64,000 bases of DNA from Pseudomonas frederiksbergensis (GTDB lineage Bacteria; Pseudomonadota; Gammaproteobacteria; Pseudomonadales; Pseudomonadaceae). Shown in pieces: positions 1-64,000 of the stretch (the stretch's first letter is position 1; each line of letters starts with the position of its first letter). The translations under genes were made by a program, and so were the position numbers. The notes under the pieces were generated by a model, which worked only from the letters and a program-made list of their open reading frames with translations, was not told the origin of the DNA and did not search any database. Location: positions 124,001 to 188,000 of the forward strand of contig NZ_MOBR01000020.1 of assembly GCF_003732705.1 (NCBI RefSeq). Direction: 5' to 3'.

Positions 1-11
1 ATCAGGTGTTG

Positions 12-368
12 TTACTCACCGTGATAGATGCAGCCGCTGGTGCAGGTTTCGTGGATACGAATCGCGCTGAGTTCCGGCAGCAGGGGCTTCAACTCGGTCC
101 AGATCCACTTGGCCAGCACTTCACTGGTCGGGTTTTCCAGGCCAGGAATGTCGTTCAGGTAGTTGTGATCGAGGCGCTCGTAGAGTGGCTTGAAGATCGC
201 CTTGATTTCCGAGAAATCGCGGATCCAGCCGGTATGCGGATCGAGGTCGCCACTGAGGTGAATCGCCACTTTGAACGAGTGACCGTGCAGGCGACCGCAC
301 TTGTGGCCTTCCGGTACGTGGGGCAGGCGGTGGGCGGATTCGAACGTAAACTCTTTGAAGATTTCCAC
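12..368 (-). CDS. queD: 6-carboxytetrahydropterin synthase QueD
   Basis: 118 aa, the usual size of short bacterial QueD/PTPS proteins. The family converts dihydroneopterin triphosphate to 6-carboxytetrahydropterin in the cytoplasmic queuosine (preQ0) pathway. Zinc-ligand histidines are visible as ESAH (His13) and RLHGH (His28, His30), with the candidate catalytic cysteine at Cys24 in HKCGRLHGH. The C-terminal HETCTSGC segment is also family-like. The start is GTG at 366-368, giving [13 protein letters not shown], the conserved N-terminus. The gene stands alone here. From memory, P. aeruginosa has the homologue PA2666 near the bqs genes, which fits the neighbours. I saw no riboswitch-like element in the 85 bp upstream. 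Confidence 0.93.
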
Positions 369-453
369 AGTGATTTTCAGCTCTGTCAGGTGGCGATCGC
401 CGCGGCGATGTGGGCAGGCGGCGAGTTTACCAGAGCGCCGGGCAAAACACTGA

Positions 454-1533
454 CTAAAGGGTCAGCAAGCGCTCGCCGAGGCGACCGCTGGCAGCCAGTT
501 CGAGAAATTCGTCGCCCATGCGGCGACTCTCTTCCATCGTCGCACGCCAGTATTTCTGGCGGCTCGGGGCATCGCCCATAAAGCGCTTGAAGTCGTTACG
601 GTCCGGCAGTTTGCCGTAGGGCAGGCGCGCCAGATAATCCTTCGATGGCGCCAGCAACAGCACGTCTTGCAAGCGCGTAGTGCAGGCGCGGCGCCACGGT
701 AGGGTCTTGTCGAACCAGCCCGGAATGACCCGGTCGGTGAAGTGCGGATAGAGCACGATGTCGTTGCCGCTGTAGGGCAGGTCGAGGTGATAGTCCAGCA
801 GACCGCCGTCGCGAAATGTTCCAGCGCCGGCACCGGGCAAATCACGCACGCCTTCCATGACCATCGGGATCGAGCCCGACGCCAGCAGGGCCTGGCGCAG
901 ATTGCCGGCATTCAGCGCAACGAAGCGCGACGGAAAGTCATTCAACGCATTGACCGGCGGCGCCAGGCGCGGGTCGTGGATGATCAGCCGTTCGAAATGC
1001 CGCGACAGCCGCGCGCGACCCCGCAGGTTGTCGGCGATCACCGACGACAGGCCCAGGCCGAGGCGCCCGCGATGGTCGTGGGCGAGCAGGCCGTGGCTTT
1101 TGACCACCATGATGTTCAGTCGGTAATGGGCGTTGTCCAGAATCGTGGCGTCGCGGCCGTCCAGCAGCTCATCGAGCATGCGCCGGGAGCTCTGGCTGAT
1201 TTGCGCCATGGTCACGCCCTTGTCGAAGTTCTGCTCGGTGTACAGATGACCGAGCCGGCGAATGCCTTCGGCGGCATCCGGCAGACACGCGCTGGCGAAC
1301 CGCCAGGAACCCACCGAGGCGCCAATCAACGAGCGTTCACGAGGTGCCGCCGGCAGCCATTCGCCGAACAGCGCCAGGTCCAGACCTTGAATCCCCAACG
1401 CCTTGGGCCCACCGGCGGCGCCCGGCAGTGTGCCGACGTCAGCGGCGCTCAGGCCGTTTTCACGAATGCGCGCAAAGGCCCGCGGGCCGGCCTTGAGGGT
1501 CAGGGACGGGAACTTGATGTGGATAGCAGTCAT
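454..1533 (-). CDS. Patatin-like phospholipase family protein
   Basis: 359 aa. Patatin-fold lipases use a Ser-Asp dyad, and both parts are visible: the nucleophile elbow GASVGSW with Ser73, and the aspartate motif RDGG with Asp242. A glycine-rich oxyanion stretch, [10 protein letters not shown], lies near residues 38-47. No signal peptide is evident, so it is probably cytoplasmic. I chose the ATG at 1531-1533 (MTAIHIKF) because the conserved sequence begins there; an in-frame start 39 bp upstream has no clear support. The substrate is unknown. The gene is monocistronic, with a REP pair upstream. Confidence 0.8.
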
Positions 1534-1580
1534 ACCGGTCTCGATGTCTGGCAAGCCGAGGATTATAGACACCCACCATT

Positions 1581-1678
1581 CCCCTGTGGGAGCGAGCCTG
1601 CTCGCGAAAGCGGTGTATCAGCCACGTAAGCATCGACTGATAAACCGCTTTCGCGAGCAGGCTCGCTCCCACAAGGGG
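1581..1678. repeat. REP inverted pair (REPIN), GTGGGAGC type
   Basis: Two inverted copies of a Pseudomonas REP unit: left arm CTGTGGGAGCGAGCCTGCTC, right arm its reverse complement, with about 40 bp of variable spacer. This is the commonest intergenic element in the window. I call this arm sequence type G, and the GTAGGAGC variant type A, in the entries below. Confidence 0.9.
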
Positions 1679-1797
1679 TTTCATGCAGGGCAGAGTGGGG
1701 TGTTGTCATGACCAATGATGGCAATTCAGTTTCAGTTAAGTTCGCCCCGTTAAGGTGCACGCCGTACGCAACACATAAAAAAATACGGAGACACCCC

Positions 1798-2106
1798 ATG
1801 AAAACCCTGACTGCCCTGTTCACCGCGTCCATCATCGCCATGACCGCCAGCCTCGCCCACGCCCGTGACCTGGGCCCCGACGAAGCCCTGAGACTGCGCG
1901 ACGCTGGTACCATTGTGTCTTTCGAGAAACTCAACGCCACCGCACTCACCAAACACCCCGGTTCCAAAATTACCGAAACCGAGCTGGAAGAAGAGTACGG
2001 CAAGTACATCTATCAGGTGGAAATGCGCGACCCGCAGGGCATTGAGTGGGACCTGGAATTGGACGCTGTCAGCGGGCAGGTTCTCAAGGATCATCAGGAT
2101 ACGTAA
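1798..2106 (+). CDS. PepSY domain periplasmic protein (first of a tandem pair)
   Basis: 102 aa with a signal peptide (MKTLTALFTASIIAMTASLAHA), so exported. The remainder is one PepSY-like unit: LGPDEALRLRDAG, then ELEEEYGKYIYQVEM and a C-terminal SGQVLKD. PepSY proteins are small periplasmic modules often found beside two-component genes. A ribosome site (ACGGAG) precedes the ATG. The TAA stop shares its last A with the ATG of the next gene. The four-gene order PepSY-PepSY-regulator-kinase matches the P. aeruginosa bqsPQRS (Fe(II)-sensing) operon as I recall it, so this may be BqsP. Similar PepSY/two-component operons occur elsewhere, so no symbol is given. Confidence 0.85.
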   Translation: MKTLTALFTASIIAMTASLAHARDLGPDEALRLRDAGTIVSFEKLNATALTKHPGSKITETELEEEYGKYIYQVEMRDPQGIEWDLELDAVSGQVLKDHQDT

Positions 2107-2411
2107 TGAAGGTGCTTTCCGTTTCACGCATGACGCTGGTGCTTCTGGCATTTTGCTCGGTGGTCATGGCTCGCGACCTGGATCAGGACGAAGCCCTGCG
2201 CCTGCGTCAGCAGGGCGTGATCCTGCCGCTCGAGCAACTGCTGCAACAGGCGCTGGACCGCTATCCCGGGTCCAAGTTGCTGGAAGCCGAGCTTGAAGAA
2301 AAACACGACGTCTACATTTATGAAGTCGAGTTGTTGACCACCGAAGGCGTGGTCCGCGAGCTGGACATCGAGGCCGCAACCGGCCGTTTATTGAAAGACA
2401 AGGAAGATTGA
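2106..2411 (+). CDS. PepSY domain periplasmic protein (second of a tandem pair)
   Basis: 101 aa and a clear paralogue of the preceding gene: both share ARDL-DEALRLR, the PGSK motif, an ELEE-KYIY/VYIYEVE core and a C-terminal G-LLKD. A signal peptide ends near VVMA (residue 22). Its ATG overlaps the previous TAA by one base, implying translational coupling, and the response-regulator gene starts 3 bp after its stop. Together these look like one transcript encoding a periplasmic accessory pair and its signalling system. It is a possible BqsQ counterpart. The role of the PepSY pair in sensing is inferred only from position. Confidence 0.85.
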   Translation: MKVLSVSRMTLVLLAFCSVVMARDLDQDEALRLRQQGVILPLEQLLQQALDRYPGSKLLEAELEEKHDVYIYEVELLTTEGVVRELDIEAATGRLLKDKED

Positions 2412-2414
2412 CCG

Positions 2415-3083
2415 ATGCGTTTGCTCCTGGTGGAAGACCACGTGCCCCTGGCCGACGAATTGATGGCCGGCCTCAACCGCCAGGGTTACGCCGTGGATTG
2501 GCTGGCCGACGGGCGCGACGCGGTGTACCAGGGCAGCAGCGAGCCCTATGACCTGATCATCCTCGACCTCGGCCTGCCGGGTTTGCCGGGGCTTGAGGTG
2601 CTGACCCAATGGCGTGCCGGCGGTTTGTCGACCCCGGTGCTGATCCTCACCGCGCGGGATTCCTGGGCCGAGCGGATCGAAGGGCTCAAGGCTGGCGCCG
2701 ACGATTACCTGAGCAAACCCTTTCACCCCGAAGAGCTGCACCTGCGGGTCCAGGCGTTGCTGCGCCGCTCCCACGGCCAGGCCAACCAGCCGACGCTCAA
2801 GGCCGCCGGGCTGCATCTGGATGAAGGTCGCCAGTGCGTGACCCGCGACGGCGCCGACATTCAGCTCACCGCCGCTGAATTCCGTTTGCTGCGCTACTTC
2901 ATGCTGCACCCCGAGCAAATCCTTTCCAAAAGTCACCTCGCCGAACACCTCTACGACGGTGAAACCGAGCGCGATTCCAACGTGCTCGAAGTTCACGTCA
3001 ACCACTTGCGGCGCAAGCTTGGCCGTAGCGTGATCGAAACCCGTCGCGGCCAGGGTTACCTGTTCGGCGGGCAAGCCCAGTGA
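2415..3083 (+). CDS. OmpR-family response regulator (BqsR/CarR-like)
   Basis: 222 aa. The N-terminal receiver domain has the acidic pair Glu7/Asp8, phospho-acceptor Asp51 in IILDLGLPG, and Lys101 in DYLSKPF. The C-terminal winged-helix DNA-binding domain (about 125-220) includes [23 protein letters not shown] and RGQGYLF. A good ribosome site (AAGGAAG) lies within the end of the preceding gene. The TGA stop overlaps the GTG start of the kinase gene, the usual arrangement for a cognate pair. Gene order suggests the P. aeruginosa PA2657 (bqsR/carR) counterpart. Its DNA target cannot be read from this window. Confidence 0.93.
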
Positions 3084-4393
3084 GGTCGATCCAGCGCCGC
3101 TTGAGCCTGGGGCTGATCAGCGTGATGGTGATCGTCGGCCTGGTGCTGGCGCAAACCAGTTTGTGGCTGTTCGAAATGGGCTTGCAGCGCTACCTCGAAG
3201 CCGGGCTGCGCAACGACAGTGAAAACCTGCTGGCAGCACTGGTGCGGGGGCCTCAGGGCCTGCAGCTGGATGAGCGACACTTGGCCCCGGCCTATCAGCG
3301 GCCATTTTCCGGGCATTACTTTCGCATTGATTTTGCCGACAGCCACTGGCGCTCCCGTTCGTTGTGGGACCAGGAACTGCCGCGGCTGGATCACGCCGGG
3401 TTGCACAGCAATCTGCAATTGGGCCCGGAAGGCCAGCAGCTGCTGATCTTGCGGTCGGACTATCGACGGCTCGGCCAGTCGATTTCCATCAGCGTGGCTC
3501 AGGATTACACGCCCGTGCGTCAGAGTTTCCTGCGTATGCAGCAAGTCGGTCTCGGGCTCGGGCTGGCGGGGTTGCTGCTGATTCTGCTGCTGCAACGGAT
3601 CACCGTGCGCCGCGCCTTGCGTCCGCTGGAAAAGGCCCGCGAGCAGATCGCTCAACTGCAACAAGGCCAGCGTTCACAACTGGATGATCAGGTGCCGGTG
3701 GAGCTGGAGCCGCTGGTGGCGCAGATCAACCATCTGCTGGCCCATACCGAAGACAGCCTCAAGCGTTCGCGCAACGCCTTGGGCAACCTCGGCCACGCCT
3801 TGAAAACCCCGCTGGCGGTGTTGCTCAGCCTGGCCTCCAGCGAAAAACTCGATGCTCACCCGGAGCTGCGCAAGGTCATCCAGCAACAGCTTGAACAGGT
3901 CCAGCAACGGCTCAACCGCGAACTCAATCGCGCGCGATTGTCCGGCGATGCGTTGCCGGGAGTGTTGTTTGATTGCGATGCCGAACTGCCGGGGTTACTG
4001 GCCACGTTGAACATGATCCACGGTGAACACCTTGAGCTGAGCTACCGTGCGCCGGCCGGTTTGCTACTGCCCTGGGACCGCGAGGACTTGTTGGAACTGC
4101 TCGGTAACCTGCTGGATAACGCCTGCAAATGGGCGGACGCCGAGGTTCGCTTGAACGTGGTCGAAATGCCTGAAAAGTTTGAGCTGAGCGTGGAAGACGA
4201 CGGCCCGGGCATTCCCGAAGACCAGCGCGCCCAGGTGTTCAGCCGCGGCACACGGCTGGATGAACAGACTGACGGGCATGGCTTGGGCCTGGGCATCGTG
4301 CGCGACATCGTCGACACCTGGGGCGGGACGCTGCTGTTGCAGGAAAGCGAGTGGGGCGGGTTGAAAGTCGTGATCGAATTGCCCAAGCGCTGA
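3080..4393 (+). CDS. Sensor histidine kinase (BqsS/CarS-like)
   Basis: 437 aa, GTG start overlapping the regulator stop. An N-terminal membrane segment (about 10-30), a periplasmic loop of about 120 residues, and a second membrane segment (about 155-172) are followed by a HAMP-like linker. The HisKA phospho-acceptor is His239 in [10 protein letters not shown]; the ATPase has the N-box [10 protein letters not shown] (343-352), DDGPGIP and GHGLGLGIV. It should autophosphorylate and pass phosphate to the preceding regulator. P. aeruginosa BqsS is reported to sense Fe(II) through a periplasmic RExxE motif; at the start of this loop I see R44-N-D-S-E48, lacking the first glutamate, so the ligand is open. 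Confidence 0.92.
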
Positions 4394-4411
4394 CCCGAAT
4401 TCCACGTTCTC

Positions 4412-4487
4412 CCCCTGTAGGAGCAAAGCTTGCTCGCGATGGCGTCCTTGAAACCGCCATCGCGAGCAAGCTTTGCTCCTACGGGGA
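4412..4487. repeat. REP inverted pair, GTAGGAGC type, short spacer
   Basis: Type A arms CTGTAGGAGCAAAGCTTGCT and complement, only 76 bp overall. It lies between the convergent kinase and MFS genes, directly after both stops, and could form a hairpin there. Confidence 0.88.
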
Positions 4488-4495
4488 AACGTCAT

Positions 4496-6178
4496 TTAGG
4501 TGTGATGAATCTCCCGATCCTTGGTTTCCGGCATGAAGAAAATCCCCAGCACGGCCGTCATCACTGCAATCACAATCGGGTACCACAACCCGTAATAGAT
4601 ATCCCCGGTAGCCGCCACCATCGCAAACGCCACCGTCGGCAGGAACCCACCGAACCAGCCATTGCCGATGTGATAGGGCAGCGACATCGAGGTGTAGCGG
4701 ATGCGCGCCGGGAACAGTTCCACCAGCCACGCCGCAATCGGGCCGTAGACCATGGTCACGTAGATCACCAGGATGGTCAGCAACAGCAACACCATCGGGT
4801 AATTGGTCTTGGCCGGGTCAGCCTTTTCAGGGTAACCGGCATCCTTGAGCGCGGTGCCGAGGGTGGCGGTGAAGGCGTCGTTGCGCGCCTTGAAGTCAGC
4901 GGCCGGCAGGCTGGAGCCTTCGAAGCTCGGGATCACCTTGTCGCCGATGCGCACCTGAGCGACGGTGCCCGGTTCAGCCTTGTCATTTTTGTAGGGGATC
5001 GCGCGCTTCGCCAGCAGGGTCTTGGCCAGGTCGCAGGAACTGGTGAATTTGGCCTTGCCCACCGGGTCGAACTGGAACGAGCACTGGTCGGGATCGGCGA
5101 TCACCGTGACCGGGTTCCTTTCCTGGGCGATGAACACATCGGGGTTACCGTACTGGGTCAGCGCATGGAAGATCGGAAAGTAGGTCGCTGCGGCGAGGAT
5201 GCAGCCTGCCATGATGATGCCCTTGCGCCCGATGCGGTCGGACAGGCTGCCGAAGATCACAAAGAATGGCGTGCCGATCAGCAGCGAGCCGGCGATCAAC
5301 AGGTTGGCGGTCTGCGGGTCGATCTTCAGGGTTTGCAGCAGGAAGAACAGCGCATAGAACTGCCCGGTGTACCAGACGACGGCCTGGCCGGCGGTGCCGC
5401 CGAGCAGGGCCATGATCACGATTTTCAGGTTGTCCCAGCGGGCGAAGGATTCGGTCAGCGGCGCTTTGGAGGACTTGCCTTCGGCTTTCATCTTCAGGAA
5501 TACCGGTGACTCGCTGAGTTGCAGGCGGATGTACACCGAGACAATCAGCAGCAGGATCGACAGCAGAAACGGAATCCGCCAGCCCCAAGCCTCGAAGGCT
5601 TCAGTGCCCAGAGCGGTACGGCAGGCGAGGATCACCAGCAGTGAGAGGAACAGACCGAGGGTCGCGGTGGTTTGAATCCATGAGGTGAAATAGCCGCGTT
5701 TGCCTTTCGGTGCATGTTCCGCGACGTAGGTCGCCGCGCCGCCGTACTCACCGCCCAGGGCCAGGCCTTGCAGCAGGCGCAGGGTGATCAGGATGACTGG
5801 CGCCGCCACGCCGATGGTCGCGTAGCCGGGCAGGAAACCCACCACGGCTGTGGAGATACCCATGATGACGATGGTGATGAGGAACGTGTGCTTGCGCCCG
5901 ATCATGTCGCCCAATCGGCCGAACACGATGGCGCCAAACGGCCGCACGGCGAAACCCGCGGCGAAGGCGAGCAGGGCGAAGATGAAGGAGGTGGTCTCGT
6001 TGACGCCGGCGAAGAAGTGCTTGGCGATGATCGCGGCGAGGGAGCCGTAAAGGTAAAAGTCGTACCACTCGAATACGGTGCCCAGGGACGAGGCGAAAAT
6101 GACCTTGCGCTCCTCCTTGGTGATGCCGTGGTGGGGCGCACTGCCCATTCCCGTGGTGGTGGTGTCGATTGTGGCCAT
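4496..6178 (-). CDS. MHS-family MFS transporter (metabolite:H+ symporter)
   Basis: 560 aa, longer than the usual 430-450 aa of ShiA/ProP/KgtP-type symporters. About 12 membrane segments are visible. Conserved inter-helix loops GRLGDMIGRK (88-97) and SDRIGRKG (313-320) identify the family. The excess length is a hydrophilic insert at about residues 343-458, between late membrane helices, containing two cysteines (366, 382). The start is ATG at 6176-6178 (MATIDTTTTG), preceded by GGAG; upstream in-frame codons are not family-like. It should import an organic acid or similar small solute with protons; the substrate is unknown. Confidence 0.88.
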   Translation of the reverse strand: MATIDTTTTGMGSAPHHGITKEERKVIFASSLGTVFEWYDFYLYGSLAAIIAKHFFAGVNETTSFIFALLAFAAGFAVRPFGAIVFGRLGDMIGRKHTFLITIVIMGISTAVVGFLPGYATIGVAAPVILITLRLLQGLALGGEYGGAATYVAEHAPKGKRGYFTSWIQTTATLGLFLSLLVILACRTALGTEAFEAWGWRIPFLLSILLLIVSVYIRLQLSESPVFLKMKAEGKSSKAPLTESFARWDNLKIVIMALLGGTAGQAVVWYTGQFYALFFLLQTLKIDPQTANLLIAGSLLIGTPFFVIFGSLSDRIGRKGIIMAGCILAAATYFPIFHALTQYGNPDVFIAQERNPVTVIADPDQCSFQFDPVGKAKFTSSCDLAKTLLAKRAIPYKNDKAEPGTVAQVRIGDKVIPSFEGSSLPAADFKARNDAFTATLGTALKDAGYPEKADPAKTNYPMVLLLLTILVIYVTMVYGPIAAWLVELFPARIRYTSMSLPYHIGNGWFGGFLPTVAFAMVAATGDIYYGLWYPIVIAVMTAVLGIFFMPETKDREIHHT

Positions 6179-6338
6179 GGGTGTTCTCCGTCTTGCGCTT
6201 GTTGTAGGCCGGAGCACCTCAAAATACCCGTGTTGCCGCACCCAGGCCCTGGGGCTTATATCGTCGGATTGCTCCTAGAAGCATAATCAGCTTCGCGCAA
6301 ATATCCACTCGACCTCTAAAACCCAGTAGGGCGCAGAA

Positions 6339-6434
6339 CCTGTGGGAGCGAGCCTGCTCGCGAAGGCGATGCATCAGCCAACATCCTTGCTGAATGTCAC
6401 ACCGCTTTCGCGAGCAAGCTCGCTCCCACAGGGG
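6339..6434. repeat. REP inverted pair, GTGGGAGC type
   Basis: Complete type G pair in the 387-bp gap between the MFS gene and the chemoreceptor gene. The gap otherwise holds only the repeat at 6447-6553 and promoter-length sequence before the MFS gene. Confidence 0.88.
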
Positions 6435-6446
6435 ATTGCGGTGTTC

Positions 6447-6553
6447 GATCGTTCCCACGCTCTGCGTGGGAATGCCTCAATGGACGCTCCGCGTCCGCTC
6501 TTGGGACGCGGAGCGTCCCGGGCTGCATTCCCACGCAGCGCGTGGGAACGATC
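6447..6553. repeat. Palindromic repeat of a second class (GTTCCCACGC...GCGTGGGAAC)
   Basis: A 107-bp element built from three hairpins: GTTCCCACGC/GCGTGGGAA at the left, GGACGCTCCGCGTCC with GGACGCGGAGCGTCC in the middle, and TTCCCACGC/GCGTGGGAAC at the right. It starts and ends with GATCGTTCCC and its complement. A truncated relative lies at about 30637-30700. It is distinct in sequence from the REP pairs. Confidence 0.82.
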
Positions 6554-6565
6554 AATCATCTTGGG

Positions 6566-8713
6566 TCAAACCCGGAATTGATCCATCAAGCTCTGCTGCT
6601 GGTTGGCCAGGCTGTTCAGCGACTGGCTGACCCGCGCTGATTCATTGGCCTGCCCCGACAGCGATTCGGTGACGTCGCGAATGGTCGCCACGTTGTTGTT
6701 GATCTCTTCGGCCACCGCGCTTTGTTCCTCGGCGGCGCTGGCGATTTGCAGGTTCATGTCGCTGATGACCGTCACCGCATCGCCAATCTGACGCAACGCG
6801 GTCACGGCCTGGCCGACTTGCTCGACACTGCCCTGAGCCTGGCGATGGCCGTTGCTCATCGAACTGACCACATCCTGGGTGCCGCTCTGCAACTGCTCGA
6901 TCACTTGACGGGTTTCCTCGACCGACTCCTGAGTACGCCGCGCCAGGTTGCGCACTTCATCGGCGACCACGGCAAAGCCGCGTCCGGCTTCACCGGCACG
7001 GGCCGCTTCAATCGCCGCATTGAGCGCCAGCAGATTGGTTTGCTCGGCAATGGCGCGGATCACTTCCAGCACCGAACCGATTTTCTCGCTGTTCGCCGCC
7101 AGGCCTTCGACTTGCACCATCGCCGCGCTCATGTCGGCAGCGAGGTTGCCGATGCTGGCGGTGGTGCGGTCGATCACGGTCAGGCCCTGACGGGTTGCCT
7201 GATCCGCATCGCGCGCTGCATGCGCCGCCTGGGCCGCGCTGCGGGCGACGTCCTGGGCGGTGGCGCTCATTTCGTGGGAGGCGGTGGCCACCTGATCGAC
7301 CTGACGGTATTGCTGCTCCATGCCGGCGCTGGTCTGGGTGGCGATGGCGGAGGATTGATCCGCCGTGCTGCGGGCGTCCTGCACCGAGCGTTTCACCTCG
7401 GCGATGATCGGTTGCAGCTTGTCGAGGAAGCGGTTGAACCAGCCGGCCAACTGGCCCAGTTCGTCCTTCTTGTCGTAGGCCAGGCGCCGGGTCAGGTCGC
7501 CTTCGCCGCTGGCGATGTCTTCCAGCATATGCGCCACGCCGAGGATCGGTTTGGTCACGCTGCGGGCCATCAACCACACCAACAGCAGGCCGATCAGCGC
7601 GGCGAGTACGCCCAGGCCGAGTTCGACCAACGTGCCGGCGCGGTTGCTTTCATCCAGTTGTTTTTTCAGCGCTTCGGCCGGACCGACCAGGACTTTCTCC
7701 GGCACGTCGAGCAACACACCCCAGGACTTGCCGCCCGGAATCGGCTGGAACGGCGACAGCACTTTCAACTGCTCGTTGCTGTGCAAGCTTTCGGTCTTGC
7801 TGCTGGCGGAAAGCCTACGGATCAGCTCGGCGCCGTTGGTTTTATCCACAACATCCAAACGCTGGCTGAGTTTGCTCGCATCCGGGCTGTAACCGGCCAG
7901 CAGGCCCGCCGGGCTGAGAATGCTGACGCTGGTCTGGCCGTCATAGAGCTTTTTGCTCGCGCCCTGGCTGACCGCTTGCAGGCTGTTGAGGTTGATGTCC
8001 ACCGACAGCGAGGCGATGACTTTACCGTTGACCATCAGCGGGAACACGATGCTGGTCATCAGCACGTTCTGGCCGTCGATTACATAGAAGTACGGTTCGA
8101 TCACGCACGGCTTGAGCGTGGTGCGCGGGCAGGTAAACCAGGCGTTGGCCGCCTCGCCGCTGGGGCCGGTGCTGATGTCGGCCATGTCGCTTTCCGGCAG
8201 CGCCATGGACGTCACTTTGCCCGGCGTCGGTTGCGACCAGTACAGGGCGAAGCGGCCCTTGTCGTTACTGCCAAGTTCAGCCTGGCCGGCGAACAGTTCG
8301 TCCTTGCCATCCAGCGCATTGGCTTCAAATACCAGGGACAGGCCAAGCAACTCCGGATTGGCCTGCAGCGCCGACTTGACCTGACGGGTCAGGTCTTCTC
8401 GCAGGTCGAAGGCATCGAGAAAACGCTTTTCGGCCTGATCGCGCAGAAACAGCACCTGCCGCGAAAAGCCGTGGCCATATTGATAGGCGTCCATGAACTG
8501 CTGGCGAATCCCCAGCGCCTGGTTTTCACCCTGGGACTCGATCCGCGCCTGGGCGGATTCGGTGAGCATCTCCATGCTCGACGCTTTCACCAGCGCGGAG
8601 CTGTGCTCCATGCGATACAGCGAAAGACCCACCAGCAGCGTCACGATACCCGCCAGGCACAGCCCGGCCAGCAGGGTGATTTTCCATTGGATGGAGAGTT
8701 GTCTGAGCGACAT
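6566..8713 (-). CDS. Methyl-accepting chemotaxis protein with dCache sensor (TlpQ-like by synteny)
   Basis: 715 aa. Membrane segment at about 11-33; a large periplasmic region of about 320 residues, the size of a double Cache domain; second membrane segment (about 365-388); HAMP; and a signalling domain with the hairpin [20 protein letters not shown]. It should bind small molecules in the periplasm and control CheA. The sensor contains [19 protein letters not shown] with two cysteines. No CheR/CheB-docking pentapeptide ends the protein (it ends QFRV). Gene order (dCache receptor, transporter, sCache receptor) matches P. aeruginosa PA2654-PA2652, where PA2654 is TlpQ, a polyamine/histamine receptor. 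The ligand here is inferred only. Confidence 0.92.
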
Positions 8714-9038
8714 GGAGAGACGTCCTTATTCGATATTTATCTGAGACTTTGCACTGTAACGGCCGCCAATCACCTTTCTTAAGGACAAATCAGACCTGTA
8801 GGAGCAAGGCTTGCCCGCGATGACGACTTCAAGGGCGCCATCGCGGGCAAGCCTTGCTCCTACAGAGTGCGGTGCTTCGATGATCGCAAGCTGTTACACA
8901 TTTCCGGGCCCCGTGCGCTTTGACACCGACGCCTCTGTGCGGCACAGTGCGCGCCCTCTAATAAAACCCATTCCTTATTTCGCTGGCGGCGATTCGCAGA
9001 CTGCCGGCGGAGCTCATTCCGCTTGCCCAGAGGTAACG
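8714..9038. other. Intergenic region between divergent receptor and transporter genes
   Basis: The 325-bp gap contains one type A REP pair and presumably the divergent promoters. I saw no further gene, riboswitch or strong operator. The transporter ribosome site AGAGG is at its right end. Confidence 0.6.
8795..8865. repeat. REP inverted pair, GTAGGAGC type, short spacer
   Basis: Type A variant with arms CTGTAGGAGCAAGGCTTGCC and complement, 71 bp overall; the spacer is only about 20 bp. Confidence 0.86.
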
Positions 9039-10361
9039 ATGATTAATGCTGTAATTGCCGCGGTTGGCGTCATGCTGGTGCTCAGCCTGTCCCGCGTGCA
9101 TGTGGTGATCGCGCTGATCGTCGGCGCGCTGGTGGGTGGCCTGACCGGTGGTCTGGGCATCGACGCAACACTCAAAGCCTTCAACAGTGGCCTCGGTAAC
9201 GGGGCGACGGTGGCTTTGTCCTACGCCTTGCTCGGCGCCTTCGCAGTGGCGATTGCCAAGTCCGGACTGGCCCATGCCCTGGCGGACAAGGCCCTGGCAA
9301 TGGTCGACCGCCAGCACGCCAACGGCGGAGGTTCGGTCAAGTGGCTGTTGATCGGCTTGCTGTGGGTGGTGGCCATCGCTTCGCAGAACATTCTGCCGAT
9401 ACATATCGCCTTTATTCCGTTGCTGGTGCCGCCGCTTTTATATGTGCTGACCAAGTTGCAACTGGATCGCCGCTTGATCGCCTGCGTCATGACGTTTGGC
9501 CTGATCACTCCGTACATGGTGTTCCCGGTGGGTTTCGGCAATATCTTCCTGAACCAGATCCTGCTGGCCAACGTCGCCAAGAGCGGCGTCGACATCAGCC
9601 AGATCAACGTCATGCACGCCATGGCGATTCCGGCCATGGGCATGGTGTTCGGCCTGTTGGTGGCGGTGTTCTTCAGCTACCGCAAAAAACGCGTCTACGA
9701 CCTGGCGAAGATTGAGCAGGTGGAGCAAGTCAGTGTCGCCTACAACCCGCTGACCCTGTGCGTGGCCGGATTGGCCATCGCGGCGGCGTTTATCATTCAG
9801 TTGCTGCTGGACTCGATGATCATCGGTGCCCTGGCGGGTTTTCTGATTTTCTCGGCGTCGGGGATTGTGAAGTGGCGTGAAACCGACGACCTGTTCACTG
9901 AAGGCATGAAGATGATGGCGATGATCGGCTTCATCATGATTGCCGCGTCCGGGTTTGCCGAAGTGCTCAAGGCCACCGGGCAAGTGCGCACGCTGGTCGA
10001 AAGCGCGGCGGCGTGGATCGATCACAGCAGGGCCATTGGTGCGCTGCTGATGCTGCTGGTGGGGTTGATGGTGACTATCGGCATCGGTTCGTCGTTCTCC
10101 ACCGTGCCGATCCTGGCGGCGATCTTCGTGCCGCTGTGTGTGCAACTGGGGTTCAGCCCGATGGCGATCGTCTGCATCGTCGGCACCGCGGGTGCCTTGG
10201 GCGACACCGGTTCGCCGGCCTCGGACTCGACCCTGGGGCCGACCTCCGGCCTGAACATCGACGGTCAGCATCACCACATCTGGGACACCGTGGTCCCGAC
10301 CTTCCTGCACTACAATCTGCCGCTGCTGGCGTTTGGCTGGGTGGCGGCGATGGTCCTCTGA
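9039..10361 (+). CDS. Na+/H+ antiporter-family (ion-transporter superfamily) permease
   Basis: 440 aa, very hydrophobic, with about 11-12 membrane segments and no signal peptide. Conserved-looking elements are ASQNILPIHIAFIPLL (helix-break region), TFGLITPYMVFPVGFG, and the C-terminal GTAGALGDTGSPASDSTLGP and HHHIWDTVVPTFLHYN. These fit the NhaC/YuiF-like ion-coupled transporter superfamily. The ATG at 9039 follows AGAGG. It lies between two chemoreceptor genes, the same order as PA2653, a probable transporter. Its substrate may be a ligand of one of those receptors (inference). Substrate and coupling ion are not readable from the sequence. Confidence 0.82.
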   Translation: MINAVIAAVGVMLVLSLSRVHVVIALIVGALVGGLTGGLGIDATLKAFNSGLGNGATVALSYALLGAFAVAIAKSGLAHALADKALAMVDRQHANGGGSVKWLLIGLLWVVAIASQNILPIHIAFIPLLVPPLLYVLTKLQLDRRLIACVMTFGLITPYMVFPVGFGNIFLNQILLANVAKSGVDISQINVMHAMAIPAMGMVFGLLVAVFFSYRKKRVYDLAKIEQVEQVSVAYNPLTLCVAGLAIAAAFIIQLLLDSMIIGALAGFLIFSASGIVKWRETDDLFTEGMKMMAMIGFIMIAASGFAEVLKATGQVRTLVESAAAWIDHSRAIGALLMLLVGLMVTIGIGSSFSTVPILAAIFVPLCVQLGFSPMAIVCIVGTAGALGDTGSPASDSTLGPTSGLNIDGQHHHIWDTVVPTFLHYNLPLLAFGWVAAMVL

Positions 10362-10370
10362 TCACCGATC

Positions 10371-10469
10371 CCCTGTAGGAGCGAGGCTTGCCCGCGAAAG
10401 CGGTGTGTCAGACACATAGATGTCGAGTGTGCCGCCGCCTTCGCGGGCAAGCCTCGCTCCTACAAGGGG
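10371..10469. repeat. REP inverted pair, GTAGGAGC type
   Basis: Complete type A pair (arm GAGCGAGGCTTGCCCGCGAA) 10 bp after the transporter stop. Confidence 0.88.
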
Positions 10470-10555
10470 ATTGTGGTGTCCGATGATTCAACTTTTGATC
10501 TGGCCTGCCGTTAAAGCCTTTAACCACGCCAATAAAATCAAAAGAGTGAACCGTC

Positions 10556-12238
10556 ATGCGCATGAGCCTGAAGGCTAAAGTCCTGTCCCTTGCCGTTCTC
10601 CCGGTGTTGCTCTTCGCGCTAGTCATCAGCCTGACCACGCTGTTCATTCTTCAGGAACAGGCGCGCAAGGAGGTCGAGGAAACCCGCCAGAGCCTGCTCA
10701 ACGACGCCAAGGCCACCCTGCAAAGTTACGTCGCCGTGGCCATGACCGCGATCAAACCGCTTTATGATGCCGCCGCCCCTGGCGATGACGCCGCGCGGGC
10801 CCAAGTGGTCAAGTTGCTGTCGAGCATCAGCTACGGCAAGGATGGCTACTTCTTCGGCTACGACTCCAACACCGTGCGCCTGTTCAAGTCCAACAGCCCG
10901 GACGGCGTGGGCCAGAGCTTCAAGGACAACCGTGACCCGAACGGTGTCTACGTCAATCGCGACCTGGTGAAAGTCGCGAAGGACGGCACACACTATCTGG
11001 AATACAGCTCGCCATTGCCCGGCAACACTCAGGTGCTGGTGCCCAAACTCGGCTACACCGAATACCTGCCCAAGTGGGACATGGCGGTCGGCACCTCGGT
11101 CAACCTCGATGGCATCGAAGCTCAGGTGGCGCTGGTCCAGGCCAAGGTCACCGAACGGATGGAAGGCGTGGTGCTGAGCATCGTCGGGATTGCCGTGGTG
11201 GTGTTGCTGGTGATCGCTGCTGCGGGGATGTTGCTGGCTAACGCGATTCTGCGACCGCTGAACCTGATGAAAGCCAACCTCGACGACATCGCAGCGGGCG
11301 AGGGCGACCTGACCCGGCGCCTGACCATCACCAGCGAAGACGAACTCGGGCAACTGGCCGGCTCGTTCAACCGCTTCGTCGACAAGATCCACAGCCTGGT
11401 GCGCCAGATCACTGAAATGACTTCGCAACTGACCGGGCTGGTGAATCAGGTGTCCGATCAGGCCCAGCGTTCGGATCAGGCGATGGAGCGTCAGCGTCAT
11501 GAAACGGACCAGGTCGCCACGGCGATCAACGAAATGTCCGCCGCCGCCCAGGAAGTGGCCAAGAGCGCGCAAAACGCCGCCGTCGCTGCCCAGCAAACCG
11601 ACGCTGAAGGCCAGGCCGCCAAACGTGTGGTGGCCGGCAGCATCGTGAAAATTCATGCGTTGGTGGATGACATCCGCACCAGCGGCGTGTCCCTCGACAG
11701 CCTGCAAAAAGACGTGTCTTCGATTGTCAGCGTGCTCGGGGTGATCCGTTCGATTGCCGAGCAGACCAACCTCCTGGCCCTCAACGCCGCCATCGAAGCC
11801 GCGCGCGCCGGTGAGGCTGGCCGTGGTTTTGCGGTGGTGGCGGACGAAGTGCGGGCGTTGGCCAGTCGCACGCAAATCAGTACCCAGGAAATCCAGGGCA
11901 TGATCGACCGCTTGCAGGCCGGAACTCAGTCGGCGGTGGAAGCGATGCGCCGTTCCAGCGAAGCGGGTGACGGCACCTCGGCCCAGGCCAACGAAGCCGG
12001 GGCTTCGCTGGACACCATGGCGCAGTTGATCGGCACCATCAACTCGATGAACGCGCAGATTGCCAGCGCCGCTGAAGAACAGACGGCGGTGGCGGAAGAG
12101 ATCAACCGCAGCGTGCATCAGATTGCCGTGGCGGTGGACAGCGTGGCGGATGAAACCCAGTTGGGCGCGCAGACTTCACGCAGCCTGGCGGACCTTGGGC
12201 AACGCCTGGGTAAATTGGTTGGCCAGTTCCGGATCTGA
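10556..12238 (+). CDS. Methyl-accepting chemotaxis protein with sCache sensor (CtpM-like by synteny)
   Basis: 560 aa. Membrane segments at about 10-32 and 205-228 enclose a periplasmic domain with the single-Cache (sCache_2) pattern: [13 protein letters not shown], then [18 protein letters not shown] and [18 protein letters not shown] and a standard signalling domain follow, with [20 protein letters not shown] and an adaptor-facing hairpin. It ends FRI with no CheR-binding tail. P. aeruginosa PA2652 (CtpM) in the same position senses malate, but the ligand here is unproven. A REP pair separates it from the upstream transporter, so it probably has its own promoter. Confidence 0.92.
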
Positions 12239-12250
12239 CACCACCCAGTA

Positions 12251-12322
12251 CCTGTAGGAGCAAAGCTTGCTCGCGATGGCGTCTGTGAGATCGCCATCGC
12301 GGGCAAGCCATGCTCCTACAGG
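12251..12322. repeat. REP inverted pair, GTAGGAGC type, short spacer
   Basis: Type A pair of 72 bp immediately between the convergent stops of the receptor and LysR genes. Confidence 0.86.
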
Positions 12323-12323
12323 T

Positions 12324-13259
12324 TCACGGCCTGTCCCAATACGGCACGCTGCCAAAACACTCCACATAAAAATCAATCACCGTCCTGACCTTCACCGACA
12401 ACCGTCGACTCCCCGGCCACAGCACGGCAATCTGCTGCGGTTCAACGCTGTTGGACACCTGATAATTCCCCAGCACTGGCACCAGCGTGCCTTCGCGCAC
12501 CGCTTCGCCAATCAACCACGACGGAAACATCACCAGCCCCAGCCCCTGTTCGGCGGCTTGGGTCAGGGTGTCGGCGTGGTTGCCGGTAATCGGGCCTCGC
12601 ACCGTGTAAGGCGTCCAGTCCTGCTGACCCTGACGAAAGAACCAGCGCTGCTGGCCGGTGACACCTTTGTAGGCCAGGCATTGGTGAGCAACGAGGTCTT
12701 CAGGATGTTGCGGGATGCCGTGGCGCTTCAAATAGGCAGGACTGGCCGCGACCTGAAAGCGATGGGGCGCCAGGATCCGCGCCTGCATGCTCGAATCGTG
12801 CAACGGGCCGATGCGAAACAACAGGTCGGCGCCTTCCTGCAACGGATCGACGTAGCTGTCGGTCTGCTGGATATCCAGTTGCAGCTTCGGGTAGCGCTCG
12901 CATAACTGCCCCAGCCACGGCGTCAGATGCCGCTGGCCAAACACCACCGGCGCATTGATGCGCACCAGTCCGCTGGGTTCGCTTTGCTGTTCCTGCAAGG
13001 CCTGTTCGGCCTCTTCCAGTTGCACCAGCACCAACCGCGCGTGATGCCCGAGCATCCGCCCGGCTTCTGTCGGCGTGACCGCGCGGGTGTGGCGGTAGAG
13101 CAATTGCTGGTTGAGGGCCTGTTCCATCAACTGGATTTGCCGGGAAATCGAAGAGGGCGCCAGGCCCTCGCGGCGGGCGACTTCGGAAAAACTGCCGTGG
13201 TCGAGCACCGCGACAAACAGTCGAAGTGCCTTGAATCCGAGTTCGTTGAGGCCGTGCAT
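12324..13259 (-). CDS. LysR-family transcriptional regulator
   Basis: 311 aa. The N-terminal winged helix-turn-helix is LRLFVAVLDHGSFSEVARRE with LAPSSISRQIQLMEQAL (about 12-52), followed by the effector domain (about 90-300). The ATG at 13257-13259 gives MHGLNELGF; the longer in-frame start adds no conserved residues. It faces the DUF606 membrane pair across a REP element and could regulate it, since LysR genes are often divergent from their targets. That target assignment is positional inference. Confidence 0.88.
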   Translation of the reverse strand: MHGLNELGFKALRLFVAVLDHGSFSEVARREGLAPSSISRQIQLMEQALNQQLLYRHTRAVTPTEAGRMLGHHARLVLVQLEEAEQALQEQQSEPSGLVRINAPVVFGQRHLTPWLGQLCERYPKLQLDIQQTDSYVDPLQEGADLLFRIGPLHDSSMQARILAPHRFQVAASPAYLKRHGIPQHPEDLVAHQCLAYKGVTGQQRWFFRQGQQDWTPYTVRGPITGNHADTLTQAAEQGLGLVMFPSWLIGEAVREGTLVPVLGNYQVSNSVEPQQIAVLWPGSRRLSVKVRTVIDFYVECFGSVPYWDRP

Positions 13260-13361
13260 GGTGAGTCCTGCTGTGCGAGATACGCAAAAGTGTTGTCCGG
13301 ATGCTCCCATTTATCGCAAAGGATCGCCAGCCGATAATGCGCTCCACTTCCAACACCGCAT

Positions 13362-13460
13362 CCCCCTGTGGGAGCGAGCCTGCTCGCGAAGAGGGCGTAT
13401 CAGTCAGCATCAATTTGGCTGATACACCGCTTTCGCGAGCAGGCTCGCTCCCACAGGGGA
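13362..13460. repeat. REP inverted pair, GTGGGAGC type
   Basis: Type G pair in the divergent LysR/DUF606 gap. It leaves only about 100 bp on the LysR side and about 34 bp on the other for promoters. Confidence 0.88.
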
Positions 13461-13493
13461 TATGGCTTAACTGATCAATCGCAGGTTTTTCTT

Positions 13494-13988
13494 ATGCAAT
13501 CTTCTTCAATCGATACCGTCGGCGTTGGCGCACCGCCAACCACCAAGCCCGGCTTGCGCCTATTGCTACTGCCCCTGGTCATCCTCGCCGGTATGGGCCT
13601 GTCCGTGGAGGCCGGTTTGCTCGGGCCGCTCGGGGTTCAGGTCGGGCATCTGTGGGCGACCCTGAGCATCTTCGGTGTCGGCTCGGCAATTCTGTTTCTG
13701 TTGCTGCTGTTCAGCGGCCCGCAGCAAGGGCCGGCCCTGAGCGAATTGCCGCGCTGGCAGTTGATCGGCGGTTTTCTCGGGCCGATCTACGTGGTGGTGC
13801 TGACCCTGGCCACGCCGCACATCGGCATCGCCATGACGATGATCGCGATCCTGTCGGGGCAGGTCGGCAAGAGTGTGCTGATCGACCACTTCGGCTGGTT
13901 CGGCGCCACCCGAAAAAAGGTCAACGGTGAACGTTGGCTGGCCTTGCTGCTGATTGTCGCGGCACTTGTTCTGATTGCTCGGGGTTGA
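13494..13988 (+). CDS. DMT-type DUF606 (YdcZ-like) membrane protein, first half of pair
   Basis: 164 aa with about five membrane helices and the DUF606-type segments GPIYVVVLTLATPHIGIAMTM and GQVGKSVLIDHFGWFG near the C-terminus. The ATG at 13494 is chosen because conserved sequence follows it; the open frame upstream is REP DNA. Its TGA overlaps the ATG of the next gene, which encodes a homologous half-size protein. Proteins of this family resemble half of a drug/metabolite transporter, so the two products probably assemble together. No substrate can be named. Confidence 0.82.
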   Translation: MQSSSIDTVGVGAPPTTKPGLRLLLLPLVILAGMGLSVEAGLLGPLGVQVGHLWATLSIFGVGSAILFLLLLFSGPQQGPALSELPRWQLIGGFLGPIYVVVLTLATPHIGIAMTMIAILSGQVGKSVLIDHFGWFGATRKKVNGERWLALLLIVAALVLIARG

Positions 13989-14443
13989 TGATGAATCTGA
14001 TTATTTTGTTGGCGGTGGTGGTAGCGGCTGGCGCGGTGTTGAGTGTCCAGGCGGCGATCAACGGGCGTCTGGGGGAAACGGTTGGTGTGTTGCGCAGCAG
14101 TTTGCTGACCTTTGTGGTGGGCGCGGTGGTCACCGGGTTGCTGATCCTGTTTTTTGAACCGGCCCACGCCGTGAGTCTTTTGGATGTGCCGAAATGGCAG
14201 CTCAGCGGGGCGCTGTTCGGCGTGGTGTACATGATGGTCATGGTTGGTGCGGTGCCCCGGGTCGGCACGGCGGTGGCGACGGTCGCGGTGATCGTCGGGC
14301 AACTGGGCATGGGCATGTTGATCGACAACTTTGGCTGGCTCGGCAACCCGGCGATTGAGTTGTCCGGCAGCCGGATCCTGGCGATGGCGTGCCTGGCGCT
14401 GGCGTTGGTGTTCATGTATCGCAGCAGCACCCGACAGGCATAA
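13988..14443 (+). CDS. DMT-type DUF606 (YdcZ-like) membrane protein, second half of pair
   Basis: 151 aa, four to five membrane helices. Like the upstream partner it carries QAAINGRLGE near the N-terminus, GVVYMMVMVGAVPRVGTAV in the middle and GQLGMGMLIDNFGWLG near the C-terminus. It starts at the ATG overlapping the partner stop (ATGA), with a second ATG immediately after, so translation is coupled. The close similarity of the pair suggests an ancient duplication giving a hetero-oligomeric transporter. Confidence 0.82.
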   Translation: MMNLIILLAVVVAAGAVLSVQAAINGRLGETVGVLRSSLLTFVVGAVVTGLLILFFEPAHAVSLLDVPKWQLSGALFGVVYMMVMVGAVPRVGTAVATVAVIVGQLGMGMLIDNFGWLGNPAIELSGSRILAMACLALALVFMYRSSTRQA

Positions 14444-14452
14444 CGCGGCCCG

Positions 14453-14498
14453 GTGTAGGAACTCCTACACTGTTTAGACGGTGCGAACGCGTCGCACC
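14453..14498. promoter_or_regulatory. Two perfect inverted repeats upstream of the metallothionein gene
   Basis: GTGTAGGA-AC-TCCTACAC (14453-14470) is an 8-bp perfect inverted repeat with a 2-bp centre. GGTGCGA-ACGCG-TCGCACC (14480-14498) is a 7-bp perfect repeat with a 5-bp loop. They end 57 and 29 bp before the start codon. Either could be an operator or transcript hairpin. The first may also be the fused outer ends of a collapsed type A REP pair. Confidence 0.45.
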
Positions 14499-14526
14499 GG
14501 ACGACCATAACCGTGGAGTCCGTCTC

Positions 14527-14691
14527 ATGATCGACAGTGAAAGTACCTGCGACTGCCCCAAATGCTCCTGCAAACTGGGCCAACATCCGATCGCGCGTCA
14601 CGGCAAGCACTATTGCTGCGAAGCCTGCGCCAAGCATCACGAACACGGTGAAGCGTGTTCCAGCAAGGGCTGCAAATGCGCCAACGGCTGA
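14527..14691 (+). CDS. Bacterial metallothionein
   Basis: 54 aa with nine cysteines: CDCPKCSC near the N-terminus, CCEAC in the middle and CSSKGCKC at the end, plus histidines (HGKHYCCEACAKHHEHGE). This is the Pseudomonas/SmtA-type metallothionein pattern, which binds Zn, Cd or Cu through thiolates and histidine in the cytoplasm. The ATG at 14527 follows GTGGAGTCCG, a usable ribosome site. A strong terminator follows directly, so it is a single-gene transcript. Confidence 0.92.
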   Translation: MIDSESTCDCPKCSCKLGQHPIARHGKHYCCEACAKHHEHGEACSSKGCKCANG

Positions 14692-14700
14692 CCGCGGATC

Positions 14701-14737
14701 AAAAAAAGTGGAGCCGCTTGGGCTCCACTTTTTGTTT
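14701..14737 (+). terminator. Rho-independent terminator after the metallothionein gene
   Basis: Stem AAAGTGGAGCC / GGCTCCACTTT with loop GCTTG and flanking A and T runs. The A-run on the left and T-run on the right mean it could also terminate the convergent small gene to the right. Confidence 0.85.
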
Positions 14738-14763
14738 TGACGCTCCTTGTCTCCCTATTCCAT

Positions 14764-14991
14764 TTAGTTCGCCGGTCGCCAGGTGACGTTCTCGACGCCG
14801 AATTTTTCTGCCAGCGGTTTGCTGGTCTTTTGCACCTTTTCACGGCCAAAACGCGGGATGCGGCCCACGCCAGCATCGCAGCTTGCCCAATGCCAGGCCT
14901 CCGCGTTATCCATCTTGTCCAGACGGATAATGAAAGACTTGGGGGCGCCATGAAGGGTGTATTCAATGACGAAAAGTTTTGCGTTGTTCAT
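14764..14991 (-). CDS. Small conserved hypothetical protein (possibly DUF6555)
   Basis: 75 aa, soluble, no signal peptide or membrane helix: MNNAKLFVIEYTLHGAPKSF followed by DKMDNAEAWHWASCDAGVG and a C-terminal EKFGVENVTWRPAN. The ribosome site GGGAGGA precedes the ATG at a slightly long distance. The sequence resembles a small family found across Pseudomonas, which I believe is DUF6555, but I cannot confirm that. No function is proposed. It is convergent with the metallothionein gene, sharing its terminator. Confidence 0.7.
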   Translation of the reverse strand: MNNAKLFVIEYTLHGAPKSFIIRLDKMDNAEAWHWASCDAGVGRIPRFGREKVQKTSKPLAEKFGVENVTWRPAN

Positions 14992-15136
14992 AAAGCCCGT
15001 ATTCCTCCCTGTGGTAATAGAGGGATCCCGGGCGCTGGTAAAAATTCACTCGGATTGTCAGATGGTGGCCGTCACTGGCGACAACCCGAGTGCCTCGTTA
15101 CCATGATGTTTCCCCGAACCCCAATGATCCTTGCCC

Positions 15137-15904
15137 ATGGCCCTTGCCGCACCACCCGACCTGACTGACACCGATGTGCCCGTGCAACCACTGGCACGCA
15201 CCTATCCGCGCGGTCTGTACATCGAGCCCCATGAACATGCCTGGGGTCAACTGCTGTATGCGATGAGCGGGGTGATGTGGGTCGAGACTCCGCACGAGGC
15301 GCTGGTGGTGCCGCCGCAACGGGCGGTGTGGTTGCCGCCGGGCGTGCCCCATGGGATTCGCGTGGTGTCGGACTTGCAGATGCGCAATATCTACCTGCGA
15401 CCGGCGCTGGCGGCGACCCTGGACGACAACGTGCAGGTGATCGAGGTCGGTGGACTGCTGCGTGAATTGATCGTCGGTCTGGTGGAGCAGGGTGACGACG
15501 GTGCACCGGAGTATTACGAGGCGCTGGTGGGCCTGGCGTTGCTGGAGCTGAAGCGGGCCAAGCGCTCAATGTTGAAAATCCCGTTGCCGGACGATTCTGA
15601 TCGACGCCTGCTCAACCTGTGTCAGGCCGTCATGGCCGCGCCGTCTCTGGATATTCCTTTCGAACAACACGCGGAAAACGCCGGGGCCAGCGTGCGCACC
15701 TTGGCGCGGCTGTTCAAGGACGGGCTCGGCATGGGCTTCGCCGAATGGCGGCGCCAGGTGCAACTGGCGACCGCGACGGCGGAGTTGATCCAGGGCGTGC
15801 CGGTCAGCGCCATCGCTCGGGAACTGGGGTATTCGCCGAGCAGCTTCAGCGACATGTTTCGCCGGGAGCTGGGTGTGGCGCCTTCGCAATTCCTGACGGA
15901 GTAA
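15137..15904 (+). CDS. AraC-family transcriptional regulator with cupin domain
   Basis: 255 aa. The N-terminal cupin carries HEHAWGQLLYAMSG and VVPPQRAVWLPPGVPHGI. Two C-terminal helix-turn-helix units are FEQHAENAGASVRTLARLFK and VSAIARELGYSPSSFSDMFR, ending with the AraC signature GVAPSQF. The ATG at 15137-15139 is used; an in-frame TTG lies 6 bp upstream, and neither has a strong ribosome site. Regulators of this architecture often control a nearby exporter or enzyme, but no partner is obvious here. Confidence 0.88.
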   Translation: MALAAPPDLTDTDVPVQPLARTYPRGLYIEPHEHAWGQLLYAMSGVMWVETPHEALVVPPQRAVWLPPGVPHGIRVVSDLQMRNIYLRPALAATLDDNVQVIEVGGLLRELIVGLVEQGDDGAPEYYEALVGLALLELKRAKRSMLKIPLPDDSDRRLLNLCQAVMAAPSLDIPFEQHAENAGASVRTLARLFKDGLGMGFAEWRRQVQLATATAELIQGVPVSAIARELGYSPSSFSDMFRRELGVAPSQFLTE

Positions 15905-15910
15905 CACCCA

Positions 15911-16008
15911 CCCTGTAGGAGCAAAGCTTGCTCGCGATGGCGGTGTGTCAGTCACATCAATGCTGAATGTGCCGCCGCCATCGCGGGCAAGCCATGCTCC
16001 TACAGGGG
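15911..16008. repeat. REP inverted pair, GTAGGAGC type
   Basis: Type A pair. The right arm has the GCGGGCAAGCCATGCTCC variant, so the arms differ by a few bases. Confidence 0.87.
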
Positions 16009-16113
16009 CGTTGGCTTACCCGCGTTTTGGCAGAAATTCAGAAGCCCTTGGCCGACGGGTTTCGTTGCCCTTCTCTAGACTTCTCGCATACCCCCTGTGC
16101 CACGGAGTCTGTC

Positions 16114-16287
16114 ATGAACTACCTCATTTCCCTGGCCATTGGCCTGGGCGTCGGTCTGCTCTACGGCGCGCTGGATTTTCGCTCCCCGGCACCCCCGGCC
16201 ATCGCGTTGGTGGGGCTGCTGGGCATGCTCGCCGGCGAGCAGTTGTGGCCCATGGGCCGGCAGTTGATCGCCGGTTGGCTCTCCTGA
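16114..16287 (+). CDS. XapX-domain (DUF1427) small membrane protein
   Basis: 57 aa with two hydrophobic segments: ISLAIGLGVGLLYGALDFRS and PAIALVGLLGMLAGEQLWP. Glycine-rich helices with PAPP between them match the XapX/DUF1427 family, whose function is unknown. The ATG at 16114 is preceded by CACGGAG. The stop lies 31 bp before the oxidoreductase start, so the two may be cotranscribed. Confidence 0.8.
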   Translation: MNYLISLAIGLGVGLLYGALDFRSPAPPAIALVGLLGMLAGEQLWPMGRQLIAGWLS

Positions 16288-16318
16288 AAACCCTTTATTC
16301 ATTCAAATGGAAACGCCC

Positions 16319-17275
16319 ATGAAAGCTCTGCAATTCGACAAGACCGGCGATCTCTCTTCCCTGCGCTACGTCGAGGTCCCGACCCCGGTGGCCGGCGCCA
16401 ATGAAGTGCTGGTGCAGATCAAGGCAGCAGGCCTGAACCCCAGCGATGTGAAGAACGTGTTGGGGCGTTTTCCCTACACCACGCTGCCACGGATTCCCGG
16501 TCGGGATTTCGCCGGGGTGGTGGTGGAAGGCCCGCAGGCGTTGATCGGTCAGGACGTCTGGGGCACCGGTCGCGACCTCGGCTTTTTTGCCGACGGTTCC
16601 CACGCGCAATTCGTTAAGTTGCCGGCCAATGGCGTGGCACTGAAACCGACTCACTTGAGTTTCGCCCAGGCCGCCAGCCTCGGCGTGCCGTACACCACGG
16701 CGTGGGATGCGCTGGAACGCAGTCTGGTGACGTCCCGTACGCGTTTGCTGGTGATTGGCGGCGGTGCCGTGGGCAGTGCGGCGCTGGCGCTGGCGAAAAT
16801 CCGTGGTGCCCAGGTATTGGCGGCAGCGCGGCGGGTGGAGCAGGTCAAGGAGTTGCAAGCCCAGGGCTTTGAGACCCTGCAACTGGACAAGCCCGAAGAC
16901 CTCGGCGCACAGGTGAATGCCGTGTACGCCGGTGGCGCTGACGTGATCTTCGACACCACCGGTTTCTGGCTGCCGGCCTCGGTCCCGGCGCTGGCCCCGT
17001 TTGGTCGTATCGCGATCATTGCCGCGCCGGTGGACGGCCTCGTGCAATTGCCAGCGCTGGCGTTGTACCGCAAGGGCGGCTCGGTGGTCGGGATCAACTC
17101 GTTGTTGTACGGCGTGCAGGCCTGTGCGGCGATGCTGGATCAGTTCGGCCAGTTCTTCGATCAGGATTTGTTGCCGTTGCCGGAAGGGTTGGTCGAATCG
17201 CCGTTGGCCGAAGGGGTGGAGCGTTATGCCGAGGTGAATGCGGGCGGTGGTGACAAGGTGATTTTGTTGCCATAG
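16319..17275 (+). CDS. Zinc-independent quinone oxidoreductase-like protein (MDR superfamily)
   Basis: 318 aa. The medium-chain reductase fold is visible: an N-terminal GroES-like part with GLNPSDVKN and IPGRDFAGVV (59-68), and a Rossmann nucleotide site LLVIGGGAVGSAAL (143-156). The cysteine/histidine set of zinc-dependent alcohol dehydrogenases is absent, suggesting NAD(P)H:quinone reductase or enoyl-reductase activity. Start chosen at the ATG at 16319 (MKALQFDKTG), with GGAAA upstream; an ATG 12 bp earlier is possible. The physiological substrate is unknown. Confidence 0.87.
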   Translation: MKALQFDKTGDLSSLRYVEVPTPVAGANEVLVQIKAAGLNPSDVKNVLGRFPYTTLPRIPGRDFAGVVVEGPQALIGQDVWGTGRDLGFFADGSHAQFVKLPANGVALKPTHLSFAQAASLGVPYTTAWDALERSLVTSRTRLLVIGGGAVGSAALALAKIRGAQVLAAARRVEQVKELQAQGFETLQLDKPEDLGAQVNAVYAGGADVIFDTTGFWLPASVPALAPFGRIAIIAAPVDGLVQLPALALYRKGGSVVGINSLLYGVQACAAMLDQFGQFFDQDLLPLPEGLVESPLAEGVERYAEVNAGGGDKVILLP

Positions 17276-17303
17276 CCGATAGATGTGTTGATAGGACTGA
17301 CCC

Positions 17304-17531
17304 CTTCGCGAGCAGGCTCGCTCCCACAGTGGATTTGTGTGATTCACCGGAGGTGTGATCGGCACATCACCCTGTGGGAGCGAGCCTGCTCGCGAAGGCG
17401 GTGAATCGGTCACATTGATGTTGTTTGGTCTGGCCCTATCGCGAGCAAGCTCGCTCCCACAGTGGATTTGTGTTGTTCACCGGAGGTGTGATCGGCACAT
17501 CACCCTGTGGGAGCGAGCTTGCTCGCGATGG
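17304..17531. repeat. Tandemly duplicated type G REP cluster
   Basis: Right arm (17304-17329), complete pair (about 17370-17462), then left arm (about 17502-17531). The DNA running from a right arm through GTGGATTTGTGT and GTTCACCGGAGGTGTGATCG to the next left arm occurs twice with a 133-bp offset and two to three differences, so the cluster grew by tandem duplication. Confidence 0.85.
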
Positions 17532-17547
17532 CGTTTTTCAGTCGACC

Positions 17548-18582
17548 TCAGGCTTCGGGAACACCTTTCTCCCAGGCCGACCAGTTTTTCAAGATGTCCT
17601 GCACCAGCGGATTGCCCGTGCGGTAGAGGTTTTCCAGGGCCGGCACAAACCCGCCCTGGTCCGCGTACTTGAGCAGGTTATCCACCTCACTCTGCCCCGG
17701 CGCCGGCCGGTCGAAGTCGGAGCCGGCGCGCACCACCGCCAGGCGCTGCACATCTACCAGGCCTTCGCGACTGGCGCGCAGCAGCGCTTCGTAGGTGGAG
17801 TTGTCTTCCTGCTGGGTCGTGCAGTACTCGCCTTTGTTATCGGTCAGCAACTTGGTCCAGACTTCTGCGCGCTCGCTCAGGCGAGTCCCGGAAAACCAGG
17901 TATTGCCCGCCGCCGTATCGCATTTCGTCACCACCGGCGCCAGATTGGCCGGTGCCGACGGATACTTCACGCGCCATGCCGCCGATTCCTTGCTCTCGCT
18001 CAGCTCGACTTTATGCGACAGGGCAAACGCCTTGGCCTGCAATTTCGGGTTGAGTTCGAAGACTTCTGTCTTGTAGTCCAGCGGCGGTTTTTCGTTCGGG
18101 CCTTTGGTGTTGATGCCGATGTAACCGGTCGGCCAGTCTTTCGGTGCGTCCCGGGAATCGATCTCCCACTGGGTGCCGAATTCCACCAGATAATGCGCCC
18201 ACGCGGCGGTGCCGATGGTTCCGTGTTTCGGGCTGATGCCGGCGATCCCGGCGATCAGGAAATAACTTTTACGCAGGTCGAATTTCGACGACAGCGCCAA
18301 CGCCAGGGTCGATGCCGCGGCGTTGGTCTGGCCCATGCCGGTGACCATCAGGCACACCTGCTGCGTGTTGCAGCGAATGTTCGGGTACTCCGCGGACAGG
18401 CCCGGTACGCGAATTTCCTGCTTGAGTTCCAGGCGATCGATCCAGTTCTGCGCCTCGGGGGCGAACATGGTGATCAGCATCACTTTCGGCTGGATCGGTG
18501 CTTCGGCGGCCCAAACGGCAGAAGAAAGCAGGGTGCCGCAGGCCAGGCAAACGGACAGGGAAAGACGAGTAATTGCGTGCAT
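17548..18582 (-). CDS. Periplasmic purine nucleoside permease (NUP family)
   Basis: 344 aa. Signal peptide MHAITRLSLSVCLACGTLLS... with cleavage near AVWAAEA (about residue 25). The body matches NUP proteins: KVMLITMFAPEAQNWIDRL, a conserved MVTGMGQTNAAASTLAL, and FLIAGIAGISPKHGTIG. The fold resembles nucleoside phosphorylases. NUP proteins are linked to nucleoside uptake. The start is the ATG at 18580-18582, which has GGAG 6 bp upstream; the open frame reaching 19143 is only antisense to the neighbour. It lies downstream of the Tsx-like channel on the same strand, a coherent nucleoside-uptake pair. Confidence 0.86.
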   Translation of the reverse strand: MHAITRLSLSVCLACGTLLSSAVWAAEAPIQPKVMLITMFAPEAQNWIDRLELKQEIRVPGLSAEYPNIRCNTQQVCLMVTGMGQTNAAASTLALALSSKFDLRKSYFLIAGIAGISPKHGTIGTAAWAHYLVEFGTQWEIDSRDAPKDWPTGYIGINTKGPNEKPPLDYKTEVFELNPKLQAKAFALSHKVELSESKESAAWRVKYPSAPANLAPVVTKCDTAAGNTWFSGTRLSERAEVWTKLLTDNKGEYCTTQQEDNSTYEALLRASREGLVDVQRLAVVRAGSDFDRPAPGQSEVDNLLKYADQGGFVPALENLYRTGNPLVQDILKNWSAWEKGVPEA

Positions 18583-18644
18583 AAAAATCTCCATGACTGA
18601 ACGCATGACAAACCGCTTGCAGCTTGTCGCTTGAAACTTGCCGC

Positions 18645-19601
18645 TTAAAACTGATAACCGATGCCGGCGTAGTAACCCCAGCCGTTGGAACGGGCTTTGA
18701 AGTCGCCGTCGCCGAAATTCAACTCGCTGCCATCCTCCCAGTTGCCGCCGTTGTGGAAGTAACGGCCGACCAGGGTGAAGCGCAAATGGGTAAACGAGTA
18801 GAGCAACACGTTGGTGGCCACGGTGGCGTTGGCGGTGCGGGCCGGGTTGTCCTTGTGCAGGTCGGAGCCGAAGTCGAAGTTGGTGAAACCGATGTAGGTC
18901 AGTGATGCGCCATTGCTGAAGCTGCTGATGGGCACGATGTATTTCAACTGGGCGCGGTAGCCGTCCCAGGAATATTCGTTGCTGGCGCCGTAGTTTTCCC
19001 ACTGGTAGCGACCGTAGAAGTTGGCCGACAGATTGACCCGCGAGTGAGTGTCGATGTCGGTGCCCAGGCCGCTGTACAGCGTGTTGGCGCGGTTGCGGGT
19101 GTTGCTGCCGTGGTCGTAGATCCAGTCGAACGCTACGTACCATTCCTTGAACGGCCCGACGGCCAGGCTGCGACCGGCCAGGTAGTCGATGGAGATCCGC
19201 GGTTCATGCTCCATGAACAGCGGCGATCCGTGGTCCCACGCGCCTTTGTCATGGCTGTTGCCGATGTCGAAAATCTTCGGGATGTCGACGTAGCCATACA
19301 ACTCGAACGGCCCCTTGCGCCCGAAGTATTCATATTCCAGGTACACATCGTCGGCCGGTTGCGGGCCGAAGCTGATGTCCTTGCTGCCGATGACCGTCAG
19401 GTCCTGGTTGAACCAGTCCGACAGGTACGCGCCTTTTTTCGGCGGGTTGGCTTCCGGGCTAAGCGCTTCGCCCTGGGCTGACTCTTCGGGGAGGACGGGT
19501 TGCGCCAAAACGGTGCCGCTGAGTAGTCCTGTAACGCTGGCCAGTAGCAAAGAAACAGCAAAGGTGCGCGAGCAAGTCACGCGGCTGGACGTGCGGAGCA
19601 T
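18645..19601 (-). CDS. Tsx-like nucleoside-specific outer-membrane channel
   Basis: 318 aa. Signal peptide ends near VLAQ (residue 33). The mature part is rich in alternating aromatic/polar strands (YLEYEYFGRKGPFELYGYVD, WYVAFDWIYDH, LRFTLVGRYFHNGG) and ends with aromatic F in YYAGIGYQF, the usual beta-barrel C-terminus. LSDWFNQDLTVIGS resembles the Tsx/OmpP1-type start. The ATG at 19599-19601 has AAGGGA upstream. It should let nucleosides cross the outer membrane, upstream of the NUP gene. Confidence 0.85.
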   Translation of the reverse strand: MLRTSSRVTCSRTFAVSLLLASVTGLLSGTVLAQPVLPEESAQGEALSPEANPPKKGAYLSDWFNQDLTVIGSKDISFGPQPADDVYLEYEYFGRKGPFELYGYVDIPKIFDIGNSHDKGAWDHGSPLFMEHEPRISIDYLAGRSLAVGPFKEWYVAFDWIYDHGSNTRNRANTLYSGLGTDIDTHSRVNLSANFYGRYQWENYGASNEYSWDGYRAQLKYIVPISSFSNGASLTYIGFTNFDFGSDLHKDNPARTANATVATNVLLYSFTHLRFTLVGRYFHNGGNWEDGSELNFGDGDFKARSNGWGYYAGIGYQF

Positions 19602-20057
19602 TGAAAGTCCCTTTTCGTGCGGATCGAAGGCCCGGTTTTTCGGGCTTGCGCGGTTAGGTAGCGAAAAAGCCGTTATCGGCGACTCGCAAACGTTTGCACA
19701 TCCCATACCAATTGTTTCAATCACATGAAAATTCGAAGAAATCCGTCGTTTTACTGTCCTTTTGATCAGGTAAATGACATCGCCCGAATACCGCCAATCC
19801 CCTGTGGGAGCGAGCCTGCTCGCGAAAACGGTGTGTCAGCGTACATCGATGTTGTATGTGCCGGCGTCTTCGCGAGCAGGCTCGCTCCCACAGGGGGGTT
19901 GTGCACGAAAGTATTAATGCTAATTAACCCGCGCCTGATCCGGTCCATCAACTAACGTGCCGGAATGAAACGGTTTTTTTCAGCCGGTCGCTGTCTTGAT
20001 TTGCGTGTGGATGGATTCATGGCCAGGGTGGCCGGATAGCACGCCCTTCAAGGAAGA
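19602..20057. other. Divergent intergenic region upstream of the autotransporter
   Basis: 456 bp holding one type G REP pair (19799-19898) and the leader sequences of the Tsx-like and autotransporter genes. No gene or clear operator was seen. A T-run (CGGTTTTTTTC) near 19971-19981 lies about 75 bp before the autotransporter start, without a convincing hairpin. Confidence 0.55.
19799..19898. repeat. REP inverted pair, GTGGGAGC type
   Basis: Complete 100-bp type G pair. Confidence 0.88.
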
Positions 20058-23000
20058 ATGGTTAACCACGTAAAGGAACTGCCCGTGGACTTGAGATCTG
20101 TTGTCGCCCCGATTTTCCGCGTTTGTCCTCTTTTTCTCGCTGTCCGCCTCGGTATCGTTGGGGTGTTTGTCACCCTCAGTCCTCAAGCCATGGCCGCCTG
20201 TACCCCCGGTAGTCCGACGGCGGGCGGGACGGTGACGTGTAGCGGCGTGCCGTCGCTGCCGCTGTTCCTCAACACCTTTTCCAGTGCGGTGAATGACCTG
20301 ACCGTCAACGTCGGGTCGGCGGCGCAACTGAACGCGACCCTGGGCGGGCAGGTGCTGAACCTCACGGGCAACAACATCACCCTGAACAACTCGGGGTTGA
20401 TTGACCCGGCGCTGCTCGGCGCGGTGACGGCCCTGAGCGCGGGCGCGGTGATCGGCAACGCGGGGGCCTCGGTGATGAACATCACCAACGCCGCCACCGG
20501 GATCATCCGCGGCACCGGCGACTTGCTCGGCGTCAACCTGGCCAGTCTCAACGGCATGGCGCTGAACCTCAACAACAGCGCCGGCGGCAGCACCAACATC
20601 GTCAACAACGGCACCATCGGCTCGACGGCTCTGCTGAACGTCACGCTGTTTTCCGCCGACACCCCGATCGTCGCGGCGCGCGGCGGCGCCCAGGTCAACG
20701 TGATCAACGCCGGCACCATCAACGGCCGGATGGCCTTCGAGACCTCGGCCAGCGGCAACACCTTCGTCAACTCCGGCACCATCGCCGGCGGTGTGTCGAT
20801 GGGCGACGGCAGCACCAACACCTTCACCGCGATTACCGGTTCGACCATCACTGCCGGTGGCGGCATCGGCCTGGCCCTGGGCGGATTGATCGGCGTCAAC
20901 CTGACCTTCGCCCCGACCGGCCAGATCGACGGCGGCGCTGGCGGTATCAACTCACTGATCCTGCAAAACCCGATCGGCATCGGCGGCGGCACCTCCGGGG
21001 TCGGCACTGTTTCGAGCGCCAACTACGTCAACTTCAACAACCTGACGATCAACAGTGGCACCTGGACCTTGCAAGGTCCGCTGATCAGCGGCAGCACCAC
21101 GCTCAATGGCGGTATCGCCCAGTTCAACAACAGCGCGACCTTCGGCAGCGGCGTCCTGACTGTCAATGGCGGCGGGTTGCAGGCCAGCACCGGCGGCTTG
21201 TCGTTGAGCAACCTGATCAACGTGGGCGCCGCCGGCCTGTTACTGCAGGGCACCAACGCCATCACTCTCGGCAACGTGATCAGCGGCAGTGGCGGCATCA
21301 CCAAGAACGGCACCGGCCAACTGATTCTCAACGGCGCCAACACCTATTTGGGCAACACCACCCTCAACGGCGGCTCGGTGCAACTGGGCAATAACCAGGC
21401 GTTCAGCGCCGGCACGGTGACGTTCGGCGGTTCCACCGTGTTGCAGGCGCCGGGCACCATTACCCTGAACAACAACATCGTGCTCAACAGCGCCATCGGC
21501 ACGTCCGGTGTCGGCAGCCTGACCCTGGCGGGGTTGATCAGCGGTGCGGGCAGTATTTCGAAAAACGGCAGCGGCACCCTGGCCCTGACCGGCAACAACA
21601 CCGGCTATACCGGCAGCACCGACCTCAACGCCGGGACCCTGAGCCTGGCGAATAACAATGCGCTCGGCAGCGGCTCGCTGAACGTCAACGCGGCGGCGAG
21701 TCTCAATACCACCTCCGGCGTGACCCTGAACAACTCGGTGGCGCTGAACGGCAACCTGACCGTCGTCGGCAGCAACAACCTGACCCTCAATGGCCTGGTG
21801 TCCGGCACCAGCGGCTTGATCAAGAATGGCCTGTCGACCCTGACCCTGACCGGCAACAACACCTACCAAGGCCCGACCTCGCTGAACGCTGGCGCGCTGG
21901 TGTTGGCCTCCAACACCGCGCTGGGCACGGGCGCGCTGAACGTGGCAGCCGGCACTTCCCTGGACACCAACCTCGCCGTGACCCTGGCCAACGCGATCAA
22001 TCTCGGCGGCGACCTGACCCTCGGCGGTACTCAGGCACTGGGCCTGACCGGCGCGATCAATGGCGCGGGCAGCCTGATCAAGAACGGCAGCGCTGCGCTG
22101 AATCTCAGCGGCAACAACGGCTACGCCGGCAACACCACACTGAACGCCGGCACCCTGATTCTCGGCTCCAACACGGCGCTGGGCCTGGGCACCTTGAACA
22201 CGGCGGCCGGCACCACACTCGATGCCAGCTCCACCGTAGCAGTGGCCAACGCGGTCAACACCACCGGTGACCTTACCCTCGGCGGTACCGCCAACCTGAC
22301 CCTCGGTGGCGTAGTCGGCGGCACGGGCGGGCTGATCAAGAACGGCGCGGCCAACCTGACCCTCAACGGCGCCAACACCTTCCTCGGCAACACCACCCTG
22401 AACGCGGGCACCCTGACCGTGGGCAACGCCAATGCCTTGAGCGGCGGCGTGCTGACCGTGGCCGGTTCTTCGACGCTGGACAGCAGCGCCGGTGTCGCTA
22501 TCGCAAACAACATTGCGATGAACGCTGACCTGAGCGTCGGCGGCACTAACCAACTGACCCTCGACGGCGTGCTCAGCGGCACCAACCAGTTGATCAAGAA
22601 CGGCGCGGCCAACCTGACGCTGAACGGCGTCAACACCTTCGCCGGCGGCACCACCCTGAATGCCGGCAGCATCACCGTCGGCAATGCCGACGCACTGAGC
22701 ACCGGCGCCCTGACCGTGGGCGGCGCGAGCACGCTCACCGGCAGCTCGGCCCTGGCCCTGGCCAACGCCATCACCCTCAACGCCAACCTGACCACCGGCG
22801 GTGCCAATGCACTGACCCTCGACGGCACCATCGCTGGCGCGGGCGGGCTGATCAAAACCGGCGCTTCGAGCCTGACCCTCACCGGCGCCAACACCTATTC
22901 CGGCACCACGGCGCTGAATGCCGGCACCTTGATCGTCGGTTCGAATACCGCAATCGGTAGCGGCGCGTTGAACGCGTCCGGCGGTACTACCCTCGATGCG

Positions 23001-26000
23001 AGCACCGCCACCACCCTGGCCAACGCGGTCAACCTCGGCGGCAACCTGACCCTCGGCGGCACTAATGCGCTGATCCTCAACGGTGCCGTCAGCGGTATCG
23101 GCGGTTTGATCAAAAACGGCGCGGCTGACCTGACCCTCAACCACGCCAACAATTACCTCGGCTCCACGGCGCTGAACAACGGCACGCTGATCGTCGGTGC
23201 CAGTGGTGCCTTGGGCGCCGGTGTGTTGAACGCGGCGGCCAACACCACCCTCGATAGCAACACTGCCGTGAGCCTGAGCAACCAGGTGAACCTGGCCGGT
23301 GCCTTTAACGTCGGCGGCACCGCGGACCTGACCCTGACCGGGCTGGTCAACGGCGCGGGCAACCTGGTGAAAAACGGTACCGGCAATCTGGTGCTCGGTG
23401 GTGCCAACGGCTTCCTCGGCGGCACCACGTTGAACGCCGGCACCCTGACCGTCGGCAACGGCTCGGCACTGGGCCTCGGCGGTTTGACCGTCGGCGGCGC
23501 GGCGACCCTCGACAGCAACGCCCCGGTCAGCCTGGGCAACAACGTAGCGCTGAATGCCGACCTGACCGTCGGCGGCACCTCGAACCTGACATTGGGCGGC
23601 GTCGTCAGCGGCACCAATCAACTGATCAAAAATGGCGCGGGCAACCTGACCCTCAATGGCGTCAACACTTATCAAGGCAACACCACCCTGAATGCCGGCA
23701 CCCTGACCTTGGGTAACGGCACGGCACTGGGCACTGGCGCACTGATCGTCGGCGGCACGTCGAGCCTGGATAACAGCGCAGCCTTCAGCGTGGCCAACGC
23801 CGTAACCCTGAACGCCGATCTGAACTTCGCCGGCAACAACAACCTGAACCTCGCAGGCGTCATCGATGGCGCCGCTGCGCTGAATAAAAACGGTCTGTCC
23901 GACCTGACCCTCAGTGGCAATAACAGCTTCACCGGGGCTTTGAACATTCTGTCCGGCAGCGTCACCGCCGCCAGCACCGGGGCGCTGGGCAACACCTCCG
24001 GCGCCAACGTCAGTGCCGGCGCCAGCCTCAACCTGGGCACCGATGCCAGCCTCGCCGGCCTCAGCGGCAGTGGTGATGTGCTGATCGGTTCGGGCAACAC
24101 CTTGTCGGTGGGCGGCGTCAATACCACCAGCACCTTCGACGGCGGCCTGTCCGGCCCTGGCGGCTTGACCAAAGTCGGCACCGGCACCCTTAACCTCACC
24201 GGTATCAACGGCCTCACCGGCAACACTGCAGTCAACGGCGGCACCCTGGACCTCAGCGGTTCCCTGGGCAGTGCCAATGTCAACGTCAACACTGGCGCGA
24301 CCTTGACCGGCACCGGTTCGGTACTGGGCGCATTGAACGTGGCCAACGGCGGTCACCTGGGCCTGAGCAGCGGCAACACGCTGTCGGTCGGTTCGCTGGC
24401 CCTGAACAGCACCTCCAATATGGACGTCGCCCTCGGCACACCGTCCACCAACTCGCTGCTCAACATCGGCGGCAACCTGACCCTGGACGGCTTGCTCAAC
24501 GTCAGTGATGCCGGTGGTTTCGGTGTCGGTGTGTATCGCCTGATCAACTACACCGGCAGTCTGCTGAACCTGGGCATGAACGTCGGTGCGACCCCGATCG
24601 GCTACAGCCTGGCGGACCTGGCGCTGCAAACGGCGGTCGGCAACCAGATCAATTTGCTGGTGACCGCGCCTAACGCGAACCTGCGTTTCTGGGATGGCAG
24701 CCAGACCATACCAAACGGTTCGGTGGACGGCGGCAACGGTACCTGGAGTGCCGGCAGTACCAACTGGACTTCGGTTGATGGCTTGACCAATCAGACCTGG
24801 GCCAGCGATTTCGCGATCTTCCAAGGCACGGCGGGTAACGTGACGGTGCTCGGTCCGCAGACCTTCACCGGCATGCAGTTCGTCACCGACGGCTACAACC
24901 TGCTGACCGGCGCGGCGGGGAAACTCACCGCCGTCAATGGCACCAGCGGCAATACGGCGATCCGGGTCGATCCGGGCTCCACGGCGACCATCAGCGTCGC
25001 CATCGACGGCGCCGGTACCCTGGCCAAACTCGACAGCGGCACCCTGGTGCTCAACGGCGCCAACAGCTACACCGGCGGCACTTTGCTTAATGGCGGCACA
25101 CTCGTTGTGGGCAGCAACACGGCACTGGGCAGCGGTGTACTGACCACCGCTTCGGGCACCACTCTGGACAGCAACGTCGCCGTCACCCTGGGCAATGCCG
25201 TCGATCTGGCGAGTAACCTGAATATCGGTGGCAGCAATGCCCTGACCCTCAACGGTGCGATCAGTGGCGTGGGCGGTCTGGTCAAGGCCGGCGGGTCCAA
25301 CCTGACCCTCGGTGGCAACAACAGCTTCCTCGGCCCAGTGAGCCTGCTTTCCGGTGGCCTGGTGCTGGCCTCCGACTCGGCCCTCGGCGCCGGTGCGCTG
25401 AACGCCGCCAACGCCACCACCCTGGACGCCGCGACGGCGGTGACCGTCGGCAACGTGATCAATCTGGCCGGTAACCTCAACGTCGCTGGCAGCGCTGACC
25501 TGACCCTCGCCGGTGCCGTCAACGGTGCCGGTAGCCTGAGCAAAACCGGCGCGGCCAACCTGGTGCTCAATGGTTTCAACGGCTTCCTCGGCGGTGTCGA
25601 TCTGAACGCCGGGACCCTGACAGTCGGCAATGCTTCAGGCCTGGGCCTGGGCAACCTGACCGTCAGTGGCGCCTCGACGCTGGACAACAACACGGTACTG
25701 AGCCTGGCCAATAACGTTGGCCTGAACGCCAGCGTGGCGGTGGGCGGCAGCAATGACCTGACCCTCGGCGGCGTGATCAGCGGCGCTGGCGGCCTGAGCA
25801 AGAATGGCGCGGCGAACCTGACGCTCAACGGCGTCAACGTCTATCAGGGCGATACGACCCTCAACGCCGGCACCCTGACCCTCGGCAACGCCGCAGCACT
25901 GGGCACCGGTGCCTTGACTGTCGCTGGGGCTTCGACACTGGATAACAGTTCGGCGCTCAGCCTGGCCAACGACGTCAATGTCAACGCGGCGCTGAACGTG

Positions 26001-29000
26001 GCCGGGGTCAATAACCTAACCTTGGCGGGTGCCGTCGGCGGCGCCGGAACCCTGAGCAAAAACGGCGCGGCAGACCTGACCCTCAGCGGCACCAACACCT
26101 TCAGCGGCACCTTCGACGTGCTCGGCGGCAGCTTGAGCACCACCAGCGCCACCGCCCTGGGCAACAACGCCGGGGTCAATCTTGGGACCGGCACCAGCCT
26201 TAACCTCGGCGCGTCCGGCAGCCTCGCCAGCTTGAGCGGCACCGGCACGGCGCTGGTCGGCGCTGGCAACACCCTGAGCATCGGCGGCAACAATGCCAGC
26301 AGTCTCTTTGACGGTGTGCTCGACGGCAGCGGTTCGCTCGATAAACTCGGCAGCGGCACCTTCAATCTCACCGGCATCAATAGCCTGACCGGCGACACCA
26401 GCGTTAACGGCGGCACCCTGAATGTCAGCGGTTCTCTGGCCAGCGCCAACGTTGCGGTCAATAACGGCGGCACATTGGCTGGCAGCGGCAGCCTGCTTGG
26501 CGCGGTGAATGTCGCCGATGGCGGTCACGTCGCACTGGCCACCGGCAGCGCCTTGTCGGTGGGCTCGCTGGCCTTGAGTGGCAACTCCAACCTCGATGTC
26601 GGGCTCGGTGCTCCGGTGTCGGGCGGCGGTAATGCGCTGATCAATGTCGGCGGTAACCTGACTCTCGACGGTAACCTCAACGTCAGCGACATCGGCGGTT
26701 TCGGCAGCGGTGTGTATCGCATCATCAACTACACCGGTGCCCTGACCGACAACGGTCTGGTCGTCGGCACCGTGCCGGGCAGCGTATCGCCGGGCAATCT
26801 GCAAGTGCAAACCGCCGTGGGCAGCCAGGTCAATCTGCTGGTCACCTCACCGAACACCACCGTGCAGTTCTGGGACGGCGCGCAAGCCGTCGGTAACGGC
26901 GCAATCGACGGCGGCAACGGCACCTGGGCCAGTGGCAACACCAACTGGACCAATGTCGATGGCACGGTCAATCTGGGCTGGGCCAACAGTTTCGCGGTAT
27001 TCCAGGGCACGGCGGGCACCGTCACGGTTGACGGCGCGCAGAGCATCACTGGCATGCAATTCGTCACCGACGGCTACAGCCTGGTGAACGGCACGGCGGG
27101 CGCACTGACCCTGGTCAATGGCGGCTTGGGCAACGCGACTTTCCGCGTCGATCCGAACGCCACCGCGACCGTCGGCGTGGCGATCAATGGCGCGGGCACT
27201 CTGGGCAAATACGACACCGGCACCCTGGTGCTCAACGGCCTCAACGGTTACACCGGCGGCACCGCGCTGAACGGCGGCACGTTGGTCGTGGGCAATGACG
27301 CGGCGCTGGGCAGCGGTGTCCTCACCGCCGCCAACGGCACCACGCTGGACAGCAACACCGCGGTCAGCCTGGCTAACGCGGTGGCATTGAACGGTGGGTT
27401 GAGCGTCGCGGGTTCCAACGCGCTGACCCTCGGTGGTGTCGTCAGCGGCACCGGCAGCCTGATCAAGAATGGCGCTTCGAGCCTGACCCTCAACGGCAGC
27501 AACACCTACGCCGGCGGTACGCAGTTGAATGCCGGCTCGTTGATCCTCGGCAACAACAGCGCCATCGGCACGGGTGCACTCGGCGTCGGTGGCAATGCGC
27601 AACTGGACAGCACCGCAGCCCTGCAATTGGCTAACGCCATCAACCTCACCGGGCAGTTGACCCTGGCCGGCACTCAGGCCACCACCCTCAGTGGCGTGAT
27701 CGGCGGCACCGGCAGTCTGGTGAAAAACGGCAGCGGCACACTGTTGCTCAGCGGCACCAATACCTACAGCGGCGGCACCACCCTCAACGCCGGCACCACC
27801 AGCGGCAACACCACCAGCCTGCAAGGCGCGATCCTCAACAACGCCGCGCTGGTATTCGAGCAATCCAACGACGGCACTTACACCGGCAACCTCACCGGCA
27901 ACGGTACGCTGACTAAAAACGGCACCGGGGAATTGCTGCTTACCGGCACCAACGGCCTCACTGGCGACACCAATGTCCAGGCCGGTTCGTTGCTGGTCAA
28001 CGGCACGCTCAACAGCGCGAATGTGAACGTGGCGAGCGGGGCGAAAATCGGCGGCTCGGGCCAAATCGCTGGCGCGGTCCAACTGGCCAGCGGTGCAACC
28101 CTGGTTGGCGGTGGCAGCGTCACGCCATTGTCGTTCGGCTCCCTGGCATTGGCGTCGGGCACTAACCTGGACTTCAGCCTCGGTTCGGCGACCAGCTCGA
28201 CCAACGTGGTCAACGTCGCCGGTAACCTGACCCTCGACGGCACGCTGAACGTCAGCGATGCCGGCGGCTTCGGCACCGGCGTCTATCAACTGTTCCGCTA
28301 CGGCGGCGACCTGACCGACAACGGCCTGACCTACGGCACGTTGCCGGGCGGTGTATTGCCGGCGAGCCTGACCCTGCAAACCGCGCTGGCCAATCAGGTC
28401 AACTTGCTGGTGCAAAGCAGCCAGGGTGAAGTGCAGTTCTGGAACGGCGGCAAAACCAACGCTGACGGCACGATCAGCGGCGGCGACGGCACCTGGGGCT
28501 CGAGCACCAACTGGACGGACGCCGGTGGTACGGCGAGCCAGGGTTCGGCCCGTCGGTTCGCCGTATTTGGCGGCCAGGGCGGCACTGTGACGGTTGCTGG
28601 CAACCAGGGCTTCACCGGGTTGCAAGTCCTCGACAGCGGTTACCGCCTGGTGCCGGGCGCAGATGGCAGCCTGACCCCTATCAATGCGGCCGATGGCAGC
28701 CTGGCTGCCGTGCGGATCAACTCCGGCGTCACCACTGAAATCTCGGCGCCTCTGGTCGGCACCGGCGGCATCGAGAAACTCGACTCCGGCACCCTGGTGC
28801 TCAGCGGCGCCAACACCTACAGCGGCGGCACCACCGTCAGCGGCGGTACGCTGGTCGGTAATAGCACCAGTCTGCAGGGCAGCATCCTCAACAATGCGCG
28901 GGTGCTGTTTGCCCAGGCCAATAACGGCTTTTTCAACGGCGTACTCAGCGGCACCGGTGATCTGGTCAAACAAGGCAGCGGTTCGCTGCTGTTAGAGGGT

Positions 29001-30602
29001 AATCATCCGTTCAGTGGCACCGTTGAAGTCGAGCAGGGCCTGTTGATCGTCGGTGATCCACCGGCAACCTTGGCCGGGCAGGTCACCGTGTTCCACGGTG
29101 CCGCGTTAACCGGTAACGGCAGCGTCGGTTCGGTGGTCAACCACGGGGTGTTCTCGTCCGGCGCGAATGGCGAAACCCTCAGCGTCACGGGCAACCTGAC
29201 CAACGCTGCGGATGGCCTGCTGGCACTGACCATCACCTCGCCGACCATCACCCCGATGGTCGTGGGTGGTACGGCAACCCTTGATGGCGCTCTGCAAGTG
29301 ACCAATCTGCTGCCGTACAGCGGCGACACCACGTATAAGCTGATTACGGCGGGCGGCGGCGTCAACGGTACGTTCAGCGCTACCGATCTGCCGGAACGCG
29401 CGTTCCTCGACACATCACTGGTGTACAGCGCCAATGAAGTCGATCTGGCCGTCAGTCGCAACCAGACGTCCTTCGCCACCATCGCGGCCACGGGCAACCA
29501 ACGGGCCACGGCGTCCGCGCTGAGCCGCAATGGCGTGGCCGGTGCGGCGTTGCAGACCGAAATCATCAACCTCAGCACTGGCGGTGCCCGTGCGGCGTTC
29601 GACAGCTTGTCCGGGGAAATCCACGCCAGTACCGCCAGCGCCATTCTTGAAGATTCGCGTTACATCCGTGACGCCGTCAACGACCGCATGCGCCAGCCGT
29701 CCTGCAGTGGGCCTGACGATCCTCGCCGCGCGCTGGCGCCAAGCGAAAATCGCCTGACCAGCGGTGGCTGCCACGGTGAAATGGTGGGCTGGATGCGTGC
29801 ACTGGGCGCCTGGGGTGAGATGGATGGTGACAGCAACAGCACCAAACTTGATCGCAACCTCAGCGGCTTCATGCTCGGCACCGATAAACAGATCGACGAT
29901 CAATGGCGTGCCGGGATGGCCGCCGGTTACACCCGTAGCGACCTGAATGCCCACGACCTGCGCTCCGACGCGACGGTTGAAAGCTACCACCTTGCGGCGT
30001 ACCTCAACTCGCAGTTCGACGCCTTGGCCGTGCGCCTGGGTGCTGCTTACAGCTGGCACGACATCGAGACCAAACGTGATGTCGCCGTCGGCGGGTACAA
30101 CGACCGGTTGAAAGGTAATTACGATGCCCGCAGCGCCCAAGTGTTCGGTGAAGTGGGTTACACCGTCGAAGCGGCCGGGATTGCCCTGGAACCGTTCGCC
30201 GGCCTGTCCTACGTCAACTACGACAGCGATACCGTGCATGAAAAAGGCGGGGTAGGGCGTCTGAAAGCTGATTCCAGCCAGGACATCACCTTCTCCACCC
30301 TGGGCCTGCGTGCCGGCAAAGTCATCACCCTGTCCAACGGTGGGCAATTCACCCCGCGTGCGGCCATCGGCTGGCGTCATGCCTTCGGCGACACCAAACC
30401 GGACGCCGACCTGAGCTTTATCGATGGTGGCGCCTCGTTCAGCACCCAAGGCGTGCCGATTGCCAAGGACAGCGCGCTGCTTGAAGCGGGTGTGGACTTC
30501 CAGATCAGCCCGACCGGCAAACTCGGCCTCGGCTACTCGGGACAGGTGTCGGGCAAGAATGAAGATCATGCAATGACCGTCAGCTTCACCCTCGGCTTCT
30601 GA
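20058..30602 (+). CDS. Giant repeat autotransporter (type Va), adhesin-like
   Basis: 3514 aa. A long signal peptide (to about QAMA, residue 46) is followed by a passenger of autotransporter-associated beta-strand (PATR) repeats, each about 86 aa with an NTYxGxTTLNAG-like core, and three copies of a roughly 297-aa module. The C-terminal beta-barrel domain (about 3240-3514, from GWMRALGAWGEMDGD) ends SFTLGF with terminal Phe. The passenger should form a long beta-solenoid on the cell surface; adhesion or aggregation is the family role. Only a few cysteines occur, two near the N-terminus and two just before the barrel. A GTG at 20085 with better-spaced AAAGGAA is an alternative start. Confidence 0.93.
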   Translation: MVNHVKELPVDLRSVVAPIFRVCPLFLAVRLGIVGVFVTLSPQAMAACTPGSPTAGGTVTCSGVPSLPLFLNTFSSAVNDLTVNVGSAAQLNATLGGQVLNLTGNNITLNNSGLIDPALLGAVTALSAGAVIGNAGASVMNITNAATGIIRGTGDLLGVNLASLNGMALNLNNSAGGSTNIVNNGTIGSTALLNVTLFSADTPIVAARGGAQVNVINAGTINGRMAFETSASGNTFVNSGTIAGGVSMGDGSTNTFTAITGSTITAGGGIGLALGGLIGVNLTFAPTGQIDGGAGGINSLILQNPIGIGGGTSGVGTVSSANYVNFNNLTINSGTWTLQGPLISGSTTLNGGIAQFNNSATFGSGVLTVNGGGLQASTGGLSLSNLINVGAAGLLLQGTNAITLGNVISGSGGITKNGTGQLILNGANTYLGNTTLNGGSVQLGNNQAFSAGTVTFGGSTVLQAPGTITLNNNIVLNSAIGTSGVGSLTLAGLISGAGSISKNGSGTLALTGNNTGYTGSTDLNAGTLSLANNNALGSGSLNVNAAASLNTTSGVTLNNSVALNGNLTVVGSNNLTLNGLVSGTSGLIKNGLSTLTLTGNNTYQGPTSLNAGALVLASNTALGTGALNVAAGTSLDTNLAVTLANAINLGGDLTLGGTQALGLTGAINGAGSLIKNGSAALNLSGNNGYAGNTTLNAGTLILGSNTALGLGTLNTAAGTTLDASSTVAVANAVNTTGDLTLGGTANLTLGGVVGGTGGLIKNGAANLTLNGANTFLGNTTLNAGTLTVGNANALSGGVLTVAGSSTLDSSAGVAIANNIAMNADLSVGGTNQLTLDGVLSGTNQLIKNGAANLTLNGVNTFAGGTTLNAGSITVGNADALSTGALTVGGASTLTGSSALALANAITLNANLTTGGANALTLDGTIAGAGGLIKTGASSLTLTGANTYSGTTALNAGTLIVGSNTAIGSGALNASGGTTLDASTATTLANAVNLGGNLTLGGTNALILNGAVSGIGGLIKNGAADLTLNHANNYLGSTALNNGTLIVGASGALGAGVLNAAANTTLDSNTAVSLSNQVNLAGAFNVGGTADLTLTGLVNGAGNLVKNGTGNLVLGGANGFLGGTTLNAGTLTVGNGSALGLGGLTVGGAATLDSNAPVSLGNNVALNADLTVGGTSNLTLGGVVSGTNQLIKNGAGNLTLNGVNTYQGNTTLNAGTLTLGNGTALGTGALIVGGTSSLDNSAAFSVANAVTLNADLNFAGNNNLNLAGVIDGAAALNKNGLSDLTLSGNNSFTGALNILSGSVTAASTGALGNTSGANVSAGASLNLGTDASLAGLSGSGDVLIGSGNTLSVGGVNTTSTFDGGLSGPGGLTKVGTGTLNLTGINGLTGNTAVNGGTLDLSGSLGSANVNVNTGATLTGTGSVLGALNVANGGHLGLSSGNTLSVGSLALNSTSNMDVALGTPSTNSLLNIGGNLTLDGLLNVSDAGGFGVGVYRLINYTGSLLNLGMNVGATPIGYSLADLALQTAVGNQINLLVTAPNANLRFWDGSQTIPNGSVDGGNGTWSAGSTNWTSVDGLTNQTWASDFAIFQGTAGNVTVLGPQTFTGMQFVTDGYNLLTGAAGKLTAVNGTSGNTAIRVDPGSTATISVAIDGAGTLAKLDSGTLVLNGANSYTGGTLLNGGTLVVGSNTALGSGVLTTASGTTLDSNVAVTLGNAVDLASNLNIGGSNALTLNGAISGVGGLVKAGGSNLTLGGNNSFLGPVSLLSGGLVLASDSALGAGALNAANATTLDAATAVTVGNVINLAGNLNVAGSADLTLAGAVNGAGSLSKTGAANLVLNGFNGFLGGVDLNAGTLTVGNASGLGLGNLTVSGASTLDNNTVLSLANNVGLNASVAVGGSNDLTLGGVISGAGGLSKNGAANLTLNGVNVYQGDTTLNAGTLTLGNAAALGTGALTVAGASTLDNSSALSLANDVNVNAALNVAGVNNLTLAGAVGGAGTLSKNGAADLTLSGTNTFSGTFDVLGGSLSTTSATALGNNAGVNLGTGTSLNLGASGSLASLSGTGTALVGAGNTLSIGGNNASSLFDGVLDGSGSLDKLGSGTFNLTGINSLTGDTSVNGGTLNVSGSLASANVAVNNGGTLAGSGSLLGAVNVADGGHVALATGSALSVGSLALSGNSNLDVGLGAPVSGGGNALINVGGNLTLDGNLNVSDIGGFGSGVYRIINYTGALTDNGLVVGTVPGSVSPGNLQVQTAVGSQVNLLVTSPNTTVQFWDGAQAVGNGAIDGGNGTWASGNTNWTNVDGTVNLGWANSFAVFQGTAGTVTVDGAQSITGMQFVTDGYSLVNGTAGALTLVNGGLGNATFRVDPNATATVGVAINGAGTLGKYDTGTLVLNGLNGYTGGTALNGGTLVVGNDAALGSGVLTAANGTTLDSNTAVSLANAVALNGGLSVAGSNALTLGGVVSGTGSLIKNGASSLTLNGSNTYAGGTQLNAGSLILGNNSAIGTGALGVGGNAQLDSTAALQLANAINLTGQLTLAGTQATTLSGVIGGTGSLVKNGSGTLLLSGTNTYSGGTTLNAGTTSGNTTSLQGAILNNAALVFEQSNDGTYTGNLTGNGTLTKNGTGELLLTGTNGLTGDTNVQAGSLLVNGTLNSANVNVASGAKIGGSGQIAGAVQLASGATLVGGGSVTPLSFGSLALASGTNLDFSLGSATSSTNVVNVAGNLTLDGTLNVSDAGGFGTGVYQLFRYGGDLTDNGLTYGTLPGGVLPASLTLQTALANQVNLLVQSSQGEVQFWNGGKTNADGTISGGDGTWGSSTNWTDAGGTASQGSARRFAVFGGQGGTVTVAGNQGFTGLQVLDSGYRLVPGADGSLTPINAADGSLAAVRINSGVTTEISAPLVGTGGIEKLDSGTLVLSGANTYSGGTTVSGGTLVGNSTSLQGSILNNARVLFAQANNGFFNGVLSGTGDLVKQGSGSLLLEGNHPFSGTVEVEQGLLIVGDPPATLAGQVTVFHGAALTGNGSVGSVVNHGVFSSGANGETLSVTGNLTNAADGLLALTITSPTITPMVVGGTATLDGALQVTNLLPYSGDTTYKLITAGGGVNGTFSATDLPERAFLDTSLVYSANEVDLAVSRNQTSFATIAATGNQRATASALSRNGVAGAALQTEIINLSTGGARAAFDSLSGEIHASTASAILEDSRYIRDAVNDRMRQPSCSGPDDPRRALAPSENRLTSGGCHGEMVGWMRALGAWGEMDGDSNSTKLDRNLSGFMLGTDKQIDDQWRAGMAAGYTRSDLNAHDLRSDATVESYHLAAYLNSQFDALAVRLGAAYSWHDIETKRDVAVGGYNDRLKGNYDARSAQVFGEVGYTVEAAGIALEPFAGLSYVNYDSDTVHEKGGVGRLKADSSQDITFSTLGLRAGKVITLSNGGQFTPRAAIGWRHAFGDTKPDADLSFIDGGASFSTQGVPIAKDSALLEAGVDFQISPTGKLGLGYSGQVSGKNEDHAMTVSFTLGF
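21341..24194 (+). repeat. First block of about 11 PATR repeats inside the autotransporter
   Basis: Near-identical cores (NTYLGNTTLN, NTYQGPTSLN, NTFLGNTTLN, NTFAGGTTLN, NTYSGTTALN and others) recur every 258-261 bp from about 21341 to 23927. The regular 86-codon period and frequent synonymous identity point to tandem expansion. Confidence 0.85.
24195..25079 (+). repeat. Long passenger module, copy A
   Basis: About 885 bp, from LTGINGLTG through NLRFWDGSQ, GGNGTWSAGSTNWT and FTGMQFVTDGYNL to NGANSYTGG. The same series of motifs occurs in copies B and C. Confidence 0.82.
26367..27260 (+). repeat. Long passenger module, copy B
   Basis: About 894 bp, very similar to copy A (VQFWDGAQ, GGNGTWASGNTNWT, ITGMQFVTDGYSL). 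It follows a second block of five PATR units (about 25063-26366). PATR units plus module form a super-repeat offset by about 2.17 kb from the A set. Confidence 0.82.
27939..28829 (+). repeat. Long passenger module, copy C (most diverged)
   Basis: About 891 bp with VQFWNGGK, GGDGTWGSSTNWT and FTGLQVLDSGYRL. It follows a third block of three PATR units (about 27245-27800) and is the least similar copy, so it is probably the oldest. Confidence 0.8.
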
Positions 30603-30747
30603 TCATGGTCGAAGTGCTTTAGCCGCCCGAAAGGGCGGTGATCGTTCCCACGCTCTGCGTGGGAATGCCTCAACGGACGCTCTGCGTTCGGCTCTGGAAT
30701 CAAACGAGGATCATGGTCGAAGTGCTTTAGCCGCCCGCAAGGGCGGT
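30601..30747 (+). terminator. Duplicated terminator segment around a repeat fragment
   Basis: A 39-bp segment beginning GATCATGGTCGAAGTGCTTT and ending in the hairpin GCCGCCC-GAAA/GCAA-GGGCGG occurs at 30601-30639 and 30709-30747 with one mismatch. Only the second copy has the T-run (TTTTTTTT). The 69 bp between them contains a truncated copy of the second-class repeat (compare 6447-6553). Confidence 0.85.
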
Positions 30748-30773
30748 TTTTTTTGCCCCGAAAACTGCAACCA

Positions 30774-30870
30774 CCCCTGTAGGAGCAAAGCTTGCTCGCG
30801 AAGAGGGCATTACATCCAACATCTGATTTGGCTGTTACACCGCTTTCGCGAGCAAGCCCGCTCCCACAGT
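30774..30870. repeat. Chimeric REP pair (type A left arm, type G right arm)
   Basis: The left arm reads CTGTAGGAGCAAAGCTTGCT while the right arm ends GCAAGCCCGCTCCCACAG, so the two arms come from different REP variants and pair imperfectly. Confidence 0.8.
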
Positions 30871-30910
30871 TGATCTATGGTGGACACAGAATTTATGTCC
30901 ACATGCGATC

Positions 30911-30943
30911 CAATGTGGGAGCGTGCTTGCTCGCGAAGAGGCC
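30911..30943. repeat. Single type G REP unit
   Basis: One unpaired unit (ATGTGGGAGCGTGCTTGCTC) 64 bp before the selD start; no inverted partner follows it. Confidence 0.75.
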
Positions 30944-31006
30944 TTCACAGTCGCCGCCGTCCGGTCTGCTAGAATCGCCCGCATTGACCCCACAAGGTGC
31001 ACCCCC

Positions 31007-32041
31007 ATGAGCGAGCCGATTCGCCTGACCCAATACAGCCACGGCGCAGGATGCGGTTGCAAGATTTCCCCTCAAGTCCTGGAAGTGATCCTGGCCGGCA
31101 GCGGCGCGCAGAATCTCGATCCCAAGCTTTGGGTCGGCAACGCCTCGCGCGATGATGCGGCGGTGTACGCCATCGACGACGAGCGCGGCGTGGTCTCGAC
31201 CACTGACTTCTTTATGCCGATCGTCGACGACCCGTTCGACTTCGGCCGCATCGCCGCCACCAATGCCATCAGCGATATCTACGCCATGGGCGGCGATCCG
31301 TTGATGGCGATTGCGATCCTCGGCTGGCCGGTCAATGTGCTGGCCCCGGAAATCGCCCGGGAAGTGATTCGCGGCGGCCGTTCGATCTGCGATGAGGCAG
31401 GTATTCCCCTGGCCGGCGGGCATTCCATCGACGCGCCGGAACCGATCTTCGGCCTGGCCGTCACCGGGCTGGTGCAAAAACGCCACATGAAACGCAACGA
31501 CACCGCCACCGCCGGTTGCCTGCTGTACCTGACCAAACCCCTGGGCATCGGCATCCTCACCACCGCCGAGAAGAAGGGCAAGTTGCGCCACGCCGACATC
31601 GGCCTGGCCCGCGACTGGATGTGCACCCTGAACAAACCCGGCAGCCGCTTCGGCAAACTCGACGGCGTCACGGCGATGACCGACGTCACCGGTTTCGGTT
31701 TGCTCGGGCACCTGGTGGAAATGGCGGACGGCAGCCAACTCACCGCACGCATCGAATACGACCGCGTGCCACGCCTGGCGGGTGTCGAGTATTACCTCGA
31801 ACAAGGCTGCGTACCGGGCGGCACCTTGCGCAACTTCGACAGTTACGCCAGCAAACTCGGACGCTTGCAGGAGCTGCATAAACGCGTGCTGTGCGATCCA
31901 CAAACCAGTGGCGGCCTGCTGATCGCGGTCACGCCGGCGGGCAATGAACAATTCCTCGCGGTCGCTGCCGAACTGGGCCTGAGCCTTGAGCCAATCGGCG
32001 AACTGGTTGAGCGACAGACCAACGCGGTCGAGGTGTTTTGA
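31007..32041 (+). CDS. selD: Selenide, water dikinase (selenophosphate synthase)
   Basis: 344 aa, full length. It makes selenophosphate from selenide and ATP in the cytoplasm, the selenium donor for selenocysteine and selenouridine. The N-terminal catalytic motif HGAGCGCK has Cys16, the E. coli Cys17 equivalent, and Lys19, so this is the cysteine form rather than selenocysteine. AIRS-type segments follow: [20 protein letters not shown] and [18 protein letters not shown]. The ATG at 31007 is in the conserved position. The TGA stop shares its A with the ATG of mnmH, so the genes are translationally coupled. Confidence 0.96.
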
Positions 32042-33144
32042 TGTCAATCGACTGCACCGATTACCGCGACATTTTCCTCAACGACCGGCCGATGATGGAT
32101 GCCCGCGCGCCGGTGGAATTCCTCAAGGGCTCGTTCCCTGGCGTGGTCAATCTGCCGCTGATGAATGACCACGAACGGCAACGGATCGGCACCTGCTACA
32201 AGCAGCACGGCCAGCAAGCGGCCATTACCCTGGGGCATCAATTGGTGTCCGGCGAGATTAAGGCCGAGCGCATCCAGGCCTGGGCCGATTTTGCCCGGGC
32301 TCATCCTGAGGGTTTTTTGTATTGTTTTCGCGGCGGCTTGCGCTCGCAGATCGTCCAGCAGTGGCTCAAGGACGAGGCGGGCATCGACTACCCGAGGGTC
32401 GGTGGCGGCTACAAAGCCATGCGTTCGTTTTTGCTGGAGACCACGGATCAGGCGGTTGCCCAATGCGATTTCGTCTTGCTCGGCGGCATGACCGGCACCG
32501 GTAAAACTGAAGTGCTGACGCAACTGAGCAACGGGCTGGACCTGGAAGGCTATGCCAATCACCGGGGTTCCAGTTTTGGCAAACGCGCCACGGGCCAACC
32601 GTCCAACATCGACTTTGAAAACCGGCTGGCTGTGGATCTGTTGAAGAAACGCGCCCGGGGCATCGAGCAATTCGTGCTGGAAGACGAAAGCCGTGCGGTC
32701 GGCAGTTGTGCCTTGCCGCTACCGTTGTTTCAGGGCATGCAGCAGTTTCCGATGGTCTGGCTGGAAGACAGTCTGGAAGGGCGGGTCGAGCGGATTTTGC
32801 GCGATTACGTGGTGGACCTGTGTGCCGAGTTTATCGGCGTGCATGGCGAGGATGGTTTTGCGCTGTTTTCCGAGCGCTTGCTGGAGAGCCTGAATAACGT
32901 GCAGAAGCGCCTGGGCGGGGAGCGTCATCGGCGAATGTTGCTGTTGATGGAAGATGCCTTGGCCGAGCAGGCGCGCAACGGTGCGGTGGATCTGCATCGG
33001 GGGTGGATCGAAGGGTTGCTGAGCGAGTATTACGACCCGATGTATGCATTTCAGCGCGAGAAGAAAGGCGCGCGGATCGAGTTTGCCGGGGAGCGCGGGG
33101 CGGTGTTTGAGTATCTGCGCGAGCGCGGCAGTCAGCGGGTTTGA
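32041..33144 (+). CDS. mnmH: tRNA 2-selenouridine synthase
   Basis: 367 aa (also called SelU or YbbB). It replaces sulfur with selenium at the wobble 2-thiouridine of certain tRNAs, using selenophosphate from SelD. The N-terminal rhodanese domain has the catalytic cysteine Cys95 in [10 protein letters not shown]. The C-terminal P-loop domain begins [10 protein letters not shown] (148-157), with NHRGSSFG after it. The start is the ATG overlapping the selD stop. This two-gene operon is a complete selenophosphate-to-tRNA route and is conserved in Pseudomonas. Confidence 0.95.
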
Positions 33145-33161
33145 TGGTGTTTTTGCCGGCC

Positions 33162-33259
33162 TCATCGCGGGCAAGCCATGCTCCTACAGGTCATGCGTCG
33201 TGCCCGAATCATGCGGCCGACGCAAAACCTGTAGGAGCAAGGCTTGCCCGCGAAGGCGT
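33162..33259. repeat. Two type A REP units facing outward
   Basis: A right-arm unit (GGCAAGCCATGCTCCTACAG, near 33169-33189) precedes a left-arm unit (CTGTAGGAGCAAGGCTTGCC, about 33230-33249). The order is the reverse of the usual pair, with about 40 bp of unique DNA between. Confidence 0.78.
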
Positions 33260-33279
33260 CCTCACAGGCGCCAAATTAC

Positions 33280-34335
33280 TTAAAGCAATGCGGCCCCGAT
33301 CAACCCGCTGATCACCCCAATCCCCATGGTCATCAGCGCCACGCTGACCAACACCCGAGTGTTGAAATCCTTGCGCAGCATCAGCAGCGACGGCAGGCTG
33401 ATGCTCGGCAGGGTCATCAGCAACGCCACCGCCGGGGCAGTGCCCATGCCGAGGGTCATCATGGTTTGCACGATGGGGATTTCGGCGGCGGTCGGGATCA
33501 CGAACAGCGTCCCGATGATCGCCAGCGGCACCAGCCACAACAGGCTGTTGGCCATGGCGCCATCGATGTGCGGAAACACCCAGACCCGCACCGCACCCAG
33601 CACCAGCACCGCCAGGATGTAGATGGGAATGGTGCTCCAGAACAGCTGCCAGATCGTCCGGCCCCAACGGGACAGGAACGGCTGCGTGTCGGTCTCGCGG
33701 GCCTCGACCACCGCCTCGACGGCGGCTTCAGGCAAGTTCTCCGGGCCGGCGATACGCTGGGCCACCATCGACACACCAAACACCAGCACGATACCCGCCA
33801 CCAGCCGCAACGCGGTAAAGCCCCAGCCGAGCACGAAACCCATGAACACCAGCGTGGCGGGGTTGAGCACCGGGTTACCGATCCAGAATGCCAGCGCCGC
33901 ACCCACCGAAACATTCTGCCGGCGCATGCCTGCCGCCACCGGGGCGGCGCAGCACGAACACATCATGCCCGGCAACGCGAACAACCCGCCACGCAGGGTC
34001 GAGGCGAAACCGGCGCGGCCGAACAGGCGCAACAGCCAGTCCCGGGGAATCAACACCTGGAGCAAGGAGCCGAGGATCACCGCCAGCACCGCGGCCTTCC
34101 AGATCGCCAGGAAATACACCTTGGCATATGCCAGGGCGGCGATCAGGGGGTCGGATTGTTGGTCGTTGATGATCGAGGCGCCGATGCTGTGGTTGTCAGC
34201 GGCAACGAAGGCCTTGAGGTAGTAGGGCGACCATTTGACGTAGTAGAGGCCGACGCAGGCGACCAGCAGGAACAGGGCGGGTTTCCACCAGAACGACCAG
34301 CCCCGGACGGGGATGGCTGTGGATGAGAGTGACAT
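33280..34335 (-). CDS. ArsP/DUF318-type permease
   Basis: 351 aa with eight or more membrane helices. The family motif MMCSCCAAPVAAG has cysteines 126, 128 and 129, and GNPVLNPATL (153-162) follows. In ArsP-type permeases these thiols take part in export of trivalent organoarsenicals; many relatives (PF03773) are of unknown substrate. There is no ars gene nearby, so the substrate is uncertain. The start is the ATG at 34333-34335, giving MSLSSTAIPV. Confidence 0.83.
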   Translation of the reverse strand: MSLSSTAIPVRGWSFWWKPALFLLVACVGLYYVKWSPYYLKAFVAADNHSIGASIINDQQSDPLIAALAYAKVYFLAIWKAAVLAVILGSLLQVLIPRDWLLRLFGRAGFASTLRGGLFALPGMMCSCCAAPVAAGMRRQNVSVGAALAFWIGNPVLNPATLVFMGFVLGWGFTALRLVAGIVLVFGVSMVAQRIAGPENLPEAAVEAVVEARETDTQPFLSRWGRTIWQLFWSTIPIYILAVLVLGAVRVWVFPHIDGAMANSLLWLVPLAIIGTLFVIPTAAEIPIVQTMMTLGMGTAPAVALLMTLPSISLPSLLMLRKDFNTRVLVSVALMTMGIGVISGLIGAALL

Positions 34336-34427
34336 GGCGAGGTTCCGGGCAAGGGGGAGATGAAGTCATGATAGCCCAGCGCCTTCGTACACGTGATCCC
34401 TACAATGCGTGGGACCTGTGGGACCTC

Positions 34428-35102
34428 TTATGTAGGACAGTTCTGCGAGCCGTTATCCAGCCCTTGTTTATAGGTGTGGCTGACCAGGCTGGCCTTGCCG
34501 TTGTGCCAGGTCAGGGTCAGCACGTACAGCGAATCGTAGTCGCTGGACTCCCAGTCGTCGGTGATGTTCTGTTTCTTGCCAACCGCGTCACCCGCAACCT
34601 TGTTGATCAACTCGGGCAGGTAACCGTGGGACCAGGCGGTGTAGATGATCGAGTTGTGATACTTGTCGTGCAGCAGTTCATCCGCCAGATCGCTGGTGTC
34701 GTTGGCCGCGAAATCGATGTTCACCGGCAACCCGAGCTTGATCGCGCTGGGGCTGATGGTCATCAACGGGCGGATGTAACTGTAGGAATTGTCCAGTTCA
34801 CCTTCCTCGACATTACGCGTCGGGTTGGCGGCGAATACGTAGTTGGCCTTGCCGAATTTTTCCGGCAGCAAGGTGGACAGGTTGATCGCGCGGTTCAACC
34901 CCTGGCAATTGAGTTGGCCCAGGCCGCCTTCGGGTTTTTCCGCGTGGCGCAGGAATACCAGGGTCTGGGTGCCATCGGCCGGTTGGGCGCGGCTTTCACT
35001 GGACTCAAGCGACAGGAACAGGGCGCTGGCCGCCAACAACGTGGGCAGGAAAATGTACGCGCGATGCTTGAAGCGTTGAGCGAATTTCAAAGGGTTCATC
35101 AT
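34428..35102 (-). CDS. Histidine phosphatase superfamily protein, membrane-anchored or exported
   Basis: 224 aa. An N-terminal hydrophobic stretch (AYIFLPTLLAASALFLSLES) suggests export or a membrane anchor. The catalytic signature LRHAEKP (51-57) is present, with a second candidate histidine in TAWSHGYLPEL. The rest (FAANPTRNVEEGELDNSYSY, TYKQGLDNGSQNCPT) is unlike characterised mutases. The start is taken at the first of two adjacent ATGs (35100-35102). A much longer frame reaches 35279, but its extra N-terminus is not protein-like. Substrate unknown. Confidence 0.75.
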   Translation of the reverse strand: MMNPLKFAQRFKHRAYIFLPTLLAASALFLSLESSESRAQPADGTQTLVFLRHAEKPEGGLGQLNCQGLNRAINLSTLLPEKFGKANYVFAANPTRNVEEGELDNSYSYIRPLMTISPSAIKLGLPVNIDFAANDTSDLADELLHDKYHNSIIYTAWSHGYLPELINKVAGDAVGKKQNITDDWESSDYDSLYVLTLTWHNGKASLVSHTYKQGLDNGSQNCPT

Positions 35103-35407
35103 CTGAATAATGGGTTCTTCAGCGCATTCGATTAAGGCTGACAAACCTTTACACCGCGCTCCCAGCGTCGGGTGTTTTCCATGTCGTTGAGCCAGTCCGT
35201 TTTCGTGAAGGGCATTGCTCAGAGTCCTCTGAAGCCCATTTGGTTCGATCCCGGCAGGTTCGCAGCACTTTAGCTGCAACCTTTGGCGGGTTGGCGGAAG
35301 GTTATCGACAGGATGTTGCGGATTTATGGATACCGGTACATTTCTGCGCCAGAACGCCCCGGACCTACATTATGATCAGCAGCTCCAATGTCTGCGTGGA
35401 TGCTCCC
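35103..35407. other. Divergent intergenic region without a recognised gene
   Basis: 305 bp between the phosphatase and GST genes, without REP elements. It presumably holds both promoters. TATGAT at 35371-35376 is a possible -10 box for the GST gene, but no well-spaced -35 is apparent. Confidence 0.5.
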
Positions 35408-36106
35408 ATGACCGATCTCTCTGCGTTCCCGATCAACGAAAAATGGCCGGCCCAGTACCCCGAGTGGATTCAGCTGTACTCCTTGCCGACCCCCAACGGC
35501 GTCAAGGTCTCGATCATGCTCGAAGAGATCGGCCTGCCGTACGAGCCGCACCGTGTGAGCTTCGAGACCAACGATCAGCTGTCGCCGGCGTTCATGTCCT
35601 TGAACCCCAACAACAAGATCCCGGCGATCATCGATCCCCATGGCCCAGGCGATCAGCCACTGCCGCTGTTCGAGTCCGGGGCGATTCTGATCTACCTCGC
35701 CGACAAAAGTGGCCAGCTGCTGGCCCAGGAATCGGCGGCGCGCTACGAGACGATCCAGTGGTTGATGTTTCAGATGGGCGGTATCGGGCCGATGTTCGGC
35801 CAGGTTGGTTTCTTCAACAAATTCGGCGGCAAGGACTACGAGGACAAGCGGCCCCGTGATCGCTATGTCGAGGAAAGCAAGCGCCTGCTCAGCGTCCTCG
35901 ATAAACGCCTGGAAGGACGCGACTGGATCATGGGCGAGCGCTACACCATCGCCGACATTGCGACGTTTGCGTGGGTGCGCAACCTGATCGGCTTCTATGA
36001 GGCCGGTGATCTGGTGGGGATTCAGAATTTCCCCAACATCACTCGCGTGTTGGAGCGCTTCCTGGCGCGGCCGGCGGTGATCCGCGGGCTGGAAATTCCC
36101 AAGTAA
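35408..36106 (+). CDS. Glutathione S-transferase family protein (YfcG/YghU-like)
   Basis: 232 aa. The thioredoxin-like N-domain has LYSLPTPNGVKVSIMLEEIG, the TPNGxKVS pattern seen in YfcG-type (Nu-class) proteins that act as glutathione-dependent disulfide reductases. NPNNKIPAIIDP contains the cis-proline, and LFESGAILIYLADKSG is the glutathione-contact region. The helical C-domain ends LARPAVIRGLEIPK. The ATG at 35408 is preferred over upstream codons because conserved sequence starts there. The PhzF-like gene begins 21 bp downstream. Confidence 0.87.
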   Translation: MTDLSAFPINEKWPAQYPEWIQLYSLPTPNGVKVSIMLEEIGLPYEPHRVSFETNDQLSPAFMSLNPNNKIPAIIDPHGPGDQPLPLFESGAILIYLADKSGQLLAQESAARYETIQWLMFQMGGIGPMFGQVGFFNKFGGKDYEDKRPRDRYVEESKRLLSVLDKRLEGRDWIMGERYTIADIATFAWVRNLIGFYEAGDLVGIQNFPNITRVLERFLARPAVIRGLEIPK

Positions 36107-36127
36107 GTTTTATAACCAAGGAAGGCC

Positions 36128-36970
36128 ATGCGCTCATTTCCGTTCAAACAAGTCGATGTCTTCAGTCGAACACCGCTAAAAGGCAACCCGCTGGCCGTGG
36201 TGTTCGGCGCTGACGAACTCAGCGATGAGCGGATGGCGGCGTTCGCGACCTGGACCAACCTCAGCGAAACCACGTTCATCCTGGAGCCCCGGGATCCGCG
36301 AGCCGACTATCGGGTGCGGATTTTTACCACCCTGCAAGAGCTGCCATTCGCCGGTCACCCGACGCTGGGCACGTGTCATGCGTGGCTAGAGGCCGGTGGC
36401 GTGCCCAAGGGCGAGGAGATCATTCAAGAGTGCGGCGTCGGGTTGGTGCGGGTTCGCCGGCAAGGCGCGGAGCTGGCGTTCCTGGCGCCGCCGCTGCTCA
36501 GGACCGGGCCGGTGGATGCCGATGTGGTGGAGCGGGTTCGTCTCGGGCTCGGTCTGGCTGCGGAGGCAATCGTGCGCACGCAATGGGTCGATAACGGCGC
36601 TGGATGGCTGACGGTGATGGTCGAGGATCGGCAGCAGGTGCTCGATTTGCAACCGGATCATTCGCAAATGCTGGGTTTGGCCGTCGGGGTTATTGCTCCG
36701 TGGCATCCCGAGCGTGATGGCGATGAGGCGCAGTTCGAAGTGCGCGCGTTCATCTCAGGCGACGGCATGCCGGAAGACCCGGCCACCGGCAGCCTGAACG
36801 CCGGCATCGCCCAGTGGCTGCTCGCCGAAGGGTTGGCACCGGCGTCCTATGTGGTCAGCCAGGGCCTGACCATGGGGCGTGCGGGGCGGATTCAGGTGGA
36901 TCAGGTCGGTGACGAGATCTGGATCGGCGGCGCGGTGGTGACCTGCATTGATGGGACTTTGAATCTGTAA
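36128..36970 (+). CDS. PhzF-family isomerase-like protein
   Basis: 280 aa, typical length. Family landmarks: FKQVDVFSRTPLKGNPLAVV at the N-terminus, catalytic glutamate Glu47 in NLSETTFIL, LPFAGHPTLGTCHAW, and the C-terminal EDPATGSLNAG. PhzF itself isomerises DHHA in phenazine synthesis, but no phz genes are nearby, so this is likely one of the many stand-alone members with unknown substrate. The ribosome site AAGGAAGG lies just upstream. It is probably cotranscribed with the preceding GST gene. Confidence 0.88.
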   Translation: MRSFPFKQVDVFSRTPLKGNPLAVVFGADELSDERMAAFATWTNLSETTFILEPRDPRADYRVRIFTTLQELPFAGHPTLGTCHAWLEAGGVPKGEEIIQECGVGLVRVRRQGAELAFLAPPLLRTGPVDADVVERVRLGLGLAAEAIVRTQWVDNGAGWLTVMVEDRQQVLDLQPDHSQMLGLAVGVIAPWHPERDGDEAQFEVRAFISGDGMPEDPATGSLNAGIAQWLLAEGLAPASYVVSQGLTMGRAGRIQVDQVGDEIWIGGAVVTCIDGTLNL

Positions 36971-36995
36971 CCCGGTTTGTGAAATCGACACAATC

Positions 36996-37089
36996 CCCCT
37001 GTGGGAGCGAGCTTGCTCGCGATAGCGGTGGACCCGCCACATTGATGCTGGATGTGCCGCCGTCATCGCGAGCAAGCTCGCTCCCACAG
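36996..37089. repeat. REP inverted pair, GTGGGAGC type
   Basis: First of two complete type G pairs filling most of the 362-bp gap before hemB. Confidence 0.87.
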
Positions 37090-37130
37090 TAGTCCTGCGT
37101 CGTTCATTTGATCCAGGCTCGGCATAAATC

Positions 37131-37228
37131 CTTGTGGGAGCGAGCCTGCTCGCGAAAGCGGTGGGTCAATCACATTGATGTTGAATGTGCCGCCGCCTTC
37201 GCGAGCAGGCTCGCTCCCACATAGGGGG
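37131..37228. repeat. REP inverted pair, GTGGGAGC type
   Basis: Second type G pair before hemB. Its spacer (ACATTGATGTTGAATGTGCC) is close to that of the first pair, suggesting relatedness. About 100 bp of unique DNA, likely the hemB promoter, follows. Confidence 0.87.
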
Positions 37229-37332
37229 ATTGTTGCCTGGCAGGTAAAGGTTTGTTCCTGAACTGACGTTTGTGTCCTGCGCCGCGCAGGGCATAAGCTT
37301 CGCCCCCTACGACTTTTGTCTCAGGAAAACCC

Positions 37333-38307
37333 ATGTCCAGCCAGTTCCCCGAAGCACGTCCACGCCGTCTGCGCCGCAATGCGAGCCTGCGCAGCCTGTT
37401 CCAGGAAACCGAATTCAGCCTGAACGACCTGGTGCTGCCGATTTTCGTCGAAGAAGAAATCGACGACTTTGTGCCGATCAAAAGCATGCCCGGTGTGGTG
37501 CGGATTCCGGAGTCGAAACTGGCCGGCGAGATTGAGCGTTATGCCCGTGCCGGGATCAAGTCGGTGATGACGTTCGGCGTGTCCCATCATCTGGACAGCA
37601 GCGGCAGCGACACCTGGAACGACAACGGCCTGGTGTCGCGCATGTCGCGTATCGCCAAGGATGCGGTGCCGGAGATGATTGTGATGTCCGACACCTGCTT
37701 CTGCGAATACACCGACCACGGCCACTGCGGCGTGTTGCACAACCACGAAGTCGACAACGACAAAACCCTGATCAACCTGGGTAAACAAGCGGTGGCCGCG
37801 GCCCGTGCCGGCGCTGATGTGATCGCCCCGTCGGCGGCCATGGACGGCCAGGTCCAGGCAATTCGCCGGGCGCTGGACGAAGCCGGTTTCACCCAGACTG
37901 CGATCATGGCGTACTCGACCAAATTCGCCTCGGCCCTGTATGGCCCGTTCCGTGAAGCGGGTGGCAGCGCGTTGAAAGGCGACCGCAAAAGCTACCAGAT
38001 GAACCCGATGAACCGCCGCGAAGCCGTGCGCGAATCGCTGCTGGACGAACAGGAAGGCGCCGATGCGCTGATGGTCAAACCGGCCGGCGCCTACCTGGAC
38101 ATCATCCGCGACATCCGCGAAGCCTCGCGTTTGCCGCTGTCCGCGTATCAGGTGAGTGGCGAGTACGCGATGATCAAATTCGCCGCCCAGGCCGGGGCGA
38201 TTGATGAAGATCGTGTGGTGCGTGAAAGCCTTGGGGCGATCAAGCGAGCGGGGGCGGATTTGATCTTCACCTATTTCGCGATGGATCTGGCATTGGCCGG
38301 AATCTAA
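37333..38307 (+). CDS. hemB: Porphobilinogen synthase (5-aminolevulinate dehydratase), cysteine/zinc type
   Basis: 324 aa. It condenses two 5-aminolevulinate molecules to porphobilinogen in heme synthesis. Active-site lysines are Lys197 (YSTKFAS) and Lys249 (MVKPAG). The metal loop [14 protein letters not shown] has Cys122, Cys124 and Cys132, the catalytic zinc triad of the E. coli type. The well-known P. aeruginosa HemB lacks these cysteines and is Mg-dependent, so this copy may be a second, zinc-type paralogue. It is a single-gene unit with REP pairs on both sides. Start ATG at 37333 ([10 protein letters not shown]). Confidence 0.95.
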
Positions 38308-38320
38308 CCAGCACCCTAAA

Positions 38321-38416
38321 TCCCTTGTGGGAGCGGGCTTGCTCGCGAAAGCGGTTTGTCAGCCAATACATAGGGCGACTGACCCGCCACCTTCGCGAGC
38401 AAGCCCGCTCCCACAT
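38321..38416. repeat. REP inverted pair, type G, first of a tandem duplicate
   Basis: The spacer includes GTTTGTCAGCCAATACATAG, repeated almost identically in the next pair. Confidence 0.87.
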
Positions 38417-38455
38417 TTGTTGGGTGATGGCCACAATTGCTGTGCCGGACACAGC

Positions 38456-38550
38456 CCCCTGTGGGAGTGAGCCTGCTCGCGAAAGCGGTTTGTCAGCCAA
38501 TACATAGGGCGACTGATCCACCGTCTTCGCGAGCAGGCTCGCTCCCACAT
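38456..38550. repeat. REP inverted pair, type G, second of a tandem duplicate
   Basis: Offset of about 135-136 bp from the first pair, with near-identical spacer. The left arm has GTGGGAGTGAGCC, one change from consensus. Confidence 0.87.
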
Positions 38551-38564
38551 TGGAATTAGGTGAA

Positions 38565-40100
38565 TCAGGGCGATCCAAAAAACAGCCGTATCCCATGATC
38601 GCGGAAATACCGCTCGATCACCTTCGGATCGGCGCTGTTGTCGGCAATCGCCACATAGGTATCCGGCCGCAACAGATAAAACCCGTTGCGCGCCAACCCC
38701 GCCGCGTCAAACGCCGGCCGCCAGTCGAACACGTGCAGCGGCAGATGATGCTCGATGCACCAGGCGATCATTTCGTCGCTGGTGTCGCCGTAGACATGCA
38801 CTTGCCACGTGGGGTTTTTCAGTGATTCGTAATTGTCACCTTCGCCATCATGAGCCCAGGGCAAGCGGTCGCCGCCGTGGACATGGCCGGTGACGCCTTC
38901 GCTCAGCGGCATGCCGCGATAGTTGACGGTGATTTGCGAGATGGTGCGGAACAGAAACTCCCGGCTCGCCCCGAACGACGTCAGTTTGGGGATCAGGAAC
39001 GGCGCCAGCCGCGTGCGCAGCAGATCGGCAACTTTGCCCTCGGCGGTGACGAAGCTGAACACCCGGTCGGTAGTCGACACCAGGCGCCGGGCGAAGGCGA
39101 TGCGCTCGGTTTCGTAGCTGTCGAGCAGTTTCGCGGTGGCGCCGCCGCTCAGGACCGCAGCCAGTTTCCAGGCCAGGTTGATCGCATCGCCAATGCCGGT
39201 GTTCATGCCCTGGCCACCCGCAGGGCTGTGGACGTGGGCCGCGTCGCCGAGCAGAAACGCCCGGCCGCTGCGAAAGAACTCCGCCACCCGATGATGCACG
39301 CGGTAGGTCGAGAACCAGTTCACCTGTTCGACCTGCACCTTCAAATGCTCGATGGCCCGGCTGCTGACGTCTTCGAATTTCAGGGTTTCGGCGTGCTCGG
39401 CCCGTTCATCGCGCACGGTGCCGATCAACCGCGCGTGACCTTCGCTGGCCAACGGAAACACTGCGAGAAAGTCCGCTTCATCGAGGTCCACGTGCAGTTC
39501 ACCGTTGAACGCCGGACCGCTGGCCTGGACATCGGCGACGTAGAAAATCTGCTGATAGGTACCGCCGGGGAAACCACTGTCGAGGGTTTTACGCACGATC
39601 GACCGGGCACCGTCGCAACCCGCGATATAGCAGGCCTGGCAGGTTTCCTCCTGGCCATCGGGCAGGCGCAACTGCGCGGTGATGCCGTCGCCGGTTTCGG
39701 TGAAACTTTCCAGTTCGGTATTGCGTTCCACGCGGATGCCGAAGGTTTCAAGGCGTTCGATCAGCAGGGCTTCATGTTCATCCTGGGGAAAGATTTCCAG
39801 GAACGCATAAGGCGTCAAACCTTCGCCGATGCGGGTCAACGGCAGGCGCGCCACGGCTTCTCCCTTGACCCAGAAATTCGCCGCCGCCACCCGATGGCCG
39901 TTCTGCACGATGGCATCGGCCAGGTCGAGTTGACGATACAACTCAAGGGTCCGCGCCTGAACGGCCAGGGCCCGAGAGGTGGTGCCAGGCGCGGAGGTCT
40001 TGTCGATGATGCGCACGTGGATGCCGAGCTTGCTCAGCCACAGCGCCAGCACCAGACCGGTCGGGCCGGCGCCGATGATCAGCACGTCACTTCGGTTCAT
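38565..40100 (-). CDS. FAD-dependent aromatic monooxygenase (PHBH fold)
   Basis: 511 aa. The N-terminal FAD dinucleotide motif is VLIIGAGPTGLVLAL (GAGPTG at 10-15), CDGARSIVRK is the middle motif, and FLLGDAAHVHSPAGGQGMNT is the second FAD site. The C-terminal thioredoxin-like extension fits the MhpA/PheA-type hydroxylase group. It would use NAD(P)H and O2 to hydroxylate an aromatic or polyketide-like substrate. The ATG at 40098-40100 follows GGAG. No pathway neighbours are present, so the substrate is unknown. Confidence 0.85.
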   Translation of the reverse strand: MNRSDVLIIGAGPTGLVLALWLSKLGIHVRIIDKTSAPGTTSRALAVQARTLELYRQLDLADAIVQNGHRVAAANFWVKGEAVARLPLTRIGEGLTPYAFLEIFPQDEHEALLIERLETFGIRVERNTELESFTETGDGITAQLRLPDGQEETCQACYIAGCDGARSIVRKTLDSGFPGGTYQQIFYVADVQASGPAFNGELHVDLDEADFLAVFPLASEGHARLIGTVRDERAEHAETLKFEDVSSRAIEHLKVQVEQVNWFSTYRVHHRVAEFFRSGRAFLLGDAAHVHSPAGGQGMNTGIGDAINLAWKLAAVLSGGATAKLLDSYETERIAFARRLVSTTDRVFSFVTAEGKVADLLRTRLAPFLIPKLTSFGASREFLFRTISQITVNYRGMPLSEGVTGHVHGGDRLPWAHDGEGDNYESLKNPTWQVHVYGDTSDEMIAWCIEHHLPLHVFDWRPAFDAAGLARNGFYLLRPDTYVAIADNSADPKVIERYFRDHGIRLFFGSP

Positions 40101-40171
40101 GGGGGCATTCTCCGAGGGGTGTGTCGGGCAAGTATGGTCCAGACAGGGCAATCGAGCGTTGTGAATACAAA

Positions 40172-40267
40172 ACCCTGTGGGAGCGAGCTTGCTCGCGATG
40201 GCGTCGCTACATCCAGCATCTATGTGACTGAACCGCCGCCATCGCGAGCAAGCTCGCTCCCACAGGG
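40172..40267. repeat. REP inverted pair, GTGGGAGC type
   Basis: Complete type G pair between the monooxygenase promoter and the TonB-receptor terminator. Confidence 0.87.
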
Positions 40268-40298
40268 TCTTATGTTGGCTTTGCTTTTTCAGTCAACC

Positions 40299-40336
40299 AA
40301 AAAGGCCCCGCAGCCGTGAAGCTGCGGGGCCTTTTC
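40299..40336 (-). terminator. Rho-independent terminator after the TonB receptor gene
   Basis: AAAAAGGCCCCGCAGC / GCTGCGGGGCCTTTT stem with a short loop. A-tract and T-tract on opposite sides make it able to work in both directions. Confidence 0.88.
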
Positions 40337-40351
40337 GTGGAGCGAAGGGGC

Positions 40352-42562
40352 TTAGAAGTCGATGGTGCCCGACAGCTTCGCCACCCGCGGCTCACCTTGG
40401 GTCAGGTAGCCGGCCTGGGCCGATTCCCAGTATTTCTCGTTCGCCAGGTTCTCGATGTTCAGGCGCAGGGTGATGTCTTTCTGGTCGACTTTGAAACCAT
40501 AGCGGGCGCCGGCGTCGAAGCGATTCCAGGTTGGCAGGCTGAGGTTGTTCGCCGCGTCGGCGTATTGGCCGCCGGTACGCAGCATCCGCGCGTTCAGCGC
40601 TACGCCTTGCAGGCCCGGTACGTCCCAATCCACTCCGGCGTTGAACTGGAAGGTCGGTACGCCGATGGCACGGTTGCCGTCGTTGGCGCCGTTCTGGGTG
40701 TTCTTCAGTTCGGTGTCCATCAGGGTCAGGCCGCTGATCAGGCGCAGGCCGTCGATCGGCTCGCCGAAGACGTTGAGTTCGACGCCTTTGTTGATCTGCT
40801 CGCCCTGGCGCACAAACTCCGCCGTGGTGGCGCTGGTGATCACCGAGTAGCCATCGCTCGGTTGCTCGATGCGGTACACACCCAGGCTGGCGCCGTAGGT
40901 GCCCATGTCGACTTTCACACCGGCTTCGATTTGCTTGGAGCGGGCCGGGGCGAACGCTTCGTTGCCGTTGGTGACGACGCGGTTGCCGGAGGTGAGTGGC
41001 GAGATCGGGCCTTTCGCCAGGCCTTCAATGCGGTTGGCGTAGAACGACACATGCTCCCACGGCTTGAAGACGATGCCGTAGACCGGTGTGGTGATCGATT
41101 CGTCATACGCGGAGGTGCGGCTGCCGGAACCGTAAGGCGCGTAGCCGTAGCCTTGCACCACCAATTGCTGGCGACGCAGGCCGACGGTCAGCAGCAGTCG
41201 GTCATCGAAGAAACCGAGGGTGTCGGACACCGCCGCACTGCGGTTGAAGGTTTTGCCGACGATGCCCGGGTCGCTCAGGTCGCCGCCGGAGAAGTTGCCG
41301 ACCGGCGATGGGGTTTGCACCGGATGGTAGATGTTGTTCGAGTAGCGGGTCAGGTCGAAATCGTAGGCGCTGCGCTGTTCGGTCCAGATCCCGGCCAGGC
41401 CGAAATTGAGTTTATGCGTGACCGGGCCGGTGGCGAATCGGCCGTTGAGGCCGGCCATGACGCTGGTGTTGTCTTCATCGTGGGGGATGAACGAGCCGGT
41501 TGTGGTAGATGCACCGTCGTTGCCCACCAGCGTGGTCGAGTTGTAGCGTCCGACTTCACGGGTGTGCTTGGCGCCGCCCGCGGCGTAGGCCGTCCAGTTG
41601 TCGTTCAGGTCGTACTCGGCGCGCAACATGCCGAAGGTGTCTTCGATGTCGGTGAAACCCCACTTTGGCGCGTAGTTGGTGTCGGCCGATGGCGCATCCG
41701 GAATGTGCGTGGCCGTGCCGAGGTTCACGCTGTTGCGGCCACCGTTCACGCGCTCTTTCTGGTAGGCAAAATCACCGGAAATACGCAGGGCGTCACCGCG
41801 ATAATCGAGGCCGATGGAGAACAGTTTCGAACGCTGGTTTTCGTGATCGATACCGGTGTCGCCTTCACGCTGGGCCAGGTTGACCCGTGCACCGAATCGG
41901 TTGTCTTCACCAAAGCGCTGACCGAGATCGAGGTGCTGACCGACGCGGCCTTCGTCGTTGATGTCGGTGGTGAAGCGGCGTGTGGGCACGTCACCGGCAC
42001 GCTTGGGTTGCAGGTTGACGCCGCCGCCGATGCCGGAGCCGGTCGGGGTCACGCCGTTGATAAAGGCGTTCGGGCCTTTGAACACTTCCACGCGCTCCAG
42101 GGCGTCGGTGGAAATGATCTGCCGCGGCAGCACGCCGTACAGGCCGTTATAGGAAATATCGTCGCCGGTCAGCGGCAAGCCGCGGATCATGAAGATCTGC
42201 GCCTGGTTGGAAAAACCGGACGCCTGGCGCACCGAGGAATCGTTGAGCAATACGTCGGCGACGTCTTCGGCCTGCTGGTCCTGGATCAGTTGTTCGGTGT
42301 AGGCGGCCATGGTGAACGGCACGTCCATCATGTCCTGATTGCCCAGCACGCCCAATTGGCCGCCGCGAGCCACCTGACCGCCGGCAAACACCGGGGGCAG
42401 GGCAGCCGTCGCGGTCGGGGCTTGGGCGTTGACGTTCACTTCGTCCAGCACCAGCGCTTTATCGTCATTATTGGTGGCGGCGTGGGCAGAGACGGACAGG
42501 GCGCAAAACAGGGCGAGAAGTGTCGGGCGATAGGGAACGCCGAGTCGGGCTGGAGTGGGCAT
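40352..42562 (-). CDS. TonB-dependent siderophore receptor
   Basis: 736 aa. Signal peptide (to about SAHA, residue 28), then a plug domain with FMIRGLPLTGDDISYNGLYG, ALERVEVFKGPNAFINGV and the GSGIGGGVNLQPKRA plug signature. A 22-strand-type barrel ends with aromatic F (SGTIDF). No N-terminal secretin/STN signalling domain is seen, so it should not directly control a sigma factor. It imports a ferric siderophore, hydroxamate-type being likely, using TonB-ExbBD. The ATG at 42560-42562 has AGGA upstream. A weak Fur-like site lies at 42643-42661. Confidence 0.9.
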   Translation of the reverse strand: MPTPARLGVPYRPTLLALFCALSVSAHAATNNDDKALVLDEVNVNAQAPTATAALPPVFAGGQVARGGQLGVLGNQDMMDVPFTMAAYTEQLIQDQQAEDVADVLLNDSSVRQASGFSNQAQIFMIRGLPLTGDDISYNGLYGVLPRQIISTDALERVEVFKGPNAFINGVTPTGSGIGGGVNLQPKRAGDVPTRRFTTDINDEGRVGQHLDLGQRFGEDNRFGARVNLAQREGDTGIDHENQRSKLFSIGLDYRGDALRISGDFAYQKERVNGGRNSVNLGTATHIPDAPSADTNYAPKWGFTDIEDTFGMLRAEYDLNDNWTAYAAGGAKHTREVGRYNSTTLVGNDGASTTTGSFIPHDEDNTSVMAGLNGRFATGPVTHKLNFGLAGIWTEQRSAYDFDLTRYSNNIYHPVQTPSPVGNFSGGDLSDPGIVGKTFNRSAAVSDTLGFFDDRLLLTVGLRRQQLVVQGYGYAPYGSGSRTSAYDESITTPVYGIVFKPWEHVSFYANRIEGLAKGPISPLTSGNRVVTNGNEAFAPARSKQIEAGVKVDMGTYGASLGVYRIEQPSDGYSVITSATTAEFVRQGEQINKGVELNVFGEPIDGLRLISGLTLMDTELKNTQNGANDGNRAIGVPTFQFNAGVDWDVPGLQGVALNARMLRTGGQYADAANNLSLPTWNRFDAGARYGFKVDQKDITLRLNIENLANEKYWESAQAGYLTQGEPRVAKLSGTIDF

Positions 42563-42929
42563 GTTCGATCCTGGCGGCGCGCCGCCGATGAGAAAAAGAG
42601 ATAACGGCGCGGGGAGCTCCTTGCGCAAATGCGACTCCAGGCGCAAATGATATGTTTTCGCAGTAACGTTCTGCAATGAGTTTGTCATCAGTGGACGAAC
42701 ACGATGGAAAAGCTGCACAAACCTTGTGGGAGCGAGCCTGCTCGCGAAGGCGTTGGATCAGTCGCCATTTGTATTGACTGGTACACCGCCTTCGCGAGCA
42801 GGCTCGCTCCCACAGGGTTGTGTGTTGAGTTGAAGGATTGGGTGGAACAGCCGCCCATCAGCACAGTCATAGCCTGCACCCGGCCATTGATCGTATGGTT
42901 AACCCGGCTAAACGGATTTTTGGAGCACC
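42563..42929. other. Divergent intergenic region, TonB receptor / DUF1615 gene
   Basis: 367 bp. The receptor side has an AT-richer patch around AAATGATATGTTTT (weak Fur-like match, about 11 of 19). A type G REP pair and the promoter of the lipoprotein gene fill the rest. Confidence 0.5.
42722..42817. repeat. REP inverted pair, GTGGGAGC type
   Basis: Complete type G pair, about 110 bp before the DUF1615 gene. Confidence 0.87.
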
Positions 42930-44021
42930 ATGCACGCCCACCGATTGATCATGAGTCTCGCTGCCTTGCTGGTCCTGGCCGGTTGCGGTACCCGGCAGAC
43001 CCAGGAAGCACCGGCCCGCAAGCCTGCTGAGGTCAAGGCGCAGATCGTGCGTCTGTTGCCGGCGAAAACCGTCGACCGTGAGGGTTGGGCGACGGATATC
43101 TACGCAGCGTTTGCCGCTCAGGAGATTTCGCCGACCACGCAAAACCTGTGTGCGGTGCTGGCCGTCACCGAGCAGGAATCAACCTTTCAGGTAGATCCAA
43201 CCGTGCCGGGTTTGGGCAAGATCGCCCGGGACGAAATCGACCGCCGCGCCGCCAAGGCGCATATCCCGAGCCTGTTGGTGAGCGGTGCATTGCAGGTCAG
43301 CTCGCCCACTGGCAAAAGCTACAGCGACCGGCTGAACGCCGCCCGCAGTGAAAAAGAACTGAGCGCGATTTTCGATGACTTCATCGGCATGGTGCCCATG
43401 GGCAAGACCCTGTTCGGTGAATTCAACCCGGTGCACACCGCCGGGCCTATGCAGGTCAGCATCGAATTCGCCGAGCAAGAAACCCGCAATTATCCTTACC
43501 CGATCACCGGCTCGATCCGCCATGAAGTGTTCAGTCGTCGCGGCGGCATGTATTTCGGCATTGCCCATTTGCTCGGTTATCCGGTGAGCTACACACAGCC
43601 GTTGTATCGCTTTGCCGATTTCAATGCCGGTTGGTACGCCAGCCGTAATGCCGCGTTTCAAAACGCCGTCAGCCGCGTGTCGGGCATCCCGCTGGCGCTG
43701 GACGGTGACTTGATTCGCTACGATTCAATCATGCCCGGCACCACGGAACTGGCGGTGCGCACCCTCGGCAAGCAACTGGGCATGCGCAATCCGACGATTC
43801 GCGATCAATTGGAAACGGGTAAAAGCCTGGAGTTCGAAGAGACGAGGCTCTACCAAAAGGTCTTCGCCCTGGCGGAGAAGGCTGAAGGCCGGGCGTTACC
43901 CCGAGCGGTGTTGCCGGGGATTGTGCTGGAAAGCCCGAAAATCACCCGCAAACTCACAACGGCCTGGTTCGCCAAACGGGTCGATGAGCGGTATCAGCGG
44001 TGTATGGCGAAGGGGCGTTGA
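42930..44021 (+). CDS. DUF1615 lipoprotein
   Basis: 363 aa. A lipoprotein signal peptide ends in the lipobox LAGC, with Cys19 the lipidated residue. The remaining sequence (TQNLCAVLAVTEQESTFQVD, HTAGPMQVSIEFAEQ, FADFNAGWYASRNAAFQ) matches the DUF1615 family of proteobacterial lipoproteins. The EQES and AGPMQVS motifs look like a lysozyme-type or soluble lytic transglycosylase active-site arrangement, so a peptidoglycan role is possible but unproven. The gene is monocistronic and ends before a strong terminator. Confidence 0.85.
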   Translation: MHAHRLIMSLAALLVLAGCGTRQTQEAPARKPAEVKAQIVRLLPAKTVDREGWATDIYAAFAAQEISPTTQNLCAVLAVTEQESTFQVDPTVPGLGKIARDEIDRRAAKAHIPSLLVSGALQVSSPTGKSYSDRLNAARSEKELSAIFDDFIGMVPMGKTLFGEFNPVHTAGPMQVSIEFAEQETRNYPYPITGSIRHEVFSRRGGMYFGIAHLLGYPVSYTQPLYRFADFNAGWYASRNAAFQNAVSRVSGIPLALDGDLIRYDSIMPGTTELAVRTLGKQLGMRNPTIRDQLETGKSLEFEETRLYQKVFALAEKAEGRALPRAVLPGIVLESPKITRKLTTAWFAKRVDERYQRCMAKGR

Positions 44022-44068
44022 ACATCAAAAGTTCGCAGACGCTACATGGCCAACGGTATTCGCAGGCA

Positions 44069-44102
44069 TAAAAAAACCCGGCTGATGAGGCCGGGTTTTT
44101 CG
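44069..44102. terminator. Bidirectional rho-independent terminator
   Basis: AAAAAACCCGGC / GCCGGGTTTTTT stem with loop TGATGAG, between the convergent DUF1615 and repeat-protein genes. It can serve both. Confidence 0.88.
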
Positions 44103-44128
44103 TTGAGTACCGCTGTGAAGCCATTCAT

Positions 44129-44524
44129 TTATGCGGTGCGGTTCTGGATCAATCGATCGGATCCACCTTCGGCAACGCGTTTCTCGATCAGACGATCGGA
44201 ACCACCTTCAGCCACGCGTTTCTCGATCAGACGATCGGAACCACCTTCAGCAACGCGTTTCTCGATCAGACGATCGGAACCACCTTCAGCCACGCGTTTC
44301 TCGATCAGACGATCGGAACCACCTTCAGCAACGCGTTTCTCGATCAGACGATCGGAACCACCTTCAGCAACGCGTTTCTCGATCAGACGATCCGAACCAC
44401 CTTCAGCCACACGGCTTTCAATCAGACGATCCGAGCCGCCTTCAGCGATCATGGTGTGAGAAGCGGCAAAAGCGTTAACTGCAAAAACCGAGAAAGCGAT
44501 GCTGAGAAGGATTTGGCGTTTCAT
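44129..44524 (-). CDS. Exported protein of eight tandem 13-residue repeats
   Basis: 131 aa. A signal peptide of about 20 residues (MKRQILLSIAFSVFAVNAFA) is followed by a 5-residue linker and then only repeats: one IAEGGSDRLIESR, six VAEGGSDRLIEKR and one VAEGGSDRLIQNR, ending TA. No cysteine and no second domain. It should be periplasmic or secreted. I do not recognise a characterised function; similar AEGGSDR-repeat proteins probably occur in other Pseudomonas. Each unit ends in a basic pair (KR in six), so the protein could be a polyprotein of short peptides or an elongated repeat fold. A GGAG ribosome site lies about 10 bp upstream. Confidence 0.8.
   Translation of the reverse strand: MKRQILLSIAFSVFAVNAFAASHTMIAEGGSDRLIESRVAEGGSDRLIEKRVAEGGSDRLIEKRVAEGGSDRLIEKRVAEGGSDRLIEKRVAEGGSDRLIEKRVAEGGSDRLIEKRVAEGGSDRLIQNRTA
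44145..44450. repeat. 39-bp coding tandem repeat, about eight copies
   Basis: The unit, beginning ACCTTCAGCCACGCG and ending CAGACGATCGGA on the plus strand, repeats with few changes. Two variants (CAGCCACGCG and CAGCAACGCG) partly alternate, indicating that two-unit blocks were also copied. Because 39 is a multiple of three, other reading frames stay open too. Confidence 0.9.
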
Positions 44525-44733
44525 GATGGTGTGCTCCGGGGTGTTTATTGGTTGGTATGGAGGCGATGTTACGCCCCGGATTTTTTATGAGAACTTCATT
44601 GACGTGATGGTGACCATCGACGGCAATGATGGTTGGCGCGAGGCACTTATTGCGAGGTTGATGATGCGGTCGTCGGCTGGGCCCGATGGGGTCGGTGGCC
44701 GGTTCTACACTTTGCAGCACTGGGCTGATTGAT

Positions 44734-44768
44734 CCCTGTGGCGAGGGGCAAGCCCCCTCGCCACAAGG
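44734..44768. repeat. Short hairpin repeat (GTGGCGAGGGG type)
   Basis: CTGTGGCGAGGGG-CAAG-CCCCTCGCCACAAG, a single tight inverted repeat just after the GNAT stop region. It is a third kind of Pseudomonas intergenic palindrome and may act as a terminator-like structure. Confidence 0.7.
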
Positions 44769-44783
44769 TTTCGCCAAAGCTTA

Positions 44784-45380
44784 TCAATCGCAGTGTTCGG
44801 GACGATCACGCTCGATCAGCGACAGATACTGTTCACGCGTACCGCCATTCAACGGTTTGATCAGGATGTCCACGCTATGGCTGAGTCTGCCCATCTCGAT
44901 CCCTTCGCGTGTTCGAACCTCGGCAAAACCGAGCGCACGCCAGAAGCGCCCGGCCTTCACGTTGCTGCGCACCACGCACAGGCGCAACCAATCGGCGCCA
45001 TTGGCGCGGGCCCAGGTTTCAACGTCGCGATACAGCGTCTGCGCGATGCCAGAGCCATGCAGGTCATTGGCAATGATGAACAGACCGATGTGCCACACCT
45101 TCGGCGCCAGCAAGTCCGAGACGAACTGCAACGCCGCCACTAACGGACGATCCTCGGCCTGATAGCCCAGCATCCAGTTTTTACTGAAGCTCCAGCCGGG
45201 TGGCAGTTCGCCGAGCAGTTCTTCGCGGGCCTTGTCGGGGCCCGCGGGTTCACCTTCGACGATCAGAAAGTAATCCGGATTGGCCTCGAAGAAGGCTTGC
45301 AGAAGCGTTGCATCCTCGACGGTCAGTTCACGCACGCCTATTTGCGAGGCGCTGCACAGTGGAAGTGCCGGTGTCTGCAT
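44784..45380 (-). CDS. GNAT-family N-acetyltransferase
   Basis: 198 aa. The acetyl-CoA site is the motif-A segment HIGLFIIANDLHGSGIAQTL (DLHGSGIA fits the Q/R-x-x-G-x-G/A rule), with LRLCVVRSNVKAGRFWRALG as motif B. The N-terminus has VRELTVEDATLLQAFFEANP, usual for the fold. The ATG at 45378-45380 follows GGAGACCCTC. It transfers an acetyl group to an unknown small molecule or protein. The DUF4349 gene lies 14 bp upstream on the same strand, so the two are likely cotranscribed. Confidence 0.86.
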   Translation of the reverse strand: MQTPALPLCSASQIGVRELTVEDATLLQAFFEANPDYFLIVEGEPAGPDKAREELLGELPPGWSFSKNWMLGYQAEDRPLVAALQFVSDLLAPKVWHIGLFIIANDLHGSGIAQTLYRDVETWARANGADWLRLCVVRSNVKAGRFWRALGFAEVRTREGIEMGRLSHSVDILIKPLNGGTREQYLSLIERDRPEHCD

Positions 45381-45394
45381 GAGGGTCTCCTGGC

Positions 45395-46189
45395 TCAGGT
45401 GCGCCGACGAACAAACTTGCGCCACAGCCAGACCCACAGCATCAACAGCGGAAAGGCCAGGATCAGGAACGGCAGCGCGTAACTGCCTTTTTCCAATGCG
45501 TCGACGGCGCCATCGGCCAGGTTGTCCAGCAAGTTGCTGAACGCTTGGCTCAGGTGCGACGAGCGACTGCTGGCGCCGGTCGGCTGGAACGACAGGGTCA
45601 CCCGATTGGTGTCGAGTCGGCGCTGATGCCCGGCGGCCACCTGGGCCAGGGCTTGCAGGTCGTTTTCGATGCCGGCCTGTTCCTTGCTCAGGGCGATCAG
45701 GTCGGTGACGCTGATGTCTTTGCGGCTGGCCAGTTGGTCCAGGCGCTGTTGCTGGGCCTGGAGGCGTTCCTGACGGCGGCGGGTGTCGTCCACGGCATCG
45801 GCCAGGTCTTCGGCGGTGGTGACTCGCTGGCCCATTTCACCGCCCTCGGCGGCCATGGCGACCAACGGCTCGACACCGACGGGGGCGATGCGCAAGGTGA
45901 TCTCGGCCCGGCCGGCGCCTTGCTCGATGCGCAACACATTACAGGCGCCGAAGCGCGCGGTTTCGCAAGCCTCGCGGGTGGCCTGCAAGCGCGGCGCGAT
46001 TTGCGCTTGTGGCAGCAATAACTGCACATCATGCTCATAGGCGAGCATCGCGCCGCCCCGTCCTTGTTCACCGGCTAGACTGGCCGATGACGGCCGTTCG
46101 CTCGGCGAGCAGCCGCCCAAGGCCAGGCAGGCCAGAACAAACCAATAGACGCGAGGCAGTGAGGCGGGTTTGCCATCCGGTTGGCGCAT
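45395..46189 (-). CDS. DUF4349 lipoprotein
   Basis: 264 aa. Lipobox LALGGC with Cys27; a conserved middle portion; a coiled coil with many Gln/Arg (RRRQERLQAQQQRLDQLASR, about 135-185); and a C-terminal membrane helix ALPFLILAFPLLMLWVWLW followed by RKFVRRRT. This is the DUF4349 layout: lipid anchor at one end and membrane span at the other. Function unknown. It precedes the GNAT gene. Confidence 0.82.
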   Translation of the reverse strand: MRQPDGKPASLPRVYWFVLACLALGGCSPSERPSSASLAGEQGRGGAMLAYEHDVQLLLPQAQIAPRLQATREACETARFGACNVLRIEQGAGRAEITLRIAPVGVEPLVAMAAEGGEMGQRVTTAEDLADAVDDTRRRQERLQAQQQRLDQLASRKDISVTDLIALSKEQAGIENDLQALAQVAAGHQRRLDTNRVTLSFQPTGASSRSSHLSQAFSNLLDNLADGAVDALEKGSYALPFLILAFPLLMLWVWLWRKFVRRRT

Positions 46190-46336
46190 ATTCTTTCCTT
46201 GAAGTGTGCAACGGGACGTCGGCAGTGCGTCCCGGGATGGCGCATCTTACCTGCATCATTCGGCCAAATGGCAGGGAACATGCTCCCGTGGCCAGCCGTC
46301 TACCGACTGACAGTTTGATCGCCGGGAGGGCGCGAC

Positions 46337-46960
46337 ATGTATCAGCTTTACGGACACCCGAATTCCGGTGCGGCGGCGATCGAAGCCGCCCTCGAACTCT
46401 GCGCGATTCCTTATCGCTTCATCGACGTGGCCGCGTCTGCCGAGGCCGCGCATGCGCTGGAAAAACTCAACCCGCTCAAGCAGATTCCAGCCCTGGAACT
46501 GCCCGACGGCAGCATCCTCACCGAAAGCGCGGCGATCCTGATTCACTTGGGCCTGACCTTTCCCTCGTCGGGCCTGTTGCCGGACGACCCGATAGAACGT
46601 GATCAAGCCATTCGCGGCCTGGTGTACATCGTCAGCAATTGCTATTCGGCCATCGGCATCATCGACTATCCCGAGCGCTGGTTGATCGAGGCGGATGAGG
46701 CGTCCAGGGAAAACCTCATGGCCGGCGCCCGTGCACGACTGCACTGGAGTTGGGAGGTGTTTGCCGATGAGTTTTCCGGCGAGCTGTACCTGGGCGAAGA
46801 AACGCCGGGGGCGCTGGATGTGCTGGCGGCAGTGGTGTCGCGCTGGGCCGGCAGCCGCGAGCATTTACGCAACGCCCGGCCCGGGTTCTATGCCTGGCTG
46901 ACGCGAATTGATCGGCATCCGACCTTGGCGCCAGTCTTCGCCAGGCATTGGCCGACCTGA
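46337..46960 (+). CDS. Glutathione S-transferase family protein
   Basis: 207 aa. The N-terminal thioredoxin-like domain is MYQLYGHPNSGAAAIEAALE with LKQIPALELPDGSILTESAA, carrying the cis-proline and the glutathione-contact acid/serine pair. An all-helical C-domain (about 85-205) follows. It differs from the GST at 35408, so the window carries two separate GST subfamilies. The ATG at 46337 follows GGGAGGGCGCGAC. Substrate unknown. Confidence 0.85.
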   Translation: MYQLYGHPNSGAAAIEAALELCAIPYRFIDVAASAEAAHALEKLNPLKQIPALELPDGSILTESAAILIHLGLTFPSSGLLPDDPIERDQAIRGLVYIVSNCYSAIGIIDYPERWLIEADEASRENLMAGARARLHWSWEVFADEFSGELYLGEETPGALDVLAAVVSRWAGSREHLRNARPGFYAWLTRIDRHPTLAPVFARHWPT

Positions 46961-46973
46961 ACTTACAGCGACC

Positions 46974-47072
46974 TCCCGTAGGAGCAAAGCTTGCTCGCGA
47001 AAGCGGTGTGTCAGCCAAATCTATAGCAACTGACACACCGCTTTCGCGAGCAAGCTTCGCTCCTACAGGGGG
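46974..47072. repeat. REP inverted pair, GTAGGAGC type
   Basis: Type A pair between the convergent GST and CBS genes. It reaches almost to the CBS stop codon. Confidence 0.87.
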
Positions 47073-47076
47073 AACA

Positions 47077-47517
47077 TCATTCCCCGCGAATGTACTGCTC
47101 CAACTGTCGAATCAATTCCGCCTGTTCGGCAATCGCTTCCTTGACCAGGTCACCAATCGACAACAAGCCCAGCAGCTTACCGTTTTCCACCACCGGCAAG
47201 TGCCGCAGGCGTTTGTCGGACATGATGCCCATGCAGGTTTCGACGCTTTGATGGGTGTCCACGGTAATCACCGGCGACACCATGATTTCGCTGACTGGCG
47301 TGCCGACCGAGGACCGCCCCTTGAGCACCAGTTTGCGCGCGTAATCACGCTCACTGATGATGCCCACGACCTCGCCATTCGCCAGCACCGGCAGCGCACC
47401 GACGTTTTTCGCGGCCATGACCATCAGCGCTTCCAACACCATTTGATGCGGGGCGATGGTATGGACTTCGTGGTTTTCATCGGCCTTTAACTTGAGCAGT
47501 TGGGCGACGGTTTTCAT
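47077..47517 (-). CDS. Tandem CBS-domain protein
   Basis: 146 aa consisting of two CBS domains (about 8-62 and 75-132): VLEALMVMAAKNVGALPVL with GEVVGIISERDYARK, then VETCMGIMSDKRLRHLPVV with GKLLGLLSIGDLV. CBS pairs bind adenosyl ligands such as AMP, ATP or SAM and act as regulators. No catalytic domain is attached, so it is a stand-alone regulator of unknown partner. The ATG at 47515-47517 is chosen; upstream in-frame sequence is not conserved-looking. Confidence 0.88.
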   Translation of the reverse strand: MKTVAQLLKLKADENHEVHTIAPHQMVLEALMVMAAKNVGALPVLANGEVVGIISERDYARKLVLKGRSSVGTPVSEIMVSPVITVDTHQSVETCMGIMSDKRLRHLPVVENGKLLGLLSIGDLVKEAIAEQAELIRQLEQYIRGE

Positions 47518-47610
47518 GGCGGCTTCTCTGGTGTTGTGATTGTTCTTGAAGAATCGTAGACGCAAGCCTTCAGGGCAAGGCAGAAAGCGGCAGATAACGC
47601 GCAAAAAACG

Positions 47611-48519
47611 TCATTCGGCGGTTTTTCTTCCGCAAACCTCGCGAACCAAGTCAATAAACGCGCGCAAACCGGCGGGTACGTGGCGGTTGGCCGGGTAGTA
47701 CAGGCACAGGCCGGGGTAGGGCGGCAGCCAGTCTTGCAGCACCCGAATCAGCCGACCGGCGGCCAGATGCCCGGCAATTGAGTGTTCGCTGGTACAGGCC
47801 AGTCCGACGCCCTGAAGCGCCGCGTCAACGATCAGTTGATGGCTGTCGAGGGTCAGCGGGCCGTTGACGTCGATGATCTGCTGCTGGCCACGTTTTTCGA
47901 ATTCCCAACGGTACAGCGTGCCGCTGGCAAATCGCGTGCGAATGCAGCTGTGCCCGGCCAGGTCTGTCGGTGAACGGGGTTTGCCATGGCGGGCGAAATA
48001 GTCGGGCGAACCGACCACCGCAAACTGCAACGGCGGACTGCAAGGCACGGCAATCATGTCCAGGGGCACGCTGTCGGCCAGGCGAATGCCGGCGTCGAAA
48101 CCGTCGGCGACAATGTCCACCAACCCGCTGTCGGTGACGATGTCCAGGCGCATGTCCGGGTAACGCTTGAGGAACTCAACCACCACCGGCGTCATGATCA
48201 TCTGCACCGCGGCTTCGGAGGCGTTGATGCGCAGGGTGCCGCTCGGGGTGTCACGAAACTGGTTCACCGCTTCCATTGCCGCCGAGATCTCGTGCAACGC
48301 CGGCCGCACCCGGGCCAGAAACTGCTCGCCGGCCTCCGACAGCGACACACTGCGAGTGGTGCGATTGAACAACCGCACGCCCATGCGCTGCTCCAGCGCG
48401 GCGATGGCATGGCTCATGGCCGAAGGCGACATGCCCAGCTCATCCGCGGCACGGCGGAAACTGCGGTGGGTCGAAACGGCGACTACCGCGTTGAGTTCCA
48501 GCAAACCCATCTTTTGCAT
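47611..48519 (-). CDS. LysR-family transcriptional regulator, divergent from an SDR gene
   Basis: 302 aa. The helix-turn-helix is VAVSTHRSFRRAADELGMSP with SAMSHAIAALEQRMGVRLF (about 10-55), followed by the LTTR effector domain with IRLADSVPLDMIAVP. The start MQKMGLLELNAV has two nearby Met codons. It is divergent from the SDR gene across about 210 bp containing a REP pair, the usual LysR/target arrangement, so regulation of that SDR is likely but inferred. Confidence 0.88.
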   Translation of the reverse strand: MQKMGLLELNAVVAVSTHRSFRRAADELGMSPSAMSHAIAALEQRMGVRLFNRTTRSVSLSEAGEQFLARVRPALHEISAAMEAVNQFRDTPSGTLRINASEAAVQMIMTPVVVEFLKRYPDMRLDIVTDSGLVDIVADGFDAGIRLADSVPLDMIAVPCSPPLQFAVVGSPDYFARHGKPRSPTDLAGHSCIRTRFASGTLYRWEFEKRGQQQIIDVNGPLTLDSHQLIVDAALQGVGLACTSEHSIAGHLAAGRLIRVLQDWLPPYPGLCLYYPANRHVPAGLRAFIDLVREVCGRKTAE

Positions 48520-48608
48520 TGTGCTGTTTCCTGCATCAGTTCATCCCATATTAGCCCGATTGTTTGAAGGATGGCTGGCGCCTACCTTGATCCCGAACTC
48601 ACCACCAA

Positions 48609-48709
48609 TCCCCTGTAGGAGCGAAGCTTGCTCGCGAAAGCGGTGTTTCAGTCAAATCAATGCCAGCTGACACACCGCCTTCGCGAGCAAGCTTCGCTCC
48701 TACAAGGGA
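48609..48709. repeat. REP inverted pair, GTAGGAGC type
   Basis: Type A pair within the divergent LysR/SDR gap. Confidence 0.87.
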
Positions 48710-48733
48710 CATCATCTTGATCGGGAATTTCTC

Positions 48734-49567
48734 ATGACCCAGACCGTCCTCATCACCGGCGCCTCCACCGGCTTCGGCCAATCCGCCGCGCAATTGTTTG
48801 CAGCCCAGGGCTGGAACGTCATCGCTACCATGCGCGACCCTTGCGCCGGTGCAGCACTGGCAACCCTCGACAACGTCTTGGTGACCCGCCTCGACGTCCA
48901 GGATCCTGCCAGCATCGACACCGCGATTGCCGCAGGAGTCGAGCGTTTCGGCCAAATCGATGTGTTGGTCAATAACGCCGGTTTCGGCCTGTTCGGCGTG
49001 TTCGAAGGCACCTCCCGGGAGAAAATCCGCGAGCAGTTCGACGTCAATGTCTTCGGCGTGATGGACGTGACCCGGGCGATCCTGCCGCATATGCGTCAGC
49101 GCCGGGCCGGGGTAATCATCAATGTCAGTTCCGGCGCCGGGGTGTTTGGCTTGCCGATGATTTCGGCCTACAACGCCAGCAAGTTTGCGCTGGAAGGGTT
49201 TTGCGAGTCGCTGTCCTATGAACTGGCATCGCAGAACATCACCGTAAAAATCGTCGAGCCGGGCGGGGTGGTCAGCACCGGGTTTGGTTCACGCTCGGCG
49301 GCCGAGGCCGCACAACTGAGCACGCCGGGGGATTACGACGCATTTGTCGGCGCCGCGCTGAAGGCATTCGAAGGGTTGCGCGGGGAACGCCTGGCCACTT
49401 CCGAGGATGTGGCGCAGGTGATTGTCGATGCGGCGAGTGACGGGACTGACCGCTTGCGCTACGTGGCGACCCAGGATATCGAGCCGCTGGTGAAAGCGCG
49501 GCGGGAAACGTCGGAGGTGGAATACATGGCGATGATGCGCGGCAAGTTTTCTTCAGGCATTCGCTGA
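48734..49567 (+). CDS. Short-chain dehydrogenase/reductase (classical SDR)
   Basis: 277 aa. The cofactor site is VLITGASTGFG (5-15), NNAGFG follows at 80-85, and the catalytic Tyr146/Lys150 are in SAYNASK with Ser132-133 in VSSG. The C-terminal part (VKIVEPGGVVSTGFGSRS) is typical of SDRs that act on steroid-like or other small carbonyls. The protein is an NAD(P)-dependent oxidoreductase of unknown substrate, probably controlled by the divergent LysR gene. Confidence 0.88.
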   Translation: MTQTVLITGASTGFGQSAAQLFAAQGWNVIATMRDPCAGAALATLDNVLVTRLDVQDPASIDTAIAAGVERFGQIDVLVNNAGFGLFGVFEGTSREKIREQFDVNVFGVMDVTRAILPHMRQRRAGVIINVSSGAGVFGLPMISAYNASKFALEGFCESLSYELASQNITVKIVEPGGVVSTGFGSRSAAEAAQLSTPGDYDAFVGAALKAFEGLRGERLATSEDVAQVIVDAASDGTDRLRYVATQDIEPLVKARRETSEVEYMAMMRGKFSSGIR

Positions 49568-49586
49568 GATTTTTTAACTTCAGGAA

Positions 49587-49754
49587 CCACCCCTCACCCC
49601 AGCCCTCTCCCCAAAGGGGAGAGGGGGAAAGGGAGCCGATCTCTGTCGCTTTCAAAACCTGAGTTCGACTCGATTTTTCAGGTCGATGTAACTCGTGAAT
49701 ACAACTCGGTCGGCTCCCTCTCTCCTCTGGGGAGAGGGCTGGGGTGAGGGGTGG
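49587..49754. repeat. Large inverted repeat with nested hairpins
   Basis: Outer arms CCACCCCTCACCCCAGCCCT and AGGGCTGGGGTGAGGGGTGG are perfect complements. Inside each lies a CTCTCCCC/GGGGAGAG-type hairpin, and the inner segments GGGAGCCGA and TCGGCTCCC also pair. It occupies most of the gap between the SDR and polB genes. It resembles a widespread Pseudomonas intergenic repeat, different from the REPs. Confidence 0.85.
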
Positions 49755-49842
49755 ATCTAAAGCTTGCCCAAAGCCATAACCCCCACGCTATCCCCCTCGA
49801 TCCCGCGTAGAATTGCGCCTTGAATCAAATCTAGAGGTTGCA

Positions 49843-52206
49843 GTGGTGGATTTACAGCAGGGCTTCGTCCTGACCCGGCATTGGCGCGATACCCCGGCCG
49901 GCACGGAAGTCGAGTTCTGGCTGGCGACCGATGCCGGTCCCCGGCGCATCCGCCTGCCTCATCAACCGTCGGTGGCGTTTATCCCGGCCGAGCAGCGCGA
50001 GCAGGCCGAAACCGTGCTGCGTGGCGAAAAGAACGTAGAGCTGCGGCCCCTGGCCCTGCTGGACTTCGAGCATCGTCCAGTGCTGGGCCTGTATTGCCAG
50101 CAGCACGGTCAGTTGATGCGTCTGGAAACCGCGCTGCGCAAGGCCGGGGTCGAGATGTTCGAGGCCGACGTGCGCCCGCCGGAACGCTACATGATGGAGC
50201 GTTTCATCACCGCGCCCGTGCAATTCGGCGGCACGCCCAGCGCCGACGGGCTGCTGCTCGACGCGCAAATGAAACCGGCCCCCGGTTACCGGCCGAACCT
50301 GCGGCTGGTGTCCCTGGACATCGAAACCACCGCTCAAGGCGAGTTGTATTCCATCGCGCTGGAAGGCTGCGGCGAGCGTCAGGTCTACATGCTCGGCCCG
50401 CCGAATGGCGACGCCAGCGCCGTGGATTTCCAGCTCGAATACTGCGACTCCCGAACCCTGCTGCTGAAAAAACTCAACGAGTGGTTCGCCCGACACGACC
50501 CCGACGCGATCATCGGCTGGAACGTCGTGCAGTTCGACTTGCGCGTGCTCCACGAACACGCCCGGCGCCTCGCGGTGCCGCTGAAACTGGGGCGTGGCGG
50601 CGAAGAGATGCAGTGGCGCGAACACGGCAGCCGCAACCATTACTTCGCCGCAGCCGCCGGACGATTGATCATCGATGGCATCGAATCCCTGCGCTCGGCG
50701 ACCTGGAGTTTCCCTTCATTCAGCCTGGAAAACGTCGCGCAAACCCTGCTCGGCGAAGGCAAGGCGATCAGCACGCCGTACCAGCGCATGGACGAAATCA
50801 ACCGCATGTTTGCCGAGGACAAACCGGCGCTCGCCACCTACAACCTCAAGGACTGCGAACTGGTCACGCGGATTTTCGCCAAGACCGAGTTGCTGACCTT
50901 CCTGCTGGAGCGGGCCAGCGTCACCGGGTTGCCGGCGGATCGCAGCGGTGGTTCGGTGGCGGCGTTCACGCATTTGTATATGCCGCTGATGCACCGCCAG
51001 GGCTTCGTCGCACCGAACCTCGGCGGCAAGCCACCAGAGGCCAGTCCTGGCGGATTTGTCATGGATTCGCAACCGGGGCTGTACGAATCGGTTTTGGTGC
51101 TCGATTACAAGAGCCTCTACCCATCGATCATCCGCACCTTCCTGATTGACCCGGTGGGGCTGATCGAGGGCCTCAAGCACCCCGATGACAGCGAGTCGGT
51201 GCCAGGCTTTCGCGGTGCGCGTTTTTCCCGCACCCGGCATTGCCTGCCGGCCATCGTCGCCCGGGTCGCCGAGGGGCGCGAAACCGCCAAGCGTGAACAC
51301 AACGCGCCGCTGTCCCAAGCCCTGAAAATCATCATGAACGCCTTCTACGGCGTGCTCGGTTCCAGCGGTTGCCGGTTCTTCGATACGCGACTGGCGTCGT
51401 CCATCACCCTGCGCGGCCACGAAATCATGCTGCGCACCCGCCAATTGATCGAAGCCCAGGGCCACGCGGTGATTTACGGCGACACCGACTCGACCTTCGT
51501 CTGGCTGCGTCGCGCCCACGGTCAGGAAGAAGCGGCGCAGATCGGCCGCGCCCTGGTGGATCACGTCAACCAATGGTGGCGCGAACATGTGCAGCAGCAA
51601 TACGGTCTGGAAAGTGCGCTGGAGTTGCAGTTCGAAACCCACTACAAACGCTTCCTGATGCCGACCATTCGCGGGGCCGAGGAGGGCAGCAAGAAGCGTT
51701 ACGCCGGGCTGGTCACCCGCGCCGATGGCACCGACGAAATGATCTACAAGGGCCTGGAAACCGTGCGCACCGACTGGTCGCTGCTGGCCCGGCAATTTCA
51801 GCAGGAGCTGTACTCGCGGATCTTCCATCGCCAGCCGTATCAGGACTATGTGCGCGACTACGTGCGCAAGACCCTGGCGGGGGCGTTCGATGATCGGCTG
51901 GTCTACCGCAAACGCCTGCGCCGCACCCTCGATGACTATGAACGCAACGTGCCGCCCCATGTGCGAGCGGCGCGGATGGCTGACGCCTATAACGATGAGC
52001 GGGGGCGGCCGCGGCAATATCAGAACGGCGGCTGGATCAGCTACGTGATCACCGTTTCCGGGCCCGAGCCGCTGGAAATCCGCAGTGCGCCGATCGACTA
52101 CGACCACTACGTCACCCGGCAACTGCAACCGGTGGCCGATGCGATCCTGCCGTTTGTCGATGACGACTTTTCAACCCTGATTGGTGGGCAGTTGGGCCTG
52201 TTTTAA
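49843..52206 (+). CDS. polB: DNA polymerase II (family B)
   Basis: 787 aa, the normal length for Pseudomonas PolB. 3'-5' exonuclease motifs: Exo [11 protein letters not shown] (157-166) and Exo [13 protein letters not shown] (223-233). Polymerase motifs: [10 protein letters not shown] (421-430), [13 protein letters not shown] (495-507) and the catalytic YGDTDSTF (545-552). It acts in translesion synthesis and replication restart. Start is GTG at 49843, with an adjacent GTG at 49846, 5-8 bp after AGAGG; no ATG is available. I saw no convincing LexA box. The last 36 bp overlap the convergent DUF1810 gene. Confidence 0.95.
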
Positions 52207-52641
52207 GTCCAGCAGTGATAGCGTCCAGTCATCCTGAATGCCGTGGAAATAGCGGTCCAGTGCCTTATGGAACACGCTGCCGTCGGGGGCGATCTGGGCG
52301 AACAGGGTCATGGAGGAATGAAACTTGAGATCATCGGGATGGCCGAAAATCTCGGCGATCGAGCGTTTTTTCAGGTTCAACACCAATTGGGTGCAGGTGC
52401 GCAGACGTGGACCCAATAGTGGGTGATTCAAGTAGGCCGCCGCTTCTTCGGCGCAGGTGATGGCAAAGTGGCGGGACATCTCGCTGCCGCCGAGCCCGGC
52501 AATCTGCGGAAAGATGAACCACATCCAGTGCCGGCGCTTCTGGCCGGCGCGCAATTCCTCTTGAACTCTTTCGAACACCGGGTCCTGTGCCTGGACAAAG
52601 CGTGGCAGATTGAACGAGTCGAGCGGATCGGTGCTTCTCAT
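52171..52641 (-). CDS. DUF1810 family protein
   Basis: 156 aa. The family pattern is clear: [39 protein letters not shown] and [18 protein letters not shown]1810 proteins have a calpastatin-like/NADAR-related alpha fold and unknown function. The C-terminal 11 codons are antisense to the end of polB (36-bp overlap), so both genes end inside each other. The aldo/keto reductase gene ends 28 bp upstream on the same strand. Confidence 0.87.
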
Positions 52642-52669
52642 TCCGAAGCCCTCTACAGGTCGCGATGGC

Positions 52670-53491
52670 TCAGACCATGGCCAACCGCTGCTTACGTTGT
52701 GGCGCGTGAAACGCGTGGTCCAGCGCCTCCAGATCCGTCGCTTCCAGCTTCAACTGCGCGGCTTGCGCATTGAGCGTCACGTGCTCGGGTCGGACCGCTT
52801 TGGGAATGGCGATGACACTGTCCTGACGCAGTATCCATGCCAGTGCTACCTGGGCCGGTGTCGCCTCGTGACGGGCGGCCACCTGCTTGAGCGTAGAGTT
52901 GACCAGCATATGCCCACCTTGACCGATGGGACAGTAGGCCATGACCGGCAGTTGCTGTTGTTCGCACCAGGGCAGCAGGTCGAATTCGATGCCGCGTTCT
53001 TCCAGGTTGTACAGCACCTGATTGGTGGCGCAGGCCGGTGCGGCCAGTTCCTGCAGGTCATCGACGTCGAAATTGGACACACCCCAACGGCCGATCTTGC
53101 CCTCTTCGCGCAGGCGTTCGAAGGCTTCGACGGTTTCTTCCAAGGGGTATTGGCCGCGCCAGTGCAGCAGGTATAGATCGATGTAATCGGTGTTCAAGCG
53201 CCGCAGGCTGCGCTCGCAGGCCTGGGGAATGCCTTTGCGGCTGGCGTTGTGCGGGTAGACCTTACTGACCAGAAAGACCTGATCGCGCAGACCACCGATG
53301 GCTTCCCCCACCACCTCTTCGGCACCGCCCTCGGCGTACATTTCGGCGGTGTCGATCAGCGTCATGCCCAGCTCGATGCCCTGGCGCAGGGCCGCGACTT
53401 CATTACGGTGCGCCGAGCGATCCTCGCCCATGCGCCAGGTGCCCTGGCCGATGATCGGTACCTGAACGCCGGCCAGTTCAAGGGTCCGCAT
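52670..53491 (-). CDS. Aldo/keto reductase
   Basis: 273 aa. The catalytic tetrad is present: Asp47 and Tyr52 (LIDTAEMYAEG), Lys77 (LVSKVYP) and His110 (DLYLLHWRG). The TIM-barrel C-terminus has the cofactor segment VIAIPKAVRPEHVTLNAQA. It reduces aldehydes or ketones with NADPH; it resembles the YeaE/diketogulonate-reductase-like group rather than the potassium-channel beta type. It could share a transcript with the downstream DUF1810 gene. Confidence 0.88.
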   Translation of the reverse strand: MRTLELAGVQVPIIGQGTWRMGEDRSAHRNEVAALRQGIELGMTLIDTAEMYAEGGAEEVVGEAIGGLRDQVFLVSKVYPHNASRKGIPQACERSLRRLNTDYIDLYLLHWRGQYPLEETVEAFERLREEGKIGRWGVSNFDVDDLQELAAPACATNQVLYNLEERGIEFDLLPWCEQQQLPVMAYCPIGQGGHMLVNSTLKQVAARHEATPAQVALAWILRQDSVIAIPKAVRPEHVTLNAQAAQLKLEATDLEALDHAFHAPQRKQRLAMV

Positions 53492-53567
53492 GAAAAACCT
53501 CCTCAGTGAAACGCAATCGATACTTCAGTGGGCAGCAGAATAGCCCATGGGTTCCCTAGGCCAAAAC

Positions 53568-53664
53568 CGGTAGGAGCAAAGCTTGCTCGCGATTGCGGTC
53601 TGACATTCAACGTTGATGTTGAATGACACGGCCTTATCGCGAGCAAGCTTTGCTCCTACCGGGG
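53568..53664. repeat. REP inverted pair, GTAGGAGC type
   Basis: Type A pair. The outer ends read CCGGTAGGAGC / GCTCCTACCGG, a base change relative to the usual CTGTAGGAGC that is matched by the complementary change in the other arm. Confidence 0.87.
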
Positions 53665-53680
53665 AGGGTGTGGCTCGGGG

Positions 53681-54829
53681 TTATTGCGCGGAGAACTTGA
53701 ACACGGTGTGTTGGGTGTATGTTTTGCCCGGGTCCAGGCGTGTCGAAGGGAAGTTCGGTTGGTTCGGCGAATCCGGGTAGTGCTGGGTTTCCAGGGTAAA
53801 TGCGCTCCAGTGCGCATAGGTCTTGCCAGCCTTGCCCTTGACCGAACCATCGAGGAAGTTGCTGGTGTAGAACTGCACACCCGGTTCGGTGGTGTAGAGC
53901 TGCAAGCGGCGGCCGGTCTGTGGGTCGCTGACGTCGGCGGCGAGTTTTTTCACGTCACCCTTGGCATCCAGCGCCCAGTTGAAGTCGAAGCCACCCTGTT
54001 TCGGTTCGGCAAATTTAAGCTGCGGGTGATCGGCCTTGATGTTTTTGCCGATGGCGGTCGGCTGGGTGAAGTCCATCGGCGTGCCGGCCACCGGCGCCAG
54101 TTCACCGGTAGGGATCAGCGTGCCATTGATCGGCGTGTAATGACTGGCGTGCAGGGTGGCGAGCTGTTTCAGTACATCGCCATTGCCAGCGCCAGCCAGG
54201 TTGAAATAACTGTGGTTGGTCAGGTTCAGCACCGTGGGTTTGTCGGTGCTGGCCTTGTAGTCAATGCGCAACTCGTTGTTCTCGGTGAGGCTATAGGTGA
54301 CCTCGGTTTTCAGGTTGCCGGGGAAACCCATTTCACCGTCCTTCGACAGATAGGTCAGGGTCACGCCCACCGAATCCTTGCCCTTGCTCGGCTCCGCCTT
54401 CCACACGTGCTTGTCGAAACCCTGGGTGCCGCCGTGCAGCGAGTTGGGGCCATCGTTGTTCGGCACTTGATAGCGTTTGCCGTCCAATTCAAAAGCGCCG
54501 CCGGCCAGGCGATTGCCGAAGCGGCCGATGGTCGCGCCGAAGTAAGCCGTACCAGCCTGATAACCCTGGACGTCATCGAAGCCGAGGACGATGTCATCGA
54601 CCTTGCCGTTTTTGTCCGGCACTTTCAGCGATTGCAGCGTGGCGCCGTAGGTGATGACCGTGGCTTGCAGGCCATGGCTGTTGCGTAGGATGTATTGCTC
54701 GACGGGCGTGCCGTCATTGGTTTTGCCGAAGGCTTTGTGTTCGCTGGACAGGCCGGCGGCGTGGGCGGGAAGGGTGGCGATCATCAGGGACAGTCCGAGG
54801 CCGGAAAGCAGGTAGCGGGATTGAAGCAT
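53681..54829 (-). CDS. galM: Galactose mutarotase (aldose 1-epimerase), exported
   Basis: 382 aa with a signal peptide (to about LPAHA, residue 24), so periplasmic, unlike cytoplasmic E. coli GalM. Active-site residues: His132 in NSLHGGTQGF, His206 in LTNHSYFNLAG and base Glu315 in TTEPGVQFYTSN. It interconverts alpha and beta anomers of hexoses. The ribosome site AAGGAAG precedes the ATG. It lies alone, with an AT-rich upstream region carrying palindromes (54861-54914). Confidence 0.92.
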   Translation of the reverse strand: MLQSRYLLSGLGLSLMIATLPAHAAGLSSEHKAFGKTNDGTPVEQYILRNSHGLQATVITYGATLQSLKVPDKNGKVDDIVLGFDDVQGYQAGTAYFGATIGRFGNRLAGGAFELDGKRYQVPNNDGPNSLHGGTQGFDKHVWKAEPSKGKDSVGVTLTYLSKDGEMGFPGNLKTEVTYSLTENNELRIDYKASTDKPTVLNLTNHSYFNLAGAGNGDVLKQLATLHASHYTPINGTLIPTGELAPVAGTPMDFTQPTAIGKNIKADHPQLKFAEPKQGGFDFNWALDAKGDVKKLAADVSDPQTGRRLQLYTTEPGVQFYTSNFLDGSVKGKAGKTYAHWSAFTLETQHYPDSPNQPNFPSTRLDPGKTYTQHTVFKFSAQ

Positions 54830-54860
54830 GGTTGATCTTCCTTTTTGTTGTTTTGATCAG

Positions 54861-54914
54861 TAGTCATACTAAATATCGACTAGAAGAAAATTTATAGCTG
54901 ATTAATCGATTAAT
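54861..54914. promoter_or_regulatory. Palindromic candidate operators upstream of galM
   Basis: ATTAATCGATTAAT at 54901-54914 is a perfect 14-bp palindrome. TAGTC...GACTA (54861-54882) is an interrupted inverted repeat, and a further CGACTA follows at about 54930. The DNA is AT-rich against a GC-rich background. A sugar-responsive repressor site is plausible; the regulator is unknown. Confidence 0.4.
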
Positions 54915-55065
54915 TCCACAATAAAGTCCGACTAAATGCTCGCGGCAAAAAAACCGGTTATCGGTCAGGCGCCGTCGGCACTGCACTTTTTTGGATTAAC
55001 CGGCTCTATCCATGGCCAGGCTGCGGCGACTCCCGCCGCGCAGGAATGTGTCAGCCCAAGAACCC

Positions 55066-55803
55066 ATGGCTCGAGTGTTACCCCGCCTTCAAACCCGAAT
55101 TCGCCTGCTGGTGTGCCTGTCGTTGCTCTTCGCCAGCGGTTGCAGCCAGCAGCAAGGCAGTGATGTCATCAACCAGTTTCGCGAAGGCAAACCCCAGGAA
55201 TTTCTCCAGACCAGCGTCGACCGCATGGCCACGTTGTCGATGCACGACAACCTGGAAAGTCTCTATCTGTTGATGAGCAAGCTCTACCTGCGCAACCCCC
55301 AGGAGCTGAAGAAATCCGGCTTCCTCGATGCCCGCACCGCCGAAAAGCAAGTGCGCGAGGCCATCGAAATGCAACAACCGCTGCCGACCCTGGGGGGCAA
55401 GAAAGACCTGGCGGCGTTGAGCTATGCGATGAGCCCGGAGTTTCTCGGGGACCGGGTCGGGGCCTTCATCTATGCCATCGGCAGCATGCTGGTCACCGCC
55501 CACGGCAATCGCCTGGAGTTCTACATGACCGATGCGATCAACCCGGTGTTCGTCAGCAACGCCGCGCGCAACATCGAAAAAGCCACGTGGATCCTCAGTC
55601 AGCGGCAGAACAAGAACGGTGAACCGTTGCTGTTCTCCAACGAAATCTCGGAGGAGGGCAGCAACCTGAGTTTTGCGGTGGAGTTCGGCAAGATCGTGGC
55701 GCGCCTGGATTTGTTGACGCAGATGCTGGATGAGCGGTATCGGCGGATTGGGCTGAATTATGCGCAGAGCCTGCTATTCCTCAATTTCCTCCCCGTCCAA
55801 TAA
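55066..55803 (+). CDS. Conserved lipoprotein of unknown function
   Basis: 245 aa from the ATG at 55066. An Arg-rich start and hydrophobic stretch LLVCLSLLFASGC end in a lipobox with Cys26. The rest is mostly helical, with DVINQFREGKPQEFLQTSVD, LYLLMSKLYLRNPQELKKSG and VEFGKIVARLDLLTQMLDER; no known domain recognised. It is probably a membrane-anchored periplasmic protein. An alternative ATG at 55012 would add 18 residues ahead of the signal peptide, which is less likely. Confidence 0.75.
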   Translation: MARVLPRLQTRIRLLVCLSLLFASGCSQQQGSDVINQFREGKPQEFLQTSVDRMATLSMHDNLESLYLLMSKLYLRNPQELKKSGFLDARTAEKQVREAIEMQQPLPTLGGKKDLAALSYAMSPEFLGDRVGAFIYAIGSMLVTAHGNRLEFYMTDAINPVFVSNAARNIEKATWILSQRQNKNGEPLLFSNEISEEGSNLSFAVEFGKIVARLDLLTQMLDERYRRIGLNYAQSLLFLNFLPVQ

Positions 55804-55814
55804 CCCAACACAAT

Positions 55815-55912
55815 CCCTTGTAGGAGCGAAGCTTGCTCGCGAAGACGGTGTGTCAGACAACAGAGATGTTGGATGTGCCGGCCTCTTCGCGAGCAAGCTT
55901 CGCTCCTACAGG
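55815..55912. repeat. REP inverted pair, GTAGGAGC type
   Basis: Type A pair (arms TTGTAGGAGCGAAGCTTGCT and complement), followed by about 110 bp of promoter-like DNA before the TauE/SafE gene. Confidence 0.87.
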
Positions 55913-56020
55913 TGCGTGGGTGTATTGGGCATAACGATAGACCGCATCGATATAAGTGGTTATAAGAAAAATCGCTATGCTGCGGGCCAGTTTTTTCATG
56001 CGTTTTCTGTGGGCGTGTTA

Positions 56021-56806
56021 ATGGATTTCGGTAATTTCGGGTTAGTCGTTGCAGGCTTGGTGGTGGGCTTTATCGTCGGGATGACCGGCGTGGGCGGCGG
56101 TTCGCTGATGACGCCGATTCTGTTGTGGTTCGGCGTCAACCCGGCCACTGCGGTGGGCACGGACTTGCTGTACGCGGCCATTACCAAATCCAGCGGCGTG
56201 CTGGTGCATCGCAAGAACAAGAACATCGATTGGGCGATTACCGGTTGGCTGACACTCGGCAGCGTGCCAGCGGTGGCCATGACGCTGTGGTTCCTCAGTA
56301 GCCTGCACACCGCGCCCGAGGCGATGAACGCCATCATCAAGCAGGCCCTGGGTTTCGTATTGTTTGCCACGGCCATGGCGATTTTCTTCAAGAAACGCCT
56401 GCTCGACTTCGCCCACAAACGCGCCGGTGGCAACTACAACCCCAGCGGTTCGCGCCTGAACGTGATGACGGTCATCACCGGCCTGATCCTCGGCACCATG
56501 GTCGCCCTGACGTCCATCGGCGCCGGCGCCCTGGGCACCGTGGCGCTGTTTATCCTTTATCCACTCCTGCCGACCCGTCGCCTCGTCGGCACGGAAATCG
56601 CCCACGCCGTGCCCCTGACCCTGGTGGCTGGCCTCGGCCACGCGAGCATGGGCAACATGGATTGGCATGTGCTGGGTTTCCTGCTGATCGGTTCGCTGCC
56701 GGGGATCTGGCTGGGCAGCCACCTGACCGGGCGCATCTCCGACGAATTGCTGCGCCCGTGCCTGGCGACGATGTTGCTGTTGATCGGCTATAAACTCGCG
56801 TTCTGA
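56021..56806 (+). CDS. Sulfite exporter TauE/SafE-family membrane protein
   Basis: 261 aa, about eight membrane helices. The repeated family motif is visible twice: GFIVGMTGVGGGSLMTPILL near the N-terminus and TSIGAGALGTVALFILYPLL in the second half. Members export sulfite, sulfoacetate or related anions; the substrate here is unknown. The ATG at 56021 (MDFGNFGL) is the natural start. No sulfur-metabolism neighbours are present. Confidence 0.86.
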   Translation: MDFGNFGLVVAGLVVGFIVGMTGVGGGSLMTPILLWFGVNPATAVGTDLLYAAITKSSGVLVHRKNKNIDWAITGWLTLGSVPAVAMTLWFLSSLHTAPEAMNAIIKQALGFVLFATAMAIFFKKRLLDFAHKRAGGNYNPSGSRLNVMTVITGLILGTMVALTSIGAGALGTVALFILYPLLPTRRLVGTEIAHAVPLTLVAGLGHASMGNMDWHVLGFLLIGSLPGIWLGSHLTGRISDELLRPCLATMLLLIGYKLAF

Positions 56807-56834
56807 TCTCCCCAATCTATTGATTCAACCCTGA

Positions 56835-56928
56835 CCTGTGGGAGCGAGCTTGCTCGCGATAGCGGACTGACAGTCAACATCTATGTTGAATGAAAGGGCC
56901 TCATCGCGAGCAAGCTCGCTCCCACAGG
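56835..56928. repeat. REP inverted pair, GTGGGAGC type
   Basis: Type G pair, about 145 bp before the bphO leader ORF. Confidence 0.87.
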
Positions 56929-57074
56929 AATTGGGTGTTCGGCCCGTTCGCACCGCCGCGCGTAAACAAACCACTTCTAACCCCCTATAGGTGCTACGGT
57001 GCAACGCCATCCTTTCATTCGTCCACGAATGACCTGTCGGCATTCCCCCGTGATCGACAAGGAAGAGGTGAAAC

Positions 57075-57146
57075 GTGCACACGTTAATCGACGTGGCTGA
57101 GCGTCAAATCCACTCAGCCGGGTATTGCCTCGACGCCTTGTCGTGA
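57075..57146 (+). CDS. 23-codon leader ORF overlapping the bphO start
   Basis: GTG start 6 bp after the strong ribosome site GAAGAGG, encoding MHTLIDVAERQIHSAGYCLD plus ALS and ending TGA at 57144-57146. The stop overlaps the bphO GTG at 57143-57145 in the sequence GTGA. A stop immediately upstream (57069-57071) means this GTG is the only possible start in the frame. bphO itself has no ribosome site, so it is probably translated by coupling. Part of the ORF sits in a hairpin (GGCTGAG/CTCAGCC, 57095-57119). The peptide's own function is unknown. Confidence 0.55.
   Translation: MHTLIDVAERQIHSAGYCLDALS
57095..57119 (+). promoter_or_regulatory. Hairpin within the bphO leader
   Basis: GGCTGAG (57095-57101) and CTCAGCC (57113-57119) form a 7-bp perfect stem with an 11-nt loop, inside the leader ORF and about 24 bp before the bphO start. 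It could modulate translation of bphO or the downstream photoreceptor gene. Confidence 0.4.
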
Positions 57147-57742
57147 CCGTCCCGCCCAAAAGCCTGCCGCTGATTCTCAGTGAGCTGCGCATTGCGACCA
57201 CCCAGCAACATCAGCTGCTGGAAAAACGCATCCCTTTTTTCACCGCCGACCAGGAACTGTATACGCGCCTGATCGAAGCCTATTTCGGGTTCTATCGACC
57301 GCTGGAAAACCTGCTGTGCCAGACCGCCATGACCATTTCAGGCCTGGACTGGCTGATCCGCAGCAAAACCCCCTCCCTGGAAGCCGACCTGTATGCGTTG
57401 GGCCTGGACGCGGACGAGATTGCGAGAATTCCCCAGTGCGCGTTTTCCTTGGAGATCAATTGCGCGGCCGATGTGCTGGGCGTGTTGTACGTCCTTGAGG
57501 GTGCGACGCTGGGCGGGCAATCCCTGCGCAACGGCTTGTACTCGCGCCTGGGCATCGATGAACACCGGGGCGGGCGGTTTTTTGCGGTGTACGGGACGTC
57601 GACCCTGGTGATGTGGCGGGGTTTTCTGGCGTGTCTGTATGAAGTGCGCGACCCGGCCGAGCGCGCGCAATCGGTGGTCGCCGCCGAGGCGACCTTCAAG
57701 GCTTTCGAACACTGGCTTGAGCGCCGCAGGGTGTTGCAATGA
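57143..57742 (+). CDS. bphO: Biliverdin-producing heme oxygenase BphO
   Basis: 199 aa from the GTG at 57143. It opens heme to biliverdin, the chromophore of the adjacent BphP. The proximal histidine candidate is His23 in ATTQQHQLLEKR, and the distal-helix pattern VLYVLEGATLGGQSLRNGLY is characteristic of bacterial heme oxygenases. The start is supported by the GTGA overlap with the leader ORF; an in-frame TTG at 57125 is the alternative. The stop overlaps the bphP ATG (ATGA at 57739-57742). Confidence 0.9.
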   Translation: MTVPPKSLPLILSELRIATTQQHQLLEKRIPFFTADQELYTRLIEAYFGFYRPLENLLCQTAMTISGLDWLIRSKTPSLEADLYALGLDADEIARIPQCAFSLEINCAADVLGVLYVLEGATLGGQSLRNGLYSRLGIDEHRGGRFFAVYGTSTLVMWRGFLACLYEVRDPAERAQSVVAAEATFKAFEHWLERRRVLQ

Positions 57743-59970
57743 ATCGCCTGAGCCCTGAGCAACTGGACGCCGCGCTTGCCCAATGCGCCGATGAGCCGAT
57801 CCGGATTCCGGGTTCGATCCAGCCCCATGGCGTGCTGCTGACCCTGAGCGAGCCGGGGTTGATCATCGGTCAGATCAGCAGCAACTGCGCGGCGATGTTC
57901 GGGCACTCGGTCGAGGCCTTGTTGCAGCAACCGTTGGCGACGCTGACGGGCGCGACGGCGGTGGAGCAAGTCCGTCAGGCGCTGCTGCCGGCGGAACTGG
58001 AAGACGCCAATCCGCTGGTGCTGGAAATCGGCGGCCAGCGCTTCAACGGGTCGCTCAGTCGTCATGACGGCGTGATCATTCTTGAGCTGGAACCGTGGTG
58101 GGAAGCTGCCCAGGACAACACCGTCATTCTGCTGCGCGCCTTGCGGCGCATGCAGGCGGCCGCGACGTTGCAGGACCTGTACACCGTCAGTGTCGAAGAA
58201 ATCCGCCACCTGACCGGCTTCGACCGCGTGATGATTTACCGCTTCGAACCGGCCGGTCACGGCCAGGTCATCAGCGAAGCATTGGGCGGCCTGTTGCCCG
58301 GCTATCTCGGCCAGTGCTTTCCGGCCTCGGACATTCCGCCCCAGGCCCGAGAGTTGTATCGCCTGAACTGGATCCGGGTGATTCCCGATGCGCGTTATGT
58401 GCCGGTGCCGATCCTGCCGGTGCTGCGCCCCGATAACGGACAGTCGCTGGACCTTGGTTTCTCGATGTTGCGCAGCGTGTCGCCGGTGCACTGCCAATAC
58501 CTGGACAACATGGGCGTGCGCGCTTCCATGAGCCTGTCGCTGCTGGAGCAGGATCGGCTGTGGGGCCTGATCACCTGCGCCCATCCCGAGCCGCTGTTGG
58601 TTAGCCATCCGGTGCGCACCATGTGCACCGCGATTGCCCAGTTGCTCAGCGTGCAGATCACCGCACTGCAAACCCGGGACTTGCAGGCGGACCGCGAACA
58701 AAAGTCGCGACTCATTAAAGAACTGACTGCGGCGATGCGTCTGGCCGAACACGATGTGCTGGACGGTCTGGCGAATCATCCGCAGCAACTGTTGAGTCTG
58801 ACCGGGGCCAGTGGCGTGGCGGTGTTGATCGAGGATCGCTTGCAGTTGATCGGTCAATGCCCGACGCAAGAACAGGTCCGCGCGCTGTATCTGTGGGTGC
58901 GCGAGCAATGCCTGGACAGCGGCGAGTTGCTGGTGACCGATCATCTGCAAAGCCTGCACGGCGTCAGCGCCACGTACAGCGATGTCGCCAGCGGTCTGTT
59001 GGCGTTCGTACTGCCCAAACCGGTGGACAACGCGGTGATCTGGTTTGGCGCGCAACTGCGTTCCAGCATGAAATGGAGCGGCAATCCCGATGAGCATTTG
59101 GTTGCCGGCACTGACGCCAGCCAACGGCTGCAACCGCGCAAATCCTTTGAGGTCTGGGAGCAACAAGTAGAGGGCAGGGCGCGAACGTGGAGCGCCGCCG
59201 ATGCCTACGCGGCCCTGCAATTGCGCCGAGGCGCCATCGAAGACGACCTGGCCCGCCAGGTGCGCCGCGAACATGAAGCGGTGCGGGTACGCGATGAGCT
59301 GGTGGCGGTGGTGTCTCACGATCTGCGCAACCCGATGACAATTATCATCATGCAGTGCGGAATGATGCAGCGCCTGGTGTCTCGCGATGAAGGCAAGCAC
59401 GCCGTGCGCATGAGTGCCGCGCTGGGCACCATGGAAGAAGCCACCGCGCGCATGAACGCGCTGATTGCCGATTTGCTGGACAAGTCGCGGCTGGATGCCG
59501 GGCAATACCCGTTGGAGTGCAAGCCGCTGGATGTCGTCGAGTTGCTTGAGCAAGCGTGCGGGTTGCTGGTGACCCTGACGTCGCACAAGGGCATCGAACT
59601 CAATTGCACCAGCGCCCCCGGCATGAGCATCGACGCCGATCCGCAGCGGCTGTTCCAGGTGTTATCGAACCTGCTGGGCAACGCCATCAAATTCACCCCG
59701 ACTGGCGGGCGCATCGACCTCAGTGCCTGGCAGGTGGACGACAAAGTGATGATTTCGGTGCGCGACAATGGCGGCGGTATTCATGCTGTGCAATTGCCGC
59801 ATATCTTCGAGCGCTACTGGTCGGTGCGCGAAGGCAACCCCAACGGCAGCGGCTTGGGCTTGTATATCTGCCGCAGCATCGTCCAGGCCCACGGCGGCGA
59901 GCTGTGGGCTGAAAGTGAGCCGGGTGTTGGAAGTGTGTTTACCTTTTCCATCCCGGCGATGACTACCTAG
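57739..59970 (+). CDS. bphP: Bacteriophytochrome histidine kinase BphP
   Basis: 743 aa. PAS-GAF-PHY photosensory core: biliverdin-binding Cys16 (AQCADEPIRIPGSIQPHG), GAF motif PASDIP (196-200) with His251 in SPVHCQYL, and the PHY tongue motif PRKSF (466-470). The kinase domain has His527 in VVSHDLRNP, then NLLGNAIKFT, VRDNGGGI and GSGLGLYI. It should sense red/far-red light and transfer phosphate to an unlinked regulator, since no receiver domain or regulator gene follows. It is coupled to bphO. Its stop overlaps the convergent VOC gene by 4 bp. Confidence 0.95.
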   Translation: MNRLSPEQLDAALAQCADEPIRIPGSIQPHGVLLTLSEPGLIIGQISSNCAAMFGHSVEALLQQPLATLTGATAVEQVRQALLPAELEDANPLVLEIGGQRFNGSLSRHDGVIILELEPWWEAAQDNTVILLRALRRMQAAATLQDLYTVSVEEIRHLTGFDRVMIYRFEPAGHGQVISEALGGLLPGYLGQCFPASDIPPQARELYRLNWIRVIPDARYVPVPILPVLRPDNGQSLDLGFSMLRSVSPVHCQYLDNMGVRASMSLSLLEQDRLWGLITCAHPEPLLVSHPVRTMCTAIAQLLSVQITALQTRDLQADREQKSRLIKELTAAMRLAEHDVLDGLANHPQQLLSLTGASGVAVLIEDRLQLIGQCPTQEQVRALYLWVREQCLDSGELLVTDHLQSLHGVSATYSDVASGLLAFVLPKPVDNAVIWFGAQLRSSMKWSGNPDEHLVAGTDASQRLQPRKSFEVWEQQVEGRARTWSAADAYAALQLRRGAIEDDLARQVRREHEAVRVRDELVAVVSHDLRNPMTIIIMQCGMMQRLVSRDEGKHAVRMSAALGTMEEATARMNALIADLLDKSRLDAGQYPLECKPLDVVELLEQACGLLVTLTSHKGIELNCTSAPGMSIDADPQRLFQVLSNLLGNAIKFTPTGGRIDLSAWQVDDKVMISVRDNGGGIHAVQLPHIFERYWSVREGNPNGSGLGLYICRSIVQAHGGELWAESEPGVGSVFTFSIPAMTT

Positions 59971-60335
59971 GGCTGGGTCATCATCTCCAACAGGTGCCCG
60001 TCCGGGTCATCGAAATACACACGCCGGCCGCCGCCATAGTCGTTGATCTCGTTGGGCCGCTGCTTGCCCGGGTCGGCCCACCATGGCTGCTGGCGTGCTT
60101 GCAGGCGAGCGAAGGCCTGGTCGAAGTCATCGTCACCGATCAGGAACGCATAGTGCTGGGAAGCGATCGGCGGGTCGTTGTCGTAGAAATCCAGCGACAC
60201 GTTGTTGTCGAGCTTGACGATCAGCATCGGCCCGAATGGCTCGGGGGCGGGCAGGCCGAGGATCTCGGCGAGGTAGTTCGCCGAGATGTGTTTGTCGCGG
60301 CACCAGACGATGGTGTGGTTCAACTGAGCGCTCAT
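59967..60335 (-). CDS. VOC-family (glyoxalase/bleomycin-resistance fold) protein
   Basis: 122 aa, the normal single-unit size: two beta-alpha-beta-beta-beta modules with LNHTIVWCRDKHISANYLAE at the N-terminus and RRVYFDDPDGHLLEMMTQP at the end. His and Glu residues at the expected positions suggest metal binding. The function (lyase, dioxygenase or binding protein) is not clear. It is convergent with bphP: the shared sequence CTAG at 59967-59970 holds the TAG stops of both genes. Confidence 0.85.
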   Translation of the reverse strand: MSAQLNHTIVWCRDKHISANYLAEILGLPAPEPFGPMLIVKLDNNVSLDFYDNDPPIASQHYAFLIGDDDFDQAFARLQARQQPWWADPGKQRPNEINDYGGGRRVYFDDPDGHLLEMMTQP

Positions 60336-60651
60336 TGAGAAGTCCTCATGGCGGATCAGTTGTAAAGACTAGCTCAACCGGTGTTCCCAATCTCCTGTGG
60401 GAGCGAGCCTGCTCGCGAAAGCGGTGTGTCAGTCACATTGATGCTCGATGTGCCGCCGCCTTCGCGAGCAGGCTCGCTCCCACAAGGTTGTGCATTCACC
60501 TGAAAGACTCATCGACAGTACGCACAATCTGTTGCGCAATGCCGGCCCTGACCTAAGCTTTGGGCTAAGCGAAACATATTCGTGGATCGTCACCCGGAAC
60601 GATCGCCGCGATGCGCAATCATTAGAGCGTGGATATCAAAAGGAGATGCGC
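60336..60651. other. Intergenic region before the DUF4174 gene
   Basis: 316 bp with one type G REP pair. The last 150 bp, ending in AGGAG (60641-60645), presumably carry the promoter; I recognise no operator in it. Confidence 0.5.
60394..60487. repeat. REP inverted pair, GTGGGAGC type
   Basis: Complete type G pair. Confidence 0.87.
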
Positions 60652-61215
60652 ATGCTCATCAGGTCATTGACCCTGACAACCCTGCTGGCATTTGCCGGCC
60701 CCCTGTTCGCCGCCGACAGCGACTCACCCCTGGCTGCGGATATGGGTAGGGCCCGACCGCTGATCGTGATCACGTCCAGTACCATTGACCCGGTTTGGCT
60801 AGGCTTGAAAAAGTCGCTTGAAGACCCGGCCAACAAGCAAGGCGTCGCCCAGCGCAATATCAAGATCTACAGCGTGCTGAACATGTCTGGCCAACTCGAT
60901 GGCAAGGACATGGGTCAGCAAGACACCATGGCCCTGATCCGTTCGCTGAAACTCGGCGCCGGCGCGTTGCCCAAAGTCATCTTGCTGGGCAAGGACGGTG
61001 AGAAAAAACTTGAGAGTTCGGGGGCGGATTCGAAGGCCGTCGATCTGAAGAAAATCTTCGACACCGTCGACGCCCTGCCGCCAGAGGAGAAGGAAGCCGC
61101 AGCGCCGACCCCGCCACCGGTGGCGGCAGAACCCGCTGCGACCAAAGGCGCCAAGGGCACGAAACCGGGGAAACCGGCCAAGCCTGCCAAACCCGCTGAG
61201 CAGCCGGATGATTAG
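60652..61215 (+). CDS. DUF4174 exported protein with Pro/Lys/Ala-rich tail
   Basis: 187 aa. Signal peptide (MLIRSLTLTTLLAFAGPLFA), then the DUF4174 region: ARPLIVITSSTIDPVWLGLK, QRNIKIYSVLNMSGQ, and LPKVILLGKDGEKKLESSG, a thioredoxin-like pattern without a CxxC. The last 45 residues are low-complexity (Pro, Ala, Lys, Gly), e.g. GKPAKPAKPAEQPDD. The start at 60652 is chosen over the in-frame ATG at 60646 because AGGAG ends at 60645. Function unknown. Confidence 0.8.
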   Translation: MLIRSLTLTTLLAFAGPLFAADSDSPLAADMGRARPLIVITSSTIDPVWLGLKKSLEDPANKQGVAQRNIKIYSVLNMSGQLDGKDMGQQDTMALIRSLKLGAGALPKVILLGKDGEKKLESSGADSKAVDLKKIFDTVDALPPEEKEAAAPTPPPVAAEPAATKGAKGTKPGKPAKPAKPAEQPDD

Positions 61216-61233
61216 TCTTTAAATACCGCATTA

Positions 61234-61323
61234 CCTGTGGGAGCGAGCCTGCTCGCGAATACGGTGTGTCAGTAGGCATTAATGTTGACTGACACACCGC
61301 CTTCGCGAGCAAGCCCGCTCCCA
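61234..61323. repeat. REP inverted pair, GTGGGAGC type
   Basis: Type G pair; the right arm ends CCGCTCCCAAAC, slightly degenerate. Confidence 0.83.
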
Positions 61324-61368
61324 AACCGATCTCCAATGGACGCAGTATTCGCGACCCACCCAAATCCC

Positions 61369-61461
61369 CAGTAGGAGCGAGGCTTGCCCGCGAAGAGGCC
61401 GGCACATTCAGAATTGATGTTGACTGACACACCGCCTTCGCGAGCAAGCCCGCTCCCACAG
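61369..61461. repeat. Chimeric REP pair (type A left arm, type G right arm)
   Basis: The left unit is AGTAGGAGCGAGGCTTGCCC while the right arm is GCAAGCCCGCTCCCACAG. Its spacer end (TTGATGTTGACTGACACACC) closely matches that of the preceding pair, indicating a duplication or recombination between REP types. Confidence 0.8.
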
Positions 61462-61478
61462 TTGTTGTGTCGGTCCGG

Positions 61479-62273
61479 TCAGGCGATGCTGTCCACCACC
61501 CCACCATCGACCCGAAGTGCAGCGCCGGTGGTCGCCGACGCCTGCGGCGACACCACATACACCACCAGATTCGCCACTTCCTCCATGCTCGCCGCCCGCT
61601 GGATAATCGAAGTCGGGCGATTGGCCATGACAAAGTCAGCCGCCACCTTCTCGATAGGCTCGCCAGACTTCTGCTGTTCATCCTTGAGCATGTCTTGCAG
61701 CCCCTCAGACAACGTCGGCCCCGGCAACACCGCATTCACCGTCACCCCGGTGCCAGCCATGCGCTTGGCCAGACCGCGAGAGATCGACAGGTTGGACGTC
61801 TTGGTAAAACCGTAATGAATCATGTCCGCCGGGATATTCAGCGCTGACTCGGAAGAGATAAACACCACCCGACCCCAACCGTTCTTGGCCATGCCTTCAA
61901 GATAGGCACGGGACAGGCGCACGCCGGACATCACGTTCACCTCGAAAAACTTCTCCCAGACATCGTCATCGGTTTCGAAGAAATCCTGCGGGCCATAGAT
62001 CCCGACGTTATTCACCAAAATATCCACCCGGGGCAGGGCCGCGACCATCGCTTTACAACCCTCAGCGGTGCCGGCATCGGCGGCGATACCGCGTACATTG
62101 GCGGAAGGCAGCAGGTGCTTGAGCTGGGTGACAGCGGCGTCCACGGCGTCCTGCTTACGGCCATTGATCACCACCTCGGCGCCGGACAGGGCCAGGCCTT
62201 TGGCGATGGCGAAACCGATGCCTTGGGTGGAGCCGGTGATGAGGGCGGATTTGCCAGATAGATCGATGTTCAT
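61479..62273 (-). CDS. Short-chain dehydrogenase/reductase
   Basis: 264 aa. The cofactor loop is ALITGSTQGIG (10-20), NNVG follows at 88-91, and the catalytic residues are Tyr154 and Lys158 in HYGFTK, with SSESAL for the serine. The C-terminal ATTGAALRVDGGVVDSIA is the usual classical-SDR ending. It has FabG-like architecture, but single SDRs of this type act on varied substrates. It is only distantly like the SDR at 48734. Confidence 0.88.
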   Translation of the reverse strand: MNIDLSGKSALITGSTQGIGFAIAKGLALSGAEVVINGRKQDAVDAAVTQLKHLLPSANVRGIAADAGTAEGCKAMVAALPRVDILVNNVGIYGPQDFFETDDDVWEKFFEVNVMSGVRLSRAYLEGMAKNGWGRVVFISSESALNIPADMIHYGFTKTSNLSISRGLAKRMAGTGVTVNAVLPGPTLSEGLQDMLKDEQQKSGEPIEKVAADFVMANRPTSIIQRAASMEEVANLVVYVVSPQASATTGAALRVDGGVVDSIA

Positions 62274-62352
62274 GGGGATCTCTCTTGAAAGGGGAGGTAA
62301 GAGGGATGACTGCGCGGCTCTTAGCCTAGTTCAAGATGAAGTGTCGGCAATT

Positions 62353-62988
62353 TTAAGGTTGAATCAGAAAATGGCGGATTACATTGACCAATACAGGTGA
62401 GAAGGGCTGTAGGCATTGCCCGTCAGCAGGCGTTTTTAGATCTTCCAGCAGCAAGCGCAAGAAATCCTTGTCTTCGAACTGCAACTCATCGGGGAACACG
62501 CCCTCGCGGTACATCAACGCATCGACCAATGCTTTGCGCTTCCCGACAAGGCCTTTGTTGCTCTCTTCGGTATGACCCAGATTCAACACTTCGATAGAAG
62601 CCTGGGCTCGTTGGGTATGCCCTGTAACGAGGCCCGACAAGTAGAACTTCAGCTCGGTTTCGCATTCAGCCATCAACGGCGTCAGTGGCAGTGGTCGTGT
62701 GCCTCGACCATGACCGCATTGATGAGTGAGCTGGCAACTGGCGACGATATTAGAAAAGTCCAAAGTACGATTTGGCGCACGATCCTGGGCTTCAATATGT
62801 TCGTTATGGGCATCGTCAATAGAGATCAACTGACAGCAATAGGCACACAAACCGTACTGTTCCGAGAGGCACGATGAGCGAATGGATCGGCTCTCCTCTG
62901 GCGGTAGGTCCCGATAACGTAACGTCTTGTCCGAGCGCTTAAATCGAGTCAACGATTGCGGTTCAATTCCTTTGCTGATCTTACGCAC
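62353..62988 (-). CDS. ptuB: PtuB-like HNH endonuclease (Septu/retron-associated)
   Basis: 211 aa. The zinc-finger HNH core is visible: YGLCAYC (first CxxC), AHNEHIEAQDR with the catalytic histidine, and LDFSNIVASCQLTHQCG with the second Cys pair. This matches the TIGR02646-type HNH proteins that act as PtuB effectors in Septu and Ec78-like retron defence. The GTG start (62986-62988) has GGAG 7 bp upstream and overlaps the end of the ATPase gene by 8 bp, so the two are coupled. It probably cuts nucleic acid when the ATPase partner detects phage. Activity is inferred. Confidence 0.8.
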   Translation of the reverse strand: MRKISKGIEPQSLTRFKRSDKTLRYRDLPPEESRSIRSSCLSEQYGLCAYCCQLISIDDAHNEHIEAQDRAPNRTLDFSNIVASCQLTHQCGHGRGTRPLPLTPLMAECETELKFYLSGLVTGHTQRAQASIEVLNLGHTEESNKGLVGKRKALVDALMYREGVFPDELQFEDKDFLRLLLEDLKTPADGQCLQPFSPVLVNVIRHFLIQP

Positions 62989-64000
62989 GACGTAACTCCA
63001 GCTTGCGGATCAACAACGCGGCCTTCGCCAGTTCCAGGTGACCTTCTGGCAACTCTAGTGATAACTCAGCGAACAATGCTTTGGCTTCGTCGAGCTGGCC
63101 GTCCTGCAGATGTTTAACTAACTGATTCAAGCGTTTTTGAACTTCGCTGTTGCGCACATCCGTGTCCATGACTTCCAGCAGCACCTGATTGGCATCCAGC
63201 CCATAAAGACCGTTGTGCTCGCGTAGCTCCCCGTCATTGAGCTCGTAACACAGCACATCCTTCGCGTCGCTGATGACCAGCGGAGAGTGGGTGGTCAGCA
63301 CAAACTGGCAGTTCGGAAATGTTTCGCTCAATTGCCGAATCAGACTGCGCTGCCATTTGGGATGCAGGTGCAAATCTACTTCGTCGATCAGGACGATACC
63401 GTCGCCCTCGAGAGGGTTATCCAATGATTGATTCATCATCGCCAAGCGGCGGGCGATATCACCGACCAGCGCCATCATCGACTTTTCGCCCTGCGAGAGC
63501 TGGGACACGTTGAGTGTTACGCCGTCCTTGTCGATGGCCATGTGCAGGCGTGGTTTGCGTTGGACTCGCAGGTTGCTGAAACCGGGCATGAATGCGGCGA
63601 TGGCGGAGCGGACGGCTGTTAGCTGTCGGTCGCGGGAAGAAGCCTTCAATGTGGAAAGGGTTTTCCAGATGTCGCTGTTCTTGCCGAACTTTTCGGAAAT
63701 CTCCGCCAGCGCCGAGTCGGACACACCGGTTTCGTTTTCGCTGTCTTCGCGCTCGCGGAACCATTCGAAGAAGCGGCGGAAGTCAACGCCACGGTTTAAC
63801 GCGTTGTCGTAGCCGTCGAGTTGGTCGAAGGTGTGCTTGGTACGGATTTTTAGCGGGATTTCCAGGACTGAGCGTTCGACTGGGTAGTAGGCGATCAGGG
63901 GGAGAGAGGCTTTGTCATCTGCAGTTAGTTGGCTGCGGTAGTGATCTGCCAATCGGCTGGCACCCATTAACGAACTATGGACCGTGGTCTTTCGCCCTTG
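62981..64000 (-). CDS. ptuA: PtuA-like AAA/ABC-type ATPase, partial (N-terminus outside the window)
   Basis: At least 339 codons are visible; the frame stays open to the window edge, so the Walker A region lies outside. Present are the ABC signature SQLSQGEKSMMALVGDIARR, Walker B GIVLIDEVDLHLHPKWQRSL, and the switch histidine FVLTTHSPLVI, the arrangement of SMC-like/OLD-like defence ATPases. With the overlapping HNH gene downstream this fits the Septu PtuA-PtuB pair. In Ec78-type retrons a reverse transcriptase and ncRNA lie upstream, which cannot be seen here. A generic AAA ATPase of another defence system is the alternative. Confidence 0.78.
   Translation of the reverse strand, partial: QGRKTTVHSSLMGASRLADHYRSQLTADDKASLPLIAYYPVERSVLEIPLKIRTKHTFDQLDGYDNALNRGVDFRRFFEWFREREDSENETGVSDSALAEISEKFGKNSDIWKTLSTLKASSRDRQLTAVRSAIAAFMPGFSNLRVQRKPRLHMAIDKDGVTLNVSQLSQGEKSMMALVGDIARRLAMMNQSLDNPLEGDGIVLIDEVDLHLHPKWQRSLIRQLSETFPNCQFVLTTHSPLVISDAKDVLCYELNDGELREHNGLYGLDANQVLLEVMDTDVRNSEVQKRLNQLVKHLQDGQLDEAKALFAELSLELPEGHLELAKAALLIRKLELRRA

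Follow-up and report, generated by a model that had tools for sequence, protein, structure and literature searches.

What does a secreted protein made almost entirely of one repeated 13-residue unit do in Pseudomonas? The question is raised by a gene in a 64,000-nt stretch of the Pseudomonas frederiksbergensis genome (contig NZ_MOBR01000020.1; hereafter the window). A preliminary description of this DNA had proposed a peptide precursor cut at Lys-Arg pairs or, alternatively, a stacked repeat fold, and had concluded that no function can be assigned. We found a gene family that is real, under selection and widespread, and whose promoters give a strong lead on its regulation.

The repeat gene and its surroundings

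The reading frame, its coordinates, its strand and its repeat count had been described exactly (Table 1), and the unit series (IAEGGSDRLIESR, 6 x VAEGGSDRLIEKR, VAEGGSDRLIQNR) confirmed that six of the eight units end in Lys-Arg. Secretion was also borne out by a signal peptide judged by eye, with a KR n-region, a hydrophobic core and AFA, which are conserved in the family alignment. TRF reported a period of 39 with 7.9 copies and 92% matches (44138-44446, score 492), and a 39-mer search at up to 3 mismatches found six occurrences in the array against 0 in 100 shuffles; the array is therefore far beyond chance. The near-identical 39-bp units bear out the tandem expansion that had been proposed, and the partly alternating variants noted among them are real: units of otherwise nearly the same DNA sequence start with either GTG or GTT. 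Within the window, only 258-bp arrays at 22-26 kb had TRF scores above 492. Positions 22333-28846 hold long 258-bp tandem repeats and shorter ones, which resemble those of large autotransporter-like surface proteins. Weak Pfam matches of the repeat protein to Rep_fac_C and PheRS_DBD2, and matches to TIGR03620/YD_repeat, were taken as chance on a repetitive query.

Table 1. Features of the repeat gene, its promoter region and its neighbours in the window
Feature	Position	Strand	Basis
Gene of 131-aa secreted tandem-repeat protein	44129..44524	-	ATG start, single ORF
Signal peptide, residues 1-20 (MKRQILLSIAFSVFAVNAFA)	44465..44524	-	Sec/SPI type by eye
Eight in-register 13-residue units, 39 bp each	44138..44449	-	TRF, 39-mer search, sequence
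MexT-type LysR box ATCATTGCCGTCGATGGTCACCAT	44607..44630	-	0 mismatches to ATCA-N5-GTCGAT-N4-ACYAT
Second strictly conserved promoter element CAATGAAGTTCTC	44589..44601	-	94 aligned upstreams
-10-like TAACAT, starting 47 nt before ATG	44566..44571	-	Conserved in 94 upstreams
Ribosome-binding-site-like GGAG	44534..44537	-	Conserved GGAGCAC in 94 upstreams
DUF1615 lipoprotein gene, convergent neighbour, syntenic marker	42930..44021	+	Pfam DUF1615, E 1e-152
GNAT acetyltransferase, upstream neighbour, unrelated	44784..45437	-	Not conserved with repeat gene
Hairpin CCCGGC-loop-GCCGGG with flanking A and T runs	44070..44100	.	Read from sequence

The repeat gene forms a compact unit, consisting of its own promoter region, one open reading frame and a terminator-like hairpin, and has dispersed paralogues. 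The hairpin is probably a bidirectional terminator between the repeat gene and the DUF1615 gene, and a like hairpin was found after the paralogues in the same genome. The automatic terminator scan reported none at 44070-44100, possibly owing to the continuation of the stem into the T run. Similarity between the copies on contigs C20 and C4 of this genome reaches about 100 nt upstream of the gene and about 65 nt downstream of it, and blastn detected no more. Of the 79 named loci, 33 hold both DUF1615 and the repeat gene, and a relative of the GNAT acetyltransferase occurred beside the loci of this genome and one other locus only (L033).

A mobile cassette or phage origin was considered and rejected, as there was no match among 50,697 phage records and a single weak plasmid match, to a record annotated 'hypothetical protein'. 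The mobile-cassette reading is also opposed by the similarity between the C20 and C4 copies, which stops near the gene, and by the recurrence of DUF1615 beside it.

Relatives in the Pseudomonadaceae

Related stretches confirmed by tblastn numbered 219 in genome contigs, and 79 loci were kept, every one with a title naming Pseudomonas. At E<=1e-5, 144 of 149 genomes of the genus had a match (this genome included), often with several copies each. The genome of the window itself carries four copies of the window type, of which the one on C39 is degenerate, together with four divergent members on C3, C14, C46 and C24. When a divergent protein (L211) was used as the query at E<=1e-4, matches were found in 35 of 119 Pseudomonadaceae genomes, representing 9 of 19 genera. 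Outside the Pseudomonadaceae, the family profile matched 0 of 273 other genomes drawn from the class at E<=1e-6, leaving the genome of the window as the sole match in that draw of 274. On these searches, the gene is a member of a Pseudomonadaceae family of predicted secreted proteins with a 13-residue period and the core [VI]AE[GD]G[SA][DE]R, and the window type, with its unit VAEGGSDRLIxxR, is the fluorescens-group branch, multicopy in many genomes. The verdict that no function can be assigned, and the orphan status that it implied, thus failed in the face of hundreds of relatives. In the open-licence literature, we found no published description of the family as such.

The copy number of units differs between species among the 79 named loci: it ranged from 4 to 12 in 82 closed genes from these loci, and from 7 to 12 in the 33 genes whose loci also hold DUF1615. 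An open frame was present in 79 of 79 loci and 2 of 84 genes ran off the contig, figures to be read with the facts that the locus search favours intact copies and that a frame cut inside the array would score merely as a shorter gene. Two paralogues in the genome of the window depart from the common form. One (L097, C24:107008-107658) encodes a 257-aa secreted protein of ASDGSDHVGAGAV units, in which the 13-residue period is kept and His replaces Arg, and it has no box of the kind described below. The other (L093, on C39) has kept the signal peptide and the promoter block, while its inner units have degenerated (SDAVAATETDPLF); it is an array losing its core.

In genomes of the P. fluorescens group, a common product label for the family is 'phage infection protein'. 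This label would mislead, and no link of the family to phage infection was found in the phage records searched. The genes of that name in strains In5 and 2P24 are likened to the family by product label alone: the In5 gene is given as 32-fold up against Rhizoctonia solani (PMC5557065), and the 2P24 protein is given as having a Sec/SPI signal (PMC8490769).

Constraint on the unit and structure of the chain

In order to describe conservation of the unit, we counted 909 units in 107 non-identical window-type genes, the gene of the window included. Four positions were nearly fixed (G5 in 909, D7 in 908, R13 in 905 and E3 in 890), although the pattern that defined a unit fixes A2 and L9 and restricts positions 4, 5, 7 and 13, which somewhat overstates conservation there; positions 1, 3, 6, 8, 10, 11 and 12 were free. 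The ratio pN/pS, from 905 units, was 0.13 for 3,524 unit pairs within genes and 0.19 for 19,816 random pairs between genes, and fell to 0.08 without positions 10-12, the least constrained positions being 12 (0.67) and 10 (0.65). Since G5, D7 and R13 are near-fixed while synonymous sites vary, the unit is under selection, and the purifying selection on it that the preliminary description had proposed to look for was thus found. The 50 divergent members share the core [VI]AE[GD]G[SA][DE]R, with positions 10-13 variable. In the 7.1-Mb genome of the window, a degenerate DNA pattern for AEGGxDR had 30 matches, all inside family genes, and its reversed control had 0.

The strict spacing of the units speaks for a folded repeat protein, either a short-unit solenoid or an array ordered on a ligand, that would serve as a scaffold or as a specific binder of an envelope ligand. 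The interval was 13 residues in 756 of 765 cases in the window type and, between cores, in 269 of 356 cases in the divergent members, a count that includes members found via the promoter pattern and in which 12 and 14 were the main exceptions; the near-invariance of G5, D7 and R13 also fits a fold. Against this, the family tolerates spacings of 12 to 15 residues as well as a changing number of units, and AlphaFold2 (24 sequences) modelled only the signal helix, with nothing structured after it (mean pLDDT 36.5, pTM 0.16). A model of such low confidence is compatible with disorder; it proves nothing and leaves room for a fold. The stacked fold of the preliminary description, for which a structure prediction had been suggested, accordingly gained no support and was not disproved either, and we regard a folded repeat protein as unlikely. 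Disorder of the mature chain is weakly indicated. The 101 distinct window-type mature proteins contain no Cys or Trp, and their median count is one for His and zero for Met; about 38% of their residues are charged and 16% are Arg, and 59% of the proteins are classed as disordered by the charge-hydropathy line.

A MexT-type box upstream of the family genes

Alignment of 94 upstream regions gave two strongly kept blocks, the outer of which matches the MexT box; in the window, this box starts 106 nt before the ATG. The full consensus ATCA-N5-GTCGAT-N4-ACYAT is reportedly that of Tian et al. 2009. The window-type full box contains within it the nod box ATYA(N7)YGAT that is given for MexT in PMC11432991. 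From the position of the -10-like TAACAT, the box would lie about 65 nt before the transcription start, which is the usual position for a LysR activator. A sigma-70 scan of the window promoter found no consensus promoter. Readings of the promoter by eye as PhoB-like and AlgU-like were dropped once the LysR box was seen.

To measure how regularly the box occurs, we scored 155 distinct upstream regions, of which 25 belonging to genes found by the promoter pattern only were dropped against circularity, leaving 130 chosen through protein similarity or a protein motif. Of the window-type genes, 97 of 99 had a box with up to 3 mismatches 95-120 nt before the ATG, as did 25 of 30 divergent members; the single MFNF-type gene did not. 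In the controls, such a box was found anywhere within 250 nt upstream for 18 of 970 control ORFs of >=150 aa, called mechanically in these loci, and in 5 of 775 Markov-shuffled upstream regions. The members are linked by descent, so that p-values overstate their independence, and we therefore relied more on the divergent subtypes. In other genera, most divergent relatives retain the box, with much the same spacing to the start codon.

Searches for the box with up to 1 mismatch were then compared with searches for the reversed pattern. In 12 genomes there were 32 sites against 3; in the 14 of 30 loci that were read, six sites preceded family genes, two preceded a small secreted protein of the MKSIIG type and six preceded neither. 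Eleven genomes of the genus g15 gave 55 sites against 1, and 30 of these were read, with 19 preceding family genes, seven an ArsR-like gene and four neither. The genome of the window had five sites (reversed control, 0): before the window gene, before the C3 family gene, before a small secreted protein on C14, on C37 without a family gene, and on C46 inside an open frame. Among its other copies, the two on C4 have boxes with 2 mismatches and the degenerate C39 copy has one with 4; no box was found before its C14, C46 and C24 members, nor before the PtrA-like gene on C8.

Several of these sites lie apart from the family. The C37 site (L208, 155382-155405) matches the MexT-type consensus exactly, and no family gene adjoins it. 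On C14 (L219, C14:223955) and in locus L202, a box with 1 mismatch lies about 100 nt before a small secreted protein, MKSIIG...VAENRPEFGSKYQR, whose C-terminal tail is common to the MFNF-type AEGGxDR protein encoded just before it. The ArsR-like gene has a box about 100 nt upstream in seven of eleven g15 genomes (L253, L257, L259, L263, L277, L281 and L282), with HTH_5 tested for one of them, L253. It may correspond to PA4354, which is reported as a MexT target in PMC12607905 and PMC3848899.

Co-occurrence with MexT and the reader of the box

A MexT query sequence matched PDB 6l33 'MexT protein' with E 2e-115. The orthologue in the genome of the window (C46:186152-187063) is 93% identical to it. 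At E<=1e-90, MexT was matched in 75 of 119 Pseudomonadaceae genomes, with 74-94% identity for the best match per genome. All 35 genomes with an L211-type member were among these 75, and 0 of the 44 genomes without MexT had one (Fisher p 2e-9 across 119 related genomes). Small genomes may lack both for reasons of size. The remaining 40 genomes have MexT without an L211-type match, and at least one of them (G136) matches the window protein. In genus g15, mexT and a family gene share a contig, at a distance of 7.8 to 23.6 kb, in 11 of the 12 genomes listed, and in the twelfth (G233) the two are on different contigs. In three of four g15 stretches, with genes named by eye, mexE-, mexT- and mexS-like genes stand in a row, and the family gene lies some way beyond them; the fourth (L289) has mexE beside mexT, and no mexS-like gene was seen adjoining. 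The full box is approached with 2-3 mismatches in g15 mexS promoters and with 5 at best in mexE promoters (three stretches), the latter having the exact short nod box. In the genome of the window, the best full-box match in the mexT-mexS gap has 4 mismatches.

Published work on P. aeruginosa offers a counterpart to the repeat gene. PA4881 is described as an uncharacterised tandem repeat protein under MexT control, whose mutant showed no added peroxide sensitivity (PMC3557286). With tandem repeats, MexT control (published for PA4881, and indicated by the box for the repeat gene) and no assigned function, the two are alike. PA4881 is thus already known as a MexT-regulated tandem repeat protein, and the repeat gene is added to that kind. 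Deletion of mexT in PAO1 is reported to lower PA4881 by 6.5, PA3229 by 6.1, PA4623 by 5.8, PA1744 by 4.6 and PA2486 by 4.5 on the log2 scale (PMC12607905). All five are given as induced by Z-ethylthio enynone (PMC10848761), which is taken to be an electrophile. For PA4881, values of -10.68 and -9.13 are listed in parS and parR mutants (PMC3848899; columns taken as log2). The five genes are among the strongest MexT-dependent genes in PMC12607905 and PMC3848899, where they appear as hypothetical or by number only. They are likened to the family by description, not by repeat length or core, and the same promoter box is inferred for them. If these proteins share the 13-residue core, a harmless soil Pseudomonas with few copies would be a clean place to find their function.

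The box may be read by another protein besides MexT or instead of it, because the genome of the window encodes three MexT-like LysR proteins (93, 67 and 60%) and a further LysR protein, PA2206, is reported to bind the PA4881 promoter in vitro and to raise it 7.7-fold (PMC3557286). The family would then be the same, with the box read by a MexT paralogue or a PA2206 orthologue, and the gene would belong to an oxidative-stress rather than to the MexT regulon. We find this quite unlikely, since PA4881 is the top entry among the genes with reduced expression after mexT deletion (PMC12607905), co-occurrence with a close MexT orthologue was 35 of 35, and the family gene is near mexT in genus g15. The repeat gene very probably belongs to the MexT regulon, as judged from its promoter.

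A proposed role in the MexT stress response

We consider that the product is probably an envelope protein of the MexT (electrophile, thiol and antimicrobial) stress response and that it works as an intact multivalent chain, probably a disordered one. Following the published P. aeruginosa work, MexT would, as for PA4881, switch the repeat gene on under electrophiles, disulfide or nitrosative stress and some antimicrobials, alongside the MexEF-OprN pump and reductases that include XenB. The product would be exported via Sec to the periplasm and would act there as an intact, abundant and mostly unfolded chain, rich in arginine, acidic residues and glycine, that carries many copies of a short binding element with the core [VI]AE[GD]G[SA][DE]R and could shield or buffer envelope components during stress. 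We propose that the number of units sets valency or dose, which could account for the gain and loss of units around an unchanging core. Of these claims, the assignment to the MexT regulon is the most certain; the least certain is that the chain works intact and by multivalency, which we hold only tentatively, as somewhat short of an even case. The MexT-type box before most relatives makes the function of the repeat protein testable.

Relation to PtrA

The protein of the window matched NCBIfam NF041599, named 'co-regulatory protein PtrA N-terminal domain-containing', with E 1e-23 and 82.9 bits against a cut-off of 31, in eight stretches. A PtrA-type periplasmic protein for copper or zinc tolerance has this score in its favour, as well as the motif AEGG[GAS]DR, which opens the mature part in 26 of the 30 best PtrA-type loci read; PtrA itself is published as periplasmic and copper-linked. 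The score was reached, however, by summing repeats, and the rest of PtrA is absent: the best stretch covers positions 6-30 of 46, which are the signal peptide and the heptad, whereas PtrA-type proteins match positions 1-45 or 1-46 in one stretch. PtrA membership proper was therefore rejected, and the label 'PtrA domain' misleads for the family, since the common part is the signal peptide and heptad, not the whole domain. PtrA (PA2808, NF041599) is alike in having a signal peptide and an AEGG[GAS]DR heptad and in being a small exported stress protein, induced by copper or zinc; it is unlike in having one heptad copy followed by an unrelated tail.

The promoters and neighbours of the two groups also look different. 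CopR-like sites of the form TGACA...TGTAAT were seen by eye in many PtrA-type upstream regions, and a copA-like gene adjoins three of four PtrA-type loci inspected by eye, whereas in the window promoter no CopR-like site was seen by eye and the LysR box is present. The lack of Cys and the low median counts of His (one) and Met (none) in window-type mature proteins also speak against metal tolerance of the PtrA type, which we judge very unlikely for the repeat protein.

The heptad common to PtrA and the repeat family would reflect either common descent or a re-used motif. A doubtful but wider reading is that AEGGxDR is a lineage-specific element of exported Pseudomonas stress proteins, present in one copy in PtrA-type and some DUF2790 proteins (copper) or in about 4-15 copies in MexT-controlled arrays including PA4881 and PA2486, with the same envelope partner and with array length tuning valency. 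PA2486, which is PtrC, was placed among these arrays because of its position next to mexT. If this reading is true, the 'type III repressors' PtrA and PtrC and the MexT-regulon repeat proteins would be variants of one system. Another locus (L135) encodes a DUF2790 protein in which, as in PtrA, the AEGGxDR heptad immediately follows the signal peptide; L136-L138 and L156 appear similar.

The Lys-Arg pairs

The preliminary description held that a trypsin-like protease cutting at Lys-Arg would release identical 13-mers; with a trypsin-like or Kex2-like enzyme at the basic pairs, these could be signals or antimicrobials. Repeat peptide precursors of the yeast alpha-factor type are cut at basic pairs, and the Pseudomonas family resembles them in its secreted tandem units, some of which end in KR. 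It differs in that the processing site is not conserved. Besides the KR ends in the window protein, R13 is kept throughout the window type (where the unit pattern admits only R, H, L and G at position 13), and in 42 of 101 window-type proteins more than 70% of the units have a basic pair. Nevertheless, a basic pair is absent altogether from 33 of the 101 proteins, and the weakly constrained position 12 was N in 369 of the 909 units, R in 344, S in 137, K in just 50 and Q in 6. In many units of divergent members the R13 position holds D, I, V or Q, and the residue 12 places past the unit start was Arg in 214 of 406 units of the divergent subtypes, a count that puts 12- and 14-residue units out of register. 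R8 would be cleaved too, and the immediate neighbours, the DUF1615 lipoprotein and the GNAT acetyltransferase, are neither protease nor exporter. As the precursor reading depends on Lys-Arg pairs that are not conserved, it was rejected as highly improbable: by these unit counts, the product is not a Lys-Arg-processed peptide precursor, and selection keeps the unit, not the Lys-Arg pair.
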